This document shows positions 1 through 64,000 of a stretch of 64,000 nucleotides of DNA, piece after piece. The DNA is from Streptomyces antibioticus (GTDB lineage: Bacteria > Actinomycetota > Actinomycetes > Streptomycetales > Streptomycetaceae). The stretch is taken from contig NZ_KQ948434.1 of the NCBI RefSeq assembly GCF_001514065.1, positions 1-64,000 on the forward strand, written 5' to 3'. The first letter of the stretch is position 1; the number at the start of each line of letters is the position of its first letter. Position numbers and translations under genes: made by a program. The notes beneath the pieces are model-generated. The model ran no database searches and was not told the DNA's origin. It saw nothing but the letters and a program-made list of their open reading frames with translations.

Positions 1-39
1 CCCCGCTCCGGGTTCACGCGTACGAGGGCCGACGGACCG

Positions 40-1725
40 TCAGACCTCCACCACCACAGGGAGGATCATCGGCCTGCGGCGATACGTGTCGGAGACCCAC
101 TTGCCGAGGGTCCGCCGCACCAGCTGCTGGAGCTGGTGGGGCTCGACCACGCCGTCCTGAGCCGAGCGCTCCAGGACTTCCTTGACCTTCGGGATGACGT
201 CGGCGAACGCCGAATCCTCGATACCCGAGCCACGGGCGTGGACATGCGGGCCACCCGTGATCTTGCCGCTCGACGAGTCGATGACGACGAAGACCGAGAT
301 GATGCCCTCGTCGCCGAGGATCTTGCGGTCCTTCAGTGCCGGCTCGCCCACATCGCCGACCGAGAGGCCGTCGACGTACACGTAGCCCGCCTGGACCTTG
401 CCGGAGATCTTGGCCTTGCCCGCGACGAGGTCGACGACGACGCCGTCCTCGGCGATGACGATCCGGTCGTGCGGGACGCCGGTCATGGCGCCGAGCTCGG
501 CGTTGGCCCGCAGGTGGCGCCATTCGCCGTGGACCGGCATCAGGTTCTTCGGGCGGCAGATGTTGTAGAAGTACAGCAGCTCGCCCGCGGAGGCGTGGCC
601 CGAGACGTGGACCTTGGCATTGCCCTTGTGGACGACGTTGGCGCCCCAGCGGGTCAGGCCGTTGATCACGCGGTAGACCGCGTTCTCGTTGCCGGGGATC
701 AGGGACGACGCCAGGATCACCGTGTCGCCGGAGACGATGCGGATCTGGTGGTCCCGGTTGGCCATGCGGGACAGGGCCGCCATCGGCTCGCCCTGCGAGC
801 CCGTACAGACCAGGACGACCTCGCGGTCGGGAAGGTCGTCGAGCGTCTTGACGTCGACCACCAGGCCCGGCGGGACCTTCAGATAGCCCAGGTCCCTCGC
901 GATGCCCATGTTGCGGACCATCGAGCGGCCGACGAACGCGACCCTGCGGCCGTACTCGTTGGCCGCGTCCAGGATCTGCTGGATGCGGTGGATGTGGCTG
1001 GCGAAGCTGGCCACGATGATGCGCTTGCGGGCGTTCCCGAAGACCTGGTGCAGGACGTTCGAGATGTCCCGCTCGGGCGGGACGAACCCGGGGACCTCGG
1101 CGTTCGTGGAGTCCGAGAGGAGGAGGTCGATGCCCTCCTCGCTCAGACGTGCGAACGCGTGTAGATCCGTCAGACGGTTGTCCAGCGGGAGCTGGTCCAT
1201 CTTGAAGTCGCCGGTGTGGACCACCATGCCGGCGGGGGTGCGGATCGCGACGGCGAGGGCGTCGGGGATGGAGTGGTTGACCGCGATGAACTCGCAGTCG
1301 AAGGGGCCGATGCGCTCGCGGTTCCCCTCCACCACTTCGAGGGTGTACGGGCGGATGCGGTGCTCCTGGAGCTTCGCCTCGATCAGCGCGAGGGTCAGCT
1401 TGGAACCGATCAGCGGGATGTCCGGCTTCTCGCGGAGCAGGAACGGGACGGCACCGATGTGGTCCTCGTGGCCGTGCGTGAGCACGATGCCCTCGATGTC
1501 GTCGAGGCGGTCCCTGATGGACGAGAAGTCCGGCAGGATCAGGTCGATTCCGGGCTGCTCCTCCTCGGGGAAGAGCACTCCGCAGTCGACGATCAGCAGA
1601 CGGCCGCCGTACTCGAAGACCGTCATGTTTCGGCCGATCTCACCGAGACCGCCGAGTGGGGTGACGCGCAGGCCGCCTTCGGGCAGCGGCGGGGGCGGGC
1701 CGAGTTCAGGATGCGGATGACTCAA
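40..1725 (-). CDS. rnj: Ribonuclease J (metallo-beta-lactamase RNase)
   Basis: A 561-residue RNase J, the combined endonuclease and 5'-to-3' exonuclease that matures and degrades RNA in the cytoplasm. The metallo-beta-lactamase zinc motif HGHEDH is at about residues 84-89, followed by the beta-CASP domain (TGSQGEPMAAL near residue 310) and the C-terminal oligomerisation domain. Length is normal for the family. The start is TTG at 1723-1725: it begins MSHPHPELG and is preceded by a strong GAGGAGAG ribosome site seven bases upstream, and no ATG or GTG fits as well. It lies downstream of dapA on the same strand, separated by a spacer with two hairpins. The identity is clear; only the choice of the rare start codon is inferred. 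Confidence 0.96.
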   Translation of the reverse strand: MSHPHPELGPPPPLPEGGLRVTPLGGLGEIGRNMTVFEYGGRLLIVDCGVLFPEEEQPGIDLILPDFSSIRDRLDDIEGIVLTHGHEDHIGAVPFLLREKPDIPLIGSKLTLALIEAKLQEHRIRPYTLEVVEGNRERIGPFDCEFIAVNHSIPDALAVAIRTPAGMVVHTGDFKMDQLPLDNRLTDLHAFARLSEEGIDLLLSDSTNAEVPGFVPPERDISNVLHQVFGNARKRIIVASFASHIHRIQQILDAANEYGRRVAFVGRSMVRNMGIARDLGYLKVPPGLVVDVKTLDDLPDREVVLVCTGSQGEPMAALSRMANRDHQIRIVSGDTVILASSLIPGNENAVYRVINGLTRWGANVVHKGNAKVHVSGHASAGELLYFYNICRPKNLMPVHGEWRHLRANAELGAMTGVPHDRIVIAEDGVVVDLVAGKAKISGKVQAGYVYVDGLSVGDVGEPALKDRKILGDEGIISVFVVIDSSSGKITGGPHVHARGSGIEDSAFADVIPKVKEVLERSAQDGVVEPHQLQQLVRRTLGKWVSDTYRRRPMILPVVVEV

Positions 1726-1812
1726 AAGACTCTCCTCACCACACGCGCCACGTACCGGCAGGGCACGTGGCGCGCATGACGTTCGTGCGTGTAGCAGTTG
1801 TCGTTGTCTGGT

Positions 1813-1870
1813 GCGGGCACCGGTGGCCCGCGTATTCAGTTGTGAAGTCTGTTGCGCGCCGGGGGCGCGC
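1813..1870 (-). terminator. Two GC hairpins between dapA and rnj
   Basis: Two short perfect hairpins lie between dapA and rnj: GCGGGC/GCCCGC at 1813-1831 and GCGCGCC/GGCGCGC at 1854-1870. The second is flanked by 11-bp direct repeats GAAGTCTGTTG at 1844-1854 and 1871-1881. No T-tract follows, so these may attenuate or stabilise mRNA ends rather than terminate fully. Confidence 0.4.
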
Positions 1871-1881
1871 GAAGTCTGTTG

Positions 1882-2781
1882 TCAGAGCTGTACCCCGCCG
1901 GCGGCAAGATCGATCTTGAGCTGCTCGATCTCTTCTGGAGCGAGTTCCACCATGGGGGCGCGCAGCGGTCCGGCGGGCAGGCCCTGGAGGGCGAGCGCGG
2001 CCTTGGTCGTCATCACGCCCTGGGTGCGGAACATGCCGGTGTAGACCGGGAGCAGCTTCTGGTGGATCTCCGTGGCCTTCTGGACGTCGCCCGAGACGAA
2101 GGCGTCCACGAGGGCGCGCAGGTCCGGGGTGACGACATGGCCGACGACCGAGACGAAGCCGACCGCGCCCACGGAGAGGAGCGGCAGGTTCAGCATGTCG
2201 TCGCCGGAGTACCAGGCGAGGCCGGAGCGGGCGATCGCCCAGCTGGCGCGGCCGAGGTCGCCCTTGGCGTCCTTGTTGGCGACGATGCGCGGGTGCTCGG
2301 CGAGCCGGACCAGCGTCTCGGTGTTGATCGGGACACCGCTGCGGCCGGGGATGTCGTAGAGCATGACCGGCAGCTCGGTGGTGTCGGCGATGGCCTTGAA
2401 GTGCCGGTACAGGCCCTCCTGCGGGGGCTTGTTGTAGTACGGCGTGACCACCAGGAGGCCGTGGGCGCCGGTCTGTTCGGCGGCCTTGGCCAGCTCCAGG
2501 CTGTGGTGGGTGTCGTTGGTGCCGACGCCGGCGACGACGTGGGCCCGGTCGCCGACCGCCTCCAGTACGGCTCGTACGAGGTCCGTTTTCTCCGCGTCGC
2601 TGGTGGTGGGCGACTCACCGGTGGTGCCGTTGATGATCAGGCCGTCGTTGCCTGCGTCCACCAGGTGGGTGGCGAGCCGCTGTGCGCCGTCGAGGTCGAG
2701 TGCGCCGTCCGCCGTGAAGGGCGTGACCATGGCGGTGAGGACCCTCCCGAAGGGGGTCTGCGGAGTGGAGGTCGGAGCCAT
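1882..2781 (-). CDS. dapA: 4-hydroxy-tetrahydrodipicolinate synthase
   Basis: Condenses pyruvate with aspartate semialdehyde in the lysine/diaminopimelate pathway. The protein has 299 residues from the ATG at 2781 (MAPTSTPQTPFGR). The GTTGES substrate loop, the YDIPGRS segment and the KDAKGD stretch with the Schiff-base lysine are all present. A GTG nine bases upstream is an alternative start, but MAPTSTPQ matches the usual Streptomyces N-terminus. It lies between thyX and rnj on the same strand; dapB, the next enzyme, is 2.6 kb away on the same strand. The family assignment is secure. Confidence 0.96.
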   Translation of the reverse strand: MAPTSTPQTPFGRVLTAMVTPFTADGALDLDGAQRLATHLVDAGNDGLIINGTTGESPTTSDAEKTDLVRAVLEAVGDRAHVVAGVGTNDTHHSLELAKAAEQTGAHGLLVVTPYYNKPPQEGLYRHFKAIADTTELPVMLYDIPGRSGVPINTETLVRLAEHPRIVANKDAKGDLGRASWAIARSGLAWYSGDDMLNLPLLSVGAVGFVSVVGHVVTPDLRALVDAFVSGDVQKATEIHQKLLPVYTGMFRTQGVMTTKAALALQGLPAGPLRAPMVELAPEEIEQLKIDLAAGGVQL

Positions 2782-2854
2782 GGGTAACACGCTACTCGCT
2801 GCTCAAGACGTGGTCTGCCCTCGGGGGGCGCGAAAAGTCATGACAAAGGTGGAG

Positions 2855-2892
2855 CCCGGCACTGCCTGCTCGGGGGTTCAAGCAGTGCCGGG
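2855..2892 (-). terminator. Hairpin terminator downstream of thyX
   Basis: Perfect 11-bp stem CCCGGCACTGC/GCAGTGCCGGG with a 16-base loop, 100 bases past the thyX stop and ahead of dapA. It is a good candidate factor-independent terminator of the Streptomyces type, without a long T-run. Confidence 0.7.
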
Positions 2893-2992
2893 TCCGTTTG
2901 ATCAGGCTAGATGAACTTCTCCAAATGCCGCAATACGGACACCTCGCGAGGCTGAACCGTACATCTGTGCCCGGGCGGGGAACGGGGGTGCG

Positions 2993-3733
2993 TTACGGGG
3001 CCACACGGCCGTTCGCATTGAAGGCGGCGTACGTGAGCGGCATGAGCTTGGCCCACTCGGCCTCCATCTTCTCGCCGACCATCTCGATCTCGCGCTGTGG
3101 GAAGGACGGGACCTTCGCCAGTTCGTGCTGGGTGCGCAGGCCGAGGAAGTGCATCAGCGAGCGGGCGTTGCACGTGGCGTACATCGAGGAGAACAGGCCG
3201 ACCGGGAGGACCGCGCGGGCGACCTCGCGGGCGACGCCGGCGGCGAGCATCTCCTGGTAGGCGTCGTACGCCTGACGGTAGGAGTCCTCCATCGTGCGGG
3301 TCACCAGTTGCTGCTGGGCCTCGGTGCCCTCGACGAAGACGTACTTGCCGGGGCGGCCCTCCTGGACGAGCTTGCGGTCGGCGCCGGGGACGTAGAAGAC
3401 CGGTTCGAGCTCCCGGTAGCGGCCCGACTCCTCGTTGTACGACCAGCCCACGCGGTGCCGCATGAACTCGCGGAAGACGAAGATCGGGGCGCTGATGAAG
3501 AAGGTCATCGAGTTGTGCTCGAACGGGCTGCCGTGCCGGTCCCGCATCAGGTAGTTGATGAGGCCCTTGGAGCGCTCGGGGTCCTTCTTCAGCTCGTCCA
3601 GGGACTGCTCGCCGGCGGTGGAGACACGGGCGGCCCACAGCACGTCGGAGTCGGCCGCGCTGTGCTTCACCAGCTCGACCGTGATGTCGGTGCGGAAGCT
3701 GGGCTTGAAGTCGTCTGCGGGGGTGTCGGTCAC
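2993..3733 (-). CDS. thyX: FAD-dependent thymidylate synthase ThyX
   Basis: Makes dTMP from dUMP using FAD, NADPH and methylene-tetrahydrofolate, replacing ThyA. The protein has 246 residues. The ThyX signature RHRVGWSYNEESGRY, carrying the RHR-x7-S motif, is in the middle of the protein. The start is GTG at 3731-3733 (VTDTPADDFKP) with GGAAGGA about a dozen bases upstream; the open frame continues to 4072 but that extension looks non-coding. It is divergent from the small membrane protein at 3933 and followed by a strong hairpin. Confidence 0.95.
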   Translation of the reverse strand: MTDTPADDFKPSFRTDITVELVKHSAADSDVLWAARVSTAGEQSLDELKKDPERSKGLINYLMRDRHGSPFEHNSMTFFISAPIFVFREFMRHRVGWSYNEESGRYRELEPVFYVPGADRKLVQEGRPGKYVFVEGTEAQQQLVTRTMEDSYRQAYDAYQEMLAAGVAREVARAVLPVGLFSSMYATCNARSLMHFLGLRTQHELAKVPSFPQREIEMVGEKMEAEWAKLMPLTYAAFNANGRVAP

Positions 3734-3932
3734 GGCTCGGCGGGTCCTTCCATCACTTCTCTCGGGCGGCGCCCACTCTACGGGTCGGCACTGACAACGG
3801 GGCGTTCGGTACCGGGACGCGACATCCATGGCGAACTTCTGCGAATTCTGGGCATCAGGGCACCTTTTGGGGCACTCGACCGTCTGTACCTGTGACACCG
3901 ATTCGTTCGAGTTCCGAGAGGGGCGCTCCCTG

Positions 3933-4172
3933 ATGTTCCGCCGGCGTGAGCCCGTTCCGTTCGCCTTCGTCGCCGAGGCCGACAGGTTCCGCAGCAATGT
4001 CGCTCCCCCGCCCCGGGAGAAGTCCTCGGCCGGGGAGATAGCCGGGCGTTGGCTGCTGGGGGTCACCATCATCGCCGCGTTGGTGGGTTCCCTGGTGCTC
4101 GGGATGCCGGCGCTGACCGTCGATCACTCCGCCACGGACACCCAGCAGTCACAGGCGTCCCAAGGACACTGA
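3933..4172 (+). CDS. Small single-pass membrane protein, unknown
   Basis: A 79-residue protein starting MFRRREPVPF at the ATG preceded by GAGAGGGG. The first 45 residues are basic and polar, then one hydrophobic segment (WLLGVTIIAALVGSLVLG) spans the membrane, and about 18 polar residues rich in Thr, Gln and Ser follow. No family is recognised. The frame is open further upstream, but the ribosome site and basic N-terminus favour this start. It is divergent from thyX. Function unknown. Confidence 0.65.
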   Translation: MFRRREPVPFAFVAEADRFRSNVAPPPREKSSAGEIAGRWLLGVTIIAALVGSLVLGMPALTVDHSATDTQQSQASQGH

Positions 4173-4180
4173 CTCATCCG

Positions 4181-4199
4181 AGCCCCCAAAGGTGGCTCG
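4181..4199. terminator. Short imperfect hairpin
   Basis: GAGCC-C-CC / GG-T-GGCTC around an AAA loop, just after the stop at 4172. A weak terminator candidate for the small membrane protein gene. Confidence 0.35.
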
Positions 4200-4262
4200 T
4201 GGGGACACTGGCGGATAGCCTCACCGGGCACAGCCCGCGCATGCATTGAGTGAGGACCAGCC

Positions 4263-4817
4263 GTGCCCCTGCCCTTCCTGACGGCCGACCGCGCCTTCGA
4301 GACAGCCGACGACATCGCGCTGCCCTTCGACGACCGCGACCACTGGCGGCGCCCGTACCGCCCCGGCCCCTGGCGGGTGGGTACGGCGGCGCTTCTGCTG
4401 CTGCTCGCGTCGTACGTGCTGTTCGCGGCGGTCATCATCGCCCTGACAGGCTCGGCGTCCGAGGGCGGCGTGGTCTTCGGCGCCGCGCTGGCCGTCATCG
4501 CCGTGTCGCTGCGGCTGTTGCGGATGGGCGTGTGGGTGAGCGCGCGCGGGGTTCGCCATGTCGGGTTCCTCCTCACCCGGACCACGCGGTGGGAGCAGGT
4601 CCTCGCCGTGCGCACGGTGCAGCAGCCGGTGCGCTGGCTGGGCCTGCCGCGGACCGTGCAGGGGCAGGCGCTGACCGTCGTACGGCGTGATCGCGCGGCG
4701 GCGGACACCTCGCCGCTGCTGACCACGCACAACGCGGACTTCCTGGGGCGGTCCGAGGCGTTCGACCGGGCCGCGGACGCGGTGGAGGCGTGGGGCGCGG
4801 AGTACCAGCGGGGCTGA
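4263..4817 (+). CDS. PH-domain-like membrane protein
   Basis: A 184-residue protein starting with GTG at 4263 (MPLPFLTADRAF). After 40 polar residues there are two closely spaced hydrophobic segments (about residues 41-62 and 70-85). A cytoplasmic domain follows that looks like the bacterial PH domain seen in many actinobacterial membrane proteins (GVRHVGFLLTRTTRWEQVLAVR, with a conserved Trp). No catalytic motif is seen. It ends just before a very strong bidirectional terminator and is probably monocistronic or co-transcribed with the small gene at 3933. Confidence 0.75.
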   Translation: MPLPFLTADRAFETADDIALPFDDRDHWRRPYRPGPWRVGTAALLLLLASYVLFAAVIIALTGSASEGGVVFGAALAVIAVSLRLLRMGVWVSARGVRHVGFLLTRTTRWEQVLAVRTVQQPVRWLGLPRTVQGQALTVVRRDRAAADTSPLLTTHNADFLGRSEAFDRAADAVEAWGAEYQRG

Positions 4818-4843
4818 GTCGCCGACGGAGACGTCAGAAGATG

Positions 4844-4886
4844 CCGAAGGGGCCGGTCCGCGGTGCGTGCGGACCGGCCCCTTCGG
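4844..4886. terminator. Strong bidirectional terminator
   Basis: A stem of about 18 bp, CCGAAGGGGCCGGTCCGC paired with GCGGACCGGCCCCTTCGG, and a 7-base loop. It lies between the convergent genes ending at 4817 (+) and 4910 (-). Confidence 0.9.
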
Positions 4887-4909
4887 TGTACGAATGCGGC
4901 GTACGGCGT

Positions 4910-5362
4910 TCAGGCCTGGACGGGTTTGCCGTCGTGCAGGGCGATCGCGCGTTGCATCGCCTTGCGGGCGCGCGGGGTGTCGCGGGCGTCGTGGTAGGCG
5001 ACGGCGAGGCGGAACCAGCTGCGCCAGTCGTCGGGTTCGGCCTCGGTCTCGGCCTTGCGCTTGGCGAAGACCTCGTCGGCCGAGTCGCGGTCGATGCGGC
5101 CGCTGGGCAGGCGCCTCAACTCGTCGACGGGCAGGCCGCCTTCGGCGTCGAGTTCGGCGGCGAGCCGGTTGGCCTTGCGGACGAACTCGGTGTTCTTCCA
5201 CAGGAACCACAGACCGATGACCGGCAGGATCAGCACCGCCACGCCGAAGGTGACGGTGATGAGGGTGCCGGACTGGATGAGCATGACGCCGCGGCTGCCG
5301 ACCAGGACGAAGTAGAAGACCAGGACGGCGGCCGTTATGGCGTAGGACAGCTTGGCGCGCAT
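4910..5362 (-). CDS. Small membrane protein with TPR-like tail
   Basis: A 150-residue protein with two N-terminal transmembrane segments (about residues 5-27 and 34-55) and a helical cytoplasmic tail. The tail WRSWFRLAVAYHDARDTPRARKAMQRAI reads like one tetratricopeptide helix pair. It begins 7 bases after the dapB stop, so it is the last gene of the rpsO-pnp-M16-dapB series. The membrane topology is clear; the role is unknown. Confidence 0.8.
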   Translation of the reverse strand: MRAKLSYAITAAVLVFYFVLVGSRGVMLIQSGTLITVTFGVAVLILPVIGLWFLWKNTEFVRKANRLAAELDAEGGLPVDELRRLPSGRIDRDSADEVFAKRKAETEAEPDDWRSWFRLAVAYHDARDTPRARKAMQRAIALHDGKPVQA

Positions 5363-5369
5363 GGTGGTG

Positions 5370-7539
<2,170 letters not shown>

Positions 7540-7543
<4 letters not shown>

Positions 7544-9759
7544 TTGTCGGTGTCGTCCTTCTTGTCCTCGGAGCCTTCCTCGCCCTCGATCACGGGGATC
7601 AGGGAGAGCTTGCCGCGGGAGTCGATCTCGGCGATCTCGACCTGGACCTTCTGGCCCACGCCGACGACGTCCTCGACGTTCTCCACGCGCTTGCCGCCGG
7701 CGAGCTTGCGGATCTGCGAGATGTGCAGCAGACCGTCCTTGCCCGGGAGCAGCGACACGAACGCACCGAAGGTGGTGGTCTTGACGACCGTACCCAGGTA
7801 GCGCTCGCCGACCTCCGGCATGGTCGGGTTGGCGATGCCGTTGATCGTGGCGCGGGCGGCCTCGGCGGCCGGGCCGTCGGCGGCACCGATGTAGATGGTG
7901 CCGTCGTCCTCGATCGTGATCTCGGCGCCGGTGTCCTCCTGGATCTGGTTGATCATCTTGCCCTTGGGGCCGATGACCTCACCGATCTTGTCCACGGGGA
8001 TCTTGACGGTGATGATCCGCGGGGCGTTCGGGGACATCTCGTCCGGCGTGTCGATCGCTTCCATCATCACGTCGAGGATGTGGAGGCGGGCGTCGCGGGC
8101 CTGCTTGAGGGCCGCGGCCAGGACGGAGGCCGGGATGCCGTCCAGCTTGGTGTCGAGCTGGAGGGCGGTGACGAACTCCTTGGTGCCGGCGACCTTGAAG
8201 TCCATGTCGCCGAAGGCGTCCTCCGCACCGAGGATGTCGGTGAGGGTGACGTAGTGCGTCTCGCCGTCGATCTCCTGGGAGATCAGGCCCATGGCGATAC
8301 CGGCGACGGGGGCCTTCAGCGGCACACCGGCGTTCAGCAGCGACATGGTGGAGGCGCAGACCGAGCCCATGGACGTCGAGCCGTTGGAGCTCAGCGCCTC
8401 GGAGACCTGGCGGATCGCGTAGGGGAACTCCTCGCGCGTCGGCAGGACCGGGACCAGGGCACGCTCGGCGAGCGCGCCGTGGCCGATCTCGCGGCGCTTC
8501 GGGGAGCCCACGCGGCCGGTCTCGCCGGTGGAGTACGGCGGGAAGTTGTAGTTGTGCATGTAGCGCTTGCGGGTCACCGGGGAGAGGGTGTCCAGCTGCT
8601 GCTCCATGCGGAGCATGTTGAGGGTGGTGACGCCCAGGATCTGGGTCTCGCCACGCTCGAACAGCGCCGAGCCGTGCACGCGCGGGATGGCCTCGACCTC
8701 GGCGGCGAGCGTACGGATGTCCGTGACGCCACGGCCGTCGATGCGCTTCTTCTCCTTGATCACGCGCTCGCGGACGAGCTGCTTGGTCAGGGAGCGGTAC
8801 GCGGCGGAGATCTCCTTCTCGCGGCCCTCGAACTCCGGCAGGAGCTTCTCGGCGGCGAGCGCCTTGACGCGGTCCAGCTCGGACTCGCGCTCCTGCTTGC
8901 CCGCGATGGTCAGCGCGGAGGCGAGCTCCGGGCGGACGGCGGCGGAGAGCGCCTCCAGGACGTCGTCCTGGTAGTCGAGGAAGATCGGGAACTCGCCGGT
9001 CGGCTTGGCGGCCTTGGAGGCGAGGTCGGCCTGGGCCTTGCAGAGCACCTTGATGAAGGGCTTCGCGGCTTCCAGACCGGCGGCGACGACCTCCTCGGTC
9101 GGGGCCTCGGCGCCGCCCTTGACCAGCTGGATGGTCTTCTCGGTGGCCTCGGCCTCGACCATCATGATCGCGACGTCGCCGTCCTCCAGGGTGCGGCCCG
9201 CGACGACCATGTCGAAGACGGCGTCCTCGAGCTCGGAGTGCGTCGGGAAGGCCACCCACTGGTTGTTGATCAGCGCGACGCGGACGCCGCCGATCGGGCC
9301 CGAGAAGGGCAGGCCGGCCAGCTGCGTGGACGCGGACGCGGCGTTGATCGCGACGACGTCGTACAGGTGGTCGGGGTTGAGGGCCATGATCGTGGCGACG
9401 ACCTGGATCTCGTTGCGCAGGCCCTTCTTGAAGGACGGGCGCAGCGGGCGGTCGATCAGGCGGCAGGTGAGGATCGCGTCCTCGGACGGCCGGCCTTCAC
9501 GGCGGAAGAAGGAACCCGGGATCTTGCCGGCGGCGTACATCCGCTCCTCGACGTCCACCGTGAGGGGGAAGAAGTCGAGCTGGTCCTTGGGGTTCTTGGA
9601 GGCGGTGGTGGCCGACAGCACCATGGTGTCGTCGTCCAGGTAGGCCACGGCGGAGCCGGCGGCCTGGCGGGCCAGGCGGCCCGTCTCGAAGCGGATGGTG
9701 CGGGTGCCGAAGGAGCCGTTGTCAATGACGGCCTCGGCGTAGTGGGTCTCGTTCTCCAC
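7540..9759 (-). CDS. pnp: Polynucleotide phosphorylase
   Basis: A 3'-to-5' phosphorolytic exoribonuclease and RNA polymerase, called GpsI in Streptomyces. It has 739 residues from the GTG at 9757-9759 ([12 protein letters not shown]), with AGGAGA nine bases upstream. The order is two RNase PH domains separated by a helical domain, a KH domain ([13 protein letters not shown]) and an S1 domain ([17 protein letters not shown]) near the C-terminus, then an acidic tail. It follows rpsO on the same strand; the spacer contains a large hairpin and probably its own promoter. Confidence 0.97.
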
Positions 9760-9838
9760 TAGCGTTTTCTCCTCGTCTTCGTCCCTCTCGCCCGTGTGGC
9801 GGGGGGACGGTTGCGGAGAAGCGCTCCGTTCAGTGCGG

Positions 9839-9899
9839 GCCGGTCTTCGATCGAAGCACCCGGGCTCACTTCCCCCGGGCGCCACTACCGAGGACCGGC
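9839..9899 (-). ncRNA. Large leader hairpin upstream of pnp
   Basis: A 61-base stem-loop. The outer stem GCCGGTC(T)TCG/CG(A)GGACCGGC has one mismatch and the inner stem CCCGGG/CCCGGG closes an 8-base loop. Its position matches the RNase III-cleaved hairpin described in the S. coelicolor rpsO-pnp operon, so it is likely an mRNA-processing site controlling pnp expression. Confidence 0.65.
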
Positions 9900-10050
9900 G
9901 GCGGCGAGGTGCGCTTCTCCTCGTTCGTCTTGTTCTTCTTGTGATGCGCCATACCCCTACGGATACGCGGCATCACGCTGTGTCGTACGTAATGCGTTGT
10001 GCTACCACACTACAAAGAGGCAGCGACACTCCGCACGTACAGCAAAGGGA

Positions 10051-10076
10051 GCGGCCCCCGAACAAGTGGGAACCGC
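10051..10076 (-). terminator. Attenuating hairpin downstream of rpsO
   Basis: On the minus strand GCGGTTCCC pairs with GGGGGCCGC (nine pairs including two G-U) around an 8-base loop, 16 bases past the rpsO stop. It probably allows partial read-through into pnp. Confidence 0.5.
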
Positions 10077-10091
10077 CCCCTTCACGGCGTC

Positions 10092-10379
10092 TTACTTGGC
10101 GCCCGCCGCACCACGGCGGATGCCGAGGCGGTCGACCAGCGCACGGAAGCGCTGGATGTCCTTCTTCGCCAGGTACTGGAGAAGGCGACGGCGCTGACCG
10201 ACCAGGATCAGCAGACCACGGCGGGAGTGGTGGTCGTGCTTGTGGGTCTTGAGGTGCTCGGTCAGGTCCGAGATCCGGCGCGAAAGCATGGCGACCTGGA
10301 CCTCGGGGGAGCCGGTGTCGCCCTCCTTCTGACCGAACTCGGCGATGATCTGCTTCTTCACTGCGGCGTCGAGCGGCAC
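10092..10379 (-). CDS. rpsO: 30S ribosomal protein S15
   Basis: A 95-residue ribosomal protein that binds 16S rRNA and nucleates the platform of the small subunit. It starts with GTG at 10377-10379 ([16 protein letters not shown]) with AGGAG eight bases upstream. The S15 signature runs through the [19 protein letters not shown] stretch near residues 45-65. It is the first gene of the rpsO-pnp series and is divergent from the DUF397 gene. Confidence 0.97.
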
Positions 10380-10647
10380 TCGAAACTCCTCGTAGTCTGA
10401 AAATGGCCACCGAGTGCCCCCGGTCTGTGTCTCGGGGGAGCTTCCGTTACTCGGGAGGCGGGGATCCGCTGGGCGCGGCCTCCAGGGTCCTTCGAGGGAC
10501 TCCGGGGGTGCGTACACAAACGGCCGTCACTCAGGGTACCAGGCACAGGTGGGCACCTTCTCCCGGGTTCCACAACCACCTGGAGCGGGGGTGTGGGGCC
10601 ACTAGGGTGACGGCAGATCGTACGACGTCGGGAAGGGGTCGCTGGGC

Positions 10648-10923
10648 ATGGCGGAGACGGCAGAGGAGATCAAGGCGCGCAAGGAGCGGGAGCGGGACGA
10701 GCTCTACGCCCTCGACATTTCCGGCGTCGAGTGGCACTGCGCGCCGGGCACGGAGGAGCACGAGGAGCGGGTCGAGATCGCGTACCTGCCCGAGGGCGCC
10801 GTGGCCATGCGGTCCTCGCTCGACCCGGACACCGTGCTGCGCTACACGGAGGCGGAGTGGACGGCCTTCGTGCTGGGGGCACGGGACGGGGAGTTCGACC
10901 TGGATCCGGCGCCGGAGGAGTAG
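10648..10923 (+). CDS. DUF397 domain protein (orphan)
   Basis: A 91-residue protein. A charged helix (AEEIKARKERERDEL) leads into a DUF397 domain, recognisable by VEIAYLPEGAVAMRSSLDPD and LRYTEAEWTAFVLGARDGEF. DUF397 proteins are abundant in Streptomyces and usually sit next to an XRE-family regulator; none is adjacent here. A TAGGGT at 10603-10608 could be its -10 box. It ends before a strong bidirectional terminator. The domain is confident; the role is unknown. Confidence 0.85.
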   Translation: MAETAEEIKARKERERDELYALDISGVEWHCAPGTEEHEERVEIAYLPEGAVAMRSSLDPDTVLRYTEAEWTAFVLGARDGEFDLDPAPEE

Positions 10924-10932
10924 GAAGGCCAA

Positions 10933-10968
10933 GTGAAGGGGCGGTACGCGCGCGTGCCGCCCCTTCAC
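10933..10968. terminator. Bidirectional terminator
   Basis: 12-bp stem GTGAAGGGGCGG/CCGCCCCTTCAC with a 12-base GC loop, between the convergent DUF397 gene and the propeller gene. Confidence 0.85.
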
Positions 10969-10975
10969 CTGTACG

Positions 10976-12475
10976 TCAGTGCTTCAGCCCGGCGCTTCCG
11001 TAGGCGATGGCCATGAGCACGGGGTCGGTCGGGGACTTGTCGTCGCGGACCAGTTCGCGCTTGCCGAAGAAGACCCGGCCCTGCTGGTAGAGGATGTCCG
11101 ACGCTTCCGGGTCGCTGAAGTCGGCGTCGTCGTCCTCCGGGAGGGTGAAGAGGAGGAGCGGGGTCTCCTTGTCCGTGCGCGGGTTCCAGCGCACCACGGC
11201 CGCCGGGGCGACGGCGCCCGCGCCGCGGCGGTAGATGAGGAGGTCGTCGCCGCTGGCCCGGAGGGGATGGACCTTCTGGAACTCACGCCCCTCGAACTTG
11301 CCCGCCGTCCTGCCGGTCGCGAGGTCGAACGCCACGATCCAGTCGGAGGGCTCGCCGGTCGCGATGTTCTCCTTGCTCAGGAGATAGGCCCGGGTGCGTC
11401 CGACGACGATGCCGTCGCAGTTCTCGTACACGCCGAAGTACGGCGACCCGAAGTACCGCTCGCCGCACTTCGCGTCGTAGCCGTCCAGGGAGACGGTGGC
11501 GCGGTGCCTGCCGTTCGCGTCGAGGGTGATGACGTCGGTGGGGAGGCTGTCCCCGGCGGCGACGGCGAGCACCGGCGGGTCGGACGAGGGCAGGTAGACG
11601 CTCTGGACCCCGTCGGAGACCTTGTACGTCCACACGGGCTTGCCGGTGCGCGGGTCGACCTTCTGCACCTGGTACCTGACGTCGGGCAGCGAGCCGCAGC
11701 CGCGCAGGGCCAGCAGGGCGCGGCCGCCGGCGAAGGCCTTGTCCTGGCACGCGTCGCCGAGGGCGCTGCTCCAGAGCTTCCCGCCGGTCCTCATGTCGTA
11801 CGCCACCGAGCCCTGCCCCCAGGCCACGGCGACGACGCCCTTCGTCAGGGTGAGGTTGGTGTTGGTGACGAAGGCGGAGTTCGCGGCCGGCATCTGCTTC
11901 TGCCACAGCTTCTTGCCGGTGTTCAGGTCGAAGAACACCACCTGGTCGCAGACGCCTGACTTCTCCGAGCCGTCGGGCCGCGGGGGCTGGATCACGACGG
12001 CGGTACGACCGTCGGCGGTGACGTGCCGGCTGGTGGCACAGAGGTGGCCGTCCAGCTTGAGGGTCCAGGCCTTCTCGTCGGCGTCGAGGGCGATGTTGTA
12101 GCCCTCCAGGCGGTTGGCGACACCCTTGACCATGACCTTGTCGGTGGCCCAGGTGCCGGGGGCGTAGCGGGGAGCGGCGTCGGTGCTCTTGGAGAGGTTC
12201 TCCTCGTCGTGTTCCAGCATCAACTGGCCCTCGGGTGAGCCCGGGACCTTCTCGGTCGTCTCCCTGACGGCGTCGGCGCTCTGCACGACGGCCCCCTTGG
12301 CGTCGGCGGGGGCGCTGTCGTCGCCGGACGCGAGGACCCAGCCGCCTCCGGCCACCAGGAGGAGGGCCACGACGCCCGCCACCGCGCCCAGCAGCTTCGT
12401 ACGGCGACGCTTGCGGGCGGTGTCGGCCGCGAGTGCGGATTGGGTGTAGATCGAGGGAGGCGGGCCGAAGCTCAC
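10976..12475 (-). CDS. PQQ-like beta-propeller membrane protein
   Basis: A 499-residue protein starting with GTG at 12473-12475 (VSFGPPPSIYTQSALAAD). About 28 cytoplasmic residues end in a KRRR cluster, one transmembrane segment follows (LLGAVAGVVALLLVAGGGW), and then an extracellular domain with repeated blades of the PQQ/quinoprotein type (FDLNTGKKLWQKQ, YDMRTGGKLWSSA, DPRTGKPVWTYK, FDLATGRTAGKF). The same sensor type is found on actinobacterial Ser/Thr kinases, but there is no kinase domain here. It is divergent from the MinD-like gene, which suggests related roles. The ligand is unknown. Confidence 0.85.
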   Translation of the reverse strand: MSFGPPPSIYTQSALAADTARKRRRTKLLGAVAGVVALLLVAGGGWVLASGDDSAPADAKGAVVQSADAVRETTEKVPGSPEGQLMLEHDEENLSKSTDAAPRYAPGTWATDKVMVKGVANRLEGYNIALDADEKAWTLKLDGHLCATSRHVTADGRTAVVIQPPRPDGSEKSGVCDQVVFFDLNTGKKLWQKQMPAANSAFVTNTNLTLTKGVVAVAWGQGSVAYDMRTGGKLWSSALGDACQDKAFAGGRALLALRGCGSLPDVRYQVQKVDPRTGKPVWTYKVSDGVQSVYLPSSDPPVLAVAAGDSLPTDVITLDANGRHRATVSLDGYDAKCGERYFGSPYFGVYENCDGIVVGRTRAYLLSKENIATGEPSDWIVAFDLATGRTAGKFEGREFQKVHPLRASGDDLLIYRRGAGAVAPAAVVRWNPRTDKETPLLLFTLPEDDDADFSDPEASDILYQQGRVFFGKRELVRDDKSPTDPVLMAIAYGSAGLKH

Positions 12476-12957
12476 GCGGAAGCGCCCTTTCTGTTTCTGG
12501 CCGGAATCCGACCTGATCACGTTCGGATCGGCCCCACTATGCCCGCCGAGCGGTCGCGGGCCGGGAGCGGGGTTTCCCGCCGTCCCGCTCAACACCCTTG
12601 CGGGGCAAGGCGCTTCGGGACGGCCTGTGGCCGGTCGGCGTCACCTTCCGTTTGTGTTCGGGGTATTCACCGACATCGCCCCTTTTCCTCACCGATGCGA
12701 AAGCTGTGTACGTCACTTCTGGGCAGGTTGTGACGCGGTGGACGGCTGCTCGGGGGCGGACGGGCCTGCCGGGGTGGGGCTTGCGGTGATTAGGCTGGTA
12801 CCGGGCGCGACGCCAGAGCCCGTGGACCGGGCGTCGGCGTCCCGGGGGGAGAGCCGGTGGATCGGACGACCTCGCACGACTTCGGACGACGAGAAGACGA
12901 CAAGAACAGGTCGCCCCTAGCACGGTATGAGGGTGCTCGACCACACCAGGAGGAATT
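12476..12957. other. Divergent intergenic region
   Basis: 482 bases between the propeller gene and the MinD-like gene. The only clear signal is the strong AGGAGGAATT ribosome site just before 12958. A TAGGCT at 12791-12796 could be a -10 box, but no good -35 precedes it. GACGA-rich direct repeats lie at about 12866-12902. No convincing small gene was found. Confidence 0.4.
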
Positions 12958-15900
12958 GTGAGCAGCGATCGGGACGGGATCCGCGGGGGCTGGGCCACAC
13001 CCGGCGATGACCAGCCCGACGCGGAGTCCGCCAGCGAGATGACGGGCGAGTTCACCATCGACTACGCGCCGCCTGCCTGGTACACGCAGAATGCGGCTGG
13101 GGGGTCGAACGACGGGGGGAATTCGGGGGGTTCTTCGGGATCTTCGGGGTCGGCTGGTTCTTCGGGGTCGGCTGGTTCGTCGGGTGCGGGGGGTTCTTCG
13201 GGTACGGGGGGTTCTTCGGGTACGGCGGGGTCGGCTGGTTCGTCGGCCGGGGGTGCGTCCGGTGGCGCGTCCGGCGGCGTTTCCGGTGGCGTTTCCGGTG
13301 GCGCTCCCTCTCCTGCCGACTGGGCCGCGTCCTCGTTGCCGGGGCTGACTCCTCCTGCGCATTCTCGTCCGCAGGGTGCCTCTTCCGGACCGACCGCTGT
13401 TCCGTCTCCGGCGCCTGGGGCTCCGTTCACGCCGCCTGCGCCGCCTTCTTCCGGGCCTGGGGCTCCTTTTACGCCGCCTGCGCCTCCGTCGTCGGGGCCC
13501 GGGGCTCCGTTCACTCCGCCGGCGTCCTCGGCGCCGGGTGCGCCTTTCACTCCGCCGGCGGCGTCCGGACCGGGGGCACCCTTCACGCCGCCCGCGCCCG
13601 CTCCCGGTGTGCCTTTCCAGCCGCCCGCGCCGCAGAGCGGTGGGGCGGGGGCGGTGCCGAGGCTTCCGGTCGGGAGCGGGTTCGAGCCGCAGCCGCCGGT
13701 GGCTTCGCAGGCCGACGCCGGGGCCGAGGCTCCTGCCGCGGACCCCGCCTCGCCCACGGCCGTGCCGAACGTCCCCGGGCAGCAGGGGCCGTGGGGCGCT
13801 CCGGCGTCGGCGCCCTCCTCGTCCCCGGCGAGCTTCACGCTGCCCGCGCCGGCGCCGGTGCCCACGGCCGAGGAGCCGGAGGAGTCCGGGAACGGTGACC
13901 TCGAAAGTGGCGCCACCATGCGGTTCTCCGCTGTCGCCGTGAAGCGTGAGATCGCGGAGCACGCAGCCGCCGAGGAGGCGAAGCAGACGTCGGTCGACGA
14001 CGAGGTTGTGGAGACCGGCGGGGCGTCGAACGAGGCAGGTGCCGATGTCGATGTCGCCGAGCAGGGGGTCATGGCGGGCGTCGACGCAGACGGTGACGCC
14101 GACGAGGCTGCGCTCGTGGCCGACGAGGACGGTGTGGGCGAGGACTCCGGCCTCGACGCCGACTCCTTCAGCGACGTTCCGTCGGCCGGGGACGCCGACA
14201 TCGAGGCCGCGGAGGCTTCGGAGGCCGAGGTGGGAGACGCCGGTGCCGAGGGCGAGACGGAGCGGGAAGGTGCCGCGCCGGAGGACGCCGGGGTGGTGGA
14301 CGCCGAGCTGACGGACGCCGATTCGACCGACGTTGAGCCTCATGAGGCCGTCGCAGCCGCCCCGGTCACCGTGGCTCCGGAACCCGATGCCGACGCGGAA
14401 CCGGCGGACGGGCAGGAGTCGGACGCGGCGACGGTGAACGTGGAGGAGTCTGACGCGGGGGCTTCGGACCCGGTGACTGTGGACGCGGAACCGGTGGACG
14501 CCGTACCCGCTGACGCCGAGCCCGCCGACTCGGAGCTCGCCGACTCCGACGTCTCTGACTCCGACCTCTCCGACTCGGGCCGCGCAGACGCCGTACCGGC
14601 CGACGCGAACCCTGCGGAGATCGCGCCTTCCGACGCCGCGCCGTCCGAGGCCCCCTCCGACGCCGCGCCGACGGATGCTACCCCCGAGGACAGCGCACCT
14701 CAGGACAGCGCACCTCAGGACTCCGCCCCGCAGGACGCTCCGCCCGCCTGGACTCCCCCGCCCGCGCCGCAGCCGGGCATGCCTCCGCTGCCGCCGTCGT
14801 ACCAGCCCGCCGCGCCCGCGCCTGCGGCGCAGTGGCCCGCGCAGCCGCAGCCGCAGCAGCCGACGCCGGGAGCTCCCGCCCAGCCGCAGCCCGCGGTCGC
14901 CCAGAGCCAGCCGCCCGTGCCGCCGCAGCAGCCGCCGTTCCAGCCGCAGGCACCGCAGCCCGCGCCCGCCACGTGGAACCCGCCGGCCACCCAGCAGCCC
15001 GCGGGCCAGGCCCCGGCAACGCCGAACCCGCAGGACGGCTACGGCTATCCGCAGCCCACCCCCACGACCCCGCCGGCAGCCCAACAGCCCACCACCCAGC
15101 CCCCGGCAGCCCCGGGCCCCCAGGCCGGCTACGGCTTCCCGCACCCCGGCGGAGCCCCCGCGCCCAACCCGCAGCCCGGCGGCTACGGCTTCCCGCCCTC
15201 GGCCGCCGCCCCCGAGAACGGCCAGCCCTTCGCACAGCCGGGCCAGCCACAGCCGGGCGTGCCCCAACCCCAGGCCCAGCCGCAGCAGCCGCAGTCCCCC
15301 GTGCCTCCAGCCCCCCAGGACGGTTACGGCTTCCCCCAACCCCCGGCGCAACCGGGTCAGCCGGGCCAGCCGCAGCCCGCCGTACCCCAGCCGCAGCCCA
15401 CCCCCACACCCAACCCGCAGCCCGGCTACGGCTTCCCGCACCCCGGCGCCCCAGCCCCAGCCCCAGCCCCAGCCCCCAACCCCCAAGGCGGCTACGGCTT
15501 TCCCCAGCCCCCCGCACAGCCGGGCCAGCCGGGTCAGCCGGGTCAGCCCCAAGCTGCCGCACCCCAGCCTCAGCCCCACCCCCAAGCCGACGCCCAACCC
15601 CCGGCCCCGGCCCCAGCTCCGACCCCGACCCCTCCGGCTCCCCCTGTAGACCCCCGCACCGGCACCGCCTGGCCCCAGCCCATACAGCACGACCAGCGGC
15701 AGATGACCAACCCCGGTGCCGCGCCGCTCGGTTACACCGCGGCCGTGGAGCTGTCGTCCGACCGGCTGCTCAACAACAAGAAGCAGAAGGCGAAGAGCAG
15801 CCGCCCCGCGGCCCAGCCCTCCCGCTTCAAGATCGGTGGGAAGAAGGAAGAGGCCGAGCGGCAGCGGAAGTTGGAGCTGATCCGGACGCCCGTGCTGTCC

Positions 15901-16950
15901 TGCTACCGGATCGCGGTCATCAGCCTCAAGGGCGGTGTCGGCAAGACGACCACGACCACCGCCCTCGGCTCCACCCTCGCCACCGAGCGGCAGGACAAGA
16001 TCCTCGCGATCGACGCCAACCCCGACGCCGGTACGCTCGGGCGGCGCGTCCGGCGGGAGACCGGGGCGACCATCCGTGACCTCGTCCAGGCGATCCCGTA
16101 CCTCAACTCGTACATGGACATCCGGCGGTTCACCTCCCAGGCACCGTCCGGCCTGGAGATCATCGCCAACGACGTCGACCCGGCCGTGTCCACGACCTTC
16201 AACGACGAGGACTACCGGCGTGCCATCGACGTGCTGGGCAGGCAGTACCCGATCATCCTGACCGACTCGGGTACCGGTCTGCTCTACTCCGCCATGCGGG
16301 GTGTGCTCGACCTCGCCGACCAGCTCATCATCATCTCCACTCCGTCCGTCGACGGCGCCTCCAGCGCCAGTACGACGCTGGACTGGCTGTCCGCGCACGG
16401 GTACGCCGACCTCGTCTCGCGGTCCATCACCGTCATCTCCGGGGTGCGCGAGACCGGCAAGATGATCAAGGTGGAGGACATCGTCAGCCACTTCGAGACC
16501 CGCTGCCGCGGCGTCGTCGTCGTGCCCTTCGACGAGCATCTCGCCGCCGGTGCCGAGGTCGACCTCGACATGATGCGGCCCAAGGTGCGCGAGGCGTACT
16601 TCAACCTCGCGGCGATGGTCGCCGAGGACTTCGTACGCCACCAGCAGTCCCACGGCCTGTGGACCAGCGACGGCAACCCGCCCCCGGTGGCGGCCCCGCC
16701 GATGCCGGGCCAGCAGCAGTACGCCCAGCCGGGTCAGCCTGGCCAGCCGTATCCGCCGCAGCAGCAGCCCGGCTACCCCCAGCAGGGTCAGCCGTACCCG
16801 CCGCAACAGCCGTACCCGCAGCAGCCCGGCCAGCCGTACCCGCCCCAGCAGCCCTACCCGCAGCAGCCCGGCTACCCCCAGCCCGGACAGCCGGGACAGC
16901 CGGGACAGCCGGGGCAGCCGGGGCAGCACCCGCAGCCGCCCCAGCAGTAG
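12958..16950 (+). CDS. MinD/ParA-like ATPase with giant low-complexity tail (EspI-like)
   Basis: A 1330-residue protein starting with GTG after AGGAGGAATT. Residues 1-45 are mixed. Next come a Ser/Gly repeat (13084-13310), six copies of a Pro/Ala unit centred on GAPFTPP (13405-13620), an Asp/Glu/Ala-rich acidic block (13860-14740) and a Pro/Gln block with repeated GYGFP (14750-15660). The ATPase domain has the deviant Walker [10 protein letters not shown] at about residues 989-997, [15 protein letters not shown], and TDSGTGL as Walker [16 protein letters not shown] repeat ends the protein. This Pro/Ala-tail plus MinD layout is that of EspI in mycobacterial ESX-1. The protein is cytoplasmic, with no signal or membrane segment. 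Confidence 0.88.
13084..15660 (+). repeat. In-gene low-complexity repeats
   Basis: Successive coding repeats inside the MinD-like gene: a Ser/Gly array, a 42-45 base Pro-rich unit ([12 protein letters not shown]), an acidic Asp-Ala array and a Pro/Gln array with GYGFP. They make the opposite strand open for over 4 kb, which is a composition artefact. Confidence 0.8.
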
Positions 16951-16968
16951 GGGCAGTCGCACACACAG

Positions 16969-17004
16969 AAGGGCGGCCAGTGCTCATCCGCACCGGCCGC
17001 CCTT
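16969..17004. terminator. Bidirectional terminator
   Basis: AAGGGCGGCC-A-GTGC / GCAC-C-GGCCGCCCTT, a nearly perfect 15-bp stem with a 6-base loop, between the convergent MinD-like gene and ribF. Confidence 0.88.
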
Positions 17005-17043
17005 CGGCGTTGTCGCTCCGCAGACCCTTGGTCCGCTGGTCCG

Positions 17044-17997
17044 CTAGTCCGCGGCCGCCTCCGCCACCAGCTCCCGGCAGCGCTTCACATCCTCCGCCAT
17101 CTGCTCCAGCAGAGCCTCCAGCGAGTCGAACTTCGCCTGACCGCGGACGTACGCCAGGAAGTCAACGGCGACATGCAGCCCGTACAGGTCGAGGCCGACG
17201 CGGTCGATGGCGTACGCCTCCACCGTGCGCTCGGTGCCGTCGAACTGCGGGTTGGTGCCGACGGAGATGGCGGCCGGCATGGCCTCACCCGCCACGTGCA
17301 GCCAGCCGGCGTAGACGCCGTCGGCGGGGATGGCGGTGTGCGGGAGGGTCTCGACGTTGGCCGTCGGGAAGCCGAGTTCGCGGCCGCGCTGCGCGCCGCG
17401 CACGACCACGCCCTCCACCCGGTGCGGGCGGCCCAGGATCTCGCGGGCGCCGGCCAGGTCTCCCTCGGCGACCAGGCGGCGGGTGAGGGTGGACGAGAAC
17501 GGTTCGCCGCCGCCCGCCTCACCACAGACGAACAGGTCGACGATCTCGACCTCGAAGTCGTACACCTTGCCCTGCTCGGCGAGGAACTCCACGTTCCCCG
17601 CGGCCTTGTGGCCGAAGCGGAAGTTGGGGCCCTCGACGACCGCCTTGGCATGCAGCTTGTCGACCAGCACCTTGACGACGAAGTCGGCCGGAGAGAGCTT
17701 CGAGAACTCCGTGGTGAAGGGGAGGATCAGGACCGCGTCCACGCCCAGTTCGGCCATGAGTTCGGCCCGGCGGTGGTGCGGGGCCAGCAGCGGCGGGTGG
17801 CTGCCGGGGCGGACGACCTCGCTGGGGTGCGGGTCGAAGGTGACGACGACCGAGGGAACGCCCAGCTCACGGGCGCGGTCGACGGCGTGCCGGATGATCA
17901 GCTGGTGTCCGCGGTGGACTCCGTCGTAGGAGCCGATGGTGACGACGCTGCGTCCCCAGTCCTCGGGGATGTCCTCCAAGCCACGCCAGCGCTGCAC
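17044..17997 (-). CDS. ribF: Bifunctional riboflavin kinase/FMN adenylyltransferase
   Basis: Makes FMN and then FAD. The protein has 317 residues. The N-terminal nucleotidyltransferase domain carries GSYDGVHRGHQ near residue 23 and TFDPHPSEV; the C-terminal flavokinase domain has RGRELGFPTANV near residue 205 and DGVYAGWL. Length is normal for the family. It starts 125 bases after the end of the large NTPase gene on the same strand and is probably expressed separately. The identification is secure. Confidence 0.95.
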   Translation of the reverse strand: MQRWRGLEDIPEDWGRSVVTIGSYDGVHRGHQLIIRHAVDRARELGVPSVVVTFDPHPSEVVRPGSHPPLLAPHHRRAELMAELGVDAVLILPFTTEFSKLSPADFVVKVLVDKLHAKAVVEGPNFRFGHKAAGNVEFLAEQGKVYDFEVEIVDLFVCGEAGGGEPFSSTLTRRLVAEGDLAGAREILGRPHRVEGVVVRGAQRGRELGFPTANVETLPHTAIPADGVYAGWLHVAGEAMPAAISVGTNPQFDGTERTVEAYAIDRVGLDLYGLHVAVDFLAYVRGQAKFDSLEALLEQMAEDVKRCRELVAEAAAD

Positions 17998-18121
17998 TGT
18001 GACCGCTCCTCATCGAACCCGTGTCCGTATTTACGGCTTACCTCTTACGCAGGTCTAAGGGTGCCATGCCGCGCCCGTCCGGCCCGCATCGGCATCGGCG
18101 CTGTGACTCGACGCACGTGGG

Positions 18122-21100
18122 TCAGGCGGGGACCCTGACCCCGGCCAGGTTCTCGATCATGCGGCGGCTGCTGGGGCCGACCACGGCCGCCCACTGCTGC
18201 GGGGCGTCGGTCAGCCAGCCCGCCACCCGGGCGGCGAAGCCGGGGGTCCGGCGTCCCAGATCGACCAGCGCGCGGTCGAAACGGGCCGCGCCGTCCGGGG
18301 TGCGGACGAGCAGGACGCCGATGCGGTGGACGAGTTCGCGCAGGCGGTCGTCTTCCGTGGGGTGACGGGTGGCGGCGCGCAGGAGCGCGTCCAGGACAGC
18401 CGGCTCGCGCTCATGGCACAGCAGGTGTTCGAGCAGTTCTCGCCGCAGCGGGTGGGAGACCGTGGTTCCGGGGGCGACGAGTACGGCGGCCAGGGCCGTC
18501 CGCACTTCCTCCGGGCCGTCGTCCAGCAGTCCGGTGACCAGGGGGAAGAGCACGGCCCGGGTCCCCGGCCCCTGGTCGAGGCGCCGGTCGACGTACGCGG
18601 CCACGTCCGCCGCGGTCTCCGGCCGCTGCTCCACGGCCTCCCGTACGAGTACGGCGATCCGGCGGGCCGGCGTGGGCTGCGTGACGTCGGCGAGCGTGCG
18701 CAGCGCCTCTCCGGCACCGGGGCGGCGCAGCCGGGCCCGGAAGGCGTCGAGGACCGGCTCGGGGTGGGTGGTGAGGGCGGCGACCAGGGCGCTCGGCGGG
18801 AAGTGCGGGTCGCCGGCCGCGAAGTGGCCGAGAGCCTGCGGGAGATGGCGGGCCCGCGTGTGCGGGTCGCGGACGAGGAGCGCGAGCGCGCCGCCGTGCA
18901 GGGTGCAGTCGGCGGGGCGGGCGAGGAGGCTGAGGGCGGCGTAGCGGAGCAGTTCGCGGTCGGCCTCGGTGGTCACGTGCGGGGCGGCGCGCAGGCCGTA
19001 GGCGACCGCCGCGACCCGCCGGTCGGGCCGCTCGTCGTGCGCCCACCGGTCCACCGCCCGGCACACCGCCGACGGCTCGTCCTCCGCGAGCACCGCCAGA
19101 AGCTCGTCGGCCCGCCGGTGCGCGCAGTCGACCAGCACCTCCGTCAGGTCGTCCAGCGCCAGGTGCCGGTGGGTGTGCAGCAAGGCCTGCGCCGCCTTCG
19201 CGACGGTCGCGTGCGGGGTGGCGGGCAGCGGGCGCTCGTCGTCGAACCAGCGGGTGAGATGCGGCTGTACGGCGCCGGGGGCGTCGGCGAGCAGGCGGGA
19301 GACCGCGTCCAGGAAGCGGGGGGCGGTGTCCTGCGGGGGGCCGTCGGCGAGGACGAGACGGCGGAGGAGGTCGAGGAGGGTCACCGGGGGGAGGGTGAGG
19401 GCGAGCCAGAAGGTGGGCGGGAAGTGGGAGGTGGAGGTGAGAGGCGCGGATTCCCGTTTCTGCTCCCGCTCCCGTCCGCGCCAGTCCACCACCCGGTCCG
19501 CGAGCAGCCGCAGCACCCCCGTGTACGGCGTCGCGTCGGGGACCCGGAGCAGGGACTCGGTGAGGAGACGGGCCGCCCACCACGAGTGCGGGTCGGCGTC
19601 CAGGGCCTGGATCAGTTCCTCCAGGCGCAGGGCGAGGCTCGGGGTGCCCTGCTGGCGGGCGAGGAGGAGCAGCGACTGGACGACCGGTCCGATGCGGTGG
19701 TGCGGTACGGGGAGCGGGTGGCGGTCGGCCGGGTGGGTGCGGCGGCGGTGGACGAGGGCGCGCAGGGCCTCGTCCAGGTCGAGGTGGCTGCCCTGGATCC
19801 AGTCGGCGAGTTCCTCGTGGGCGAAGCGGTAGCCGCTGCCGGCGGGGACGAGGAGGCCCTCGGTGAGGACCGCGGAGGCCCAGCCGGTGCCGCCGCCGAG
19901 GCGGGCCGGGGCTGGGCCCCAGGGGAACACCGCCTCGAACGACTCCCGGTCCAGCTCGCCCTGTCCGGGGCCGAGGCTGCGGCGGGCGGCCTCGTGGACC
20001 TGGCCGGAGACCTTGGCCGCGAGGCGGCGTACGGCGGTGCCGCGCAGGCCGTTCTCGGCGGCGAGACGGACGGCGATGCGCAGGCACATCAGGTCGAGGT
20101 AGGCCGCGAAGACGTCGTCGCGGTCGACAGGGGCGTGCGGGGCGTCGGGAAGGGCGGTGCGGACCTCGGCGAGGAGGCGGAGGGTGAGGGGGTGGCGCGC
20201 GTCCGGGTCGTGCAGGGTGCCGTCGGGGATGCGGTAGCGGGCGCGCGCGGTGCGGGCCTCGTGGTCCTGGAGGTCGGTGAGGTGGACGCAGGGCGTCGCG
20301 TCCCCGCCCGTGCTTCCTTCCGGCGACTCCGCCGCACCTTCGGCGCTCCCGTACAGCATCTCCCCCGGGAACCCGGCCCCCGCCCCCTCCCAGTACTCCG
20401 CCCGGCACGCCACCACCAGCCTCGCCCCCGACTCCCGTAGCCAGCGGGCCGTGCCGTCGGTCCACTCGGGCAGGCGGTGGGCCAGTACGGGGGGCATCTC
20501 CTCGGGCCCGTCCAGGAGCAGGAGCAGCGGGCGCCCCGCCGATCGGGACAGACGGGAGAGGCGGGCGGGGGTGAGGTCGCCCAGGTCGGTCACGTCCGCG
20601 GAGTGCGCTGCGGCGACGATCCTCGCCGCGCGCGTGACTGCCCTCTCGGCGGCGTCGGCGACCGACGTGTCCTCGTCCCTCAGGTCGGCGCCGCGCAGCC
20701 AGAGGGTGGGGGCGGGGCGGGGGCCCCGGTTGCGGCGGGCGGCGAGGGACGCGAGTTCTGTCGTACGACCGCTGCCCGGTGGTCCGACGAGGGCGAGGAC
20801 GGCTGCGCCGCCCTCGACGAATGCCTCGAACTCCGCTGCCGTGGCCGCCCGTTGGACCGGTTCCACCGCGCCGGGGCCGAGGGTGTCCGCGGCCCGGCCG
20901 ACGTATCCGGCCAGCACGCCCGGCGGACCGTCCTGGCCCACCGAGGTGGCCGTCAGTTCCAGGACGCCCGCCAGATTGAGGTCGGTGCCGTACGCGGGGA
21001 CGGTCGCCGCGTTCTCCGCGAGCAGCTCGGCGAGGGGGCCGTCCGGGGGCGGGAAGAGCGGTACCGCGAAACCGGTCTCGCGGCGGCCGCTCTGGAGCGC

Positions 21101-21691
21101 GGTCCCCAGGACGCCGACCACCGCGCCGGTCGCGGCGTCGAGGACCGGCCCCCCGGCCGCGCCGCCGCCGAGCCGCAGCGCGTCCTGCCCTGCCGTACCG
21201 ATCGCCAACTCCAGTACACGGTCGAGGAGATGGAAGCGGTCCGTCGCCGTGTACGTCACGGAGCCGGTCCCGAGCACCCGCGCCTCGCGCCAGCACCCGG
21301 CGGCGATCCGCACATAGGCACCGGTCTCGACGCCGTCCCGCCCGCCGACGGGCAACGGGTCGACGCCCAGGCCCTCGGTGCGTACGAGCGCCAGGTTCAG
21401 CTCGGGGAGGGCGGTGACCGCGTCGGCGGTCACCACGCAGTGCCGGTCCTCGGCGGCGTGCACCAGCAGCCGGGGCAGCCCGTCGACTGCCTCATGACTG
21501 GTGATCACGGTGCCCCGGTGATCGGCGACGAACCCGACACCGCGGGGCCGCCCGGCCAGATCACGCACCCGAACGAGCACATGATCAGCCACCTGCCCCG
21601 CAACGGAGCCGCGAACCGACCCCGAAGCCCCTGCCTCGCCCCCCGACTCCCGCCCACGGCCCCCCGCCGTCCGTGAGCCCCGTCCCGTCAT
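18122..21691 (-). CDS. Degenerate trypsin-like domain fused to P-loop NTPase
   Basis: A 1189-residue protein from the ATG at 21689-21691 (MTGRGSRTAGG), with GGGGAGG upstream. Residues 35-215 look like a chymotrypsin-fold protease: His66 sits in VITSHEAV and the GxSGGP turn is at 177-182. The nucleophile position reads GAAGGP (Ala179), and the Asp position reads LNLALV (Asn99), so the domain should be inactive. An NTPase follows, with Walker A GPPGSGRT at 303-310 and Walker B LLLLLDGPEE at 389-398, like STAND/NACHT proteins. Residues 420-1189 are helical, Leu/Ala/Arg-rich and HEAT-like. No signal or membrane segment. It lies between ribF and truB. A signalling scaffold or conflict-system sensor is possible; the function is unknown. 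Confidence 0.85.
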   Translation of the reverse strand: MTGRGSRTAGGRGRESGGEAGASGSVRGSVAGQVADHVLVRVRDLAGRPRGVGFVADHRGTVITSHEAVDGLPRLLVHAAEDRHCVVTADAVTALPELNLALVRTEGLGVDPLPVGGRDGVETGAYVRIAAGCWREARVLGTGSVTYTATDRFHLLDRVLELAIGTAGQDALRLGGGAAGGPVLDAATGAVVGVLGTALQSGRRETGFAVPLFPPPDGPLAELLAENAATVPAYGTDLNLAGVLELTATSVGQDGPPGVLAGYVGRAADTLGPGAVEPVQRAATAAEFEAFVEGGAAVLALVGPPGSGRTTELASLAARRNRGPRPAPTLWLRGADLRDEDTSVADAAERAVTRAARIVAAAHSADVTDLGDLTPARLSRLSRSAGRPLLLLLDGPEEMPPVLAHRLPEWTDGTARWLRESGARLVVACRAEYWEGAGAGFPGEMLYGSAEGAAESPEGSTGGDATPCVHLTDLQDHEARTARARYRIPDGTLHDPDARHPLTLRLLAEVRTALPDAPHAPVDRDDVFAAYLDLMCLRIAVRLAAENGLRGTAVRRLAAKVSGQVHEAARRSLGPGQGELDRESFEAVFPWGPAPARLGGGTGWASAVLTEGLLVPAGSGYRFAHEELADWIQGSHLDLDEALRALVHRRRTHPADRHPLPVPHHRIGPVVQSLLLLARQQGTPSLALRLEELIQALDADPHSWWAARLLTESLLRVPDATPYTGVLRLLADRVVDWRGREREQKRESAPLTSTSHFPPTFWLALTLPPVTLLDLLRRLVLADGPPQDTAPRFLDAVSRLLADAPGAVQPHLTRWFDDERPLPATPHATVAKAAQALLHTHRHLALDDLTEVLVDCAHRRADELLAVLAEDEPSAVCRAVDRWAHDERPDRRVAAVAYGLRAAPHVTTEADRELLRYAALSLLARPADCTLHGGALALLVRDPHTRARHLPQALGHFAAGDPHFPPSALVAALTTHPEPVLDAFRARLRRPGAGEALRTLADVTQPTPARRIAVLVREAVEQRPETAADVAAYVDRRLDQGPGTRAVLFPLVTGLLDDGPEEVRTALAAVLVAPGTTVSHPLRRELLEHLLCHEREPAVLDALLRAATRHPTEDDRLRELVHRIGVLLVRTPDGAARFDRALVDLGRRTPGFAARVAGWLTDAPQQWAAVVGPSSRRMIENLAGVRVPA

Positions 21692-21920
21692 GGTCGAACC
21701 TCCCCGCCGTGGCGCTGCCGTGCTCGCGGGGCCGTCTCTCGGTCGGGTGGTCCGTGGGACGAGCCCGTCTTCGACGGTAGGCACCGGCTGATCGGCGGGA
21801 CAGATCGCGTGGTGAACGCGCCCCCTTCCGCTCCCCCGCTTCACTCCGAGCGCCTGCCCGGACGGGTGAATGGGTGGGGACGGGTGGATACACCCTAGGG
21901 GTGGGGGAACCGAGGGGGGA

Positions 21921-21960
21921 CCGTGGAGCGGCGGAGTACTCCGTGACCGCCGCTCCACGG
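21921..21960 (-). terminator. Strong hairpin downstream of the large NTPase gene
   Basis: Perfect 14-bp stem CCGTGGAGCGGCGG/CCGCCGCTCCACGG with a 12-base loop, 20 bases past the truB stop at 21981. It terminates the infB-rbfA-truB series before the NTPase gene promoter region. Confidence 0.88.
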
Positions 21961-21980
21961 ACGGAGCGTCATCGAGCGGC

Positions 21981-22886
21981 TCAGCCGAAGACGGCCAGGC
22001 TCTTGGCCTTGCCCTTCTGTTCCTCGACCAGGGCGAGGAAACGGCCCTCGGGGTCGAAGACGGCGACCGCGCCGCGGCCCGCGTACGCGTCGGGCATCTC
22101 CAGGCGTACGCCGTTCAGCAGCAGCCTGGCCCGCTTGGCGTCCACGTCCCAGCGCGGGAACGCGGCCGCGGCGGCCTCGGCGATCGGCATGACCGTCAGC
22201 TCCTGCTGGAGCTGGTCCAGGGTCTTGGCGGAGTCCAGCTTGTACGGGCCGACGCGGGTGCGGCGCAGCGCGGTGAGGTGGCCGCCCACGCCCAGGTCCG
22301 CGCCCAGGTCACGGGCGAGCGCCCGGATGTACGTGCCCGAGGAGCAGACCACGGACACCACCAGATCCATGACCGGGGTGCCGTCGGCCGCGACCGCGTC
22401 CCGGACGTCGTACACCGCGAAGGACGAGATCCGCACCGGGCGGGCCGGGATCTCGAACTCCTCGCCCTCGCGCGCCCGCTTGTAGGAGCGCACGCCGTCG
22501 ATCTTGATGGCGCTGACCTTGGACGGCACCTGCATGATGTCGCCGCTCAGCTTGGCGATCCCGGCGTCGACGGCCTCGCGGGTGACCTTCGAGGCGTCTG
22601 CCGACCCCGTGATCTCGCCCTCTGCGTCGTCGGTCAGGGTCGTCTGGCCGAGCCGGATCGTGCCCAGGTACTCCTTCTCGGTGAGGGCGAGATGCCCCAG
22701 GAGCTTGGTCGCCTTCTCGACACCGAGGACGAGCACGCCCGTCGCCATGGGGTCGAGGGTGCCGGCGTGGCCGACGCGTCGGGTCCTGGCGATCCCGCGC
22801 ATCTTGGCGACCACGTCGTGCGAAGTGAAGCCCGACGGCTTGTCGACGATGACAAGGCCGTCGGGCGTGGTGCTCTTCCGGTTCAT
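21981..22886 (-). CDS. truB: tRNA pseudouridine-55 synthase
   Basis: Converts U55 of tRNA to pseudouridine. The protein has 301 residues. The N-terminus DGLVIVDKPSGFTSHDVV and the catalytic loop RRVGHAGTLDPMATGVLVL, with the active-site Asp in GTLDP, are textbook for TruB. It overlaps rbfA by four bases (ATGA), so translation is coupled. It is the last gene of the nusA-infB-rbfA-truB series and is followed by a strong terminator. Confidence 0.97.
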   Translation of the reverse strand: MNRKSTTPDGLVIVDKPSGFTSHDVVAKMRGIARTRRVGHAGTLDPMATGVLVLGVEKATKLLGHLALTEKEYLGTIRLGQTTLTDDAEGEITGSADASKVTREAVDAGIAKLSGDIMQVPSKVSAIKIDGVRSYKRAREGEEFEIPARPVRISSFAVYDVRDAVAADGTPVMDLVVSVVCSSGTYIRALARDLGADLGVGGHLTALRRTRVGPYKLDSAKTLDQLQQELTVMPIAEAAAAAFPRWDVDAKRARLLLNGVRLEMPDAYAGRGAVAVFDPEGRFLALVEEQKGKAKSLAVFG

Positions 22887-23329
22887 TCGGAGGTGTCGTC
22901 CTCGTCCTCGCCCGGCTTGCGGTACGGGTCCGCCTCACCGGCGTAGGTGGCGCCGGCCGAGACCTCGCGCACCTTCTCGTCGGACTGGCGGGCCTTGTCG
23001 AGGAGGTCCTCGATGGTCCGGGCGTTGTCCGGGAGGGCGTCGGCCACGAACGTCAGCGTCGGGGTGAACTTCACGCCCGCCGCCGCGCCGACCGCGGAAC
23101 GGAGCACGCCCTTGGCGCTCTCCAGCCCGGCCGCCGCTGCCGCTCGCTCCTCGTCGTCCCCGTACACGGTGTAGAAGACGGTCGCCTCCCGGAGGTCACC
23201 GGTGACCCTGGTGTCCGTGATGGTGACGTGGGTGCCGAGCCGCGGGTCCTTGATCCCCCGCTGCAGCTTCTGGGCCACCACCTCCCGGATGAGGTCCGCC
23301 AGCCTCTTCGCCCGCGCGTTGTCGGCCAC
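22883..23329 (-). CDS. rbfA: Ribosome-binding factor A
   Basis: A 148-residue 30S maturation factor with a single KH-like domain. It starts MADNARAKRLADLIREVVAQ, followed by GIKDPRLGTHVTITDTRVTGD, the characteristic RbfA pattern. The C-terminal 25 residues are polar and acidic. Start and stop overlap truB by four bases. It lies 38 bases after the DUF503 gene. Confidence 0.95.
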   Translation of the reverse strand: MADNARAKRLADLIREVVAQKLQRGIKDPRLGTHVTITDTRVTGDLREATVFYTVYGDDEERAAAAAGLESAKGVLRSAVGAAAGVKFTPTLTFVADALPDNARTIEDLLDKARQSDEKVREVSAGATYAGEADPYRKPGEDEDDTSE

Positions 23330-23367
23330 TGGTCCGTCTCCTTAGTCACTTCTTCTTGCGGCTTGCT

Positions 23368-23661
23368 TCAGTCTTCGTCGCTGTGGAGCCTGCGTCGAAC
23401 CGAGAGCAGTTCCACCTCGGGCCGCCCGGCTACCAGCCGCTCGCAGCGGTCCAGTACGTCGGTGAGGTGGCCTGTGTCCCCGGATACCACCGCGAGCCCG
23501 ATCTCGGCCCGGCGATGGAGGTCCTGATTGCCCGTCTCCGCCGCACTCACCGCGTACTTGCGCTGGAGCTCGGCCACGATCGGACGGACGAGTGAGCGTT
23601 TCTCCTTCAGCGAGTGGACGTCGCCGAGGAGCAGGTCGAAGGACAGAGTCCCCACATACAT
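23368..23661 (-). CDS. DUF503 family protein
   Basis: A 97-residue protein starting MYVGTLSFDLLLGDVHSLKEKR. This N-terminus and the following LVRPIVAELQRKYAVSAAETG are the DUF503 (YlxP-like) signature found between infB and rbfA across Gram-positives. The start at 23659-23661 has only a weak GGGA upstream. YlxP-type proteins are thought to assist ribosome assembly; that role is inferred from family context. Confidence 0.85.
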   Translation of the reverse strand: MYVGTLSFDLLLGDVHSLKEKRSLVRPIVAELQRKYAVSAAETGNQDLHRRAEIGLAVVSGDTGHLTDVLDRCERLVAGRPEVELLSVRRRLHSDED

Positions 23662-23741
23662 GTGTGTGTCCGGATGTCCCGCCGGTTCGGGGTACGGGCG
23701 CCGCGCTTGGACGCCGATACGGGAACCGTACACGCAACGGC

Positions 23742-23794
23742 CGGGGCCGATCGACGGAAATTCCCCGAGGGAACTTCCCCGCCGACCGGCCCCG
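23742..23794 (-). terminator. Hairpin downstream of infB
   Basis: Outer stem CGGGGCCG/CGGCCCCG enclosing an inner GGGGAAGTTCCC-type stem, 18 bases past the infB stop. It probably attenuates transcription into the DUF503-rbfA-truB genes. Confidence 0.6.
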
Positions 23795-23811
23795 ATCGCG
23801 TGCTGTGACGG

Positions 23812-26928
<3,117 letters not shown>

Positions 26929-27091
26929 TTCGCTCCTTTTAGGTCCGGGTTGCGTCCGGACCGTCGCTACTTCATGGGCGTACTCATCGCGTGCTCATCG
27001 AGTGCTCATCGCAATCTCGACCTACTTCCAACTCGCGGGGTACCAGGGCCGCACGGGGGTTCCGTACGACACTCCTTGCGGTGTTGCCTGC

Positions 27092-27373
27092 TCAGCAACT
27101 GTCTGTCTGCTCGACGTACTGGCGCAACGCCTTTACGTCGAGCGCTCCCGGGGCGCGCAGCGCCCGCGTGAACGCCCGGCGGCGTACCGCCTGGTCGAGA
27201 CAGACCAGGGCGGGGTGCACATAGGCGCCCCGGCCGGGCAGCGTACCGCGTGGATCGGGGACGCATGCGTCCTTGATCACCACGGTGCGCAGCAGATCGG
27301 TCTTGGCCGCTCGCTGCCTGCACCCCACACAGGTGCGTTCAGGGCATGCGCGGGCGCGCGTCCGGCCAGACAC
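27092..27373 (-). CDS. ylxR: YlxR family RNA-binding protein
   Basis: A 93-residue protein with the YlxR/DUF448 motif [10 protein letters not shown] near residue 14 and the PGRGAYVHP turn near residue 47. It is placed between nusA and infB as in most bacteria. The family fold binds RNA and is sometimes described as a transcription regulator. The N-terminus is basic. The assignment rests on sequence motif and synteny. Confidence 0.9.
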
Positions 27374-27470
27374 TGCTAAGTCTACCTCCCCGTACCGACC
27401 TCACCCCTTTGGGGCAGGAATCGAACGGTTGTTGTCGTGATCTAAGCCAACCGCGGCTTGGATCTATTCC

Positions 27471-28463
27471 TCAGTCCTGCTCGGCGGGCTGCTCGGTGTC
27501 CGGACGGATGTCGATCCGCCAGCCGGTCAGGCGGGCCGCAAGCCGGGCATTCTGCCCTTCCTTGCCGATCGCCAGGGACAGCTGGTAGTCCGGCACCGTC
27601 ACGCGCGCGGAGCGGGCCGCGAGGTCCACGACCTCCACCTTGGAGACACGGGCCGGGGACAGCGCGTTCGCCACCATCTCGGCCGGGTCGTCCGACCAGT
27701 CGACGATGTCGATCTTCTCGCCGTTCAGCTCACCCATGACGTTGCGCACCCGGCCGCCCATGGGGCCGATGCAGGCGCCCTTGGCGTTGAGTCCGCTGCG
27801 GGTGGACCGCACCGCGATCTTCGTACGGTGACCGGCCTCACGCGCGATGGCGGCGATCTCGACGGACCCGTCGGCGATCTCCGGCACCTCGAGGGCGAAG
27901 AGCTTCTTCACCAGATTGGGGTGGGTGCGCGACAGGGTGACGGACGGACCGCGCACGCCCTTCGCCACCCGGACGACGTACGACCGCAGCCGCATGCCGT
28001 GCTGGTAGGACTCGCCGGGGACCTGCTCCTGCACCGGCAGGATGGCCTCCAGCTTGCCGATGTCGACGAGCACGTTCTTCGGGTCGCGGCCCTGCTGGAC
28101 CACACCGGTGACGATGTCGCCCTCGCGCCCGGCGTACTCGCCGAGCGTCGCGTCGTCCTCGGCGTCGCGCAGCCGCTGCAGGATGACCTGCTTGGCGGTG
28201 GTGGCGGCGATACGGCCGAAGTCGGACGGGGTGTCGTCGAACTCGCGGGGCTCCTGGCCCTCTTCGAGGTCCTCGGGGTCTTCCTTCGCCCACACGACCA
28301 CATGGCCGGTCTCCCGGTCGAGGCGCACGCGCGCGTGGCGGTGGCTTCCCTCGGTGCGGTGGTAGGCGATGAGGAGGGCCGACTCGATCGCCTCGACCAA
28401 CAGGTCGAAGGAGATCTCCTTCTCCCGTACCAAGCCCCGCAGGGCACTCATGTCGATGTCCAC
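27471..28463 (-). CDS. nusA: Transcription termination/antitermination factor NusA
   Basis: A 330-residue RNA polymerase-binding factor starting with GTG at 28461-28463 ([16 protein letters not shown]), with AGGAGG seven bases upstream inside the end of rimP. The order is the N-terminal polymerase-binding domain, an S1 domain ([14 protein letters not shown]), then two KH domains ([33 protein letters not shown]). It lacks the C-terminal acidic repeats of the E. coli protein, as usual in actinobacteria. Confidence 0.96.
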
Positions 28464-28465
28464 GG

Positions 28466-28963
28466 CTACGCCTCCTCTTCCTTCTTGTCCTTGCGGTTGA
28501 ACTCGACCTGGACGCGCGCCTTGTCGATCTCGGCGAAGCCGAGCCTGCGGCCGGTGGCCTTGCGGCCCTTCACTCCGGGGACCTCGACGTCCAGGCCGTC
28601 GTCGTCGACCTCGAGGATCCGGGCGACCAGTTCCCCGCCCTCGGCCAGCTGGAACTTCACCAGCCGGTCGACGGCGCGGGCGTAGTGCCGGTGCTCGGTG
28701 AGGAGGCGCTCCGCGCCCGGGGTGCCGACCTCGAGGGTGTACTCGCCCTCGCCCATCGCGTCCGTCTCGTCGAGCTTCGCCGAGAGCGCGCGGCTCACAT
28801 CGGCGATGGCGTCCAGATCGGCGCCCTGGTCGGAGTCGACGACGACACGCAGCACGCGCTTCCGTCCGACGGAGTCCACTTCGATCTCTTCGAGATCCAG
28901 TCCCTGGGAGGTGACGAGCGGTTCCAGGAGCTCTCGCAGCCTCTCGCTCTGGGTGGTGCTCAT
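28466..28963 (-). CDS. rimP: Ribosome maturation factor RimP
   Basis: A 165-residue 30S maturation factor starting [20 protein letters not shown]. The [26 protein letters not shown] stretch and [17 protein letters not shown] are the RimP signature. Its last bases provide the ribosome site of nusA. It is first in the rimP-nusA-ylxR-infB series and divergent from the lipoprotein gene at 29181. Confidence 0.95.
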
Positions 28964-29180
28964 CCGGGTGACTCCTCGGCCGCGTGTGCTGTTGTGGGAA
29001 GGTCGCGTGTCTGGTCAAAGGGTATCCGGTCCGAAGGACTGTTGCCGTCCACCGTGCGCCCCCAGGGGCCCGCGAACGGTGCCGCTGAGTGGCTGCGGAC
29101 CGGTGCGCGGGTACCGTGATCACCGGCGGGGCCGCCCTTCCCGCCCGTATGTTCGTACGAGCCCCCCGAGGACGTCTGCC

Positions 29181-29735
29181 GTGCCGTACCCCCCACCGCC
29201 GCGCACCCCCTCGGGGCCGCGCAGAAGAACCCTGCTCGCCTCGGCCGCCGGAGCCGCCCTCCTGGTGGGCTGCTCCTCGGGAGCCGACGACTCGGACTCC
29301 GAGGAGAGCACCGGAGGCAGCCCGTCGGTCACCGAGCGGGCACGCACGCGTGCGGCGCGGGACAGCAGGGGGATCGTCGAACGGTACGACGCCGTCCTCG
29401 CCGCGTATCCGACGCTGGCGGAGCAGCTGACACCGCTGCGGGACGCGGCCGCACGGCATGTGGAGGCCTTCGGCGGAACCCTCGCCGCGGCCTCCCCCAC
29501 GGCGTCACCGGAGACGCCCTCGGCCTCCCCCACGGAGTCGCGCCCCTCGCCCTCGGCCACCGCGCCGGTGAGTGAGAAGGACGCCCTTGTCGAGCTCGCC
29601 GATGCCGAGCGTGCGCTCGCCGACGCGCGGGCGAAGGCGTTGCTCGACGTGCCGGGCGAGCTGGCCCGGCTGCTGGCGTCGGTGGCCGCGGCCGGTGCGG
29701 CGCACGCATATCTGCTGAAGGAGGGGGCCAAGTGA
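29181..29735 (+). CDS. Secreted lipoprotein, Tat-type signal
   Basis: A 184-residue protein starting with GTG at 29181 after GAGGAC. The N-terminus has a twin-arginine run [15 protein letters not shown] and a lipobox LLVGC, so the mature protein should be lipid-anchored from Cys at about residue 34. Two helical regions are separated by a Ser/Pro/Thr linker. It overlaps the next gene by four bases. The pairing with a ferritin-like protein suggests they act together; the function is unknown. Confidence 0.8.
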
Positions 29736-30211
29736 GCGACGAGGACGACAAGCGGACCCTGACCGCGCTCCAGGCGGCACTGGCGGCCGAGCACGCGGCC
29801 GTCTACGGCTACGGCGTCGTCGGCGGCCGCATCCGCGAGGGCCGGCGCACCGAGGCGCGTTCCGCGTACGACGCCCATCGCGCCCGGCGTGACCTGCTGG
29901 TCCGGGAGGTGCGGGACCTGGGCGGCAAGCCGGTCGCCGCGGCGGCCGGATACGCGCTGCCGTTCCCGGTACCGGACTCGGAGGCGGCCGTACGGCTGGC
30001 CGCCGAGCTGGAGGACCGGGTCGCCGGGGTGTACTCCGACCTCGTCCGGGCAACCGTGGACGGGCGGCGGTCCATGGCCACGGAGGCGCTGCGGGAGGCG
30101 GCGGTGCGGGCGGTGCGGTGGCGCGGGGAGAGCGTAGCCTTCCCTGGTCTCGCCGAGCGGGCGGCGACGGCCACGGCCACGGCCACGGCCAAGCCGACGC
30201 CCACGGCGTAA
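29732..30211 (+). CDS. Ferritin-like DUF4439 protein
   Basis: A 159-residue, mostly helical protein starting with GTG that overlaps the lipoprotein stop (GTGA). The helix LQAALAAEHAAVYGYGVVGGR, with Glu and His placed as in ferritin-like bundles, and RSAYDAHRARRDLLVREV match DUF4439. The last 15 residues are a Thr/Ala repeat (ATATATAKPTPTA). No signal peptide, so it is probably cytoplasmic. Metal binding is inferred from the family only. Confidence 0.85.
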   Translation: MSDEDDKRTLTALQAALAAEHAAVYGYGVVGGRIREGRRTEARSAYDAHRARRDLLVREVRDLGGKPVAAAAGYALPFPVPDSEAAVRLAAELEDRVAGVYSDLVRATVDGRRSMATEALREAAVRAVRWRGESVAFPGLAERAATATATATAKPTPTA

Positions 30212-30237
30212 CACGTACGGGAAGGAAGAACTCGGGT

Positions 30238-31137
30238 ATGGCTTTCGAACCGCCGCAGCGTCTGGTCAGGGCGCTCGGTGAGACGGCACCTGATGGTGAC
30301 GACTGGTTGGAGAAGCTGCCCGAGGCGGCTCAGCAGGCCGTCGCGCTACGCGAGTTGACGGTGGAGCGGGTGCAGGTGCCGGGCGGTCGCAGCAGCCTGG
30401 TCGTGCTGGTCCGCCGTGCCGACGGCACTCCCGCCGTGCTCAAGCTGGCCCCGCCGCGGTTCCGGCCGGAGGCCGAGCGGGCGGCGCTGACGCACTGGGA
30501 CGGGCTGGGTGCCGTACAGCTCCTTGAGCCGTCCGGCGGTGAGGGGGTGCTGCTGCTGGAGCGGCTGCATCCCGATGTGTCGGTGCGGTCGCTGCCCGAG
30601 GCGAAGGCGTTGCTGGAGGCGGCGGGTACCTTGCGGCGGCTGTGGGTCGAGCCGCCTGCCGGGCACGTGTTCGAGACCGTGGCCGAGCGGACGGGGCGGC
30701 AGGCGCAGGCGATGCGGGCGACGGCGTCGGAACGGGCCGAGGTCGGACCGCTGGTCGCCGCGGCGGTGGCGGCGCGTGAGGAGCTGCTCGCCGCGCCGCC
30801 CGAGGAGCGGTTGCTGCACGGCACGTTCCGGCAGAGCAAGGTGCTGGCCGGGGAGCGGACGCCGTGGCTGGCGGTGGGGCCGGACCCGGTGGTGGGTGAG
30901 TGCGCGTTCGACCTGGCCCGGCTGGTGCGGGACCGGGTGGAGGATCTGATCGCCTCACCCTCGGGGGCTTCGATCACCCGGCGGCGGGTGAAGCGGCTCG
31001 CGGAGTCGTTGGACGTGGATCAGGAGCGGCTGCGGGGGTGGACGCTGTTCCGGGCCGTGGAGTCCGGGGTGCGGGCGCTCAGGGTCGGTCGGCCTCAGGA
31101 CGCGGAGCTGTTGCTGGAGTTCGCGGGCTGGTTGTAG
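30238..31137 (+). CDS. Aminoglycoside-phosphotransferase-fold protein, catalytic residues lost
   Basis: A 299-residue protein from the ATG at 30238 (MAFEPPQRLVRAL) with GGAAGGAAG upstream. The overall pattern is that of APH(6)-type kinases: an N-lobe with VLVRRADGTPAVLKLAPP and a C-lobe with LLHGTFRQSKVLAG. The catalytic HGDxHxxN loop reads HGTFRQSK, losing both the Asp and the Asn. The following metal-binding IDP..GD segment reads VGPDPVVGE. It is therefore probably a pseudokinase and not a resistance enzyme. It follows the DUF4439 gene by 26 bases and may be in that operon. Confidence 0.8.
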   Translation: MAFEPPQRLVRALGETAPDGDDWLEKLPEAAQQAVALRELTVERVQVPGGRSSLVVLVRRADGTPAVLKLAPPRFRPEAERAALTHWDGLGAVQLLEPSGGEGVLLLERLHPDVSVRSLPEAKALLEAAGTLRRLWVEPPAGHVFETVAERTGRQAQAMRATASERAEVGPLVAAAVAAREELLAAPPEERLLHGTFRQSKVLAGERTPWLAVGPDPVVGECAFDLARLVRDRVEDLIASPSGASITRRRVKRLAESLDVDQERLRGWTLFRAVESGVRALRVGRPQDAELLLEFAGWL

Positions 31138-31195
31138 CCGGGCAACGGTGGTGAGCGGGCCGCGGTGGTGGCCAGGCCGCGGTGGTGGCCGGGAG

Positions 31196-31235
31196 CACGC
31201 CCCCCTGCTGCCGAGAGTCGCCGCAGGGGGGCGTG
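31196..31235. terminator. Bidirectional terminator
   Basis: Perfect 13-bp stem CACGCCCCCCTGC/GCAGGGGGGCGTG with a 14-base loop, between the convergent genes ending at 31137 and 31278. It is preceded by two GCGGTGGTGGCC repeats. Confidence 0.88.
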
Positions 31236-31277
31236 GTGGTCCGGCCGACGCGCCTCCCGAGCCTGCCGACCGGAGTC

Positions 31278-31847
31278 TTACGGGGGTGTCGGTGGTTGGG
31301 CGGGGGTTTTCGGTGGTGGGGCGGGGGCCTTGGGCTCGGTCGGTTCGGTGAACAGGGTTGCCTCCAGTGCCAGCAGTCGGGTGTGGTGGCGCAGATGGGC
31401 TGCCTGGTCGGTGGCCGGGGGACCGTCCGCGGCGAGGGCGTGCGGCGCGTACGGGGTGTGGGCGAACAGCGGGAGGTCGGCCGGGTGCAGCCGCCAGGAC
31501 AGCTGCCGCCCGCCGGCCTCGATGCGCAGCCGGTGGACGCCGCCGGGGCCGGCCTCGCTGTCGGGCGCGAGGACGGCGCTGGCGGGGTGCAGCGCGGCCA
31601 GCCAGGCCAGCAGATGTGCGTGGTCGAGCCGGACGCGGGTCAACTCCCGCTCATAGGAGTCGGCGTGACGCTGCCAGCGCTCGCGTTCCCGACGGCAGTC
31701 GTCCAGGTCGCGAGGGTCGGGACGGGGCACACGGCCGGGTCGCAGAGCACGGCGCAGGGCGGCGACCGTCCGTCCCAGCGCGCCGGGCGCCCCTGGACCA
31801 CGGGTGTCTTTCTCCTGGGGCAGGGTGATCGGAGGGGACGTGGACAT
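31278..31847 (-). CDS. Unknown protein with coiled coil, last gene of sigma/WhiB operon
   Basis: A 189-residue protein from the ATG at 31845-31847 (MSTSPPITLPQEK), with GGAG nine bases upstream. Residues 45-75 form a charged helix (DDCRRERERWQRHADSYERELTR) likely to be a coiled coil. HLLAWLAALHPASAV and a compact middle domain (LRIEAGGRQLSWRLHPADLPLFAH) follow, and a Pro/Thr-rich tail ends the protein. No signal peptide. It lies 28 bases after the WhiB-like gene. No family function is recognised. Confidence 0.7.
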   Translation of the reverse strand: MSTSPPITLPQEKDTRGPGAPGALGRTVAALRRALRPGRVPRPDPRDLDDCRRERERWQRHADSYERELTRVRLDHAHLLAWLAALHPASAVLAPDSEAGPGGVHRLRIEAGGRQLSWRLHPADLPLFAHTPYAPHALAADGPPATDQAAHLRHHTRLLALEATLFTEPTEPKAPAPPPKTPAQPPTPP

Positions 31848-31875
31848 CAGGTACTCCGGTGACGGTGAACGGGTC

Positions 31876-33303
31876 TCAGCGGCGGACATCGGCGGGGACG
31901 TCCGCACGGGGGCGGGTCGCGTCGGTACGGTCGCGGGTGGATCCGGTGCGCCGGTACCGCCCGGCACCGCGGGCATTGGCGTCCCGGCACGCCTCGTCGA
32001 CGAACTCGCCCCGGCGCAGGTGCCGTTGGTAGGCGGCCCGGGTCCCGCAGGGCGCGAGTCGGTGCCTCGGGCTCCGGGCGCCGCGCTCATACGACCCGTC
32101 GCCGGACGGCGGCGTCGCGGGCGGTGGGGTCCGCTCGGCGACGGGGTCGGCGGCCCGATTCGGCCCGGCCGCCGGGGCACCGACCCGGTCTCGCCCCGCG
32201 CCCAGGTCGCCGCCGCGATCCCGCCCGGCCACCGGGGCACCGACCCGGTTTCGCCCGGCCGTGGGGCCTCCGGTCCGGATGGACGGTGGGTCAGGGGCTG
32301 TCCGGGGTAGAGGCACGGCGGGGTCGGCGGCCCGATTTGGCCCGGCCGCCGGGGCCCCGCCGCGATTCCGCCCGACCGCCGGGGCGCTGACCCGGTTTCG
32401 CCCGGCCTCCAGGTCGCCGTCGCGATTCCGCCCGACCATGGGGTCTCCGGCCCGGTTTCGCCCGGCCTCCAGGTCGCCGTCGCGATTCCGCCCGACCGTG
32501 GGGTCTCCGGCCCCGCTGACCGGCGGGTCGGTGGCCGTCCGGGGAGGAGGGACGGCGGGCCGGACGGACCGTGAGCCCGTGACCGGCCCGGAAGGACGAG
32601 CGGCGGCCCAGACAGGCCGAGCGGCTGCGACCGCCCCGGGAGAGGCAGTGGCGGCCTGGACGGACCGTGCGCCTGCGGCTGGCCCGCGAGAAGGAGCGGC
32701 GGCCTGGACAGCGCCCGCGATCGGCCTGGACGAAGGAGCGGTGGCCTGGACAATCCGGGCCCCGGGCCCGGAAGAAGGGGTGGCGGGCCGGGCAGACCGT
32801 ACGCCTGCGACCGCCGCATAAGGAGGGGCGGCAGGCCGCTCGCTCCGGTCGTCGCCGGTCGGCCCGGTCGGCCGGGTGGGCTCCTCGCGGGACAGCGGGG
32901 ACGGTCCCCTACCCGGAGCGGCGCTCGCGCGCCCGGCGCGTCGACCCCGGGGTGTTCCGTCAGGCCGCACGCTTGTTGAGGCCGGCGGCGCGGCGTCGCT
33001 CGGCGGTGGGGGGTTCTGCCGCGGCAGGCCGTCCGGCGTCTGGGCCAAGGCGTAGCGCTGGGCGCCCGTCAGGCCCGCGGCGATGCCCTGGCGGTCGCAG
33101 CGCGGGAGGCTTCTCTCCCGGTGCAGCACCGCGGCCCGGCAGGGGTCGAGCACCGGGCAGGCCGCACAGATCGCCAGCGCGGTGGACGTGTACCGCTGGG
33201 TGAACCACAGGTCGGCGTCCTGCCCCCGGCAGGCCGCGTTCGCCTCCCAGGCCCGCGAGCCCGCGTCCGCCCGGGCTTCCGCGGAGGGTGCGCGCAGGCT
33301 CAT
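31876..33303 (-). CDS. WhiB-like iron-sulfur regulator with repeat tail
   Basis: A 475-residue protein from the ATG at 33301-33303, overlapping the upstream stop by four bases. Residues 15-70 are a WhiB domain: Cys in NAACRG, then CAAC and DPC give the four cluster ligands (C...CxxCx5C). The usual GVWGG turn reads GIAAG. Next are a long Pro/Ala/Arg stretch and 10/20-residue repeats of the type VGRNRDGDLEAGRNRAGDP. A distinct C-terminal motif follows, HRLAPCGTRAAYQRHLRRG then EFVDEACRDAN. Most WhiB proteins are about 80-130 residues, so the tail is exceptional. It probably binds DNA or a sigma factor. Confidence 0.82.
   Translation of the reverse strand: MSLRAPSAEARADAGSRAWEANAACRGQDADLWFTQRYTSTALAICAACPVLDPCRAAVLHRERSLPRCDRQGIAAGLTGAQRYALAQTPDGLPRQNPPPPSDAAPPASTSVRPDGTPRGRRAGRASAAPGRGPSPLSREEPTRPTGPTGDDRSERPAAPPYAAVAGVRSARPATPSSGPGARIVQATAPSSRPIAGAVQAAAPSRGPAAGARSVQAATASPGAVAAARPVWAAARPSGPVTGSRSVRPAVPPPRTATDPPVSGAGDPTVGRNRDGDLEAGRNRAGDPMVGRNRDGDLEAGRNRVSAPAVGRNRGGAPAAGPNRAADPAVPLPRTAPDPPSIRTGGPTAGRNRVGAPVAGRDRGGDLGAGRDRVGAPAAGPNRAADPVAERTPPPATPPSGDGSYERGARSPRHRLAPCGTRAAYQRHLRRGEFVDEACRDANARGAGRYRRTGSTRDRTDATRPRADVPADVRR
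32361..32510 (-). repeat. 60-bp tandem repeat inside the WhiB-like gene
   Basis: The bases at 32401-32450 recur at 32461-32510 with a single change, and a degraded copy starts at 32361. The 60-base unit encodes 20 residues (two 10-residue GRNR units). Further degenerate GRNR units lie at 32151-32340. Exact periodicity indicates recent duplication by slippage or recombination. Confidence 0.85.
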
Positions 33304-34082
33304 CGGACCGGTCCCGTAGGGGGCGCCGGTACGGGGGCGAGCGACGGCGCGGTGGGGTCGACGTCGTCCGGGGGCAGGGCCCGTACCGGTGTCAGCGGGC
33401 CCAGGTGGGCCGCCACGTTGGCCAGGGAGCAGCGCTCGGGCCGGCCGTCCACGGACATCAGCGGCATGCCGTCCTGGCGTCTGCACCCCTGGAAGTACCA
33501 GACGTCCCCGTGCGCGTCGCGCAGCGGGAGGGCCAGGTCGTAGACCCTGTCGCCGAGACGGAAGGGGCGGGTCGGTGCGGTGGGCGCGGCGGAGGGCAGC
33601 GTGGCCGCCGCTCCGTGGGCCACCACCGTCACGCGGACGCCGTCCCGCATCCCCTCGCCGATCACGGTGTGCGGGCGGGTGCCCTCGCCGACGATCGTGA
33701 TGCCGAAGTAGGCACGCCAGCGGGTCCACTGCGTGGGCCCGTCGACGCGGAGCACGACCCGTACCCGGTCGCCGTCGACGCGGATGTCGGTGAGGTCCAG
33801 ATGGCCGGCGAGATGGCGTCCGATGACCTGGGCGACACAGCGTGCCCGCGCGCAGGCCGCGTCCCAGTCCAGCGCCTTGCGCTCCAGCTCGGTCAGGGGC
33901 CGCGGGAAGCGGGACCAGCCTCCGCCGGGAGTGCGGTACAGGAGGGTGCCCGGCGGACGGCGGGGGTCGACGAGGAGCCGGGCGCAGTCGAGCGCGTGGG
34001 CGACGGCCGCCGCCTGTTCCGGCGGGACGGACCCGAGTACGGCGCGGATGACGCCGGCGGCATGGGTGAGGTTGCTGTTCAC
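33300..34082 (-). CDS. Unknown protein linking sigma factor and WhiB-like gene
   Basis: A 260-residue protein starting with GTG at 34080-34082 (VNSNLTHAAGVIRAVLG), overlapping the sigma factor stop by four bases. Its own stop overlaps the WhiB-like start, so three genes are translationally coupled. It begins with a helical segment (HAAGVIRAVLGSVPPEQAAAVAHALDCARLLVD), then a mixed alpha/beta middle and a Pro-rich end. No signal peptide, membrane segment or known motif. The tight coupling suggests it modulates the sigma factor, possibly as an anti-sigma factor; this is inferred only from position. Confidence 0.75.
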   Translation of the reverse strand: MNSNLTHAAGVIRAVLGSVPPEQAAAVAHALDCARLLVDPRRPPGTLLYRTPGGGWSRFPRPLTELERKALDWDAACARARCVAQVIGRHLAGHLDLTDIRVDGDRVRVVLRVDGPTQWTRWRAYFGITIVGEGTRPHTVIGEGMRDGVRVTVVAHGAAATLPSAAPTAPTRPFRLGDRVYDLALPLRDAHGDVWYFQGCRRQDGMPLMSVDGRPERCSLANVAAHLGPLTPVRALPPDDVDPTAPSLAPVPAPPTGPVR

Positions 34083-34666
34083 ACGGACACCGTCCCGATG
34101 GACCAACGGAGCTTGAGGAGGGCCCGGCAGGTGAGGGTGCGCACGGCTCCGACCGTCTGTCCCGTCACCAACGCCGTTTCCTGCGGGGTGAGTTCGTCCA
34201 GGTAACGCAGCTCCACGCAGTGGCGCTGACGGGCGTTGAGGGTTTTCAAGGCGGCGCGGACCGTTTCCCGGGCCTCCACGGCCTCCAGGTCACGCGGGAC
34301 CCGGTCTCCCGTGCCGGAGCTCGGCCCGCCGGGGTCGTCGAATTCCCCCACCGGGGTCTCCCACCGGGTCCGGCCGCGGCCCAGTTCGTCGAGCCAGAGG
34401 TTCTTGGCGATGGTGGTGAGCCAGCCGGCGAAGGCGACGCCCTGCCAGGTGAAGCCGTCGATCCGGCGCAGGGCGCGGACGAAGGCCTCCTGGGTCAGGT
34501 CCTCCGCCAGATGCCTGTTGCGCGTCCGGACGAGGAGGAAGCCGTACACGACGCGGTAGTGCTGGTGGTACAGCGCGGCGAACGCCTCGCGGTCCCCGGC
34601 GCGAGCACGCGTGACCAGTTCGGGTTCCGGGGCGGCCGGGACGATGGGGTGGGCCGGTAACGGCAT
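34079..34666 (-). CDS. ECF-type RNA polymerase sigma factor with TTA codon
   Basis: A 195-residue sigma-70 family protein. Region 2 is DREAFAALYHQHYRVVYGFL and HLAEDLTQEAFVRALRRI; region 4 is LNARQRHCVELRYLDELT through GAVRTLTCRALLKLR. The start is ATG at 34664-34666 (MPLPAHPIV) with GGGAG seven bases upstream; an ATG at 34699 is in frame but lacks a comparable site. The third codon is TTA (34658-34660), the rare leucine codon read by bldA tRNA, so expression should be tied to development. It heads a four-gene operon and is divergent from an XRE regulator. Confidence 0.88.
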   Translation of the reverse strand: MPLPAHPIVPAAPEPELVTRARAGDREAFAALYHQHYRVVYGFLLVRTRNRHLAEDLTQEAFVRALRRIDGFTWQGVAFAGWLTTIAKNLWLDELGRGRTRWETPVGEFDDPGGPSSGTGDRVPRDLEAVEARETVRAALKTLNARQRHCVELRYLDELTPQETALVTGQTVGAVRTLTCRALLKLRWSIGTVSV

Positions 34667-34696
34667 GATCGCTCTCCCGTCGATATCTTCGTTATC

Positions 34697-34836
34697 CATG
34701 TAGATGTAGATTTCGATGCGCTCCGCAGTCTTCATGTAGATGTAGATTGTGTCAAGGTGCTTCTGTGACAGGAGAGTTAAGGCGTGCACACCGGACCCCC
34801 ACAGGCCCGATCTGCGATCTACTTGCGCTTGTAGAT
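34697..34836. promoter_or_regulatory. Candidate operator set (GTAGAT repeats) between sigma and XRE genes
   Basis: CATGTAGATGTAGAT occurs twice as a perfect direct repeat at 34697-34711 and 34733-34747. The inverted repeat ATCTAC-N8-GTAGAT lies at 34817-34836, just before the XRE gene. All three share GTAGAT, stand out in a GC-rich background and lie in the divergent promoter region. They are likely binding sites for the neighbouring XRE protein or another regulator. Confidence 0.6.
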
Positions 34837-34859
34837 AACGATGACCGATCCTCGGAGGC

Positions 34860-35282
34860 GTGACGAACGAGGCGAGCCGCCCAGCATCCCCCCAGACCGG
34901 CCAGGACCCGCCGAGCCGTGACGAGGATCTGGCCGCCCTGCTCGAACGTCTGCTGGCACAGGTGCCGGACAGGACCCAGAAGGACCTGGCGGCGGAGACC
35001 GGCATCGCCTACCCGACGCTCAACGCCTGGATGAACCGCACCCGCGGCACCTCGCGCATCGACCCGGAGAAGCTCCGCGTCATGGTCGAGGTGTTCCGGC
35101 GCTGGGGTGTCCGCACGACGCCGAAGGAGTTCTTCGAGGCGGTCGGCCGCCCCGTGCCGGGCCCCAGCGGGGACGAGCGCGAGGCCCGGCTGCTGAAGCT
35201 CTACCGGCAATTGCCGGAGGCACGTCAGCGCGCACTACTGAAGGACGCCGAGGCGATGCTTCAGGTCAGTCGCATCGTGTGA
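34860..35282 (+). CDS. XRE-type helix-turn-helix regulator
   Basis: A 140-residue protein starting with GTG at 34860 (MTNEASRPASPQTG). The helix-turn-helix is at about residues 38-62 (TQKDLAAETGIAYPTLNAWMN), followed by a helical tail that ends in LPEARQRALLKDAEAML. A GGAGG sits only one base before the GTG, too close for a normal ribosome site, so the mRNA may be leaderless or the start may differ. It is divergent from the sigma factor operon and probably controls it and itself through the GTAGAT repeats. Confidence 0.82.
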   Translation: MTNEASRPASPQTGQDPPSRDEDLAALLERLLAQVPDRTQKDLAAETGIAYPTLNAWMNRTRGTSRIDPEKLRVMVEVFRRWGVRTTPKEFFEAVGRPVPGPSGDEREARLLKLYRQLPEARQRALLKDAEAMLQVSRIV

Positions 35283-35292
35283 GGCCAGCGCC

Positions 35293-35320
35293 GCGCGACC
35301 GGCTGTCCGGCCGGCCGCGC
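35293..35320 (+). terminator. Hairpin after the XRE gene
   Basis: GCGCG-A-CCGGC / GCCGG-C-CGCGC with one mismatch, about 10 bases past the stop at 35282. Confidence 0.5.
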
Positions 35321-35471
35321 CGACATCCGCCGGTTGTGACGCACGGTCCGGATGCGACGGGTGAATATGCCGAAACAGTGCATGCATCCGGCCGCCGTCG
35401 GTACCATCAGTCAGCCGCTGGCCTCCCGGAGCGGAACGCTCATGCCGTAGCGCTTTCCTGGGGAGACAGTT

Positions 35472-35717
35472 GTGTGCGTCCACATTGCCGTAGCCGACGG
35501 TCTGGCGAGCATCGCGGTCTGGGACTCGGACGAGGTCAGCATCCGAGTCTCCCGAGGTGCACCCACGGGTGAGGCCCTGCGGGAGGTGGCGGACATCCTC
35601 ATCGTCGATCTCGGCGCCCCCGCTTCCCGCGGCGGCCCGCTGCGCTGCTTCTGCGGGATGCGGGTGGAGCTTCCCCGGGAGCTTTTCCCCTGCGTCCACG
35701 GAGCGGAAGCCGGCTGA
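35472..35717 (+). CDS. Small unknown protein with CxC motif
   Basis: An 81-residue protein starting with GTG (MCVHIAVADGLASIAVWD) preceded by GGGGAGA. It alternates short strands and turns, with Cys2 and a CFCGM cluster near residue 60 and another Cys near the end. No family is recognised. It ends before a terminator shared with convergent proS. The ribosome site and codon pattern support a real gene. Confidence 0.55.
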   Translation: MCVHIAVADGLASIAVWDSDEVSIRVSRGAPTGEALREVADILIVDLGAPASRGGPLRCFCGMRVELPRELFPCVHGAEAG

Positions 35718-35757
35718 CCCGACGCGGACCCGCGTCGGCCCGTCCGGGACAGACGTC

Positions 35758-35802
35758 GGCCCGTCCCCCGGTCCTGCGGAGTGCTCGGACGGGGAACGGG
35801 CC
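35758..35802. terminator. Bidirectional terminator next to proS
   Basis: GGCCCGT-C-CCCCG / CGGGG-A-ACGGGCC, about 12 bp with one mismatch and a loop of about 19 bases, between the small gene ending at 35717 and proS. Confidence 0.7.
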
Positions 35803-35815
35803 GGACGGACCGCGG

Positions 35816-37519
35816 TCAGGCGGACAGGCGGGCGATCGCCTCGTCCACCGTCAGCTCCTCGCGCTCACCGGTCTTGCGGTCCTTCAGCTCCAGGACGCCC
35901 TCGGCGGAGCGGCGGCCCGCGACGAGGATCTTCGGTACGCCGATGAGCTCGGCGTCCGTGAACTTCACGCCCGGGGAGACGCCCGCGCGGTCGTCGACCA
36001 GGACGCGCAGGCCGGCGGCGCGCAGCTTCTCGGAGACCTCCAGGGCCAGCTCGGTCTGGAGGGCCTTGCCCGCGGCGACCACGTGGACGTCGGCCGGGGC
36101 GACCTCGGCGGGCCAGCACAGGCCCTGCTCGTCGGCGGTCTGCTCGGCGATGGCCGCGACCGCGCGGGTGACGCCGATGCCGTAGGAGCCCATGGTCACG
36201 CGGACCGGCTTGCCCTGCTGGCCGAGGACGTCGAGCTTGAGGGCGTCGGCGTACTTGCGGCCCAGCTGGAAGATGTGGCCGATCTCGATGGCGCGGTCGA
36301 GGACGAGTCCGGTGCCGCACTTGGGGCACGGGTCGCCGTCCTGCACGACCACGACGTCGACGTACTCGCCGACCTCGAAGTCACGGCCCGCGACGACGTT
36401 CTTGGTGTGGGTGTTCACCTTGTTGGCGCCGGTGATCCACGCGGTGCCCGGGGCCACGCGCGGGTCGGCGATGTACGTGACCTTCTCCCCCAGGCCCTGC
36501 GGGCCGACGTAGCCGCGGACCAGGTCCGGGCGGCCCGCGAAGTCCGCCTCGGTGACCATCTCGACGGCCGCCGGGGCGAAGTGCGCCTCGACCTTGTCCA
36601 TGTCGACCTCACGGTCGCCGGGGACACCGACGGCCACGATCTCGCCGTCGACCTTCACGAGGAGGTTCTTCAGGGTCGCGGAGGCCGGGACGCCGAGCTG
36701 GGCGGCGAGGGTCTCGATGGTCGGGGTGTCGGGGGTCGGGATGTCCTCGGCGGCGGGGACCGCGGATCCGTCCACCGGCTTCAGCTCGTACGAGATCGCC
36801 TCGGTGTTCGCCGCGAAGTCGCAGTTCGGACAGTCGGCGAAGGTGTCCTCGCCGGCACCGGCCGGAGCGAGGAACTCCTCGGACTTGGAGCCGCCCATCG
36901 CGCCCGCGGTCGCGGCGCAGATGCGGTAGTCGAGGCCGAGGCGCGTGAAGATCTTCTGGTAGGCCTGGCGGTGCAGCGCGTAGGACTGGGCCAGCCCCTC
37001 GTCCTCGGTGTCGAAGGAGTACGAGTCCTTCATGAGGAACTCACGGCCGCGCAGGACGCCGGCCCGCGGGCGGGCCTCGTCGCGGTACTTGTTCTGGATC
37101 TGGTACAGGATGACCGGCAGGTCCTTGTAGGAGGACGCCTGGTCCTTCACCAGCAGGGTGAAGATCTCCTCGTGGGTGGGGCCGAGGAGGTAGTCGCCGC
37201 CCTTGCGGTCCTGGAGGCGGAACAGCTCGGGACCGTACTCCTCCCAGCGGCCGGTCGCCTCGTACGGCTCGCGCGGCAGGATGGCGGGAAGCAGCACCTC
37301 CTGGGCGCCGATCGCGTCCATCTCCTCACGGACGACCCGCTCCACGTTGCGCAGGACCCGCATGCCGAGGGGCAGCCAGCTCCAGATACCGGCGGCGGTG
37401 CGGCGGACGTAGCCGGCGCGGACGAGGAGCTTGTGGCTGAGGACCTCGGCGTCCGCCGGGTCGTCGCGCAGCGTCTTCGCCATCAACTGGGACATGCGCT
37501 GGACCGGTGCGTTGGCCAT
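35816..37519 (-). CDS. proS: Prolyl-tRNA synthetase
   Basis: A 567-residue class II aminoacyl-tRNA synthetase of the bacterial type. The start is ATG at 37517-37519 ([20 protein letters not shown]) with CAGGAG upstream. The class II motifs are present ([17 protein letters not shown], then [21 protein letters not shown], and GSYGIGVTR near residue 450). The insertion domain lies between motifs 2 and 3 (about residues 230-390), with a C-terminal anticodon-binding domain. Its 5' leader contains a 180-bp palindromic element. Confidence 0.97.
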
Positions 37520-37553
37520 GGTTCTCGTACTCCTGCCGGGAAAAGGGTGATGG

Positions 37554-37733
37554 CTGGGGGTGCCTGACACATTCCCGTCGTCCGCCCGCAGGGCGGGCCC
37601 GGCGGCGTCTGGTGCGTGCGATCGCAAGGCGCCGGACCGTCCGCGTGGCGGAGCCACGTGGGCGGTCCGGCAACGCGGCGAGCGTGCGTGCCAGGCGTCG
37701 CCGGGCAGGCGGGAATGTGTCAGGCACCCCCAG
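37554..37733. mobile_element. 180-bp palindromic MITE-like element
   Basis: Perfect 24-bp terminal inverted repeats (starting CTGGGGGTGCCTGACACATT at 37554, its reverse complement ending at 37733). The two arms stay similar inward over most of their length: GCCCGGCGGCGTCTGG against GCCCGGCGACGCCTGG, and GCCGGACCG near the centre. The left arm carries an extra small hairpin GCCCGC-AGG-GCGGGC. It contains no gene. It sits between proS and the GNAT gene, in the proS leader. No clear target duplication is visible. Confidence 0.75.
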
Positions 37734-37770
37734 GGAGGTTAGCCGGGGGGCCGGTTATGGCGGAAATCGG

Positions 37771-38340
37771 TTAACGGCGGCGTAGCGGCAAGGGGGCGCC
37801 CATCACGGCGTACGGCTTCGGGGCGCTCGGGAAGAGGACCTGGCGGGCCAGGTCCTGGTAGCCGAGGGAGTGGTAGAGGCCGCGGGCCGGGCTGTCGGTG
37901 TCGATCGCGGAGAGGATCGAGCGGGGCTCGGTGGCGCCGTCGGTGATCGTGGTGATCAGGGAGCGGCCGATGCCGTGGTTCTGGTGGTGCGGGTGGACGT
38001 GCAGCTCCGTGATCACGAAGGAGTCGTCCAGCCAGGTCTCGTGGCCCTGGGCGCGGAGGTACGGCTCCACGACGGTGGACCACCAGTGGGCGCGGTCGTT
38101 GGGCATGCCGTAGACGAACCCGACGAGACGGCCGGCGACGGTGGCGCCGAGCGCCCGTGCACCCGGGTACGTCATGTGACGCAGGACGATCTGGCGGCGT
38201 ACGGCGACCTCGTCGGCGCCGAGGCCGAAGGCGACGGCCTGGACGGCGAGCGCCTCGTCGACGCGGGCGGAGAGATCCAGCGGGCCGATCACGATGTCGT
38301 CGTCGGGGTGGCGGCGGTGTCCGTGACCGGGGAATCGCAT
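37771..38340 (-). CDS. GNAT family N-acetyltransferase
   Basis: A 189-residue acetyltransferase-fold protein from the ATG at 38338-38340 (MRFPGHGHRRHPDDD). The acetyl-CoA-binding motif A is VITELHVHPHHQNHGIGRSLITT near residues 115-137, followed by the SPARGLYHSLGYQD motif B. The substrate is unknown. No good ribosome site precedes the ATG, so the message may be leaderless. It lies downstream of the DUF4081 acetyltransferase on the same strand. Confidence 0.85.
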   Translation of the reverse strand: MRFPGHGHRRHPDDDIVIGPLDLSARVDEALAVQAVAFGLGADEVAVRRQIVLRHMTYPGARALGATVAGRLVGFVYGMPNDRAHWWSTVVEPYLRAQGHETWLDDSFVITELHVHPHHQNHGIGRSLITTITDGATEPRSILSAIDTDSPARGLYHSLGYQDLARQVLFPSAPKPYAVMGAPLPLRRR

Positions 38341-38417
38341 GTGGGGAGCGTACAGGGCGGTTCGCCGGACGACGCCGGGCACTTCGAGGGTTTCAGAAGC
38401 CGGGCACTGCCAGGGTT

Positions 38418-39266
38418 TCAGAACAGGACGCTCATGAACGCGCCGACCTCTTCGAACCCCACCCGTCGGTACGTCCGCCGCGCCGCCGTGTTGAAGTCGT
38501 TCACGTACAGGCTGACCACCGGGGCCACGTCCGCGAGGGCGTAGCGCAGGACCGCCGACATGCCGGGGGCCGCGTAGCCCTGGCCGCGGTACTCGGGAGC
38601 CACCCACACGCCCTGGATCTGGCAGGCGCGGTCGGTCGCGGCGCCGATCTCCGCCTTGAAGACGACCTTGCCGTCGGCGTCGAGACGGGCGAACGAGCGG
38701 CCGGAGCCGACGAGTTCGGCGACCCTGGCCTGGTAGAGGAGCCCGCCGTCGCCGGCCATCGGGGAGACGCCGACCTCCTCGGTGAACATCGCCACGCACG
38801 CCGGCATGATCGTCTCCATCTCGTCCTTGCGGATGCGGCGGACGTACGGATCGGGGGCGATGTCGGCGGAGGGCCGGTCGGTGACCATCAGGGGCTGGTG
38901 GGCGCGGACGTCACGGGCCGGGCCCCAGCTGGGTTCCAGCAGGCGCCACAGTTCCGCGGTGGGTTCGGCGGGGCCGACGATCGAGGAGCAGCGGCGGCCC
39001 GCGCGCCGGGCGCGGTCGGCGAAGGCACGGACGGCTCGCGGGGTGGCGCAGATGGGGACCAGGTTGGCGCCGGCGTAACAGAGGGACGTCAGCATGCCGT
39101 CCTCGTACCAGCCCCACATCTCGCCGCCGAGCCGCCACGGGTCGAGGCCGGCCACCTGTACGCGGCTGGTCACGAAGGCGTTCGCGACCGGCTCGCGGTC
39201 GAGGACGGCGAGCGCGGCATCCAGGTCGCTCGGTTCGAGGACCCGGGAGGTCGTCTGGGTCAACAC
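38418..39266 (-). CDS. DUF4081-type GNAT acetyltransferase
   Basis: A 282-residue protein starting with GTG at 39264-39266 (VLTQTTSRVLEPSDLDAALAVL). Residues 1-130 form the DUF4081 domain (a degenerate GNAT-like lobe, RVQVAGLDPWRLGGEMWGWYE). Residues 140-282 form a complete GNAT domain with IQGVWVAPEYRGQGYAAPGM and SLYVNDFNTAARRTYRRVGF. This two-domain layout is common beside ispG in Streptomyces. The substrate is unknown. Confidence 0.88.
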   Translation of the reverse strand: MLTQTTSRVLEPSDLDAALAVLDREPVANAFVTSRVQVAGLDPWRLGGEMWGWYEDGMLTSLCYAGANLVPICATPRAVRAFADRARRAGRRCSSIVGPAEPTAELWRLLEPSWGPARDVRAHQPLMVTDRPSADIAPDPYVRRIRKDEMETIMPACVAMFTEEVGVSPMAGDGGLLYQARVAELVGSGRSFARLDADGKVVFKAEIGAATDRACQIQGVWVAPEYRGQGYAAPGMSAVLRYALADVAPVVSLYVNDFNTAARRTYRRVGFEEVGAFMSVLF

Positions 39267-39435
39267 GGGCGGGGCCTCACACTGGGGACTGCGCTGGTCT
39301 CCGCACTGTACCTGCGGAAGCTGAGCAGCGTCGCCCTGTGATGCCGGTCGCTGTGAGGTACCCGGCGTTTCGGTGCCGTCGCCTATGAGCTCGGGTGGCC
39401 ATGGTGCGCTTGCGAGTGCGGCTGCGTGGGGGCTT

Positions 39436-39475
39436 GTCGCGCAGCTCCCCGCGCGCCTGGGGGGCCTTCGGCCCC
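39436..39475 (-). terminator. ispG terminator hairpin with dispersed Streptomyces repeat
   Basis: GGGGCC-TTC-GGCCCC at 39461-39475 is a compact stem-loop 17 bases past the ispG stop. It is preceded at 39436-39457 by GTCGCGCAGCTCCCCGCGCG, a variant of the repeat also seen inverted at 60081-60102. Confidence 0.65.
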
Positions 39476-39491
39476 TTCCAGGACGCAAACC

Positions 39492-40649
<1,158 letters not shown>

Positions 40650-40774
40650 CTGCTGTGCAACCCCAAGTCGTGGATCAAGGTCCGGCGCCAACGGAACAGT
40701 GGGCTCCAGGCTTCGAGATTACGGCACGCGCGCGGGCCCGAGCACATCCGTCCCACGGAGCCACCCGAACGAAG

Positions 40775-40803
40775 ACGGCCCGGCACACAGCGTGCCGGGC
40801 CGT
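40775..40803 (-). terminator. Terminator after the site-2 protease gene
   Basis: Perfect 12-bp stem ACGGCCCGGCAC/GTGCCGGGCCGT with a 5-base loop, 17 bases past the stop at 40820. It separates the dxr-protease pair from ispG. Confidence 0.88.
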
Positions 40804-40819
40804 GGTGAACGCCGTATGG

Positions 40820-42124
40820 CTAGGAGATTCGGACCGGGTTGACGACGTCCGCGATGAGGACCAGGACCGTGAAGCAGATGAAGATGCCCGCCACGACGTA
40901 GGCCACCGGCATCAGCTTCGCCACGTCGAACGGGCCCGGGTCGGGGCGGCGGAAGAGCTTGGCCAGGTTGCGGCGCAGCGACTCCCACAGGGCGCCCGCG
41001 ATGTGGCCGCCGTCGAGCGGCAGCAGCGGGAGCATGTTGAACAGGAACAGGGAGAGGTTGAAGCCCGCCAGGAGCATCACGAACATCGCCAGTTGCTGGG
41101 ACGCCGGGATGTCGAGCGTGGCGATCTCGCCGCCGACCCTGGCCGCGCCGACGACGCCCATCGGGGAGTCCGGTTCGCGGGGGCCGTCACCGAAGGCGGC
41201 GTCCCACAGGGCCGGGATCTTGGAGGGCAGGGCGGCGAGGGAGTCGACGGCGTCGCCGACGCGGTCCGTCATCCAGGTCACGGACTCGCCGAAGTCCTGT
41301 TTGACGACGCCGGTGGCGGCGCTGAAGCCGAGGAAGCCGGCCTTGACGTACTCGCCCTGGACGTAGGCCCCGCCGGCGTCCTTCTTCGCGACGAGGTTGG
41401 TGGCGATCTTGGCCGTGAGGGAGACCTGCTTGCCGTCGCGCTCGACGACGATCGGGACCGTCTTGCCGGCGCTGTCGCGGATGAGGTCGGAGAGGGTGTT
41501 CCAGTCGTCCGTCTGCACTCCGCCGAAGGAGACGATCTTGTCGCCCTTCTTCATGCCGGCCGCCGCGGCCGGGGAGGCCTTGTCGGTCTTCTTGCAGGTG
41601 TCGCGGTTCTCGCTCTGCGCGATGACGCAGGGCGAGACGGAGGCCACGTCGGTGGTCTGCTGCTGGATGCCGAAGCCCATCAGGACCGTCAGGAACAGTC
41701 CGATCGCCAGGATCAGGTTCATGAACGGGCCCGCGAACATCACGATCACGCGCTTCCACGGCTTGCGCGTGTAGAAGAGGCGGGACTCGTCACCGGGCTG
41801 GAGTTCCTCGAAGGCGGCCGAGCGGGCGTCCTCGATCATGCCGCGCCAGGGTGAGGTGGAGCGGGCCTCCAGGCGGCCGTCCGGGCCGGGCGGGAACATG
41901 CCGATCATGCGGATGTAGCCGCCGAAGGGGATGGCCTTGAACCCGTACTCCGTGTCGCCCTTCTTCCTCGACCAGATGGTCGGGCCGAAGCCGACCATGT
42001 ACTGGGGCACGCGGATGCCGAAGAGCTTGGCGGTGGAGAGGTGGCCGAGCTCGTGCCACGCGATCGAGACCAGGAGTCCGAACGCGAAGACCGCTATGCC
42101 GAGGATGAACATCAGGGTCGTCAT
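40820..42124 (-). CDS. Site-2 membrane zinc protease (RseP type)
   Basis: A 434-residue intramembrane metalloprotease. The start is ATG at 42122-42124 ([18 protein letters not shown]), overlapping the dxr stop (ATGA). The first membrane helix carries the zinc motif HELGH near residue 24. A PDZ domain with [19 protein letters not shown] lies in the middle. The third zinc ligand region [16 protein letters not shown] is near residue 365, within the C-terminal membrane helices. Such proteases cleave anti-sigma factors or other membrane proteins; the target is not identifiable here. Confidence 0.93.
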
Positions 42125-43377
42125 GCACGGGCCTCCGCCGTCTGTGCCGCCAGTTCCCGGGCCCGGGTGCGGGCCCAGGTCTCCGCTTCGAGGACGTCCG
42201 ACACCGTGAGCGGGGTTCCCGTGGCCGGCGTGCCGTGCTCCTCCACGACCCGCGTCACGGTCTCCATGATCCCGTTGAAGGGCAGCGCGCCGACGCGGAA
42301 CGCCTCCACGCACTCCTCGTTGGCGGCATTGAACACCGCCGGGGCCGTGCCCGCGAGCTCCCCCACGTGCCTCGCAAGGTTGACCGAAGGAAACGCGTCG
42401 TTGTCGAGGGGGAAGAACTCCCACGTCGACGCCTTGCTCCAGTCGAAGGCGGGCGCCGCGTCGGGGACGCGCTCGGGCCAGCCGAGGCCGATGGCGATCG
42501 GCCCGCGCATGTCGGGGGGCGTCGCCTGGGCGATTGTCGATCCGTCCGTGAACTCAACCATCGAGTGGACATACGACTGGGGATGCACGACCACCTCAAT
42601 GCGGTCGAAGGGAATGTCGTAGAGGAGGTGCGCCTCGATGACTTCCAGGCCCTTGTTGACGAGGGTCGCGGAGTTGATGGTGATGACCGGGCCCATGGCC
42701 CAGGTGGGGTGGGCCAGGGCGTCCTCGACGCTGACGTTCGCCAGTTCGTCCTTCGTACGGCCGCGGAACGGGCCGCCGGAGGCGGTGACGACCAGCTTGC
42801 GCACGTCGGCCCGCGTGCCGGACGCCAGGGCCTGGAACAGGGCCGCGTGCTCGGAGTCGACCGGGATGATCTGCCCGGGCTTGGCGAGGGCCTTGACCAG
42901 CGGGCCGCCGACGATGAGCGACTCCTTGTTGGCGAGCGCGAGGGTGCGGCCCGCCTCCAGGGCGGCGAGGGTCGGGGCGAGGCCGATCGAGCCGGTGATG
43001 CCGTTGAGGACGGTGTGGCAGTCGGAGGCGGCGACCTGACCGGCCGCCTCGGGACCGGCCAGGATCTCCGGGAGCGGCTCGCCGGTGCCGTACCGGGCCT
43101 CGAGTGACTCCCGCAGCGCCGGTACGACGTCCTCGCGGGCGACCGCGACGGTCCGCACCCCGAGCCGGTGGGCCTGCTCGGCGAGCAGGGAGACCCGGCC
43201 GCCGTTCGCGGAGAGCGCGGTGACCCGGAACCGGTCCGGGTTGCGCAGGACGAGGTCGATGGCCTGGGTGCCGATCGAGCCGGTGGAGCCGAGGATCACC
43301 ACGTCCTTGGGGCCGTCGCCCGCCACGGGGTCGTAGACGAGGTGGGGGTCGGCGAGAGGGGCTGGACTGTCACTCAT
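42121..43377 (-). CDS. dxr: 1-deoxy-D-xylulose-5-phosphate reductoisomerase
   Basis: Converts DXP to MEP with NADPH, the committed step of isoprenoid synthesis. The protein has 418 residues from the ATG at 43375-43377 ([16 protein letters not shown]). The nucleotide-binding loop [16 protein letters not shown] is near residue 25. The substrate/metal region with [17 protein letters not shown] and ASGGPF is present. It is translationally coupled to the site-2 protease and divergent from the ubiquitin-like operon. Confidence 0.96.
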
Positions 43378-43556
43378 CCCCCCATTGTTGCCGTAAGGAC
43401 GGTGTGTGAGGACAGCGCGTCCCCCTGAAAGTGACCACACGGGGGACGGGGCGGGCCCCTGCCCTCACCCGCGAGAGCGGCAGGTGCGTGGCGTCCGTCC
43501 TGTCATACGGCGTTTTCCGCACCCTTTTCCCGCACAGATCCTTTTCCTGTTTTCCG

Positions 43557-43584
43557 TTGACAGCCTTCAGCACCCCACTAACTT
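43557..43584 (+). promoter_or_regulatory. Candidate promoter of the ubiquitin-like operon
   Basis: TTGACA at 43557-43562, then a 16-base spacer and TAACTT at 43579-43584, 36 bases before the ATG at 43621. It is the best housekeeping-type (HrdB-like) promoter match in the window. Confidence 0.55.
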
Positions 43585-43620
43585 CTAATCAGGATCTGCG
43601 CATCTGACGGGGGTGTTCTG

Positions 43621-43815
43621 ATGACGAATCGCGCAGAGGCGGAACGACTGTTGTCATCTCTCAGCGACAACGACCTTGTGGAGGTCGGCGAGGACGGCAA
43701 CATTTACGCACCGGGCAACTCTCCCGCCTCATTCATCAACAAGCCAATAGTTGGCATATCCGATCAAAAAGGCGAGTACTCACGGCCCATCACCGCACGT
43801 CCGGTCGCCGAGTGA
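43621..43815 (+). CDS. 64-residue protein heading the ubiquitin-like operon
   Basis: A small acidic protein (MTNRAEAERLLSSLSDNDLV ... ITARPVAE) with no signal peptide or membrane segment. An amphipathic helix (residues 3-20) precedes a Gly/Asp/Asn-rich, loop-like remainder. It does not show the beta-grasp pattern of ubiquitin-like proteins and does not end in Gly-Gly. Its DNA is visibly less GC-rich than its surroundings (ATA, CAA and AAA codons). The stop is one base from the E2-like ATG, so the two are coupled. It may be the conjugation target, a modifier or a partner; unknown. Confidence 0.7.
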   Translation: MTNRAEAERLLSSLSDNDLVEVGEDGNIYAPGNSPASFINKPIVGISDQKGEYSRPITARPVAE

Positions 43816-43816
43816 C

Positions 43817-44254
43817 ATGGCACGGAAACCGAGTGACATCCGGGTCACGAGAACACTTGTCATCGGTTCAGGAGGGCAGGGTGGGCGGCTGGCCGAGGAG
43901 CAGCGGATCCTCCAGCTGCATTTCCCCGGGTTCCATCTGACCGCCACTCCGCGGGAGGACTCCTGGGCCGTCGCCTGGGGCATGCTGAGCACCTTCACCG
44001 GCGAGTACTACGGCATCGGTATCAGCCTCCCCGAGGGGTATCCGCACAGCCTGCCGCAGGTATGGCCCTATGACTGGAAACCGGTCACGAACCCGCACAT
44101 GTACAGCGACGGGACACTGTGCGTGATGAAGCCGGGCCAGTGGTCCTCGTTCTTCTCCGTCGCCGCCGTGGTCGCCAAGGCGGCCATCTGGCTCAACAAA
44201 TATGAGATCTGGGTCGAGCGGCAGGAATGGCCGGGCCCTCAACAACCCCACTGA
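43817..44254 (+). CDS. E2-like ubiquitin-conjugating protein
   Basis: A 145-residue protein starting MARKPSDIRVTRTLVIGSGG. The second half follows the prokaryotic E2/UBC pattern: strands around YYGIGISLPEGYPHSLPQVW (the YPxxPP-type turn), then NPHMYSDGTLCVMKPGQW with His94 and the presumed catalytic Cys102. A C-terminal helix has the WLNKYEIW pattern. It is the central gene of the E2-E1-JAB operon. The fold and the active-site Cys are inferred from motif comparison, not from a search. Confidence 0.82.
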   Translation: MARKPSDIRVTRTLVIGSGGQGGRLAEEQRILQLHFPGFHLTATPREDSWAVAWGMLSTFTGEYYGIGISLPEGYPHSLPQVWPYDWKPVTNPHMYSDGTLCVMKPGQWSSFFSVAAVVAKAAIWLNKYEIWVERQEWPGPQQPH

Positions 44255-44287
44255 CAGCGGGCGCCAGGCAGCCGAGGAGGCACCTCC

Positions 44288-45154
44288 ATGACCGCTGACG
44301 CGGTTCTCGACACATCTCGTATCGACTATCTGCTGGACACCGCTGAGCTCGCTAGGGCCAAGGTCGTCCTGGTCGGGCTCGGTAGCGGTGGCGCCGCCGT
44401 CATGCAACGCTTGGCGATGTGCGGCATACGCGACTGGACGCTGTTCGATCCGGACGTGCTCCAGCCGGAGAACCTGGTCAAGCACCCGGCGCGACGCACC
44501 GACCTGGGGCGGCTGAAGACCGACATCGCCGCCGAGTGGCTAGCCGACCGCAATCCGGCGAGCCACGTGACCGCCTTCCCGCACGACATCCGAAAGTCCA
44601 AGGACATCGAGCAGGCGATCGCGGAGGCCACCCTGGTGGTGTGCGCCGTCGACAACGCGCTGGCGCGGAATTTCCTCAACGAACTGTGCGTGCGCAGCCG
44701 CACCCCCTGCGTCTTCGGCATGGTCTTCCGCACCGGCATGGGCGGCGAGGTCTACGCATACCTCCCTGGGGAAACCGGTTGCCATGACTGCAAGTTGGCG
44801 TTCTGCATGGACCGGGGGATCGACCTGGACGACTGGTTGGAGCTCACGAGCGAGGAACAACAGCGGATCTACGGACTCGGTGAGCCTGATTTCGCGGCCT
44901 CCGGGCTGGCCGCGGACATCGCCATCGTCGCGTCCTACCATGCGCATTACGTCGTTTCGCTGCTCGGTGGTCGGCATTCCCGCTATTTGCTCCAGCCGTC
45001 GTTCAACTGGCTGACAATCGGAATCCGTCGAACCGAAGGCCTGTTCGAGAACTCGTATGACAACACCCGCGTGCTGCTGCGTCCCCTCACCGGTTGCCAT
45101 CTCCGCTGTGGAACGGGCACGGAGTCCGCCGAGCCCACCTCAGCGGGCGGGTGA
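44288..45154 (+). CDS. E1/ThiF-like adenylyltransferase
   Basis: A 288-residue protein with a strong GAGGAGG site before the ATG. The Rossmann ATP-binding loop VVLVGLGSGGAAV has its glycines at residues 30-35. Asp54 (LFDPDVL), Asn62, Arg70 and Lys77 fit the E1/MoeB/ThiF nucleotide site, and VCAVDN at 118-123 is the usual acidic strand end. CHDC (165-168) and CHLRC (270-274) probably bind zinc or supply the thioester Cys. It should adenylate the C-terminus of a small modifier protein. The stop overlaps the JAMM gene start (GTGA). Confidence 0.88.
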   Translation: MTADAVLDTSRIDYLLDTAELARAKVVLVGLGSGGAAVMQRLAMCGIRDWTLFDPDVLQPENLVKHPARRTDLGRLKTDIAAEWLADRNPASHVTAFPHDIRKSKDIEQAIAEATLVVCAVDNALARNFLNELCVRSRTPCVFGMVFRTGMGGEVYAYLPGETGCHDCKLAFCMDRGIDLDDWLELTSEEQQRIYGLGEPDFAASGLAADIAIVASYHAHYVVSLLGGRHSRYLLQPSFNWLTIGIRRTEGLFENSYDNTRVLLRPLTGCHLRCGTGTESAEPTSAGG

Positions 45155-46152
45155 ACGTCATGAGCCTGTTCGGGACGCGGCCGAGGAAGTGCCCCTCAAC
45201 CCTGCGTGTCTTCGTGCCGACGCGCGTGACGCACCGGTTCACCGAAGAAATCCTGCGTCATCCCCAGGTCGAAGTCGGGGGCAAGTACGTCGGGTTCATC
45301 CGCGGGACGAAGCGCTTCAGGGGCCTGACGGATCGGCACAAGGCCATGGGTGAGCTGGTGATGGTGGTCCTCGACTACATCGACGACGGCCCCCTCTCAG
45401 AACGCACGGCGGTGACTCACCGCGGTGACTCCCGGTTCCAGACGCAGGAGTTTCGCAAGTTGGAGGCCCGCTTTCCAGAACTGGAGCACCTCGGCAGCTG
45501 GCACAGCCACCATCCCAACCGGCTGCGCAGCTTGAGTGATGGGGACATCGACGGTTACCGGGACACCGTCAACGCAGACGGCCACAACCACGACTTCTTC
45601 TTCGCGAGCCTGGGCACGGACAGCGGCGGTTTCGAGACGGCCCGCCACTTCCTCTTCGTCCGAGGTGACAACAACTACTACGAGCTGGGCAAGGAGAATC
45701 TGGTCGTGGACGATGGGGCGGGCGTCGGCCCCGCCCCGCCCACCGCCGCCGTGCCGCAGCTCGCGGTGCCGGGCTGGACAGACTCGGTGTCCGGCCAGGA
45801 ACAGCTGGCCCACGACAGAGCTGTGGTCGGCCAGTACAAGGGGCTGCGGCATGTCGTCGGAGCAGATCGGATCGCCGTGACCGGGCAGTTGACCTGGGAT
45901 CACAGCATCCGCGTTCATTTCAATCTGCTCTATCCGTCCTCGGTGGGCGGAACGGACGGGCTGCTCAAGGTCACCGTAGAAGGCCGGCTAGCGGTGGAGG
46001 TCAGCCTGAGCGGTGATCAGGCCGGTGATCTGGAATTCGCACTCAAGGCGGCGGACCAGATCGCGGGATGCGCGGTGGCGGTCAACAAGCAGGCGCTGCG
46101 CCACGACAAGGCACGGCCCCGGCATGCCAGTCCCGGAGGCCGTCAGCCGTGA
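45151..46152 (+). CDS. JAMM/MPN metalloprotease (JAB) of the ubiquitin-like operon
   Basis: A 333-residue protein starting with GTG overlapping the E1 stop; ATG at 45160 (MSLFGTRPRK) is an alternative. Residues 20-175 are a JAB domain: Glu near residue 41 (QVEVGGKYVGF) and zinc residues in LGSWHSHHPNRLRSLSDGD, with His118, His120, Ser129 and Asp132. The spacing after HSH is one residue longer than the usual JAMM motif. A Pro-rich linker (about 200-220) leads to a second alpha/beta domain of about 110 residues. It probably cleaves conjugates or processes the modifier. The stop overlaps the next gene. Confidence 0.87.
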   Translation: MNVMSLFGTRPRKCPSTLRVFVPTRVTHRFTEEILRHPQVEVGGKYVGFIRGTKRFRGLTDRHKAMGELVMVVLDYIDDGPLSERTAVTHRGDSRFQTQEFRKLEARFPELEHLGSWHSHHPNRLRSLSDGDIDGYRDTVNADGHNHDFFFASLGTDSGGFETARHFLFVRGDNNYYELGKENLVVDDGAGVGPAPPTAAVPQLAVPGWTDSVSGQEQLAHDRAVVGQYKGLRHVVGADRIAVTGQLTWDHSIRVHFNLLYPSSVGGTDGLLKVTVEGRLAVEVSLSGDQAGDLEFALKAADQIAGCAVAVNKQALRHDKARPRHASPGGRQP

Positions 46153-46865
46153 ACACGGCCACGAACGCGCACACTCTGTCGCTCACACGTCGTGAGCCGC
46201 CCGCCTTCCACGGCGAGACGGTGGGCTCAGACCTGGACAAGCTCGAGCATGTCCGCTCGGCTTGGCTGATCTCGCGCAGCATCTCCGCTCGGCCGTTCAC
46301 CGAGAAGCTACTCGCCCAGGAGTCTGGCTTCGCGGCGCTGACCACGCACGAACTCAGCGCGGCTGCCCACACGTTGACGTACAAGTTCGGCCACGTGCAG
46401 CGTTGGCGGCTGCTGTGGGCGGTCTCCCTCGACGGGCCCAGCCAGTTCGGCGACGCACGCACTGTCCGGCACGGTGTCAGCGAGGAGACGGCCCGTGAAC
46501 TGGCCGACAGCATCGGCGTCGAGGCCAAGCTCGACGTCAAGTTCCTCGCCGCCCAGGCCAGCAGACAGTGGTCGCGGCTGACACGCTCGACCATCTCCGT
46601 CAACGCCGAGTCCGAATTCACCCGTACTCTGACCTACGAGGTGCCGGCTGAGGGCATGGACATCGCCCTGTGGCAGCTGGAGTCGCAGCTGATCAGACGG
46701 CTGGAGCTACGGCCCGGCGCCGTGCTGCCACCCGATCCGGTGCCGCGCTGGGTCGGTCTCGCCGTCGCAGCGCGGTCACGGTCCCGAGTGATCACCGTGC
46801 CCACGAACGTAGTTCGCGCACGGACCAGGAAAGCCCCAGGTGTCAGCGGTGCCGCCGAGACATGA
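46149..46865 (+). CDS. Unknown fourth protein of the ubiquitin-like operon
   Basis: A 238-residue protein starting with GTG that overlaps the JAMM stop (GTGA). The N-terminal third is helical. The middle (WRLLWAVSLDGPSQFG) and the segment around residues 150-185 (RSTISVNAESEFTRTLTYEV) show alternating polar and hydrophobic strands. No signal peptide or catalytic motif. The alternating pattern loosely recalls the strands of aerolysin-type beta proteins, but this is weak. It is coupled to the JAMM gene, so it belongs to the system and could be a substrate, adaptor or effector. Confidence 0.75.
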   Translation: MNTATNAHTLSLTRREPPAFHGETVGSDLDKLEHVRSAWLISRSISARPFTEKLLAQESGFAALTTHELSAAAHTLTYKFGHVQRWRLLWAVSLDGPSQFGDARTVRHGVSEETARELADSIGVEAKLDVKFLAAQASRQWSRLTRSTISVNAESEFTRTLTYEVPAEGMDIALWQLESQLIRRLELRPGAVLPPDPVPRWVGLAVAARSRSRVITVPTNVVRARTRKAPGVSGAAET

Positions 46866-46878
46866 GCCCGGCGGCACC
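46846..46878. terminator. Terminator overlapping the operon stop codon
   Basis: Perfect 11-bp stem CGGTGCCGCCG/CGGCGGCACCG spanning the stop at 46863-46865, between the convergent ubiquitin-like operon and the acyl-CoA dehydrogenase gene. Confidence 0.75.
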
Positions 46879-46885
46879 GGATGCA

Positions 46886-48829
46886 TCAGCGGATCGGGCG
46901 GTGGACGTTGGTCTTCTCGCTCGGGCCCGGGGTCGCGTCGGCGATCCACGGGCCCTCGCCCGACGCGTCGACGATGCCGTCCTCCAGCCACTCGTAGGTG
47001 CCGGACATGACGCCCTTGACGACCTTGCGGTCCAGGTCGTCCGTGTTGGTCCACAGGCGGCCGAAGAGCTCCTCGATCCGGATGCGGGACTGGTGGCAGA
47101 AGGTGTCCGCCAGTTGGTAGGCCTCGCGGCCGTGGGCCTCGGTGGTGCGCAGGAGTTCGGCGCGGACACAGACCGCGCTCATCGCGAAGAGCTCCGCTCC
47201 GATGTCGACGATCCGGCCGAGGAAGCCCTGCTTGGTCTCCATGCGGCCCTGCCAGCGGGACATGGCATAGAAGGTGGAGCGGGCCAGTTTGCGGGCCGTG
47301 CGCTCGACGTAGCGGAGGTGGACGGAGAGGTCTACCTCGTGTTTGAACTCGTTGTAGGAGTAAGGGAGTTGGCCCTGACCCGCGACCAGCTTCGGGAGCC
47401 ACTTGGCGTAGAACACGCCCGCGTTGGCGCCCGCCTTCGCCTTGTCCGTCAGGGACTTGTCCGGGTCGATCAGGTCGCCCGCGACCGAGAGGTGGGCGTC
47501 GACCGCCTCGCGGGCGATCAGCAGGTGCATGATCTCGGTCGAGCCCTCGAAGATGCGGTTGATGCGGAGGTCTCGGAGGACTTGCTCCGCCGGGACTGCT
47601 CGTTCGCCGCGGGCCGCCAGGGACGCGGCCGTCTCGAAGCCGCGGCCGCCGCGGATCTGGACCAGTTCGTCGGCCATCAGCCACGCCTGCTCGGAGGCGA
47701 AGAGCTTGGCCAGGGCTCCCTCGATGCGGATGTCGTTGCGGTCCTCGTCGGCCATCTGGCTGGCGAGGTCCGTCACCGCCTCCAGGGCGAAGGTGGTGGC
47801 CGCGATGAAGCTGATCTTCGAGCCGACCGCCTCGTGCTGGGCGATGGGCTTGCCCCACTGCTCGCGGGCCGCCGACCACTCGCGGGCGATCTTCAGGCAC
47901 CACTTGCCGGCCGCCACGCAGGAGGCGGGGAGGGAGAGCCGGCCGGTGTTGAGGGTCGTCAAAGCGATCTTCAGGCCCGTGCCCTCCGGGCCGATGCGGT
48001 TCGCGGCCGGGACCCTGACCTGGTGGAAGCGGGTCACGCCGTTCTCGATGCCGCGCAGGCCCATGAAGGCGTTGCGGTTCTCGACAGTGATGCCGGGCGA
48101 GTTGGTCTCCACCACGAACGCGGTGATGCCGCCCCGGTGGCCCTCGGACTTCGGCACCCGGGCCATGACGACGAGGAGGTCGGCGACCACACCGTTGGTG
48201 GTCCACAGCTTCACTCCGTCGAGGACGTAGTCGTCGCCGTCGGGGACCGCGGTGGTGGCGAGGCGGGCCGGGTCGGAGCCGACGTCGGGCTCGGTGAGGA
48301 GGAAGGCGCTGATGTCGGTGCGGGCGCACCGGGGCAGGAACATCTCCTTCTGCTCGTCCGTGCCGAACAGCTTCAGCGGCTGCGGTACGCCGATCGACTG
48401 ATGGGCGGAGAGCAGCACGCCGATCGCGGGGCTGGCGGAGCCCGCCAGTGCGAGCGCCTTGTTGTAGTACACCTGGGTGAGGCCGAGGCCGCCGTACTTG
48501 GTGTCGATCTTCATGCCGAGGGCGCCGAGTTCCTTGAGGCCGTTGATGACCTCGTCGGGGATCCGGGCCTCGCGCTCGATGAGGGCGCCGTCGACCTTCG
48601 TCTCGCAGAAGTCGCGGAGCTTGGCGAGGAACTCCTCGCCGCGCTGGGCGGCCTCGGAGGAGGGCATGGGGTGCGGGTGGACCAGGTCGAGCCGGAAGCG
48701 CCCGAGGAACAGTTCCTTGGCGAAGCTGGGCTTGCGCCACTCCTGTTCCCGGGCCGCCTCGGCGACCTCGCGGGCCTCGCGTTCGGAGACGGAGGGTTTG
48801 CTGGTGGATGGGGCGGACAAGAGGCTCAC
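46886..48829 (-). CDS. Acyl-CoA dehydrogenase (long form)
   Basis: A 647-residue FAD enzyme of fatty acid beta-oxidation, longer than the usual 380-400 residues because of an extra C-terminal helical domain, as in very-long-chain types. The FAD/substrate motif FLLTEPDVGSDPA is near residue 185, and RIFEGSTEIMHLLIAREA near residue 430 holds the catalytic Glu. The start is GTG at 48827-48829 with a GAG directly adjacent, an unusually close ribosome site. The gene is convergent with the ubiquitin-like operon and divergent from lacI. Confidence 0.93.
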   Translation of the reverse strand: MSLLSAPSTSKPSVSEREAREVAEAAREQEWRKPSFAKELFLGRFRLDLVHPHPMPSSEAAQRGEEFLAKLRDFCETKVDGALIEREARIPDEVINGLKELGALGMKIDTKYGGLGLTQVYYNKALALAGSASPAIGVLLSAHQSIGVPQPLKLFGTDEQKEMFLPRCARTDISAFLLTEPDVGSDPARLATTAVPDGDDYVLDGVKLWTTNGVVADLLVVMARVPKSEGHRGGITAFVVETNSPGITVENRNAFMGLRGIENGVTRFHQVRVPAANRIGPEGTGLKIALTTLNTGRLSLPASCVAAGKWCLKIAREWSAAREQWGKPIAQHEAVGSKISFIAATTFALEAVTDLASQMADEDRNDIRIEGALAKLFASEQAWLMADELVQIRGGRGFETAASLAARGERAVPAEQVLRDLRINRIFEGSTEIMHLLIAREAVDAHLSVAGDLIDPDKSLTDKAKAGANAGVFYAKWLPKLVAGQGQLPYSYNEFKHEVDLSVHLRYVERTARKLARSTFYAMSRWQGRMETKQGFLGRIVDIGAELFAMSAVCVRAELLRTTEAHGREAYQLADTFCHQSRIRIEELFGRLWTNTDDLDRKVVKGVMSGTYEWLEDGIVDASGEGPWIADATPGPSEKTNVHRPIR

Positions 48830-48997
48830 CTCGCCGCGAATCGGGATCTTGGACCGTTTTCGTTACCGACCGGTGCTACTCGATCGTATGTACCCGATCC
48901 CGGGCGACCCCACCACCCCTGGCGCGCGGCCGATCGGCCGACGGTCCGCCATCATGGGAACCGGGAAGCCCGGGGGCGCCCGGCCCACAACTCCCTA

Positions 48998-49100
48998 TCG
49001 AAGCGCTTCGACAGACTATGGACACCCACCCCGGGTGCAGCTACTGTCGAACCACTTTCACCCGCCCTTGTTCAATCTGCGCACTGTCGAAGCGCTTCAC
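48998..49100 (+). promoter_or_regulatory. LacI-family operators upstream of the xyloglucan regulator
   Basis: Perfect palindrome TCGAAGCGCTTCGA at 48998-49011, near-copy TCGAAGCGCTTCAC at 49087-49100 (18 bases before the ATG) and a degenerate copy GTCGAACCACTTTCAC at 49046-49061. The core is the CG-centred palindrome typical of LacI-family sites. The same palindrome occurs at 63979-63992. Confidence 0.8.
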
Positions 49101-49117
49101 AAAGCTTGGAGAGCTGG

Positions 49118-50125
49118 ATGGTCACCCTCGCCGAGGTCGCCCAGCACGCCGGAGTGTCTGCGAGCACGGTGAGCTATGTCCTCAGTGGCAAGCGGTCCAT
49201 CTCCACGACCACCCGGCAGCGGGTCGAGCAGAGCATCCGCGAGCTCGGCTACCACCCGAACGCGGGCGCCCGCGCGCTGGCCAGCAGCAGGTCCAACATC
49301 ATCGCCCTGATGGTGCCGCTGCGGACGGACATGTACGTGCCGGTGATGATGGAGATCGCCATCGCCGTCGCCACCACCGCCCGGACGCACGGGTACGACG
49401 TGCTGCTGCTGACCGGCGAGGAGGGCCCGGACGCGGTGCGCCGCGTCACCGGCAGCGGACTCGCCGACGCGATGATCCTGATGGACGTCGAACTCGACGA
49501 CGAGCGGCTGCCGCTGCTGCGCGGCACGGACCAGCCGTCCGTCCTCATCGGCCTCCCCGCCGACACCACCGGGCTGACCTGCGTCGACCTCGACTTCCGG
49601 GCGACCGGCGCACTCTGTGTCGAGCACCTCGCGATGCTCGGCCACCGCGACATCGCTGTCATCGGCGAGGCCCCCGCGGTCTACGAACGGCACACCGGTT
49701 TCGCGGAGCGCACACTCGACGGACTGCGGTCCCGGGCCCAGGAGTTGGGCGTACGACTGCTGCACCGGCCCTGCGAGGGCGGGTACGACGCGATGGCCGT
49801 GACGCTCGCCCGCATCCTCGACGAGCGCCCCGGCACCACCGGGTTCGTCGTGCAGAACGAGTCGGCCGTCGAGCCGCTGCTCGCCCTGCTGCGCCAGCAG
49901 GGCCGCGCCGTACCCGAGGACGTCTCGGTCGTCGCGATCTGCCCCGACCAGGTCGCCACCCAGGCCTCGGTGCGGCTGACCTCGGTCGCCATCCCCGCGC
50001 AGGAGATGGGCCGCAACGCCGTGGAGCGGCTGGTGGCCAAGCTCGACGGCCGCGGCAGCGACGAAGTCGTCCTGATCACCCCTGAGTTGACGGTCCGGGC
50101 GAGCACGGGCCCGGTACCGGCGTAG
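49118..50125 (+). CDS. LacI-family transcriptional regulator of the xyloglucan locus
   Basis: A 335-residue repressor from the ATG at 49118 after TTGGAGAG. The N-terminal helix-turn-helix TLAEVAQHAGVSASTVSYVL and hinge HPNAGARALASSRS are classical, and a periplasmic-binding-protein-like sugar sensor domain follows (residues 60-335). Palindromes in front of its own gene and in front of the sugar-binding-protein gene suggest it represses itself and the import/hydrolase operon until a xyloglucan-derived sugar binds. The ligand is inferred from neighbours. Confidence 0.93.
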   Translation: MVTLAEVAQHAGVSASTVSYVLSGKRSISTTTRQRVEQSIRELGYHPNAGARALASSRSNIIALMVPLRTDMYVPVMMEIAIAVATTARTHGYDVLLLTGEEGPDAVRRVTGSGLADAMILMDVELDDERLPLLRGTDQPSVLIGLPADTTGLTCVDLDFRATGALCVEHLAMLGHRDIAVIGEAPAVYERHTGFAERTLDGLRSRAQELGVRLLHRPCEGGYDAMAVTLARILDERPGTTGFVVQNESAVEPLLALLRQQGRAVPEDVSVVAICPDQVATQASVRLTSVAIPAQEMGRNAVERLVAKLDGRGSDEVVLITPELTVRASTGPVPA

Positions 50126-50205
50126 CACCGCTCGCGTCCGCCCCTGCCGGGGCACCCCCATGTCTGCCACTCCGTCAGGAGTTCCGGAGCCCAGGAGCGC
50201 CTCAA

Positions 50206-52281
50206 GTGCCTCAAGTGCCTCAAGTTCCTCCAGTGCCTGAGCCTGCCGAGAGCCGGCCCCCGACCGGCGCGGTGAGCCTCGCGCAGTCGTCCCCGACCGT
50301 CGGTGTGTTCCGTGAGCGGGACGGCGCGCTGGAGTGGAGCGGCCGTCAGGAGACCGTACGGATCGAGCCCTGGGGCCCGGACGCGGTCCGGGTCCGCACC
50401 CGGCTCGGCGGCCCGGTCCTGGAGGGACTGCCGGGTGCGCTGCTGGACGACGCGCCCGCCACCTCGTACAGCATCAAGATCGAGGACGGGCAAGGGCGGT
50501 TGACCGTCGGCGCGCTCACCGTCGAGGTCAGCGCCGAGGGTCTGATCAGGTTCCTGCGCACGGAGGACTCCGGCGAGCTGCTCTCAGAGGCCCGCGCCCA
50601 CTTCTGGTGGCCGGGCTCGCGCCTCTACACGGCTGTCGGCAACGGCCACCACCGTCTGGAGCAGCGGTTCGCCGCCTACGACGACGAGAAGCTGTACGGC
50701 CTCGGCCAGCACCAGCACGGCCGCTTCGACCAGAAGGGCCTGGTCCTGGACCTGGTCCAGCGCAACGCCGAGGTCGGCATCCCGGTGCTGACGTCCAGCC
50801 GCGGCTACACCCTGCTGTGGAACAACCCGGCGATCGGCCGCGTGGAGCTGGCCCACAACGGCACCCGCTGGGTGGCCGACTCGGCCCGGCAGATCGACTA
50901 CTGGATCGCCGCCGGCACCCCGGCCGACGGGCAGCGCCGCTACTCCGCCGTGACCGGCCGCACCCCGATGCTGCCGGAGTGGGCGGCGGGCTTCTGGCAG
51001 TGCAAGCTGCGCTACCGCACCCAGGACGAACTCCTGGACGTGGCAAGGGAGTACAAGCGGCGCGGGCTGCCGATCTCGGCGATCGTGTGCGACTTCTTCC
51101 ACTGGACCCACCTCGGCGAGTGGAGGTTCGACCCGGCGGAGTGGCCCGACCCGGCCGCGATGGTGCGGGAGTTGGCGGACCTGGGCATCAAACTCGTCGT
51201 CTCCGTCTGGCCGTCGGTGTCGCCGCTGAGCGAGAACCACCCGGTGATGGAGCAGCGCGGCTACTTCATCGGCACCCAGTACGGGCCGATGGCGCACGCG
51301 GACTGGCCGGACAAGGAGGTGGCGTCGACGGTCCAGGTGGCCTTCTACGACGCCACAAACCCGGAGGCACGTCAGTTCGTCTGGTCGAAGGTCAAGGAGA
51401 ACTACCTCGACCCGTACGACATCACGGCCTTCTGGCTGGACGCCTGCGAGCCCGAGCTGAAGCCCGGTTTCGCGGAGAACCTGCGCTACTGGGCGGGCCC
51501 GGGCCTGGAGGTCGGCAACATCTACCCGGCGGACAACGCCCGCACCTTCCACGAGGGGCTGAGCGCCGCGGGCGAGGAGGTCATCACCCTCAACCGCTCG
51601 GCGTGGGCGGGCAGTCAGCGCTACGGCGCCGCCCTGTGGTCCGGCGACATCGGCACCGACTTCCCGACCCTGCGCCGCCAGATCGCGGCCGGCCTCAACA
51701 CCGCGCTGTCCGGCATCCCCTGGTGGAACACCGACATCGGCGGCTTCCACGGCGGCGACCCGAGCGACCCGGCGTACCAGGAGGTCATGGTCCGCTGGTT
51801 CCAGTTCGGCGCGCTGTCCCCCCTGATGCGGCTGCACGGCTTCCGCGACCCGGGCATGCCGCTGGGCCCGGAGATGACCGGCGGTCCCAACGAGGTGTGG
51901 TCGTACGGCGAGCGGGCGGGGGCCGTGCTGGAGAAGTACCTGCGGCTGCGCGAGCGCCTGAAGCCCTACGTCCTGGACGTCATGCGCGAGGCCCACGAGG
52001 AGGGTCTGCCGCCCATGCGGCCGCTGTTCCTGGAGTTCCCGGACGACCCGGCGGCCTGGTCGGTGGACGACGCCTATCTCTTCGGTGCGGACCTGCTGGT
52101 GGCGCCGGTGCTGACGGCGGGCGCGACGACCCGCACGGTCTGTCTCCCGGCGGGCGCGGCCTGGACGGACGCGTGGACCGGTGAGGCGTACGAGGGCGGC
52201 ACGACCGTGACGGTTGACGCCCCGCTGGACCGCATCCCGCTGTTCCTGCGGGACGGGGCGCGGCTTCCCGTAGCGGAGTAG
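50206..52281 (+). CDS. GH31 alpha-xylosidase/alpha-glucosidase
   Basis: A 691-residue cytoplasmic glycosidase with no signal peptide. The GH31 nucleophile Asp lies in FWLDACEPELKPGF and the acid/base Asp in WSGDIGTDFPTL; IPWWNTDIGGFHGG follows. The WLDACEPE form resembles alpha-xylosidases of the YicI type, fitting release of xylose from xyloglucan oligosaccharides. The start is GTG at 50206 with AGGAG eight bases upstream. The start region has three near-identical CTCAAGTGC units, so neighbouring in-frame GTGs could also be used. It is 80 bases downstream of lacI and probably co-transcribed. Confidence 0.92.
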   Translation: MPQVPQVPPVPEPAESRPPTGAVSLAQSSPTVGVFRERDGALEWSGRQETVRIEPWGPDAVRVRTRLGGPVLEGLPGALLDDAPATSYSIKIEDGQGRLTVGALTVEVSAEGLIRFLRTEDSGELLSEARAHFWWPGSRLYTAVGNGHHRLEQRFAAYDDEKLYGLGQHQHGRFDQKGLVLDLVQRNAEVGIPVLTSSRGYTLLWNNPAIGRVELAHNGTRWVADSARQIDYWIAAGTPADGQRRYSAVTGRTPMLPEWAAGFWQCKLRYRTQDELLDVAREYKRRGLPISAIVCDFFHWTHLGEWRFDPAEWPDPAAMVRELADLGIKLVVSVWPSVSPLSENHPVMEQRGYFIGTQYGPMAHADWPDKEVASTVQVAFYDATNPEARQFVWSKVKENYLDPYDITAFWLDACEPELKPGFAENLRYWAGPGLEVGNIYPADNARTFHEGLSAAGEEVITLNRSAWAGSQRYGAALWSGDIGTDFPTLRRQIAAGLNTALSGIPWWNTDIGGFHGGDPSDPAYQEVMVRWFQFGALSPLMRLHGFRDPGMPLGPEMTGGPNEVWSYGERAGAVLEKYLRLRERLKPYVLDVMREAHEEGLPPMRPLFLEFPDDPAAWSVDDAYLFGADLLVAPVLTAGATTRTVCLPAGAAWTDAWTGEAYEGGTTVTVDAPLDRIPLFLRDGARLPVAE

Positions 52282-52292
52282 CCGCGGACGAG

Positions 52293-52331
52293 CGTGCGGC
52301 CGGTCCCGATAGGGGAGGGACCGGCCGCACG
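52293..52331. terminator. Strong bidirectional terminator
   Basis: Perfect 15-bp stem CGTGCGGCCGGTCCC/GGGACCGGCCGCACG with a 9-base loop, between the convergent GH31 and chorismate mutase genes. Confidence 0.92.
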
Positions 52332-52337
52332 CGTGTG

Positions 52338-52904
52338 TCAGCGGCAGACGGACAGCAGGGAGCGGAACAGCGCGCCCGTGTGCAGCGGGTCCGGGTGCTT
52401 CTCGTGGTGGACCTCGACCACGGCGAGGGCGAGATCGGGGCGGCAGCCGGCCGAGGACCGGTCCGGGGTGGTGTCGGCCAGGGCGGTGACCAGGCCCGTG
52501 TTGATGCGGTTGATGGTCTGCCGTACGACGCTCAGGTCCGGCTTGGTCGTCGGCGCCTCGTCGGGGTGGGCGGTCCAGCGGCGGAACAGGGCGCGCTGGA
52601 CGGTCTTGTTGGCCTCGATCTGGTCGCGGAAGACGGTCCGGATCTCGTCGGGGTCGGCGCCGATCTGCTCGGCCTGCGCGGCGACGGTGTCGAGGACCTG
52701 CTGTTCGCGGGCGGGGTCGTCGATGGGGCTGTCGGTGCCCCACTTGGCTGCGGCCACGAGGTCGGCGGTGGCGAGGCGGTCGGCCGCCAGGGACGCGACG
52801 GGCAGGAGGGGGGAGGACGCGGGAGCCGCCGTCGCGCTGCCCGGGGAGGCGAGCAGCGCGGCGGCGGCGAGTGCGGTGGTGATGAGGGGGGTGGTGGTAC
52901 GCAT
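52338..52904 (-). CDS. Secreted chorismate mutase (AroQ-gamma type)
   Basis: A 188-residue protein from the ATG at 52902-52904 (MRTTTPLITTALAAAALLA), with a Sec signal peptide cleaved after about residue 27 (ATA-AP). The all-helical domain has the pattern LAADRLATADLVAAAKWGTDSPIDD and DQIEANKTVQRALF, matching exported chorismate mutases such as the mycobacterial one. It would convert chorismate to prephenate outside the membrane, which is metabolically puzzling. It lies 35 bases after the GH12 gene but has no obvious link to xyloglucan use. Confidence 0.87.
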   Translation of the reverse strand: MRTTTPLITTALAAAALLASPGSATAAPASSPLLPVASLAADRLATADLVAAAKWGTDSPIDDPAREQQVLDTVAAQAEQIGADPDEIRTVFRDQIEANKTVQRALFRRWTAHPDEAPTTKPDLSVVRQTINRINTGLVTALADTTPDRSSAGCRPDLALAVVEVHHEKHPDPLHTGALFRSLLSVCR

Positions 52905-52939
52905 GGGTTCATATAACCCCGGGTCCCCACCCTGTTGGG

Positions 52940-53656
52940 TCAACTGCTGCTGACGGTCAGGTTGTTGGTTTGGAAATTGAGGCCGCCGGACGAGGACGTG
53001 ATTTCGTAGCCGAACTGGACGTCCCCGATGGTCTCGTTGCTGGGCATCCAGCCCTTGGTGTACGCGAGCCAGTTCAGGACGGGCTTGATGTCCACGGTGC
53101 CGGAGTTGGAGTCGGAGGTCCGCAGGAACGAGAACACCTGATTCGATCCATTGGTGCCCTTGTAGACGTTCCAGTTGTGGCCGCCGACGGTGACGTTGGC
53201 CTGGTAGCTGCCGATCGGGCCGACGGCTCCGTTGTCATTGACCCACAGCATGATCTCGTACTGGTGGTCGGTGTCCCAGATGTCGTACGACGTGTTGTAC
53301 GCGCCGGCGGACGGGACGGTGACGTTGTAGTTGCTGTTGAGGGAGCCGAGCGAGTCGATCCTCTTGTTGATCCACTTCGTGGAGTTGGAGTAGGACTTGA
53401 TGCCGCCGGTGTTGGGGTGGTCGGCCCAGACGCCCCACTGGGTACCGGAGTTGGCCCAGATGCACTGACTGCCGTGGCCGGAGCCCCAGATGTTGTTGTA
53501 GAGCGTGTAGCCGTTCAGGTTCGTGCTGGCCCACTGGTCGCAGGAGCTCCACACGGCCGCCGAGGCGGGCGCGGAGGCGAGGCCGACGGTGGCGCCCAGG
53601 GCCATCGCCGGGGCCAGCACGGCCATGGTGACCTTGCGGAGAGTGCTCTTTGCCAT
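52940..53656 (-). CDS. Secreted GH12 endo-glucanase/xyloglucanase
   Basis: A 238-residue protein from the ATG at 53654-53656 (MAKSTLRKVTMAVLAPAMAL) with GAAGGGA upstream. A Sec signal peptide ends at ASA-AVWS near residue 33. The catalytic pair is visible as YEIMLWVNDNG (nucleophile Glu) and GYEITSSSGGLNF (acid/base Glu), in a beta-jelly-roll rich in Asn, Ser and Trp. There is no binding module. It lies 38 bases after the GH95 gene and is probably the last enzyme of the operon, acting outside the cell on beta-1,4-glucan or xyloglucan. Confidence 0.9.
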   Translation of the reverse strand: MAKSTLRKVTMAVLAPAMALGATVGLASAPASAAVWSSCDQWASTNLNGYTLYNNIWGSGHGSQCIWANSGTQWGVWADHPNTGGIKSYSNSTKWINKRIDSLGSLNSNYNVTVPSAGAYNTSYDIWDTDHQYEIMLWVNDNGAVGPIGSYQANVTVGGHNWNVYKGTNGSNQVFSFLRTSDSNSGTVDIKPVLNWLAYTKGWMPSNETIGDVQFGYEITSSSGGLNFQTNNLTVSSS

Positions 53657-53694
53657 GGTGTCCCTTCCATGGGTGGGGGGAAATGCGGGGGTGG

Positions 53695-55872
53695 TTACCA
53701 CGCCTCCAGACGCAGGACGTGGTCTTCTCCGGCGACGAGGTCGAGCGGCTCCGTGCCGGAGGAAGTCCTCAGTTCGACGCGGTGGCTGCGGGTGGGGCGC
53801 AGTACCGCGGTCGCTTGCTGCGGGGTCCAGGTGAGGTCGAGTGCGGCACCGAACCGGGTCCGGACGCCGAGGAGTTGACCCTTGGGGTACCGGTCGGGCA
53901 GCGCGGGCAGCAGCACCAGCCGGTCCGGGGTCGACTGCACGAGCATCTCGATGAGCACGGCGGGCAGGGTGTGGGCGGCGTCGGCGTTGTAGGTGCGGCG
54001 GTTCGGGTAGTGGGCGCTCATCAGCGAGGCGTGGAAGAAGTCGCCCTTGAGGACCTGGCCGAGGGCGTGTGCGACCCGTTCGCCGTCCCGCAGGCGGGCC
54101 GCGATCAGGGCGTGGTGGAGATGGCCGTGGGCGGAGTCGTTCTCGGCGCCGCGGAGTTCGAGGGCGCGGTACGCGGCGGCGGCGAGGTCAGGGGTGTCGT
54201 ACGGGTTGATCTCGTCCAGCGGCCAGACGCCGTAGAGGTGGCTGAGGTGACGGTGGTCGTAGGTGTCCTCCAGGCCCGGCCAGGCCCATTCGGCGAGGGC
54301 GCCGTCGTCGTTGATCCGGTGCGGAGGGAGACGGTCGGCGAGGGCGCGCAGGCGGTCCGCGTCCTTGGGGTGGTAGTCGGCGGCGGTGTGGAGGGCGTGC
54401 CGGGCGGCCGAGAGGTCCATCGCCGCGTTGATGGCGCCCCAGCTGGCGTTGGCCGGACGGTTCTCGGGCGAGTAGGAGGGGACGATCACCAGGTGGCCGT
54501 CGGCATCCGTCCGGGTGAGGAAGTCCTCGTAGAACAGGGCGAGTTCGGCGAGCGCGGCGGCGGTGCGCGGGTCGCGGGTGCCGGTGGTCTCGTCGTGGTC
54601 GACGAGCGGCTTGAGCAGCCAGTCGGCGCCGGCCGTCCACAGGTGCAGCGGGTATTCGCGCTCGAAGTGGTACGTCAGCCCGGACTCGCCGTCGCTGTGC
54701 GGCGGAGCGGCGATCCCGCGGGCGCCGAAGATCGTACGGGCGTTGTCCCGCCAGTCGGCCAGCTGCCCCTGGATCAGGGAGGCGAGCGCCTCGGTGACCT
54801 CGGGGAGGGCGGCGGACGCGGCGGAGGCGGTCTGGAGGTTGACGTTGGCGTCGTTGGTGAACGCGCCCGACCAGGCGGTGTTCCAGTCGCCGGTCCACAG
54901 CCCGGTGAGGCGGGGTGGGAAGAGGCCGCTCGCGGAGAGCAGGTGGTAGCGGCCGGCGGCGAAGAGGCGCTCCATGAGCGCGGGGCTGTCGGGGTGTTCG
55001 AGCAGCTCCGAGCCGGCGAGGGCGCGCTCGGCGGGGTCGGCGTCCAGGTCGAGGGTGACGCGCTCGTAGGCGGTGCGGTGGAGGGGGGTGTGCCGGTCGA
55101 GCAGGGCGGCGTAGTCCAGGGGGAGATCGCCCAGGGTGCGGGCCTCCTCCATGACGTCCAGCTCGCCGGTGTGCCGGACCACCCGGGTCAGCAGCAGCAC
55201 CGACTGCGCGCCGGTGATGCGCAGCCCGGGCGGGGTGAGGGTGGCGGTGCCGCCGGTGACCTGGACGAGGGTGACGCCGGTGCAGGCGCGGTCACTGCGG
55301 GGGTAGTGGGCGCGCAGGGTGAGCAGGGCGCCGCCGGGGGTGAGGACGGCGCCCTGGCCGACGCCGAGGTCATCGGGGGCGCCCGGCAGCCGGTGGTCCA
55401 GGGAGATGTCGAGGTCGGTCGCGGTGACCCGCTGGACGATGACGTCGTCGGCGCGGGAGACGAAGACCTCGCTGTCCCAGCCCTCGTACCAGGTGCGGGT
55501 GACACCGGTCGCGAAGTCGACGGACCGCTGATAGCCGGGCGCTTCCCCGGTCTGCGCCCCGCGCAGCCGGATCTGGAAGGCCGGGTGGAAGGGCTGCACC
55601 CACAGCAGGTCCCGGCCGTCCGTGAAGCGCTCGGCGGCGTCGAGCTCCCCGGCGAGCAGCCGGTCCTGGAGGTCGGGGAGGTCGGCGGCCAGCTCCGGCG
55701 GGCGGGCGTGCTCGGAGCCGTTGGGGCGGACCAGGGTGTGATGGGTCACGACGACCCGCTCGTCGTTCGGCTCGCCGAACACAAGGGTGCCGTGATGGCC
55801 GTTGCCGCTCAGGAAGCCGTCCTCCCAGCGGACGGCCGGGCGGGATTCCCAGGTGCCGTGCACAAGGCTCAT
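53695..55872 (-). CDS. GH95 alpha-L-fucosidase (or alpha-L-galactosidase)
   Basis: A 725-residue cytoplasmic enzyme with no signal peptide. The N-terminal beta domain begins VRWEDGFLSGNGHHGTLVFG, the GH95 pattern. The (alpha/alpha)6 barrel includes the Asn-rich segment TNDANVNLQTA that corresponds to the catalytic Asn pair, and HLSHLYGVWPLDE and DSAHGHLHHALI follow. It removes terminal alpha-linked fucose or galactose from xyloglucan side chains. The start overlaps the GH42 stop (ATGA), giving tight coupling. Confidence 0.88.
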   Translation of the reverse strand: MSLVHGTWESRPAVRWEDGFLSGNGHHGTLVFGEPNDERVVVTHHTLVRPNGSEHARPPELAADLPDLQDRLLAGELDAAERFTDGRDLLWVQPFHPAFQIRLRGAQTGEAPGYQRSVDFATGVTRTWYEGWDSEVFVSRADDVIVQRVTATDLDISLDHRLPGAPDDLGVGQGAVLTPGGALLTLRAHYPRSDRACTGVTLVQVTGGTATLTPPGLRITGAQSVLLLTRVVRHTGELDVMEEARTLGDLPLDYAALLDRHTPLHRTAYERVTLDLDADPAERALAGSELLEHPDSPALMERLFAAGRYHLLSASGLFPPRLTGLWTGDWNTAWSGAFTNDANVNLQTASAASAALPEVTEALASLIQGQLADWRDNARTIFGARGIAAPPHSDGESGLTYHFEREYPLHLWTAGADWLLKPLVDHDETTGTRDPRTAAALAELALFYEDFLTRTDADGHLVIVPSYSPENRPANASWGAINAAMDLSAARHALHTAADYHPKDADRLRALADRLPPHRINDDGALAEWAWPGLEDTYDHRHLSHLYGVWPLDEINPYDTPDLAAAAYRALELRGAENDSAHGHLHHALIAARLRDGERVAHALGQVLKGDFFHASLMSAHYPNRRTYNADAAHTLPAVLIEMLVQSTPDRLVLLPALPDRYPKGQLLGVRTRFGAALDLTWTPQQATAVLRPTRSHRVELRTSSGTEPLDLVAGEDHVLRLEAW

Positions 55873-57839
55873 GGCTTCAGCACCGCCACTCCGTAGCGGT
55901 CGAGAGTGAGGTCGTCCGTGACGTTCATGCCGGTCAGCAGATCACGGAAGGTGCCCGGGACTCGAACGGTGACCGCATCGCGGGCATGGTTGAGCACGAA
56001 GAGCAGCTCACCCCGCCGTACGGCCTCGACGCCCGCCGGTAGCCCCTCCAGCACCGGCCGCACCCCCGCCTCGGCCGCGAACTCGGCGAGCAGCGCCCGC
56101 AGGTGGTCCGGCTCGGGCAGGGTCGCGAGATAGCGGGCCCGGCCCTTGCGCAGTACGGCGGGCAGCCCGTCGAGCTCTCCGCCCTTGAAGGCGGCGGCCA
56201 CGACCGCCTCTCCGTCCGCCTCGATCTCCTCCGACCACAGGGTGCCGCGGAACCCGTCGCACTCGACGGTCTCCCCCGCGTCCAGCGGCCACCACTCGTG
56301 CAGGGTGCGGATGCCGAACAGCTCCCGCAGGCGTACGTCCATGCCGCCGGGCCTGATCCGGTCGTCCTGGTCGGCGATGCCGGTGAGGAAGCCGGAGACG
56401 AGGGTGCCGCCCTGGCGGACGTACCCGAGAAGGTTCTCGATCGCCGCGTCGGTGAGGGCGTACAGCTGCGGGACGACGACGAGCTTGTACCGGCTCAGAT
56501 CATGACCGGGGTGGGCGAAGTCCGTGCCGAGGTGGGCCTCCCAGAGGGCCCGGTGCCAGGCGGTCAGGATCTGCGCGTAGTCGACCTCACCGGAAAGCCG
56601 GCCCTCGTGGGCGCCGGCCCACCAGGAGTGCCAGTCGTGCAGGACGGCGATGTCGTGGGATGTGTAACCGCCGACGACCTCCCCGCCGATCCGGCCGAGC
56701 TCCGCGCCGAGCCGCTTGACCTCCTGGTACGTCCGCCCCTGCTCCCCCGCGTGGCTGACCATCCCGGAGTGGAACTTCTCGGCGCCCTGACGGGACTGCC
56801 GCCACTGGAAGTAGCAGACGGCGTCGGCCCCGCGGGCGACGGCCTGGAACGACCAGAGCCGGTTGAGGCCGGCCGGCTTGGGATGGTTCACGCCCCGCCA
56901 GTTGACGGGCCCGGCCGCCTGCTCCATCAGCATCCAGGGGCCACGGGCCTGCGAGCGGGTCATGTCCTGGAGGAGGGCCGCGTGCTGGGCGCCCATGGGG
57001 TCCCGCGGGTCGGGATAGAGGTCGACGGAGACGACGTCCTCCTCCTCGGCCCACCGCCAGGCGTCCTGGCCCGTCCACAGCGGCATGAAGTTGGTGGTGA
57101 CCGGGAGGTGCGGGGTGTGCCGCCGCACGATGTCCCGTTCGGCGAGGTAGCACTCCAGGAGCATGTCGGAGGTGAACCGCTTGAAGTCGAGCACCTGGGT
57201 CGGGTTCTTCAGATAGTGCGCGTGGCGCGGGGTGTGCACCTCGGCCCAGTCGCCGTAGCCCTGACTCCAGAAGGCGGTGCCCCAGGCGGAGTTGAGGGCG
57301 TTGAGTGTGCCGTAGCGCCGCTGGAGCCAGAGCCGGAAGCGGGCGGCGGCCTCGTCGCTCCAGTCGAAGGTGCAGTACTCGTTGTTGATGTGCCACATGG
57401 TGAGGGCGGGGTGGCCGCCGTAGCGGGCGGCGAGGTCCTCGGTGATGGCGGCGGCGTAGCGTCGGTAGGTGGCGCTGGAGTGCGCGAAGTGCTGGCGGCC
57501 GCCCCACCACTCGGTGCGGCCGTCCTGGTCGACGGGGAGGGTGTCGGGGTGCAGATGACCCATCCAGGGCGGCGGCGAGGCGGTCGGGGTGGCGAGGACG
57601 ACCCCGATGCCGTGCTCGTGCATCAGGTCCATGACCTGGTCGAGCCAGCCGAAGTCCCGCTCCCCCGGCCGGGGTTCCAGCTTGGCCCAGGAGAACACGC
57701 CGAGCGTGACGGAGTTGACGCCGGCGTCCTTCATCAGCCGCACGTCCTCGTGCCAGGTCTCCTCGGGCCACTGCTCGGGGTTGTAGTCACCGCCGAAGAG
57801 AAGGCGGCCGCGGGTGACGTCACCGAGCCCCGGCATCAC
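55869..57839 (-). CDS. GH42 beta-galactosidase
   Basis: A 656-residue cytoplasmic enzyme starting with GTG at 57837-57839, overlapping the GH74 stop; ATG at 57836 is an alternative. FGGDYNPEQWPEETWHEDVRL is the GH42 N-terminus, MWHINNEYCTFDWS holds the acid/base Glu and WMLMEQAAGPVNW the nucleophile Glu. Trimerisation and C-terminal beta domains follow. It should remove galactose from imported xyloglucan oligosaccharides, working with GH31 and GH95. Confidence 0.93.
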   Translation of the reverse strand: MMPGLGDVTRGRLLFGGDYNPEQWPEETWHEDVRLMKDAGVNSVTLGVFSWAKLEPRPGERDFGWLDQVMDLMHEHGIGVVLATPTASPPPWMGHLHPDTLPVDQDGRTEWWGGRQHFAHSSATYRRYAAAITEDLAARYGGHPALTMWHINNEYCTFDWSDEAAARFRLWLQRRYGTLNALNSAWGTAFWSQGYGDWAEVHTPRHAHYLKNPTQVLDFKRFTSDMLLECYLAERDIVRRHTPHLPVTTNFMPLWTGQDAWRWAEEEDVVSVDLYPDPRDPMGAQHAALLQDMTRSQARGPWMLMEQAAGPVNWRGVNHPKPAGLNRLWSFQAVARGADAVCYFQWRQSRQGAEKFHSGMVSHAGEQGRTYQEVKRLGAELGRIGGEVVGGYTSHDIAVLHDWHSWWAGAHEGRLSGEVDYAQILTAWHRALWEAHLGTDFAHPGHDLSRYKLVVVPQLYALTDAAIENLLGYVRQGGTLVSGFLTGIADQDDRIRPGGMDVRLRELFGIRTLHEWWPLDAGETVECDGFRGTLWSEEIEADGEAVVAAAFKGGELDGLPAVLRKGRARYLATLPEPDHLRALLAEFAAEAGVRPVLEGLPAGVEAVRRGELLFVLNHARDAVTVRVPGTFRDLLTGMNVTDDLTLDRYGVAVLKP

Positions 57840-60037
57840 ACCAACTCCCCGTACTGGATGCCGCGCCCGTTGGTGGCGAGGTACACCCGCCCGTGGACGC
57901 GCGGATCGCCGGCGATCGCCTCACCGGTCCAGCCCCACTGGTGCCGGTCGTCGTTGATCCGCACCCAGGACTTCGCCTCGTCGTCGGAGCGGTACACGGC
58001 GGTGATCGAGTCGATGGACCCCACCATGAAGACGGCCGGGTAGGTGGTCCCCTCGGCGGCCTTGCCGAAGCCGAGGGCGTACGAGGCGCGGCAACCGGCG
58101 ACCTTCTCGAAGCCGCGGCCCCCGTCAGTCGACCGGTACAACCCATTCCCCTTCACGCTCAGCCACAGGTCGCCGGAGCGTCCGGGCGCCGCGACAAGCT
58201 CGAACTGACCGTCCCCGGACGGCAGTCCGGCCGCACGCGCGGTGAAGGTGAGGCCACTGTCAGTGCTGGCCAGTAGCGTTCCTGTGTCGGTGTCGTACGC
58301 GTAGAAGAGCGTCGGGTCGGCCGGATCGGCGACCGGCGTGGCGCCCTTCGGGAAGGAGGGGACCTCGGTCCAGGTGCCCCCGTTGTCGGTGGAGCGGTAG
58401 GCCGGATATGTGGTGCCGTCCCAGTGCACGAAGACCCACAGCAGGATGGTGCCGTCGGTGTTGACGGCGATCGGTCCCGGTGCGTCCTTGGCGAGGGCGG
58501 GCTGGGCCGCGAAGGGCTTCCAGGTCTGTCCGCCGTCGTTCGAGTAGGCCCCGTTGCCGTGGTCGCCCCACCCGGTGCGCACGACGTACGCCGGTTTCGC
58601 GGCGGCCTGCGCCAGTCCCGTCGCCGTCCCGAACACGGGGTTCGACGCCATGCCGCGCGAGGGGGACGCGGTGAGCTTCTCGTGGTACATCACGCCGATG
58701 TCCCCGGACCCGCTGATGAGGTGTGCCTCCCCGGCCGGGGGCGAGATGAGCAGCTTCGCGGCGGCCTCTTCGATCCCGCGGATCTGCGGGGCCCAGTGCT
58801 TCAGGTCCCGGGTGCCGTAGAGAGTGGCGCCGGTGCCGTAGACGACATGCCGGGAGTCGTACGGGTCGAGCGCGAGCGCCTGGATCCACCAGCCGAACTT
58901 GGGCGCGTCGGCGCCCCACTTGAGATAGGGGGTCTCGGAGACGTCGAGAACGGCGGAGTCCTTGAGCGAGGTCCAGGAGCGACCGCCGTCGGTGGACCGG
59001 AAGACGGTGTCGACGAGGGCCCACCGGTTGTTGGTGGACACGACGAGGGTGCCCGGCCGGCGGGCGTCGACGGCGACCCCGCCGTACCCGAAGGAATCGG
59101 TGCCGCCGTCGGGGGTGGTCCCGCCCGGCTTGACCGGCGTGACCTCGCGCCACGTGCCGTTGGCGGTGCACAGCGCCTGCACACTGCCGTCCGACTGCCC
59201 GTTGGGGCCGGGGGCGTTGGCGTACGTCAGATACAGCTCGCGGGTGTGCTTGTCGTAGGCAGCCCGGATGGGCACCTTGGCGGCGACGCCGGAGGGCTGC
59301 CCGGGCACGGCCTCCCAGGTGGTTCCGTCGGCGGTGCGGAACAGGTTGGCGGCGGCCCCGTCGGAGTCGCCCCAGCCGGCGTAGAGGGTGCGCCCGGCGG
59401 CGACGAGGAGGGTGACGCCCTGCCCCGAGGCGCTGGGCGTGCCCGGGAACCCGGTGGCGGCGGCCCAAGTGGCGCCTCTGTCGGTGGACTTGAGAAGCCC
59501 GTCGTGTCTGGTTCCGAGCCAGAGGATGTCGCTGTCCCGCGGATCGACGAGCAGCCGCTCCCCGGCCCCTCGCCCGTCCTCGTTGGCGCCGAGCTTGACG
59601 GTGAGATCGGTACGGCTCCAGGTGGAACCCCGGTCGTCGGACCGCAGCACGGCGCCGTTGGATGCCCAGGACTGTGAGTAGGTGCCGAGGGCGAGATAAA
59701 GCCGGTTCGGATGAGCGGGGTCGACCGCCATCGCCTCGACCCCGAGGAGGTTCCAGTCGTCCCACCCGAGGTGATCGACGAGGGGCGTCCAGCGGCTGGC
59801 GGAGTCGTCCCACCGGTAGGCACCGCCGATGTCGGTACGGGCGTAGGCGAGCCCGCGGACGGAGGGGTGGAAGAGAACACCGGTGACGAATCCGGTACCG
59901 CCTTGGACGACGTTGCGCCAGCGGTAGGTGGGGGCGGCAGCCTGCGCGCTCCCTTGGAGAGAGGGGACGGCCGTGAGCGCGGCAGCAGCCGCGGTCCCGG
60001 CGAGTACGGCACGACGGCTCAGATGTGGCGCGCACAT
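57836..60037 (-). CDS. Secreted GH74 xyloglucanase
   Basis: A 733-residue endo- or oligosaccharide-specific xyloglucanase. The N-terminus [20 protein letters not shown] is a Tat signal with twin Arg, cleaved near SAQAA. Two seven-bladed propellers carry repeated Asp-box-like motifs (STDGGRSWTSL, STDNGGTWTEV). The catalytic Asp residues are in YARTDIGGAYRW and HLISGSGDIGVMY. There is no carbohydrate-binding module. It is the first hydrolase after the two permeases and is translationally coupled to GH42. Confidence 0.94.
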   Translation of the reverse strand: MCAPHLSRRAVLAGTAAAAALTAVPSLQGSAQAAAPTYRWRNVVQGGTGFVTGVLFHPSVRGLAYARTDIGGAYRWDDSASRWTPLVDHLGWDDWNLLGVEAMAVDPAHPNRLYLALGTYSQSWASNGAVLRSDDRGSTWSRTDLTVKLGANEDGRGAGERLLVDPRDSDILWLGTRHDGLLKSTDRGATWAAATGFPGTPSASGQGVTLLVAAGRTLYAGWGDSDGAAANLFRTADGTTWEAVPGQPSGVAAKVPIRAAYDKHTRELYLTYANAPGPNGQSDGSVQALCTANGTWREVTPVKPGGTTPDGGTDSFGYGGVAVDARRPGTLVVSTNNRWALVDTVFRSTDGGRSWTSLKDSAVLDVSETPYLKWGADAPKFGWWIQALALDPYDSRHVVYGTGATLYGTRDLKHWAPQIRGIEEAAAKLLISPPAGEAHLISGSGDIGVMYHEKLTASPSRGMASNPVFGTATGLAQAAAKPAYVVRTGWGDHGNGAYSNDGGQTWKPFAAQPALAKDAPGPIAVNTDGTILLWVFVHWDGTTYPAYRSTDNGGTWTEVPSFPKGATPVADPADPTLFYAYDTDTGTLLASTDSGLTFTARAAGLPSGDGQFELVAAPGRSGDLWLSVKGNGLYRSTDGGRGFEKVAGCRASYALGFGKAAEGTTYPAVFMVGSIDSITAVYRSDDEAKSWVRINDDRHQWGWTGEAIAGDPRVHGRVYLATNGRGIQYGELV

Positions 60038-60080
60038 GACATAACCTCGCTAGACGAGAAAGGACCAGGTGAGTTACTTA

Positions 60081-60102
60081 GGGGCGCGGGGAACTGCGCG
60101 AC
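60081..60102 (+). repeat. Dispersed short repeat
   Basis: GGGGCGCGGGGAACTGCGCG-type sequence in the permease-GH74 spacer, the inverse of the copy at 39436-39457 (20 of 22 bases shared). It resembles a repeat I recall as frequent between Streptomyces genes, often near transcription ends. Confidence 0.55.
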
Positions 60103-60162
60103 CAGCCAGGACGAACCCGCAGCCGCCAACCGGCCAAACGCACCCCACTCAGTGGGCGCGGC

Positions 60163-61110
60163 TCAACCCTTCACCGCGCCGGTCAACATGCCCTTCTTGA
60201 AATGCCGCTGCACGAACGGCGAAAGCACCGCCACCGGCAGCAACGCCATCACCATGACCGCCATCTGAATGGCCAGCCCCGACAGCTGCCCGGTCCGGAT
60301 CGCCTGGCTCAGACCCACCGGCGCCTCCTGCCGCTGCACCAGCTGGATCATGACGTTCTGCAACGGCATCATGTCCTGCTGGTTCAGGTACAGCGACGCG
60401 TTGAACCAGGCGCTCCAGTACCCGACGGCGTAGAACAACGTGATCACCGCGAGGACCGCCCGCGACAGCGGCATGACGACCCGCAGCAGGATCCGCAGGT
60501 CCCCGGCGCCGTCGATGCGCGCGCTGTCGATGAGTTCCTGCGAGATGCCCATGAAGAAGCCGCGCAGCACCAGGATGTTGAAGACGCTGATCGCGCTCGG
60601 GAGGATCAGCGCGAGATAGCTGTCGGTGAGGCCGAGGGACTGCACCAGCAGATACGTGGGGATGAGGCCGGCGCTGAAGAACATGGTGGCCAGCAGGGTC
60701 ATCAGGATCCAGCGGTGGCCGAGCGTCCCGCTGCGCGAGAGGCCGTAGGCGCACAGGACGGACACCGTCATCGAGAACAGCGTGCCGAACAGGGTGACGA
60801 AGATGCTGACCAGGGCGGCGCGGGTGACCTGGCCGCCGCTGAGCAGCTCCTCGTAGGCGATGAAGGTGATGCCCTTGGGCACCAGCACCAGGCCGCCCGC
60901 CTCGTCGATGGTCTTGCGGGAGGAGAGGCTGGTGACGACCACGATCCACAGCGGGAAGAGGATCGCCAGGCAGGCGAACGACAGGACGATTCCCTTGGCC
61001 GCGAGGCCGGCCTTGGAGGGCTCCTCCTCCCAGCTGGGCCGGGGCGGGGCGGCCCAGGGGCGTGGTGCGGCTGCCGCTTTGTCGGCCGGTGTGTCGATGA
61101 CGGCGGTCAT
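60163..61110 (-). CDS. Sugar ABC transporter permease (LplC/YtcP type)
   Basis: A 315-residue inner-membrane protein with about six membrane helices from the ATG at 61108-61110 (MTAVIDTPADKAAAAPRPW). The N-terminal 40 residues are cytoplasmic and Pro/Ala-rich. The ATPase-docking EAA-like loop is ELIDSARIDGAGDLRILLRVVMPLS. It pairs with the next permease upstream, whose stop it overlaps (ATGA). It imports oligosaccharides delivered by the binding protein at 62169-63863. No ATPase gene is in the operon. Confidence 0.93.
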   Translation of the reverse strand: MTAVIDTPADKAAAAPRPWAAPPRPSWEEEPSKAGLAAKGIVLSFACLAILFPLWIVVVTSLSSRKTIDEAGGLVLVPKGITFIAYEELLSGGQVTRAALVSIFVTLFGTLFSMTVSVLCAYGLSRSGTLGHRWILMTLLATMFFSAGLIPTYLLVQSLGLTDSYLALILPSAISVFNILVLRGFFMGISQELIDSARIDGAGDLRILLRVVMPLSRAVLAVITLFYAVGYWSAWFNASLYLNQQDMMPLQNVMIQLVQRQEAPVGLSQAIRTGQLSGLAIQMAVMVMALLPVAVLSPFVQRHFKKGMLTGAVKG

Positions 61111-62141
61111 TTCTGGTACACCCCCTGCTCGCCCATGAGGTGGGCCACCTTGTTCGCGGCGAGGACCAGACCGATGCTGACCACGCCCTTCACCAGGCCC
61201 GCGGCGGCCGCGTAGCCGAAGTCCTGGTTGCGGACGCCGTTCCACCACACGAAGGTGTCGAGGACTTCTCCGGCGCCCGGTCCGACGCCGTCGCGTTGCA
61301 GCAGGATCTGCTCGAAGCCGACGGTCAGGGCGTCGCCGACGCGCAGCACCAGCAGCAGGGCGATCACCGGCCGCAGGGCGGGCAGGGTGATGTGCCACAT
61401 GCGGCGCCAGCGTCCGGCGCCGTCCATCGCGGCGGCCTCGTACAGGTCCGGGCTGACGGAGGCGAGCGCGGCGAGGAAGACGATGATCCCCCACCCGGCG
61501 TCCTTCCACACGCTCTGCGCGGTGAGCAGGAAGGGGAAGGTGTCCGGGTTGGTCATGATGTTGAGGCCGTCGTGGCCGTTCTCCCTCAGCAGCTGGGAGA
61601 GCATCCCGGCGCCGCCGAACATCTGCTGGAAGACGGCGATGACCAGCACCCAGGAGAAGAAGTGTGGCAGGTACAGGACGGCCTGCGCGACGGCCCGCAC
61701 CCGGGGCCTGACCACGCTGTTGATGAGCAGCGCGAGCAGGACCGGGATCGGGAAGAACAGCAGGAGCTGCACGAAGAACAGCACCAGTGTGTTCTCGACG
61801 GCGTTCCAGAAGTCGGGGTCATCGAACATCCGCTGGAAGTTCTCCAGCCCCACGAAGGGGCTGTGCAGGATGGAGACGATGCCGTTGTCGCTGATGTAGG
61901 GGTCGTAGTCCTGGAAGGCGACGACGTTGCCGAGGATGGGCAGGTAGTTGAAGATCAGGAGGAGCACGACGGCCGGCAGCGTCATGAGGATCAGGACGCG
62001 GTCGCGCCGGAACCTGTGCCGCAGGCTCAGTTTTCTCGTGACTCGTTTCTCCCGGGGGCGGGCGGCGTCGCCGGACGCCGCCGCGGTCTTCACCGGAGTG
62101 CCGGCCTCGGCGCTGCTCCGAGGCACCGTGCTGTGGGACAC
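61107..62141 (-). CDS. Sugar ABC transporter permease (LplB/YteP type)
   Basis: A 344-residue membrane protein. A basic cytoplasmic N-terminus (about 48 residues, RKLSLRHRFRRDRV) is followed by six membrane helices. The docking loop DLYEAAAMDGAGRWRRMWHITLP is near residue 255. It forms the translocation pore together with the 60163-61110 protein. It lies 27 bases after the solute-binding protein gene. Confidence 0.93.
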   Translation of the reverse strand: MSHSTVPRSSAEAGTPVKTAAASGDAARPREKRVTRKLSLRHRFRRDRVLILMTLPAVVLLLIFNYLPILGNVVAFQDYDPYISDNGIVSILHSPFVGLENFQRMFDDPDFWNAVENTLVLFFVQLLLFFPIPVLLALLINSVVRPRVRAVAQAVLYLPHFFSWVLVIAVFQQMFGGAGMLSQLLRENGHDGLNIMTNPDTFPFLLTAQSVWKDAGWGIIVFLAALASVSPDLYEAAAMDGAGRWRRMWHITLPALRPVIALLLVLRVGDALTVGFEQILLQRDGVGPGAGEVLDTFVWWNGVRNQDFGYAAAAGLVKGVVSIGLVLAANKVAHLMGEQGVYQK

Positions 62142-62168
62142 GGTCGATCTCCTTGCCTCAGAGTGTGG

Positions 62169-63863
62169 TCAGCCCGCCGCGGAACCGTTCTCGTCGAGCA
62201 GCTTCTTGTACCAGTCGCGCAGCTTGTCGCCGCCCTTGCTCTTCCAGTCGGCGATGGCCTGCTGCATGTCGCTGATCTTCTTGTGCCCGCGGATGATGTC
62301 GTCCTCGAGCTGCTCGAAGTTTGTGGCGAGGTTGGTGTAGCGGGAGGGCTCGGTGATCTGGAGGCCCCAGAACGAGGACTTCTTGGTGAAGGCGCCCATC
62401 CGCTGCTGCCACTCGACCATGGCCCGGGTGTAGTCCGGGAGGTCGGGGTGGGCGATGGTCGCGGCGGGGCTCGCGACCATGACGTAGGCGTTGATGACCT
62501 CGTTGTTGCCCTTGTCGTTCTTGACGGGCACGCCGTCCTTGATCGTGTAGTGGGTGCCCTCGACGCCGTATTGGGTCATCATCCACTCCTTGGTGCCGTA
62601 CGGCGCCGCGGTGACGTTGGCGACCGCCAGGGCGTCGCGGATGACGGACTCGGAGGCCTTCTTGTTGATGAAGGCGAAGATGTTGGCCGGGTTCGTGGCG
62701 TACAGCGTCGGGTGCCCGCCGTCGTGGCCCCAGATGTCCATGCCCCAGATCTTGACGTCGGGGTTCTGGGTCGAGTACGAGGCCTGCCGCCCGTACCAGT
62801 TGGAGATGTCGTCCGGGTAGACCAGGAACTCACCGGCGGCGAACATGGGGGCCGTGTCGCCTATCTGGCCCTTGCCCAGGTAGAAGTTGGGGTGGACGAC
62901 CTTGGCGGCGAACAGCTTCCGCGTCCACTCGATGGCTTCCAGGTACTGCGGGGTCTCGATGCGGTTGATCAGCTTGCCGTCGACGAGGTTCCACCACAGC
63001 GGCTTCTCACCGCCCCCGAGCACCCCGAAGTTCGCGAACGCGGTCCACTTCATGTCGCCGCAGGCCCACCGCTTGGCCCGGGCGTTGGTGGCGTCCTTGC
63101 ACCAGGCCATGAACTCGTCGGAGGACCGCGGGACTTCGTAGCCCTCCTTCTCGAAGATGTCCTGGCGGTAGATCGGCACGATGTTGCCGACGTATCCGGC
63201 GGGCATCGGCAAGCCCATCAACTTGCCGCCGAAGATGGAGCGTTGCCAGGCGTCGCTGGGGATCGCCGCGAGGTTGGGGTACTCCTTGATCTTGTCCCCG
63301 GACAGGTAGGGGCCGAGATCGGCGAACTTGCTGATGATGGCGTTCGGTATCTTGCCCATCATGTTCCAACTGGGGACGACCACCATGTCCGGGACGTCGC
63401 TGGAGGCGAGGACCGCGCCGAGTTTCTGGTCGTAGGTGTTGCCGTCCTGGTTGCGCCACTCGACGTCCACGCCGATCAGGTCGTTCATCGCCGTGTAGTA
63501 GGCGCAGCCCTGCTTGGGCGGCGAGCCCCAGAACGGCGACATGATGGTGACCTTGCCGCCCTTGCCGAGCTTCTTGGGGACCGAGGTCTTGAGGCCGGCC
63601 ACGTCGAGCTTGGACGTGAAGCCCATCGCCGAGCCGTTCTTGGACGGGATGTCCGGCTGCACCACGTTGCTCGCCACGTACGCCGGGAGGATCTTCTTGG
63701 CGTTCTTGCCCGAGGTGGTGCCCTCGCGTGAGCCACCCTCCGAACCGCCGCAGGCGGCGAGCAGGGGCATCCCCCCGGCCACTGCTGCGGTGGCGACCGC
63801 CGTGGAGGCGAGGAAGCTTCTCCGGGTGGTTCCGGAGGAGGCGGAAGCGGCGTTCGGCGTCAT
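62169..63863 (-). CDS. Extracellular oligosaccharide-binding lipoprotein
   Basis: A 564-residue ABC binding protein from the ATG at 63861-63863 (MTPNAASASSGTTRRSFLAS) with GAAGGG upstream. The Tat-type TRRSFLAS signal ends in the lipobox LLAAC, so it is lipid-anchored. The size is typical of the large LplA-like binders of complex oligosaccharides rather than monosaccharide binders. It heads the permease-GH74-GH42-GH95-GH12 operon and has a perfect LacI-type operator upstream, so it is probably the xyloglucan-oligosaccharide receptor. Confidence 0.92.
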   Translation of the reverse strand: MTPNAASASSGTTRRSFLASTAVATAAVAGGMPLLAACGGSEGGSREGTTSGKNAKKILPAYVASNVVQPDIPSKNGSAMGFTSKLDVAGLKTSVPKKLGKGGKVTIMSPFWGSPPKQGCAYYTAMNDLIGVDVEWRNQDGNTYDQKLGAVLASSDVPDMVVVPSWNMMGKIPNAIISKFADLGPYLSGDKIKEYPNLAAIPSDAWQRSIFGGKLMGLPMPAGYVGNIVPIYRQDIFEKEGYEVPRSSDEFMAWCKDATNARAKRWACGDMKWTAFANFGVLGGGEKPLWWNLVDGKLINRIETPQYLEAIEWTRKLFAAKVVHPNFYLGKGQIGDTAPMFAAGEFLVYPDDISNWYGRQASYSTQNPDVKIWGMDIWGHDGGHPTLYATNPANIFAFINKKASESVIRDALAVANVTAAPYGTKEWMMTQYGVEGTHYTIKDGVPVKNDKGNNEVINAYVMVASPAATIAHPDLPDYTRAMVEWQQRMGAFTKKSSFWGLQITEPSRYTNLATNFEQLEDDIIRGHKKISDMQQAIADWKSKGGDKLRDWYKKLLDENGSAAG

Positions 63864-63942
63864 TGCGTCAACCCTTCGTGGCGCACCAGGACACCCGGCG
63901 GTGGGCCGTCGGCTGCGGTGTCTTCGGTGGAACTGGCTGAGC

Positions 63943-63992
63943 CGAAGCGTTCCTTCGACTTCTACGGTCACTGCATAGTCGAAGCGCTTCGA
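63943..63992 (-). promoter_or_regulatory. LacI-family operators upstream of the sugar import operon
   Basis: Perfect palindrome TCGAAGCGCTTCGA at 63979-63992, identical to the site upstream of lacI, and a degraded copy CGAAGCGTTCCTTCG at 63943-63957. They lie 80-130 bases before the binding-protein start. Confidence 0.8.
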
Positions 63993-64000
63993 TGTTGCTG

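Follow-up and report, generated by a model that had tools for sequence, protein, structure and literature searches.

The modifiers of the bacterial Bil and Bub systems are beta-grasp proteins. Actinobacteria also use Pup, a largely disordered modifier of about 64 residues, which PafA joins to its targets via a C-terminal glutamate without any E1, E2 or JAMM. MccB, an E1-like enzyme without an E2 or JAMM partner, makes an antibiotic by activating a short peptide, and CysO/Mec+ stands for cysteine synthesis via a sulfur carrier. Known JAMM proteases cut directly after a glycine. Besides Pup and MccB, the known systems closest to the locus reported here are, as far as the accessible parts of the literature tell, the row 6a or 6A-MBL operons (Iyer, Burroughs and Aravind 2006, PMC1779556; NCBIfam models NF058523 and NF058524); the row 6d operons, whose small protein is predicted to adopt a beta-grasp fold and has a conserved glycine at its C-terminus (PMC1779556), alongside Bil and Bub, which are named among immune operons (PMC13373217); and type II CBASS, where Cap2 provides a precedent for a non-beta-grasp substrate (PMC10097602, PMC12355090), its substrates being reported to end in Gly or Ala (PMC10097602).

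The operon under study lies in a 64,000-nucleotide stretch of Streptomyces antibioticus DNA, which we refer to as the window. Its features are as follows.

42121..43377, minus strand: flanking dxr gene, located near the dehydrogenase gene in relatives lacking the operon at this site
43621..43815, plus strand: gene 1, 64-residue small protein, candidate modifier precursor
43771..43779, plus strand: GEY codons of gene 1 (Gly51-Glu52-Tyr53), followed by an unconserved 11-residue tail (43780-43812)
43817..44254, plus strand: gene 2, E2 (UBC-like), with catalytic Cys102 (44120-44122) and His94
44288..45154, plus strand: gene 3, E1/ThiF-type adenylyltransferase (Pfam ThiF)
45151..46152, plus strand: gene 4, JAMM metalloprotease (E41, H118, H120, S129, D132), extended by an additional region at its C-terminus
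46149..46865, plus strand: gene 5, novel 238-residue protein, placed where an effector or accessory gene would sit
46886..48829, minus strand: flanking acyl-CoA dehydrogenase gene

These coordinates bear out what a sequence-only reading of this DNA had described, i.e. five tightly packed plus-strand genes between 43621 and 46865, with spacings of 1 nt and 33 nt and two GTGA overlaps. For the JAMM gene, an ATG at 45160 is a possible alternative to the GTG start at 45151.

We consider this operon to be, with somewhat better than even likelihood, a defence-linked protein-conjugation cassette, the modifier of which is the non-beta-grasp mini-protein encoded by gene 1. The grounds are the position of the small gene, its GEY motif and tails, purifying selection and the intact residues of E1, E2 and JAMM, together with an E1 that is closest to MccB, the Cap2 precedent and the defence context of relatives. 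That genes 2 to 4 form an E2-E1-JAMM set had been recognized correctly from the sequence, and the active-site residues of all three are intact. In the E2, Cys102—already singled out then—and His94 are invariant in all 26 rows of an alignment of relatives, as are W138-P139-G140 and His145 (26/26); Pfam UQ_con matches at 2.4e-5 (24.4 bits, below the cut-off of 27) and the PADLOC E2 profile at 9e-11. The assignment of gene 3 as a ThiF/E1-like adenylyltransferase holds as well (Pfam ThiF at 3.9e-34, above cut-off), and the PADLOC E1-E2 profile matches the operon at 6.3e-31. In every row with a letter at the respective position (24-26 of 27), the E1 keeps G30, G32, G35, D54, N62, K/R65, K77 and D122 as well as Cys165, Cys168 and Cys270. 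No conserved crossover-loop cysteine appears in this 27-row alignment, the only candidate being Cys134 (25 of the 26 rows with a letter). Gene 4 is a JAMM protease as proposed, with E41, H118, H120, S129 and D132 invariant in 31/31 rows and a match to the PADLOC JAB profile at 1.1e-4. Thus, the operon has what characterizes bacterial E1-E2-JAB operons: a predicted E2 domain with a catalytic cysteine, an E1 adenylation domain with an intact site and a JAMM with its catalytic residues, the latter matching Pfam Prok-JAB weakly (0.14, below cut-off).

Among solved structures in the PDB, MccB is the best match of the E1 (1.6e-13), which would also be in line with the small protein being the precursor peptide of a natural product activated by an MccB-like enzyme. 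We regard this as very improbable, since no exporter, immunity or tailoring gene is recognizable in the window operon (in which gene 5 matches no known family), the conserved positions of the small protein are scattered along the alignment rather than confined to one end, and the catalytic residues of E2 and JAMM are kept throughout. Slightly less remote, yet still improbable, is a sulfur-carrier pathway similar to CysO/Mec+, in which the small protein would receive sulfur from the ThiF protein before the JAMM releases the product. Such a pathway would suit a JAMM, a short protein with a glycine near its end and a ThiF-type E1 whose cysteine pairs are of the type that binds zinc, but it would not account for the E2, in which Cys and His are invariant in 26/26 rows; moreover, none of the operon genes is recognized by Pfam as encoding a rhodanese, a cysteine synthase or a cofactor enzyme (gene 5 having no match at all), and several relatives adjoin defence genes.

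For gene 1, our results depart from the sequence-only reading, which had seen no recognizable ubiquitin in the operon. As far as the fold was tested, the absence of a beta-grasp protein stands, but the 64-residue protein was missed as a candidate modifier; ‘without recognizable ubiquitin’ thus holds for the fold to this extent, but probably fails for the function. The small gene is located directly upstream of the E2 gene in 24 of the 26 other loci. Near the C-terminus, GEY is found in 25/25 aligned small proteins (and also in that of locus G920/L088), and the tail behind it, 0-11 residues long, is not conserved, with seven of the 25 having no tail at all. Invariant GEY with such variable tails looks like a processed precursor, and because of this motif with its ragged tail and the shared position upstream of E2, sequence comparison suggests gene 1 as the obvious candidate modifier.

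Gene 1 is under purifying selection, to judge from dN/dS values of 0.057 and 0.067 against its counterparts in loci L046 and L047, respectively, the lowest of the five genes (with dS >1.4); between L046 and L047 themselves the value is about 0.24 and not the lowest. A profile built without Actinobacterial E5-type members matches window gene 1 at 4.8e-7. One restricted to MBL-type small proteins misses it (E 1.8), and the link between these and the window copy runs via L049, L050 and L068. A chance open reading frame is ruled out by these profile matches, the purifying selection and the shared position. Among the 676 window open reading frames of 30-150 residues, GEY within the last 14 residues occurs in gene 1 only. 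The two loci that depart from the pattern are L054, where the contig begins inside the E1 gene, and L062, where E2, E1 and JAMM are present with no recognizable small gene in the three forward frames.

Neither gene 1 nor its relatives have a credible family match in Pfam or NCBIfam. PDB matches of the small-protein profile (best 1.8e-6) were mostly designed beta-trefoil repeats, matched along a short segment, and were dismissed as a shared hairpin motif rather than kinship. An AlphaFold model from a 24-row alignment consists of a helix, a hairpin of 2+2 residues and a disordered tail, at low confidence (mean pLDDT 62.5), which leaves room for a fold adopted upon binding. A beta-grasp Ub-like protein as in rows 6d and 6e and in Bil was not seen in the operon, which for gene 1 refers to this low-confidence model. 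To our knowledge, the gene 1 protein is shorter than the known beta-grasp modifiers.

Apart from the window, 26 loci spread over many phyla contain the E1-JAMM core (25 came from one genome scan, and one lies on a Mesorhizobium plasmid); 25 of them have the E2 and 24 the small gene. The core also occurs in a second genome of the genus. The gene cluster is rare. Across 396 genomes of the phylum, a JAMM profile returned its own copy and three weaker matches, the best of which (G528) has E1, JAMM and E2 genes in a different order. Clavibacter, Spirosoma and Chroococcidiopsis plasmid matches were judged by their features or open reading frames not to be this cassette. Most relatives have an additional MBL protein (21 of the 26 other loci) and a Phd/YefM-E2 fusion. 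While the immediate neighbours of the window operon are housekeeping genes, several relatives lie in defence neighbourhoods. In L068, a CD-NTase and a CapV-like phospholipase, i.e. a CBASS pair, are directly upstream of the cassette; 6A-like E2-E1-JAB fusions, a label not taken from the NCBIfam model, are located just downstream in L057, L062, L063, L064 and L069; the Mokosh gene MkoA occurs in L055 and L070 and a type IIG restriction gene in L065. For L053 and L061, the one open reading frame examined in each gave no PADLOC match. Stand-alone JAMMs of the gene 4 subfamily occur on six viral contigs; viral scans with E1 alone, with two E1s and with the small protein, as well as tblastn of phage records with E1 or a phage JAMM, gave no matches.

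The CBASS neighbourhood bears on a further explanation, in which the small protein acts as an adaptor or regulator, with E1 and E2 conjugating another protein via that protein's own C-terminus, similar to Cap2 and the CD-NTase in type II CBASS (PMC10097602, as far as accessible). With a CD-NTase adjoining the cassette in L068 and no recognizable small gene in L062, this deserves consideration, but it seems unlikely: the L068 CD-NTase ends in ...FPRDPK and not in Gly or Ala, as Cap2 substrates do according to the accessible part of that source; with the L068 CD-NTase as a single query (E up to 0.001), no other CD-NTase was found in the stretches of the remaining 25 loci; and a substrate of such enzymes would be expected to have just this kind of invariant C-terminal motif and ragged tail.

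The suggestion that the operon was acquired by transfer was based on its position between dxr and the acyl-CoA dehydrogenase gene and on its lower GC content, which is indeed 0.654 as compared to 0.707 for the window, 0.717 for dxr and 0.693 for the acyl-CoA dehydrogenase gene; GC3 is 0.82-0.83 in genes 2-5 and 0.66 in gene 1 versus 0.93-0.95 in the two neighbours. Insertion or transfer is now supported also by the flanks, since these are 3508 nt apart in the window and 3551 and 3554 nt apart in L046 and L047, where the operon likewise sits between dxr and the dehydrogenase gene, whereas in relatives lacking it there (17 of 29 relatives' loci, with both flanks placeable) the distance is 76-1446 nt. 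It is 100-131 nt in L092-L095, the four best matches to the dxr-end query. Gene 5 had rightly been called novel, with no match in Pfam, NCBIfam, PADLOC, PHROGs or the PDB; clear relatives follow the cassette in L046, L047, L048 and G920/L088. A pore-forming protein, suggested by its sequence pattern, was dropped as a candidate, having no database match and an unusable model (mean pLDDT 40.1).

If the cassette conjugates gene 1, the JAMM would trim the unconserved tail after Tyr53 or directly after Gly51. The ThiF-type E1 would then adenylate the exposed C-terminus, akin to MccB activating its short peptide, and the E2 would carry the small protein as a thioester on Cys102 and pass it on. Its target would probably be either a viral protein or a partner whose gene lies in this operon or an adjacent one, and conjugation would most likely serve immunity against viruses. 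The JAMM might also take the modifier off and so reset the system, with gene 5 here, and MBL or patatin proteins elsewhere, serving as effector or regulated partner.

It is conceivable, at not quite even chance, that this represents a widespread overlooked class of ubiquitin-type conjugation, with a non-beta-grasp modifier of approximately 50 residues that ends in GEY and is matured by its own JAMM, operating as a plug-in defence module whose modifier a phage JAMM could strip. The defence systems concerned would be MBL and 6A-like fusion operons, CBASS and Actinobacterial operons with gene 5. No description of the GEY protein or the cassette was found in a literature search, beyond the reach of which lay most subscription papers. 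The cassette is a concrete candidate for a conjugation system with a genetically encoded mini-modifier, which, if true, would reveal for at least one branch what ubiquitin-less bacterial E1-E2-JAB operons conjugate, and as a shared module it would tie together two defence families, 6A-MBL-like operons and CBASS.

With 6A-MBL operons, the cassette shares E2, E1 and JAB functions and, in clade B relatives, an MBL protein; the Mesorhizobium MBL and JAMM proteins score below cut-off against the 6A models, with weak matches of 1.2e-8 and 1.1e-11. It differs in having E2, E1 and JAMM as separate genes rather than an E2-E1-JAB fusion (the window E1 reaches 56.2 bits against an NCBIfam cut-off of 320), in its small GEY protein and, in the window, in having no MBL protein. 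The search for a GEY small gene was negative for L071, which scores above the family cut-off, out to about 1.3 kb, and for L072, which scores below it. Similar to row 6d, Bil and Bub, a small gene for a putative modifier accompanies E2, E1 and JAB genes, and the E1 matches PADLOC BilD at 3e-8, but no beta-grasp modifier is seen here, with Bil and Bub being set apart by their general descriptions. Pup resembles gene 1 in its size of about 64 residues and its disorder and differs in the PafA route, and MccB, to which gene 3 is related, stands apart from a cassette in which the E1 has E2 and JAMM partners. Type II CBASS with Cap2 and Cap3 differs from the window operon in having a CD-NTase, which is absent from the five window genes, whereas the cassette has E1 and E2 as separate proteins and a separate small GEY protein; what they have in common are E1-E2 and JAB enzymes whose substrate is not a beta-grasp protein, as proposed for the cassette, and in L068 the cassette is combined with a CD-NTase and a CapV-like phospholipase.

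The five genes of the operon (window 43621–46865, plus strand) proved to be arranged as the sequence-only reading had described them, with gaps of 1 nt and 33 nt and, at the other two junctions, GTGA overlaps. Its assignment of E1, E2 and JAMM proteins was borne out by Pfam, NCBIfam and PADLOC, which recognise a ThiF-type E1 in gene 3, an E2 in gene 2 and, weakly, a JAB/JAMM in gene 4; genes 1 and 5, encoding proteins of 64 and 238 residues, have no credible family match in these collections. Gene 1 (window 43621–43815) has a GC3 of 0.66, far below the 0.82–0.83 of genes 2–5. The genome comprises 10.1 Mb in 29 contigs.

The active sites of the enzymes are highly conserved. Cys102, His94 and the C-terminal WPG...H of the E2 are kept in 26 of 26 aligned rows, and E41, H118, H120, S129 and D132 of the JAMM in 31 of 31, four of which are phage proteins. 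In the E1, whose closest solved structure is MccB (1.6e-13), the glycine motif, D54, N62, K/R65, K77, D122 and Cys165, 168 and 270 are kept in every row with a letter there, the MoeB residues used for comparison being those named in PMC12355090. A conserved crossover-loop cysteine is absent from the E1 alignment; Cys134 is conserved in 25 of the 26 rows with a letter there.

Few genomes carry this cassette. Among 295 genomes searched within the genus, gene 5 occurs only in the one that holds the window, and its profile has matches in six of 394 genomes of the class, i.e. this copy, a clear one in genome G920, which has the full window-type operon including the small protein, and four short, weak ones (E 8e-4 to 7e-3). 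A tblastn search of plasmids reached a Mesorhizobium locus, L032, with the gene order small protein, E2, second E2-like, ThiF, JAMM, MBL and patatin, and a single scan of genome contigs with the JAMM alignment as query yielded 25 loci (L046–L070). Profile searches of these 26 loci found ThiF and JAMM in all, E2 in 25, MBL in 21, two E2 domains in 18, gene 5 in three (L046–L048) and the small protein in 24, a count that leans on five sequences, the window's included, because these seeded the first small-protein profile. L054, without the small gene, lies on a contig that starts inside its ThiF gene; in L062 the gene was not found in three forward frames, and the copy in L061 is shortened, without an obvious start. 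The ThiF gene of the Mesorhizobium locus (L032 about 5880–6040) and gene 5 of L048 (5696–6422) have broken frames, which could reflect sequencing errors or decay. Genome G528 has E1, JAMM and E2 genes in this different order (L036), distant kin of the window cassette.

The operon does lie between dxr and an acyl-CoA dehydrogenase gene, as had been noted, and L046 and L047 share this site. The two flanking genes are 3508 nt apart in the window, 3551 in L046 and 3554 in L047. In the 17 of 29 relatives' loci where both flanks could be placed they are 76–1446 nt apart, the distance being 100–131 nt in L092–L095.

The JAMM and ThiF trees show the same two-way split. Clade A (the window, L046–L050 and L068) has a single E2, and MBL was not found in it except in L049. 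Clade B loci have MBL, and 18 of them also encode a second E2-like domain, with a Phd/YefM-like N-terminal stretch in 18 of 18 copies (E 1.7e-18 or better), named by Pfam in the Mesorhizobium plasmid:

L032 5356–5886: Phd/YefM antitoxin-like stretch fused to an E2-like domain, an arrangement shared by the second E2 of a further 17 clade B loci

The cysteine of this second domain is kept in 13 of the 18 copies and lost in L032, L056, L061, L065 and L067. Clade B mixes phyla, which points to transfer.

Overall, we consider it rather probable that the operon is a conjugation cassette with the small protein as candidate modifier, its chemistry and antiviral role both being predicted. Gly26, Lys41 and Gly51-Glu52-Tyr53 (GEY; window numbering) are common to 25 of 25 aligned small proteins, followed by mostly dissimilar tails of 0 to 11 residues (absent in seven). 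In leave-out tests, the window protein was matched by a profile of all other members (1.9e-19), by one minus the Actinobacterial E5-type members (4.8e-7) and by L049, L050 and L068 alone (2.9e-9), and was missed by a profile of MBL-type small proteins alone (1.8). The dN/dS of gene 1 is 0.057 against L046 and 0.067 against L047, rough values with dS >1.4, and that of the other four genes 0.13–0.31. In the L046–L047 comparison gene 1 (about 0.24) is under less constraint than E2 (0.17) and ThiF (0.14), and because it does not rank as most constrained throughout, our confidence in the cassette reading is slightly lowered. The earlier remark that no beta-grasp modifier is visible agrees with an AlphaFold model (24 rows), which at low confidence (mean pLDDT 62.5) shows no such fold, only a helix (4–13), a minimal hairpin within residues 21–29 and, with pLDDT about 50, the tail.

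The scan of the neighbourhood for defence genes covered 94 of the 116 flanking ORFs listed for L049–L070, plus one more. Prok-E2_A, ThiF and Prok-JAB together were matched by four of the 94 (L062, L063, L064, L069). With L057, at a contig end, five loci thus have an E2-E1-JAB fusion downstream of the cassette, termed 6A-like from domain matches and a search with the L062 fusion (no worse than 1.5e-11 for each of the remaining four), rather than from the NCBIfam 6A model. A related ORF, weakly MBL-like by the MBL profile in L062 (1.2e-4), L057 and L069, precedes the fusion in all five:

L062 7713–12351: related ORF and 6A-like fusion
L063 7772–11162: the same pair
L064 7749–11377: the same pair
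L069 7863–11200: the same pair
L057 9316–12567: the same pair

The L062 fusion also has a patatin domain. Other flanking ORFs match MkoA (L055 and L070 at 1e-244 or better; partial in L056, 1.2e-40), type IIG restriction (L065), restriction-modification (L060) and PDC-M37B (L059), and one in L049 encodes a protein that combines an Mrr domain with ATPase and TPR regions; the one ORF tested in each of L053 and L061 had no PADLOC match at 1e-15.

A JAMM of the cassette subfamily is also encoded on six IMG/VR contigs (L042–L045, L125, L126):

L042 5004–5513: viral JAMM
L043 about 4944–5447: viral JAMM
L044 4998–5489: viral JAMM
L045 4890–5429: viral JAMM

Catalytic residues are intact in the four aligned; of the four placed in the JAMM tree, three cluster within clade B and the fourth falls at its base; in L042 and L044 the gene adjoins terminase or head-tail genes. 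With one viral JAMM as query, the subfamily was not found in 50,697 phage records. As a lead only, these proteins could possibly strip the modifier off and so act as counter-defence deconjugases.

Two residues are favoured as mature C-terminus of the small protein, each on its own grounds. Known E1s and JAMMs would favour Gly, here Gly51. Tyr53 is a candidate because seven copies end there, and Gly51 because Cap2 substrates have a C-terminal Gly or Ala, according to PMC10097602. The comparison with Cap2 bears directly on L068, where a further pair of genes lies immediately upstream of the small protein-E2-E1-JAMM cassette:

L068 2426–4368: CD-NTase and CapV-like patatin/phospholipase

The CD-NTase matches a solved CD-NTase at 3.9e-9 and the phospholipase its four closest solved chains at 3e-40 to 4e-39; with this pair, L068 is a CBASS in which the cassette takes the place of Cap2/Cap3. 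Its CD-NTase terminates in DPK, whereas Cap2 substrates have Gly or Ala at that end, and since it differs in this way, the conjugated tail in this CBASS may instead be supplied by the small protein.
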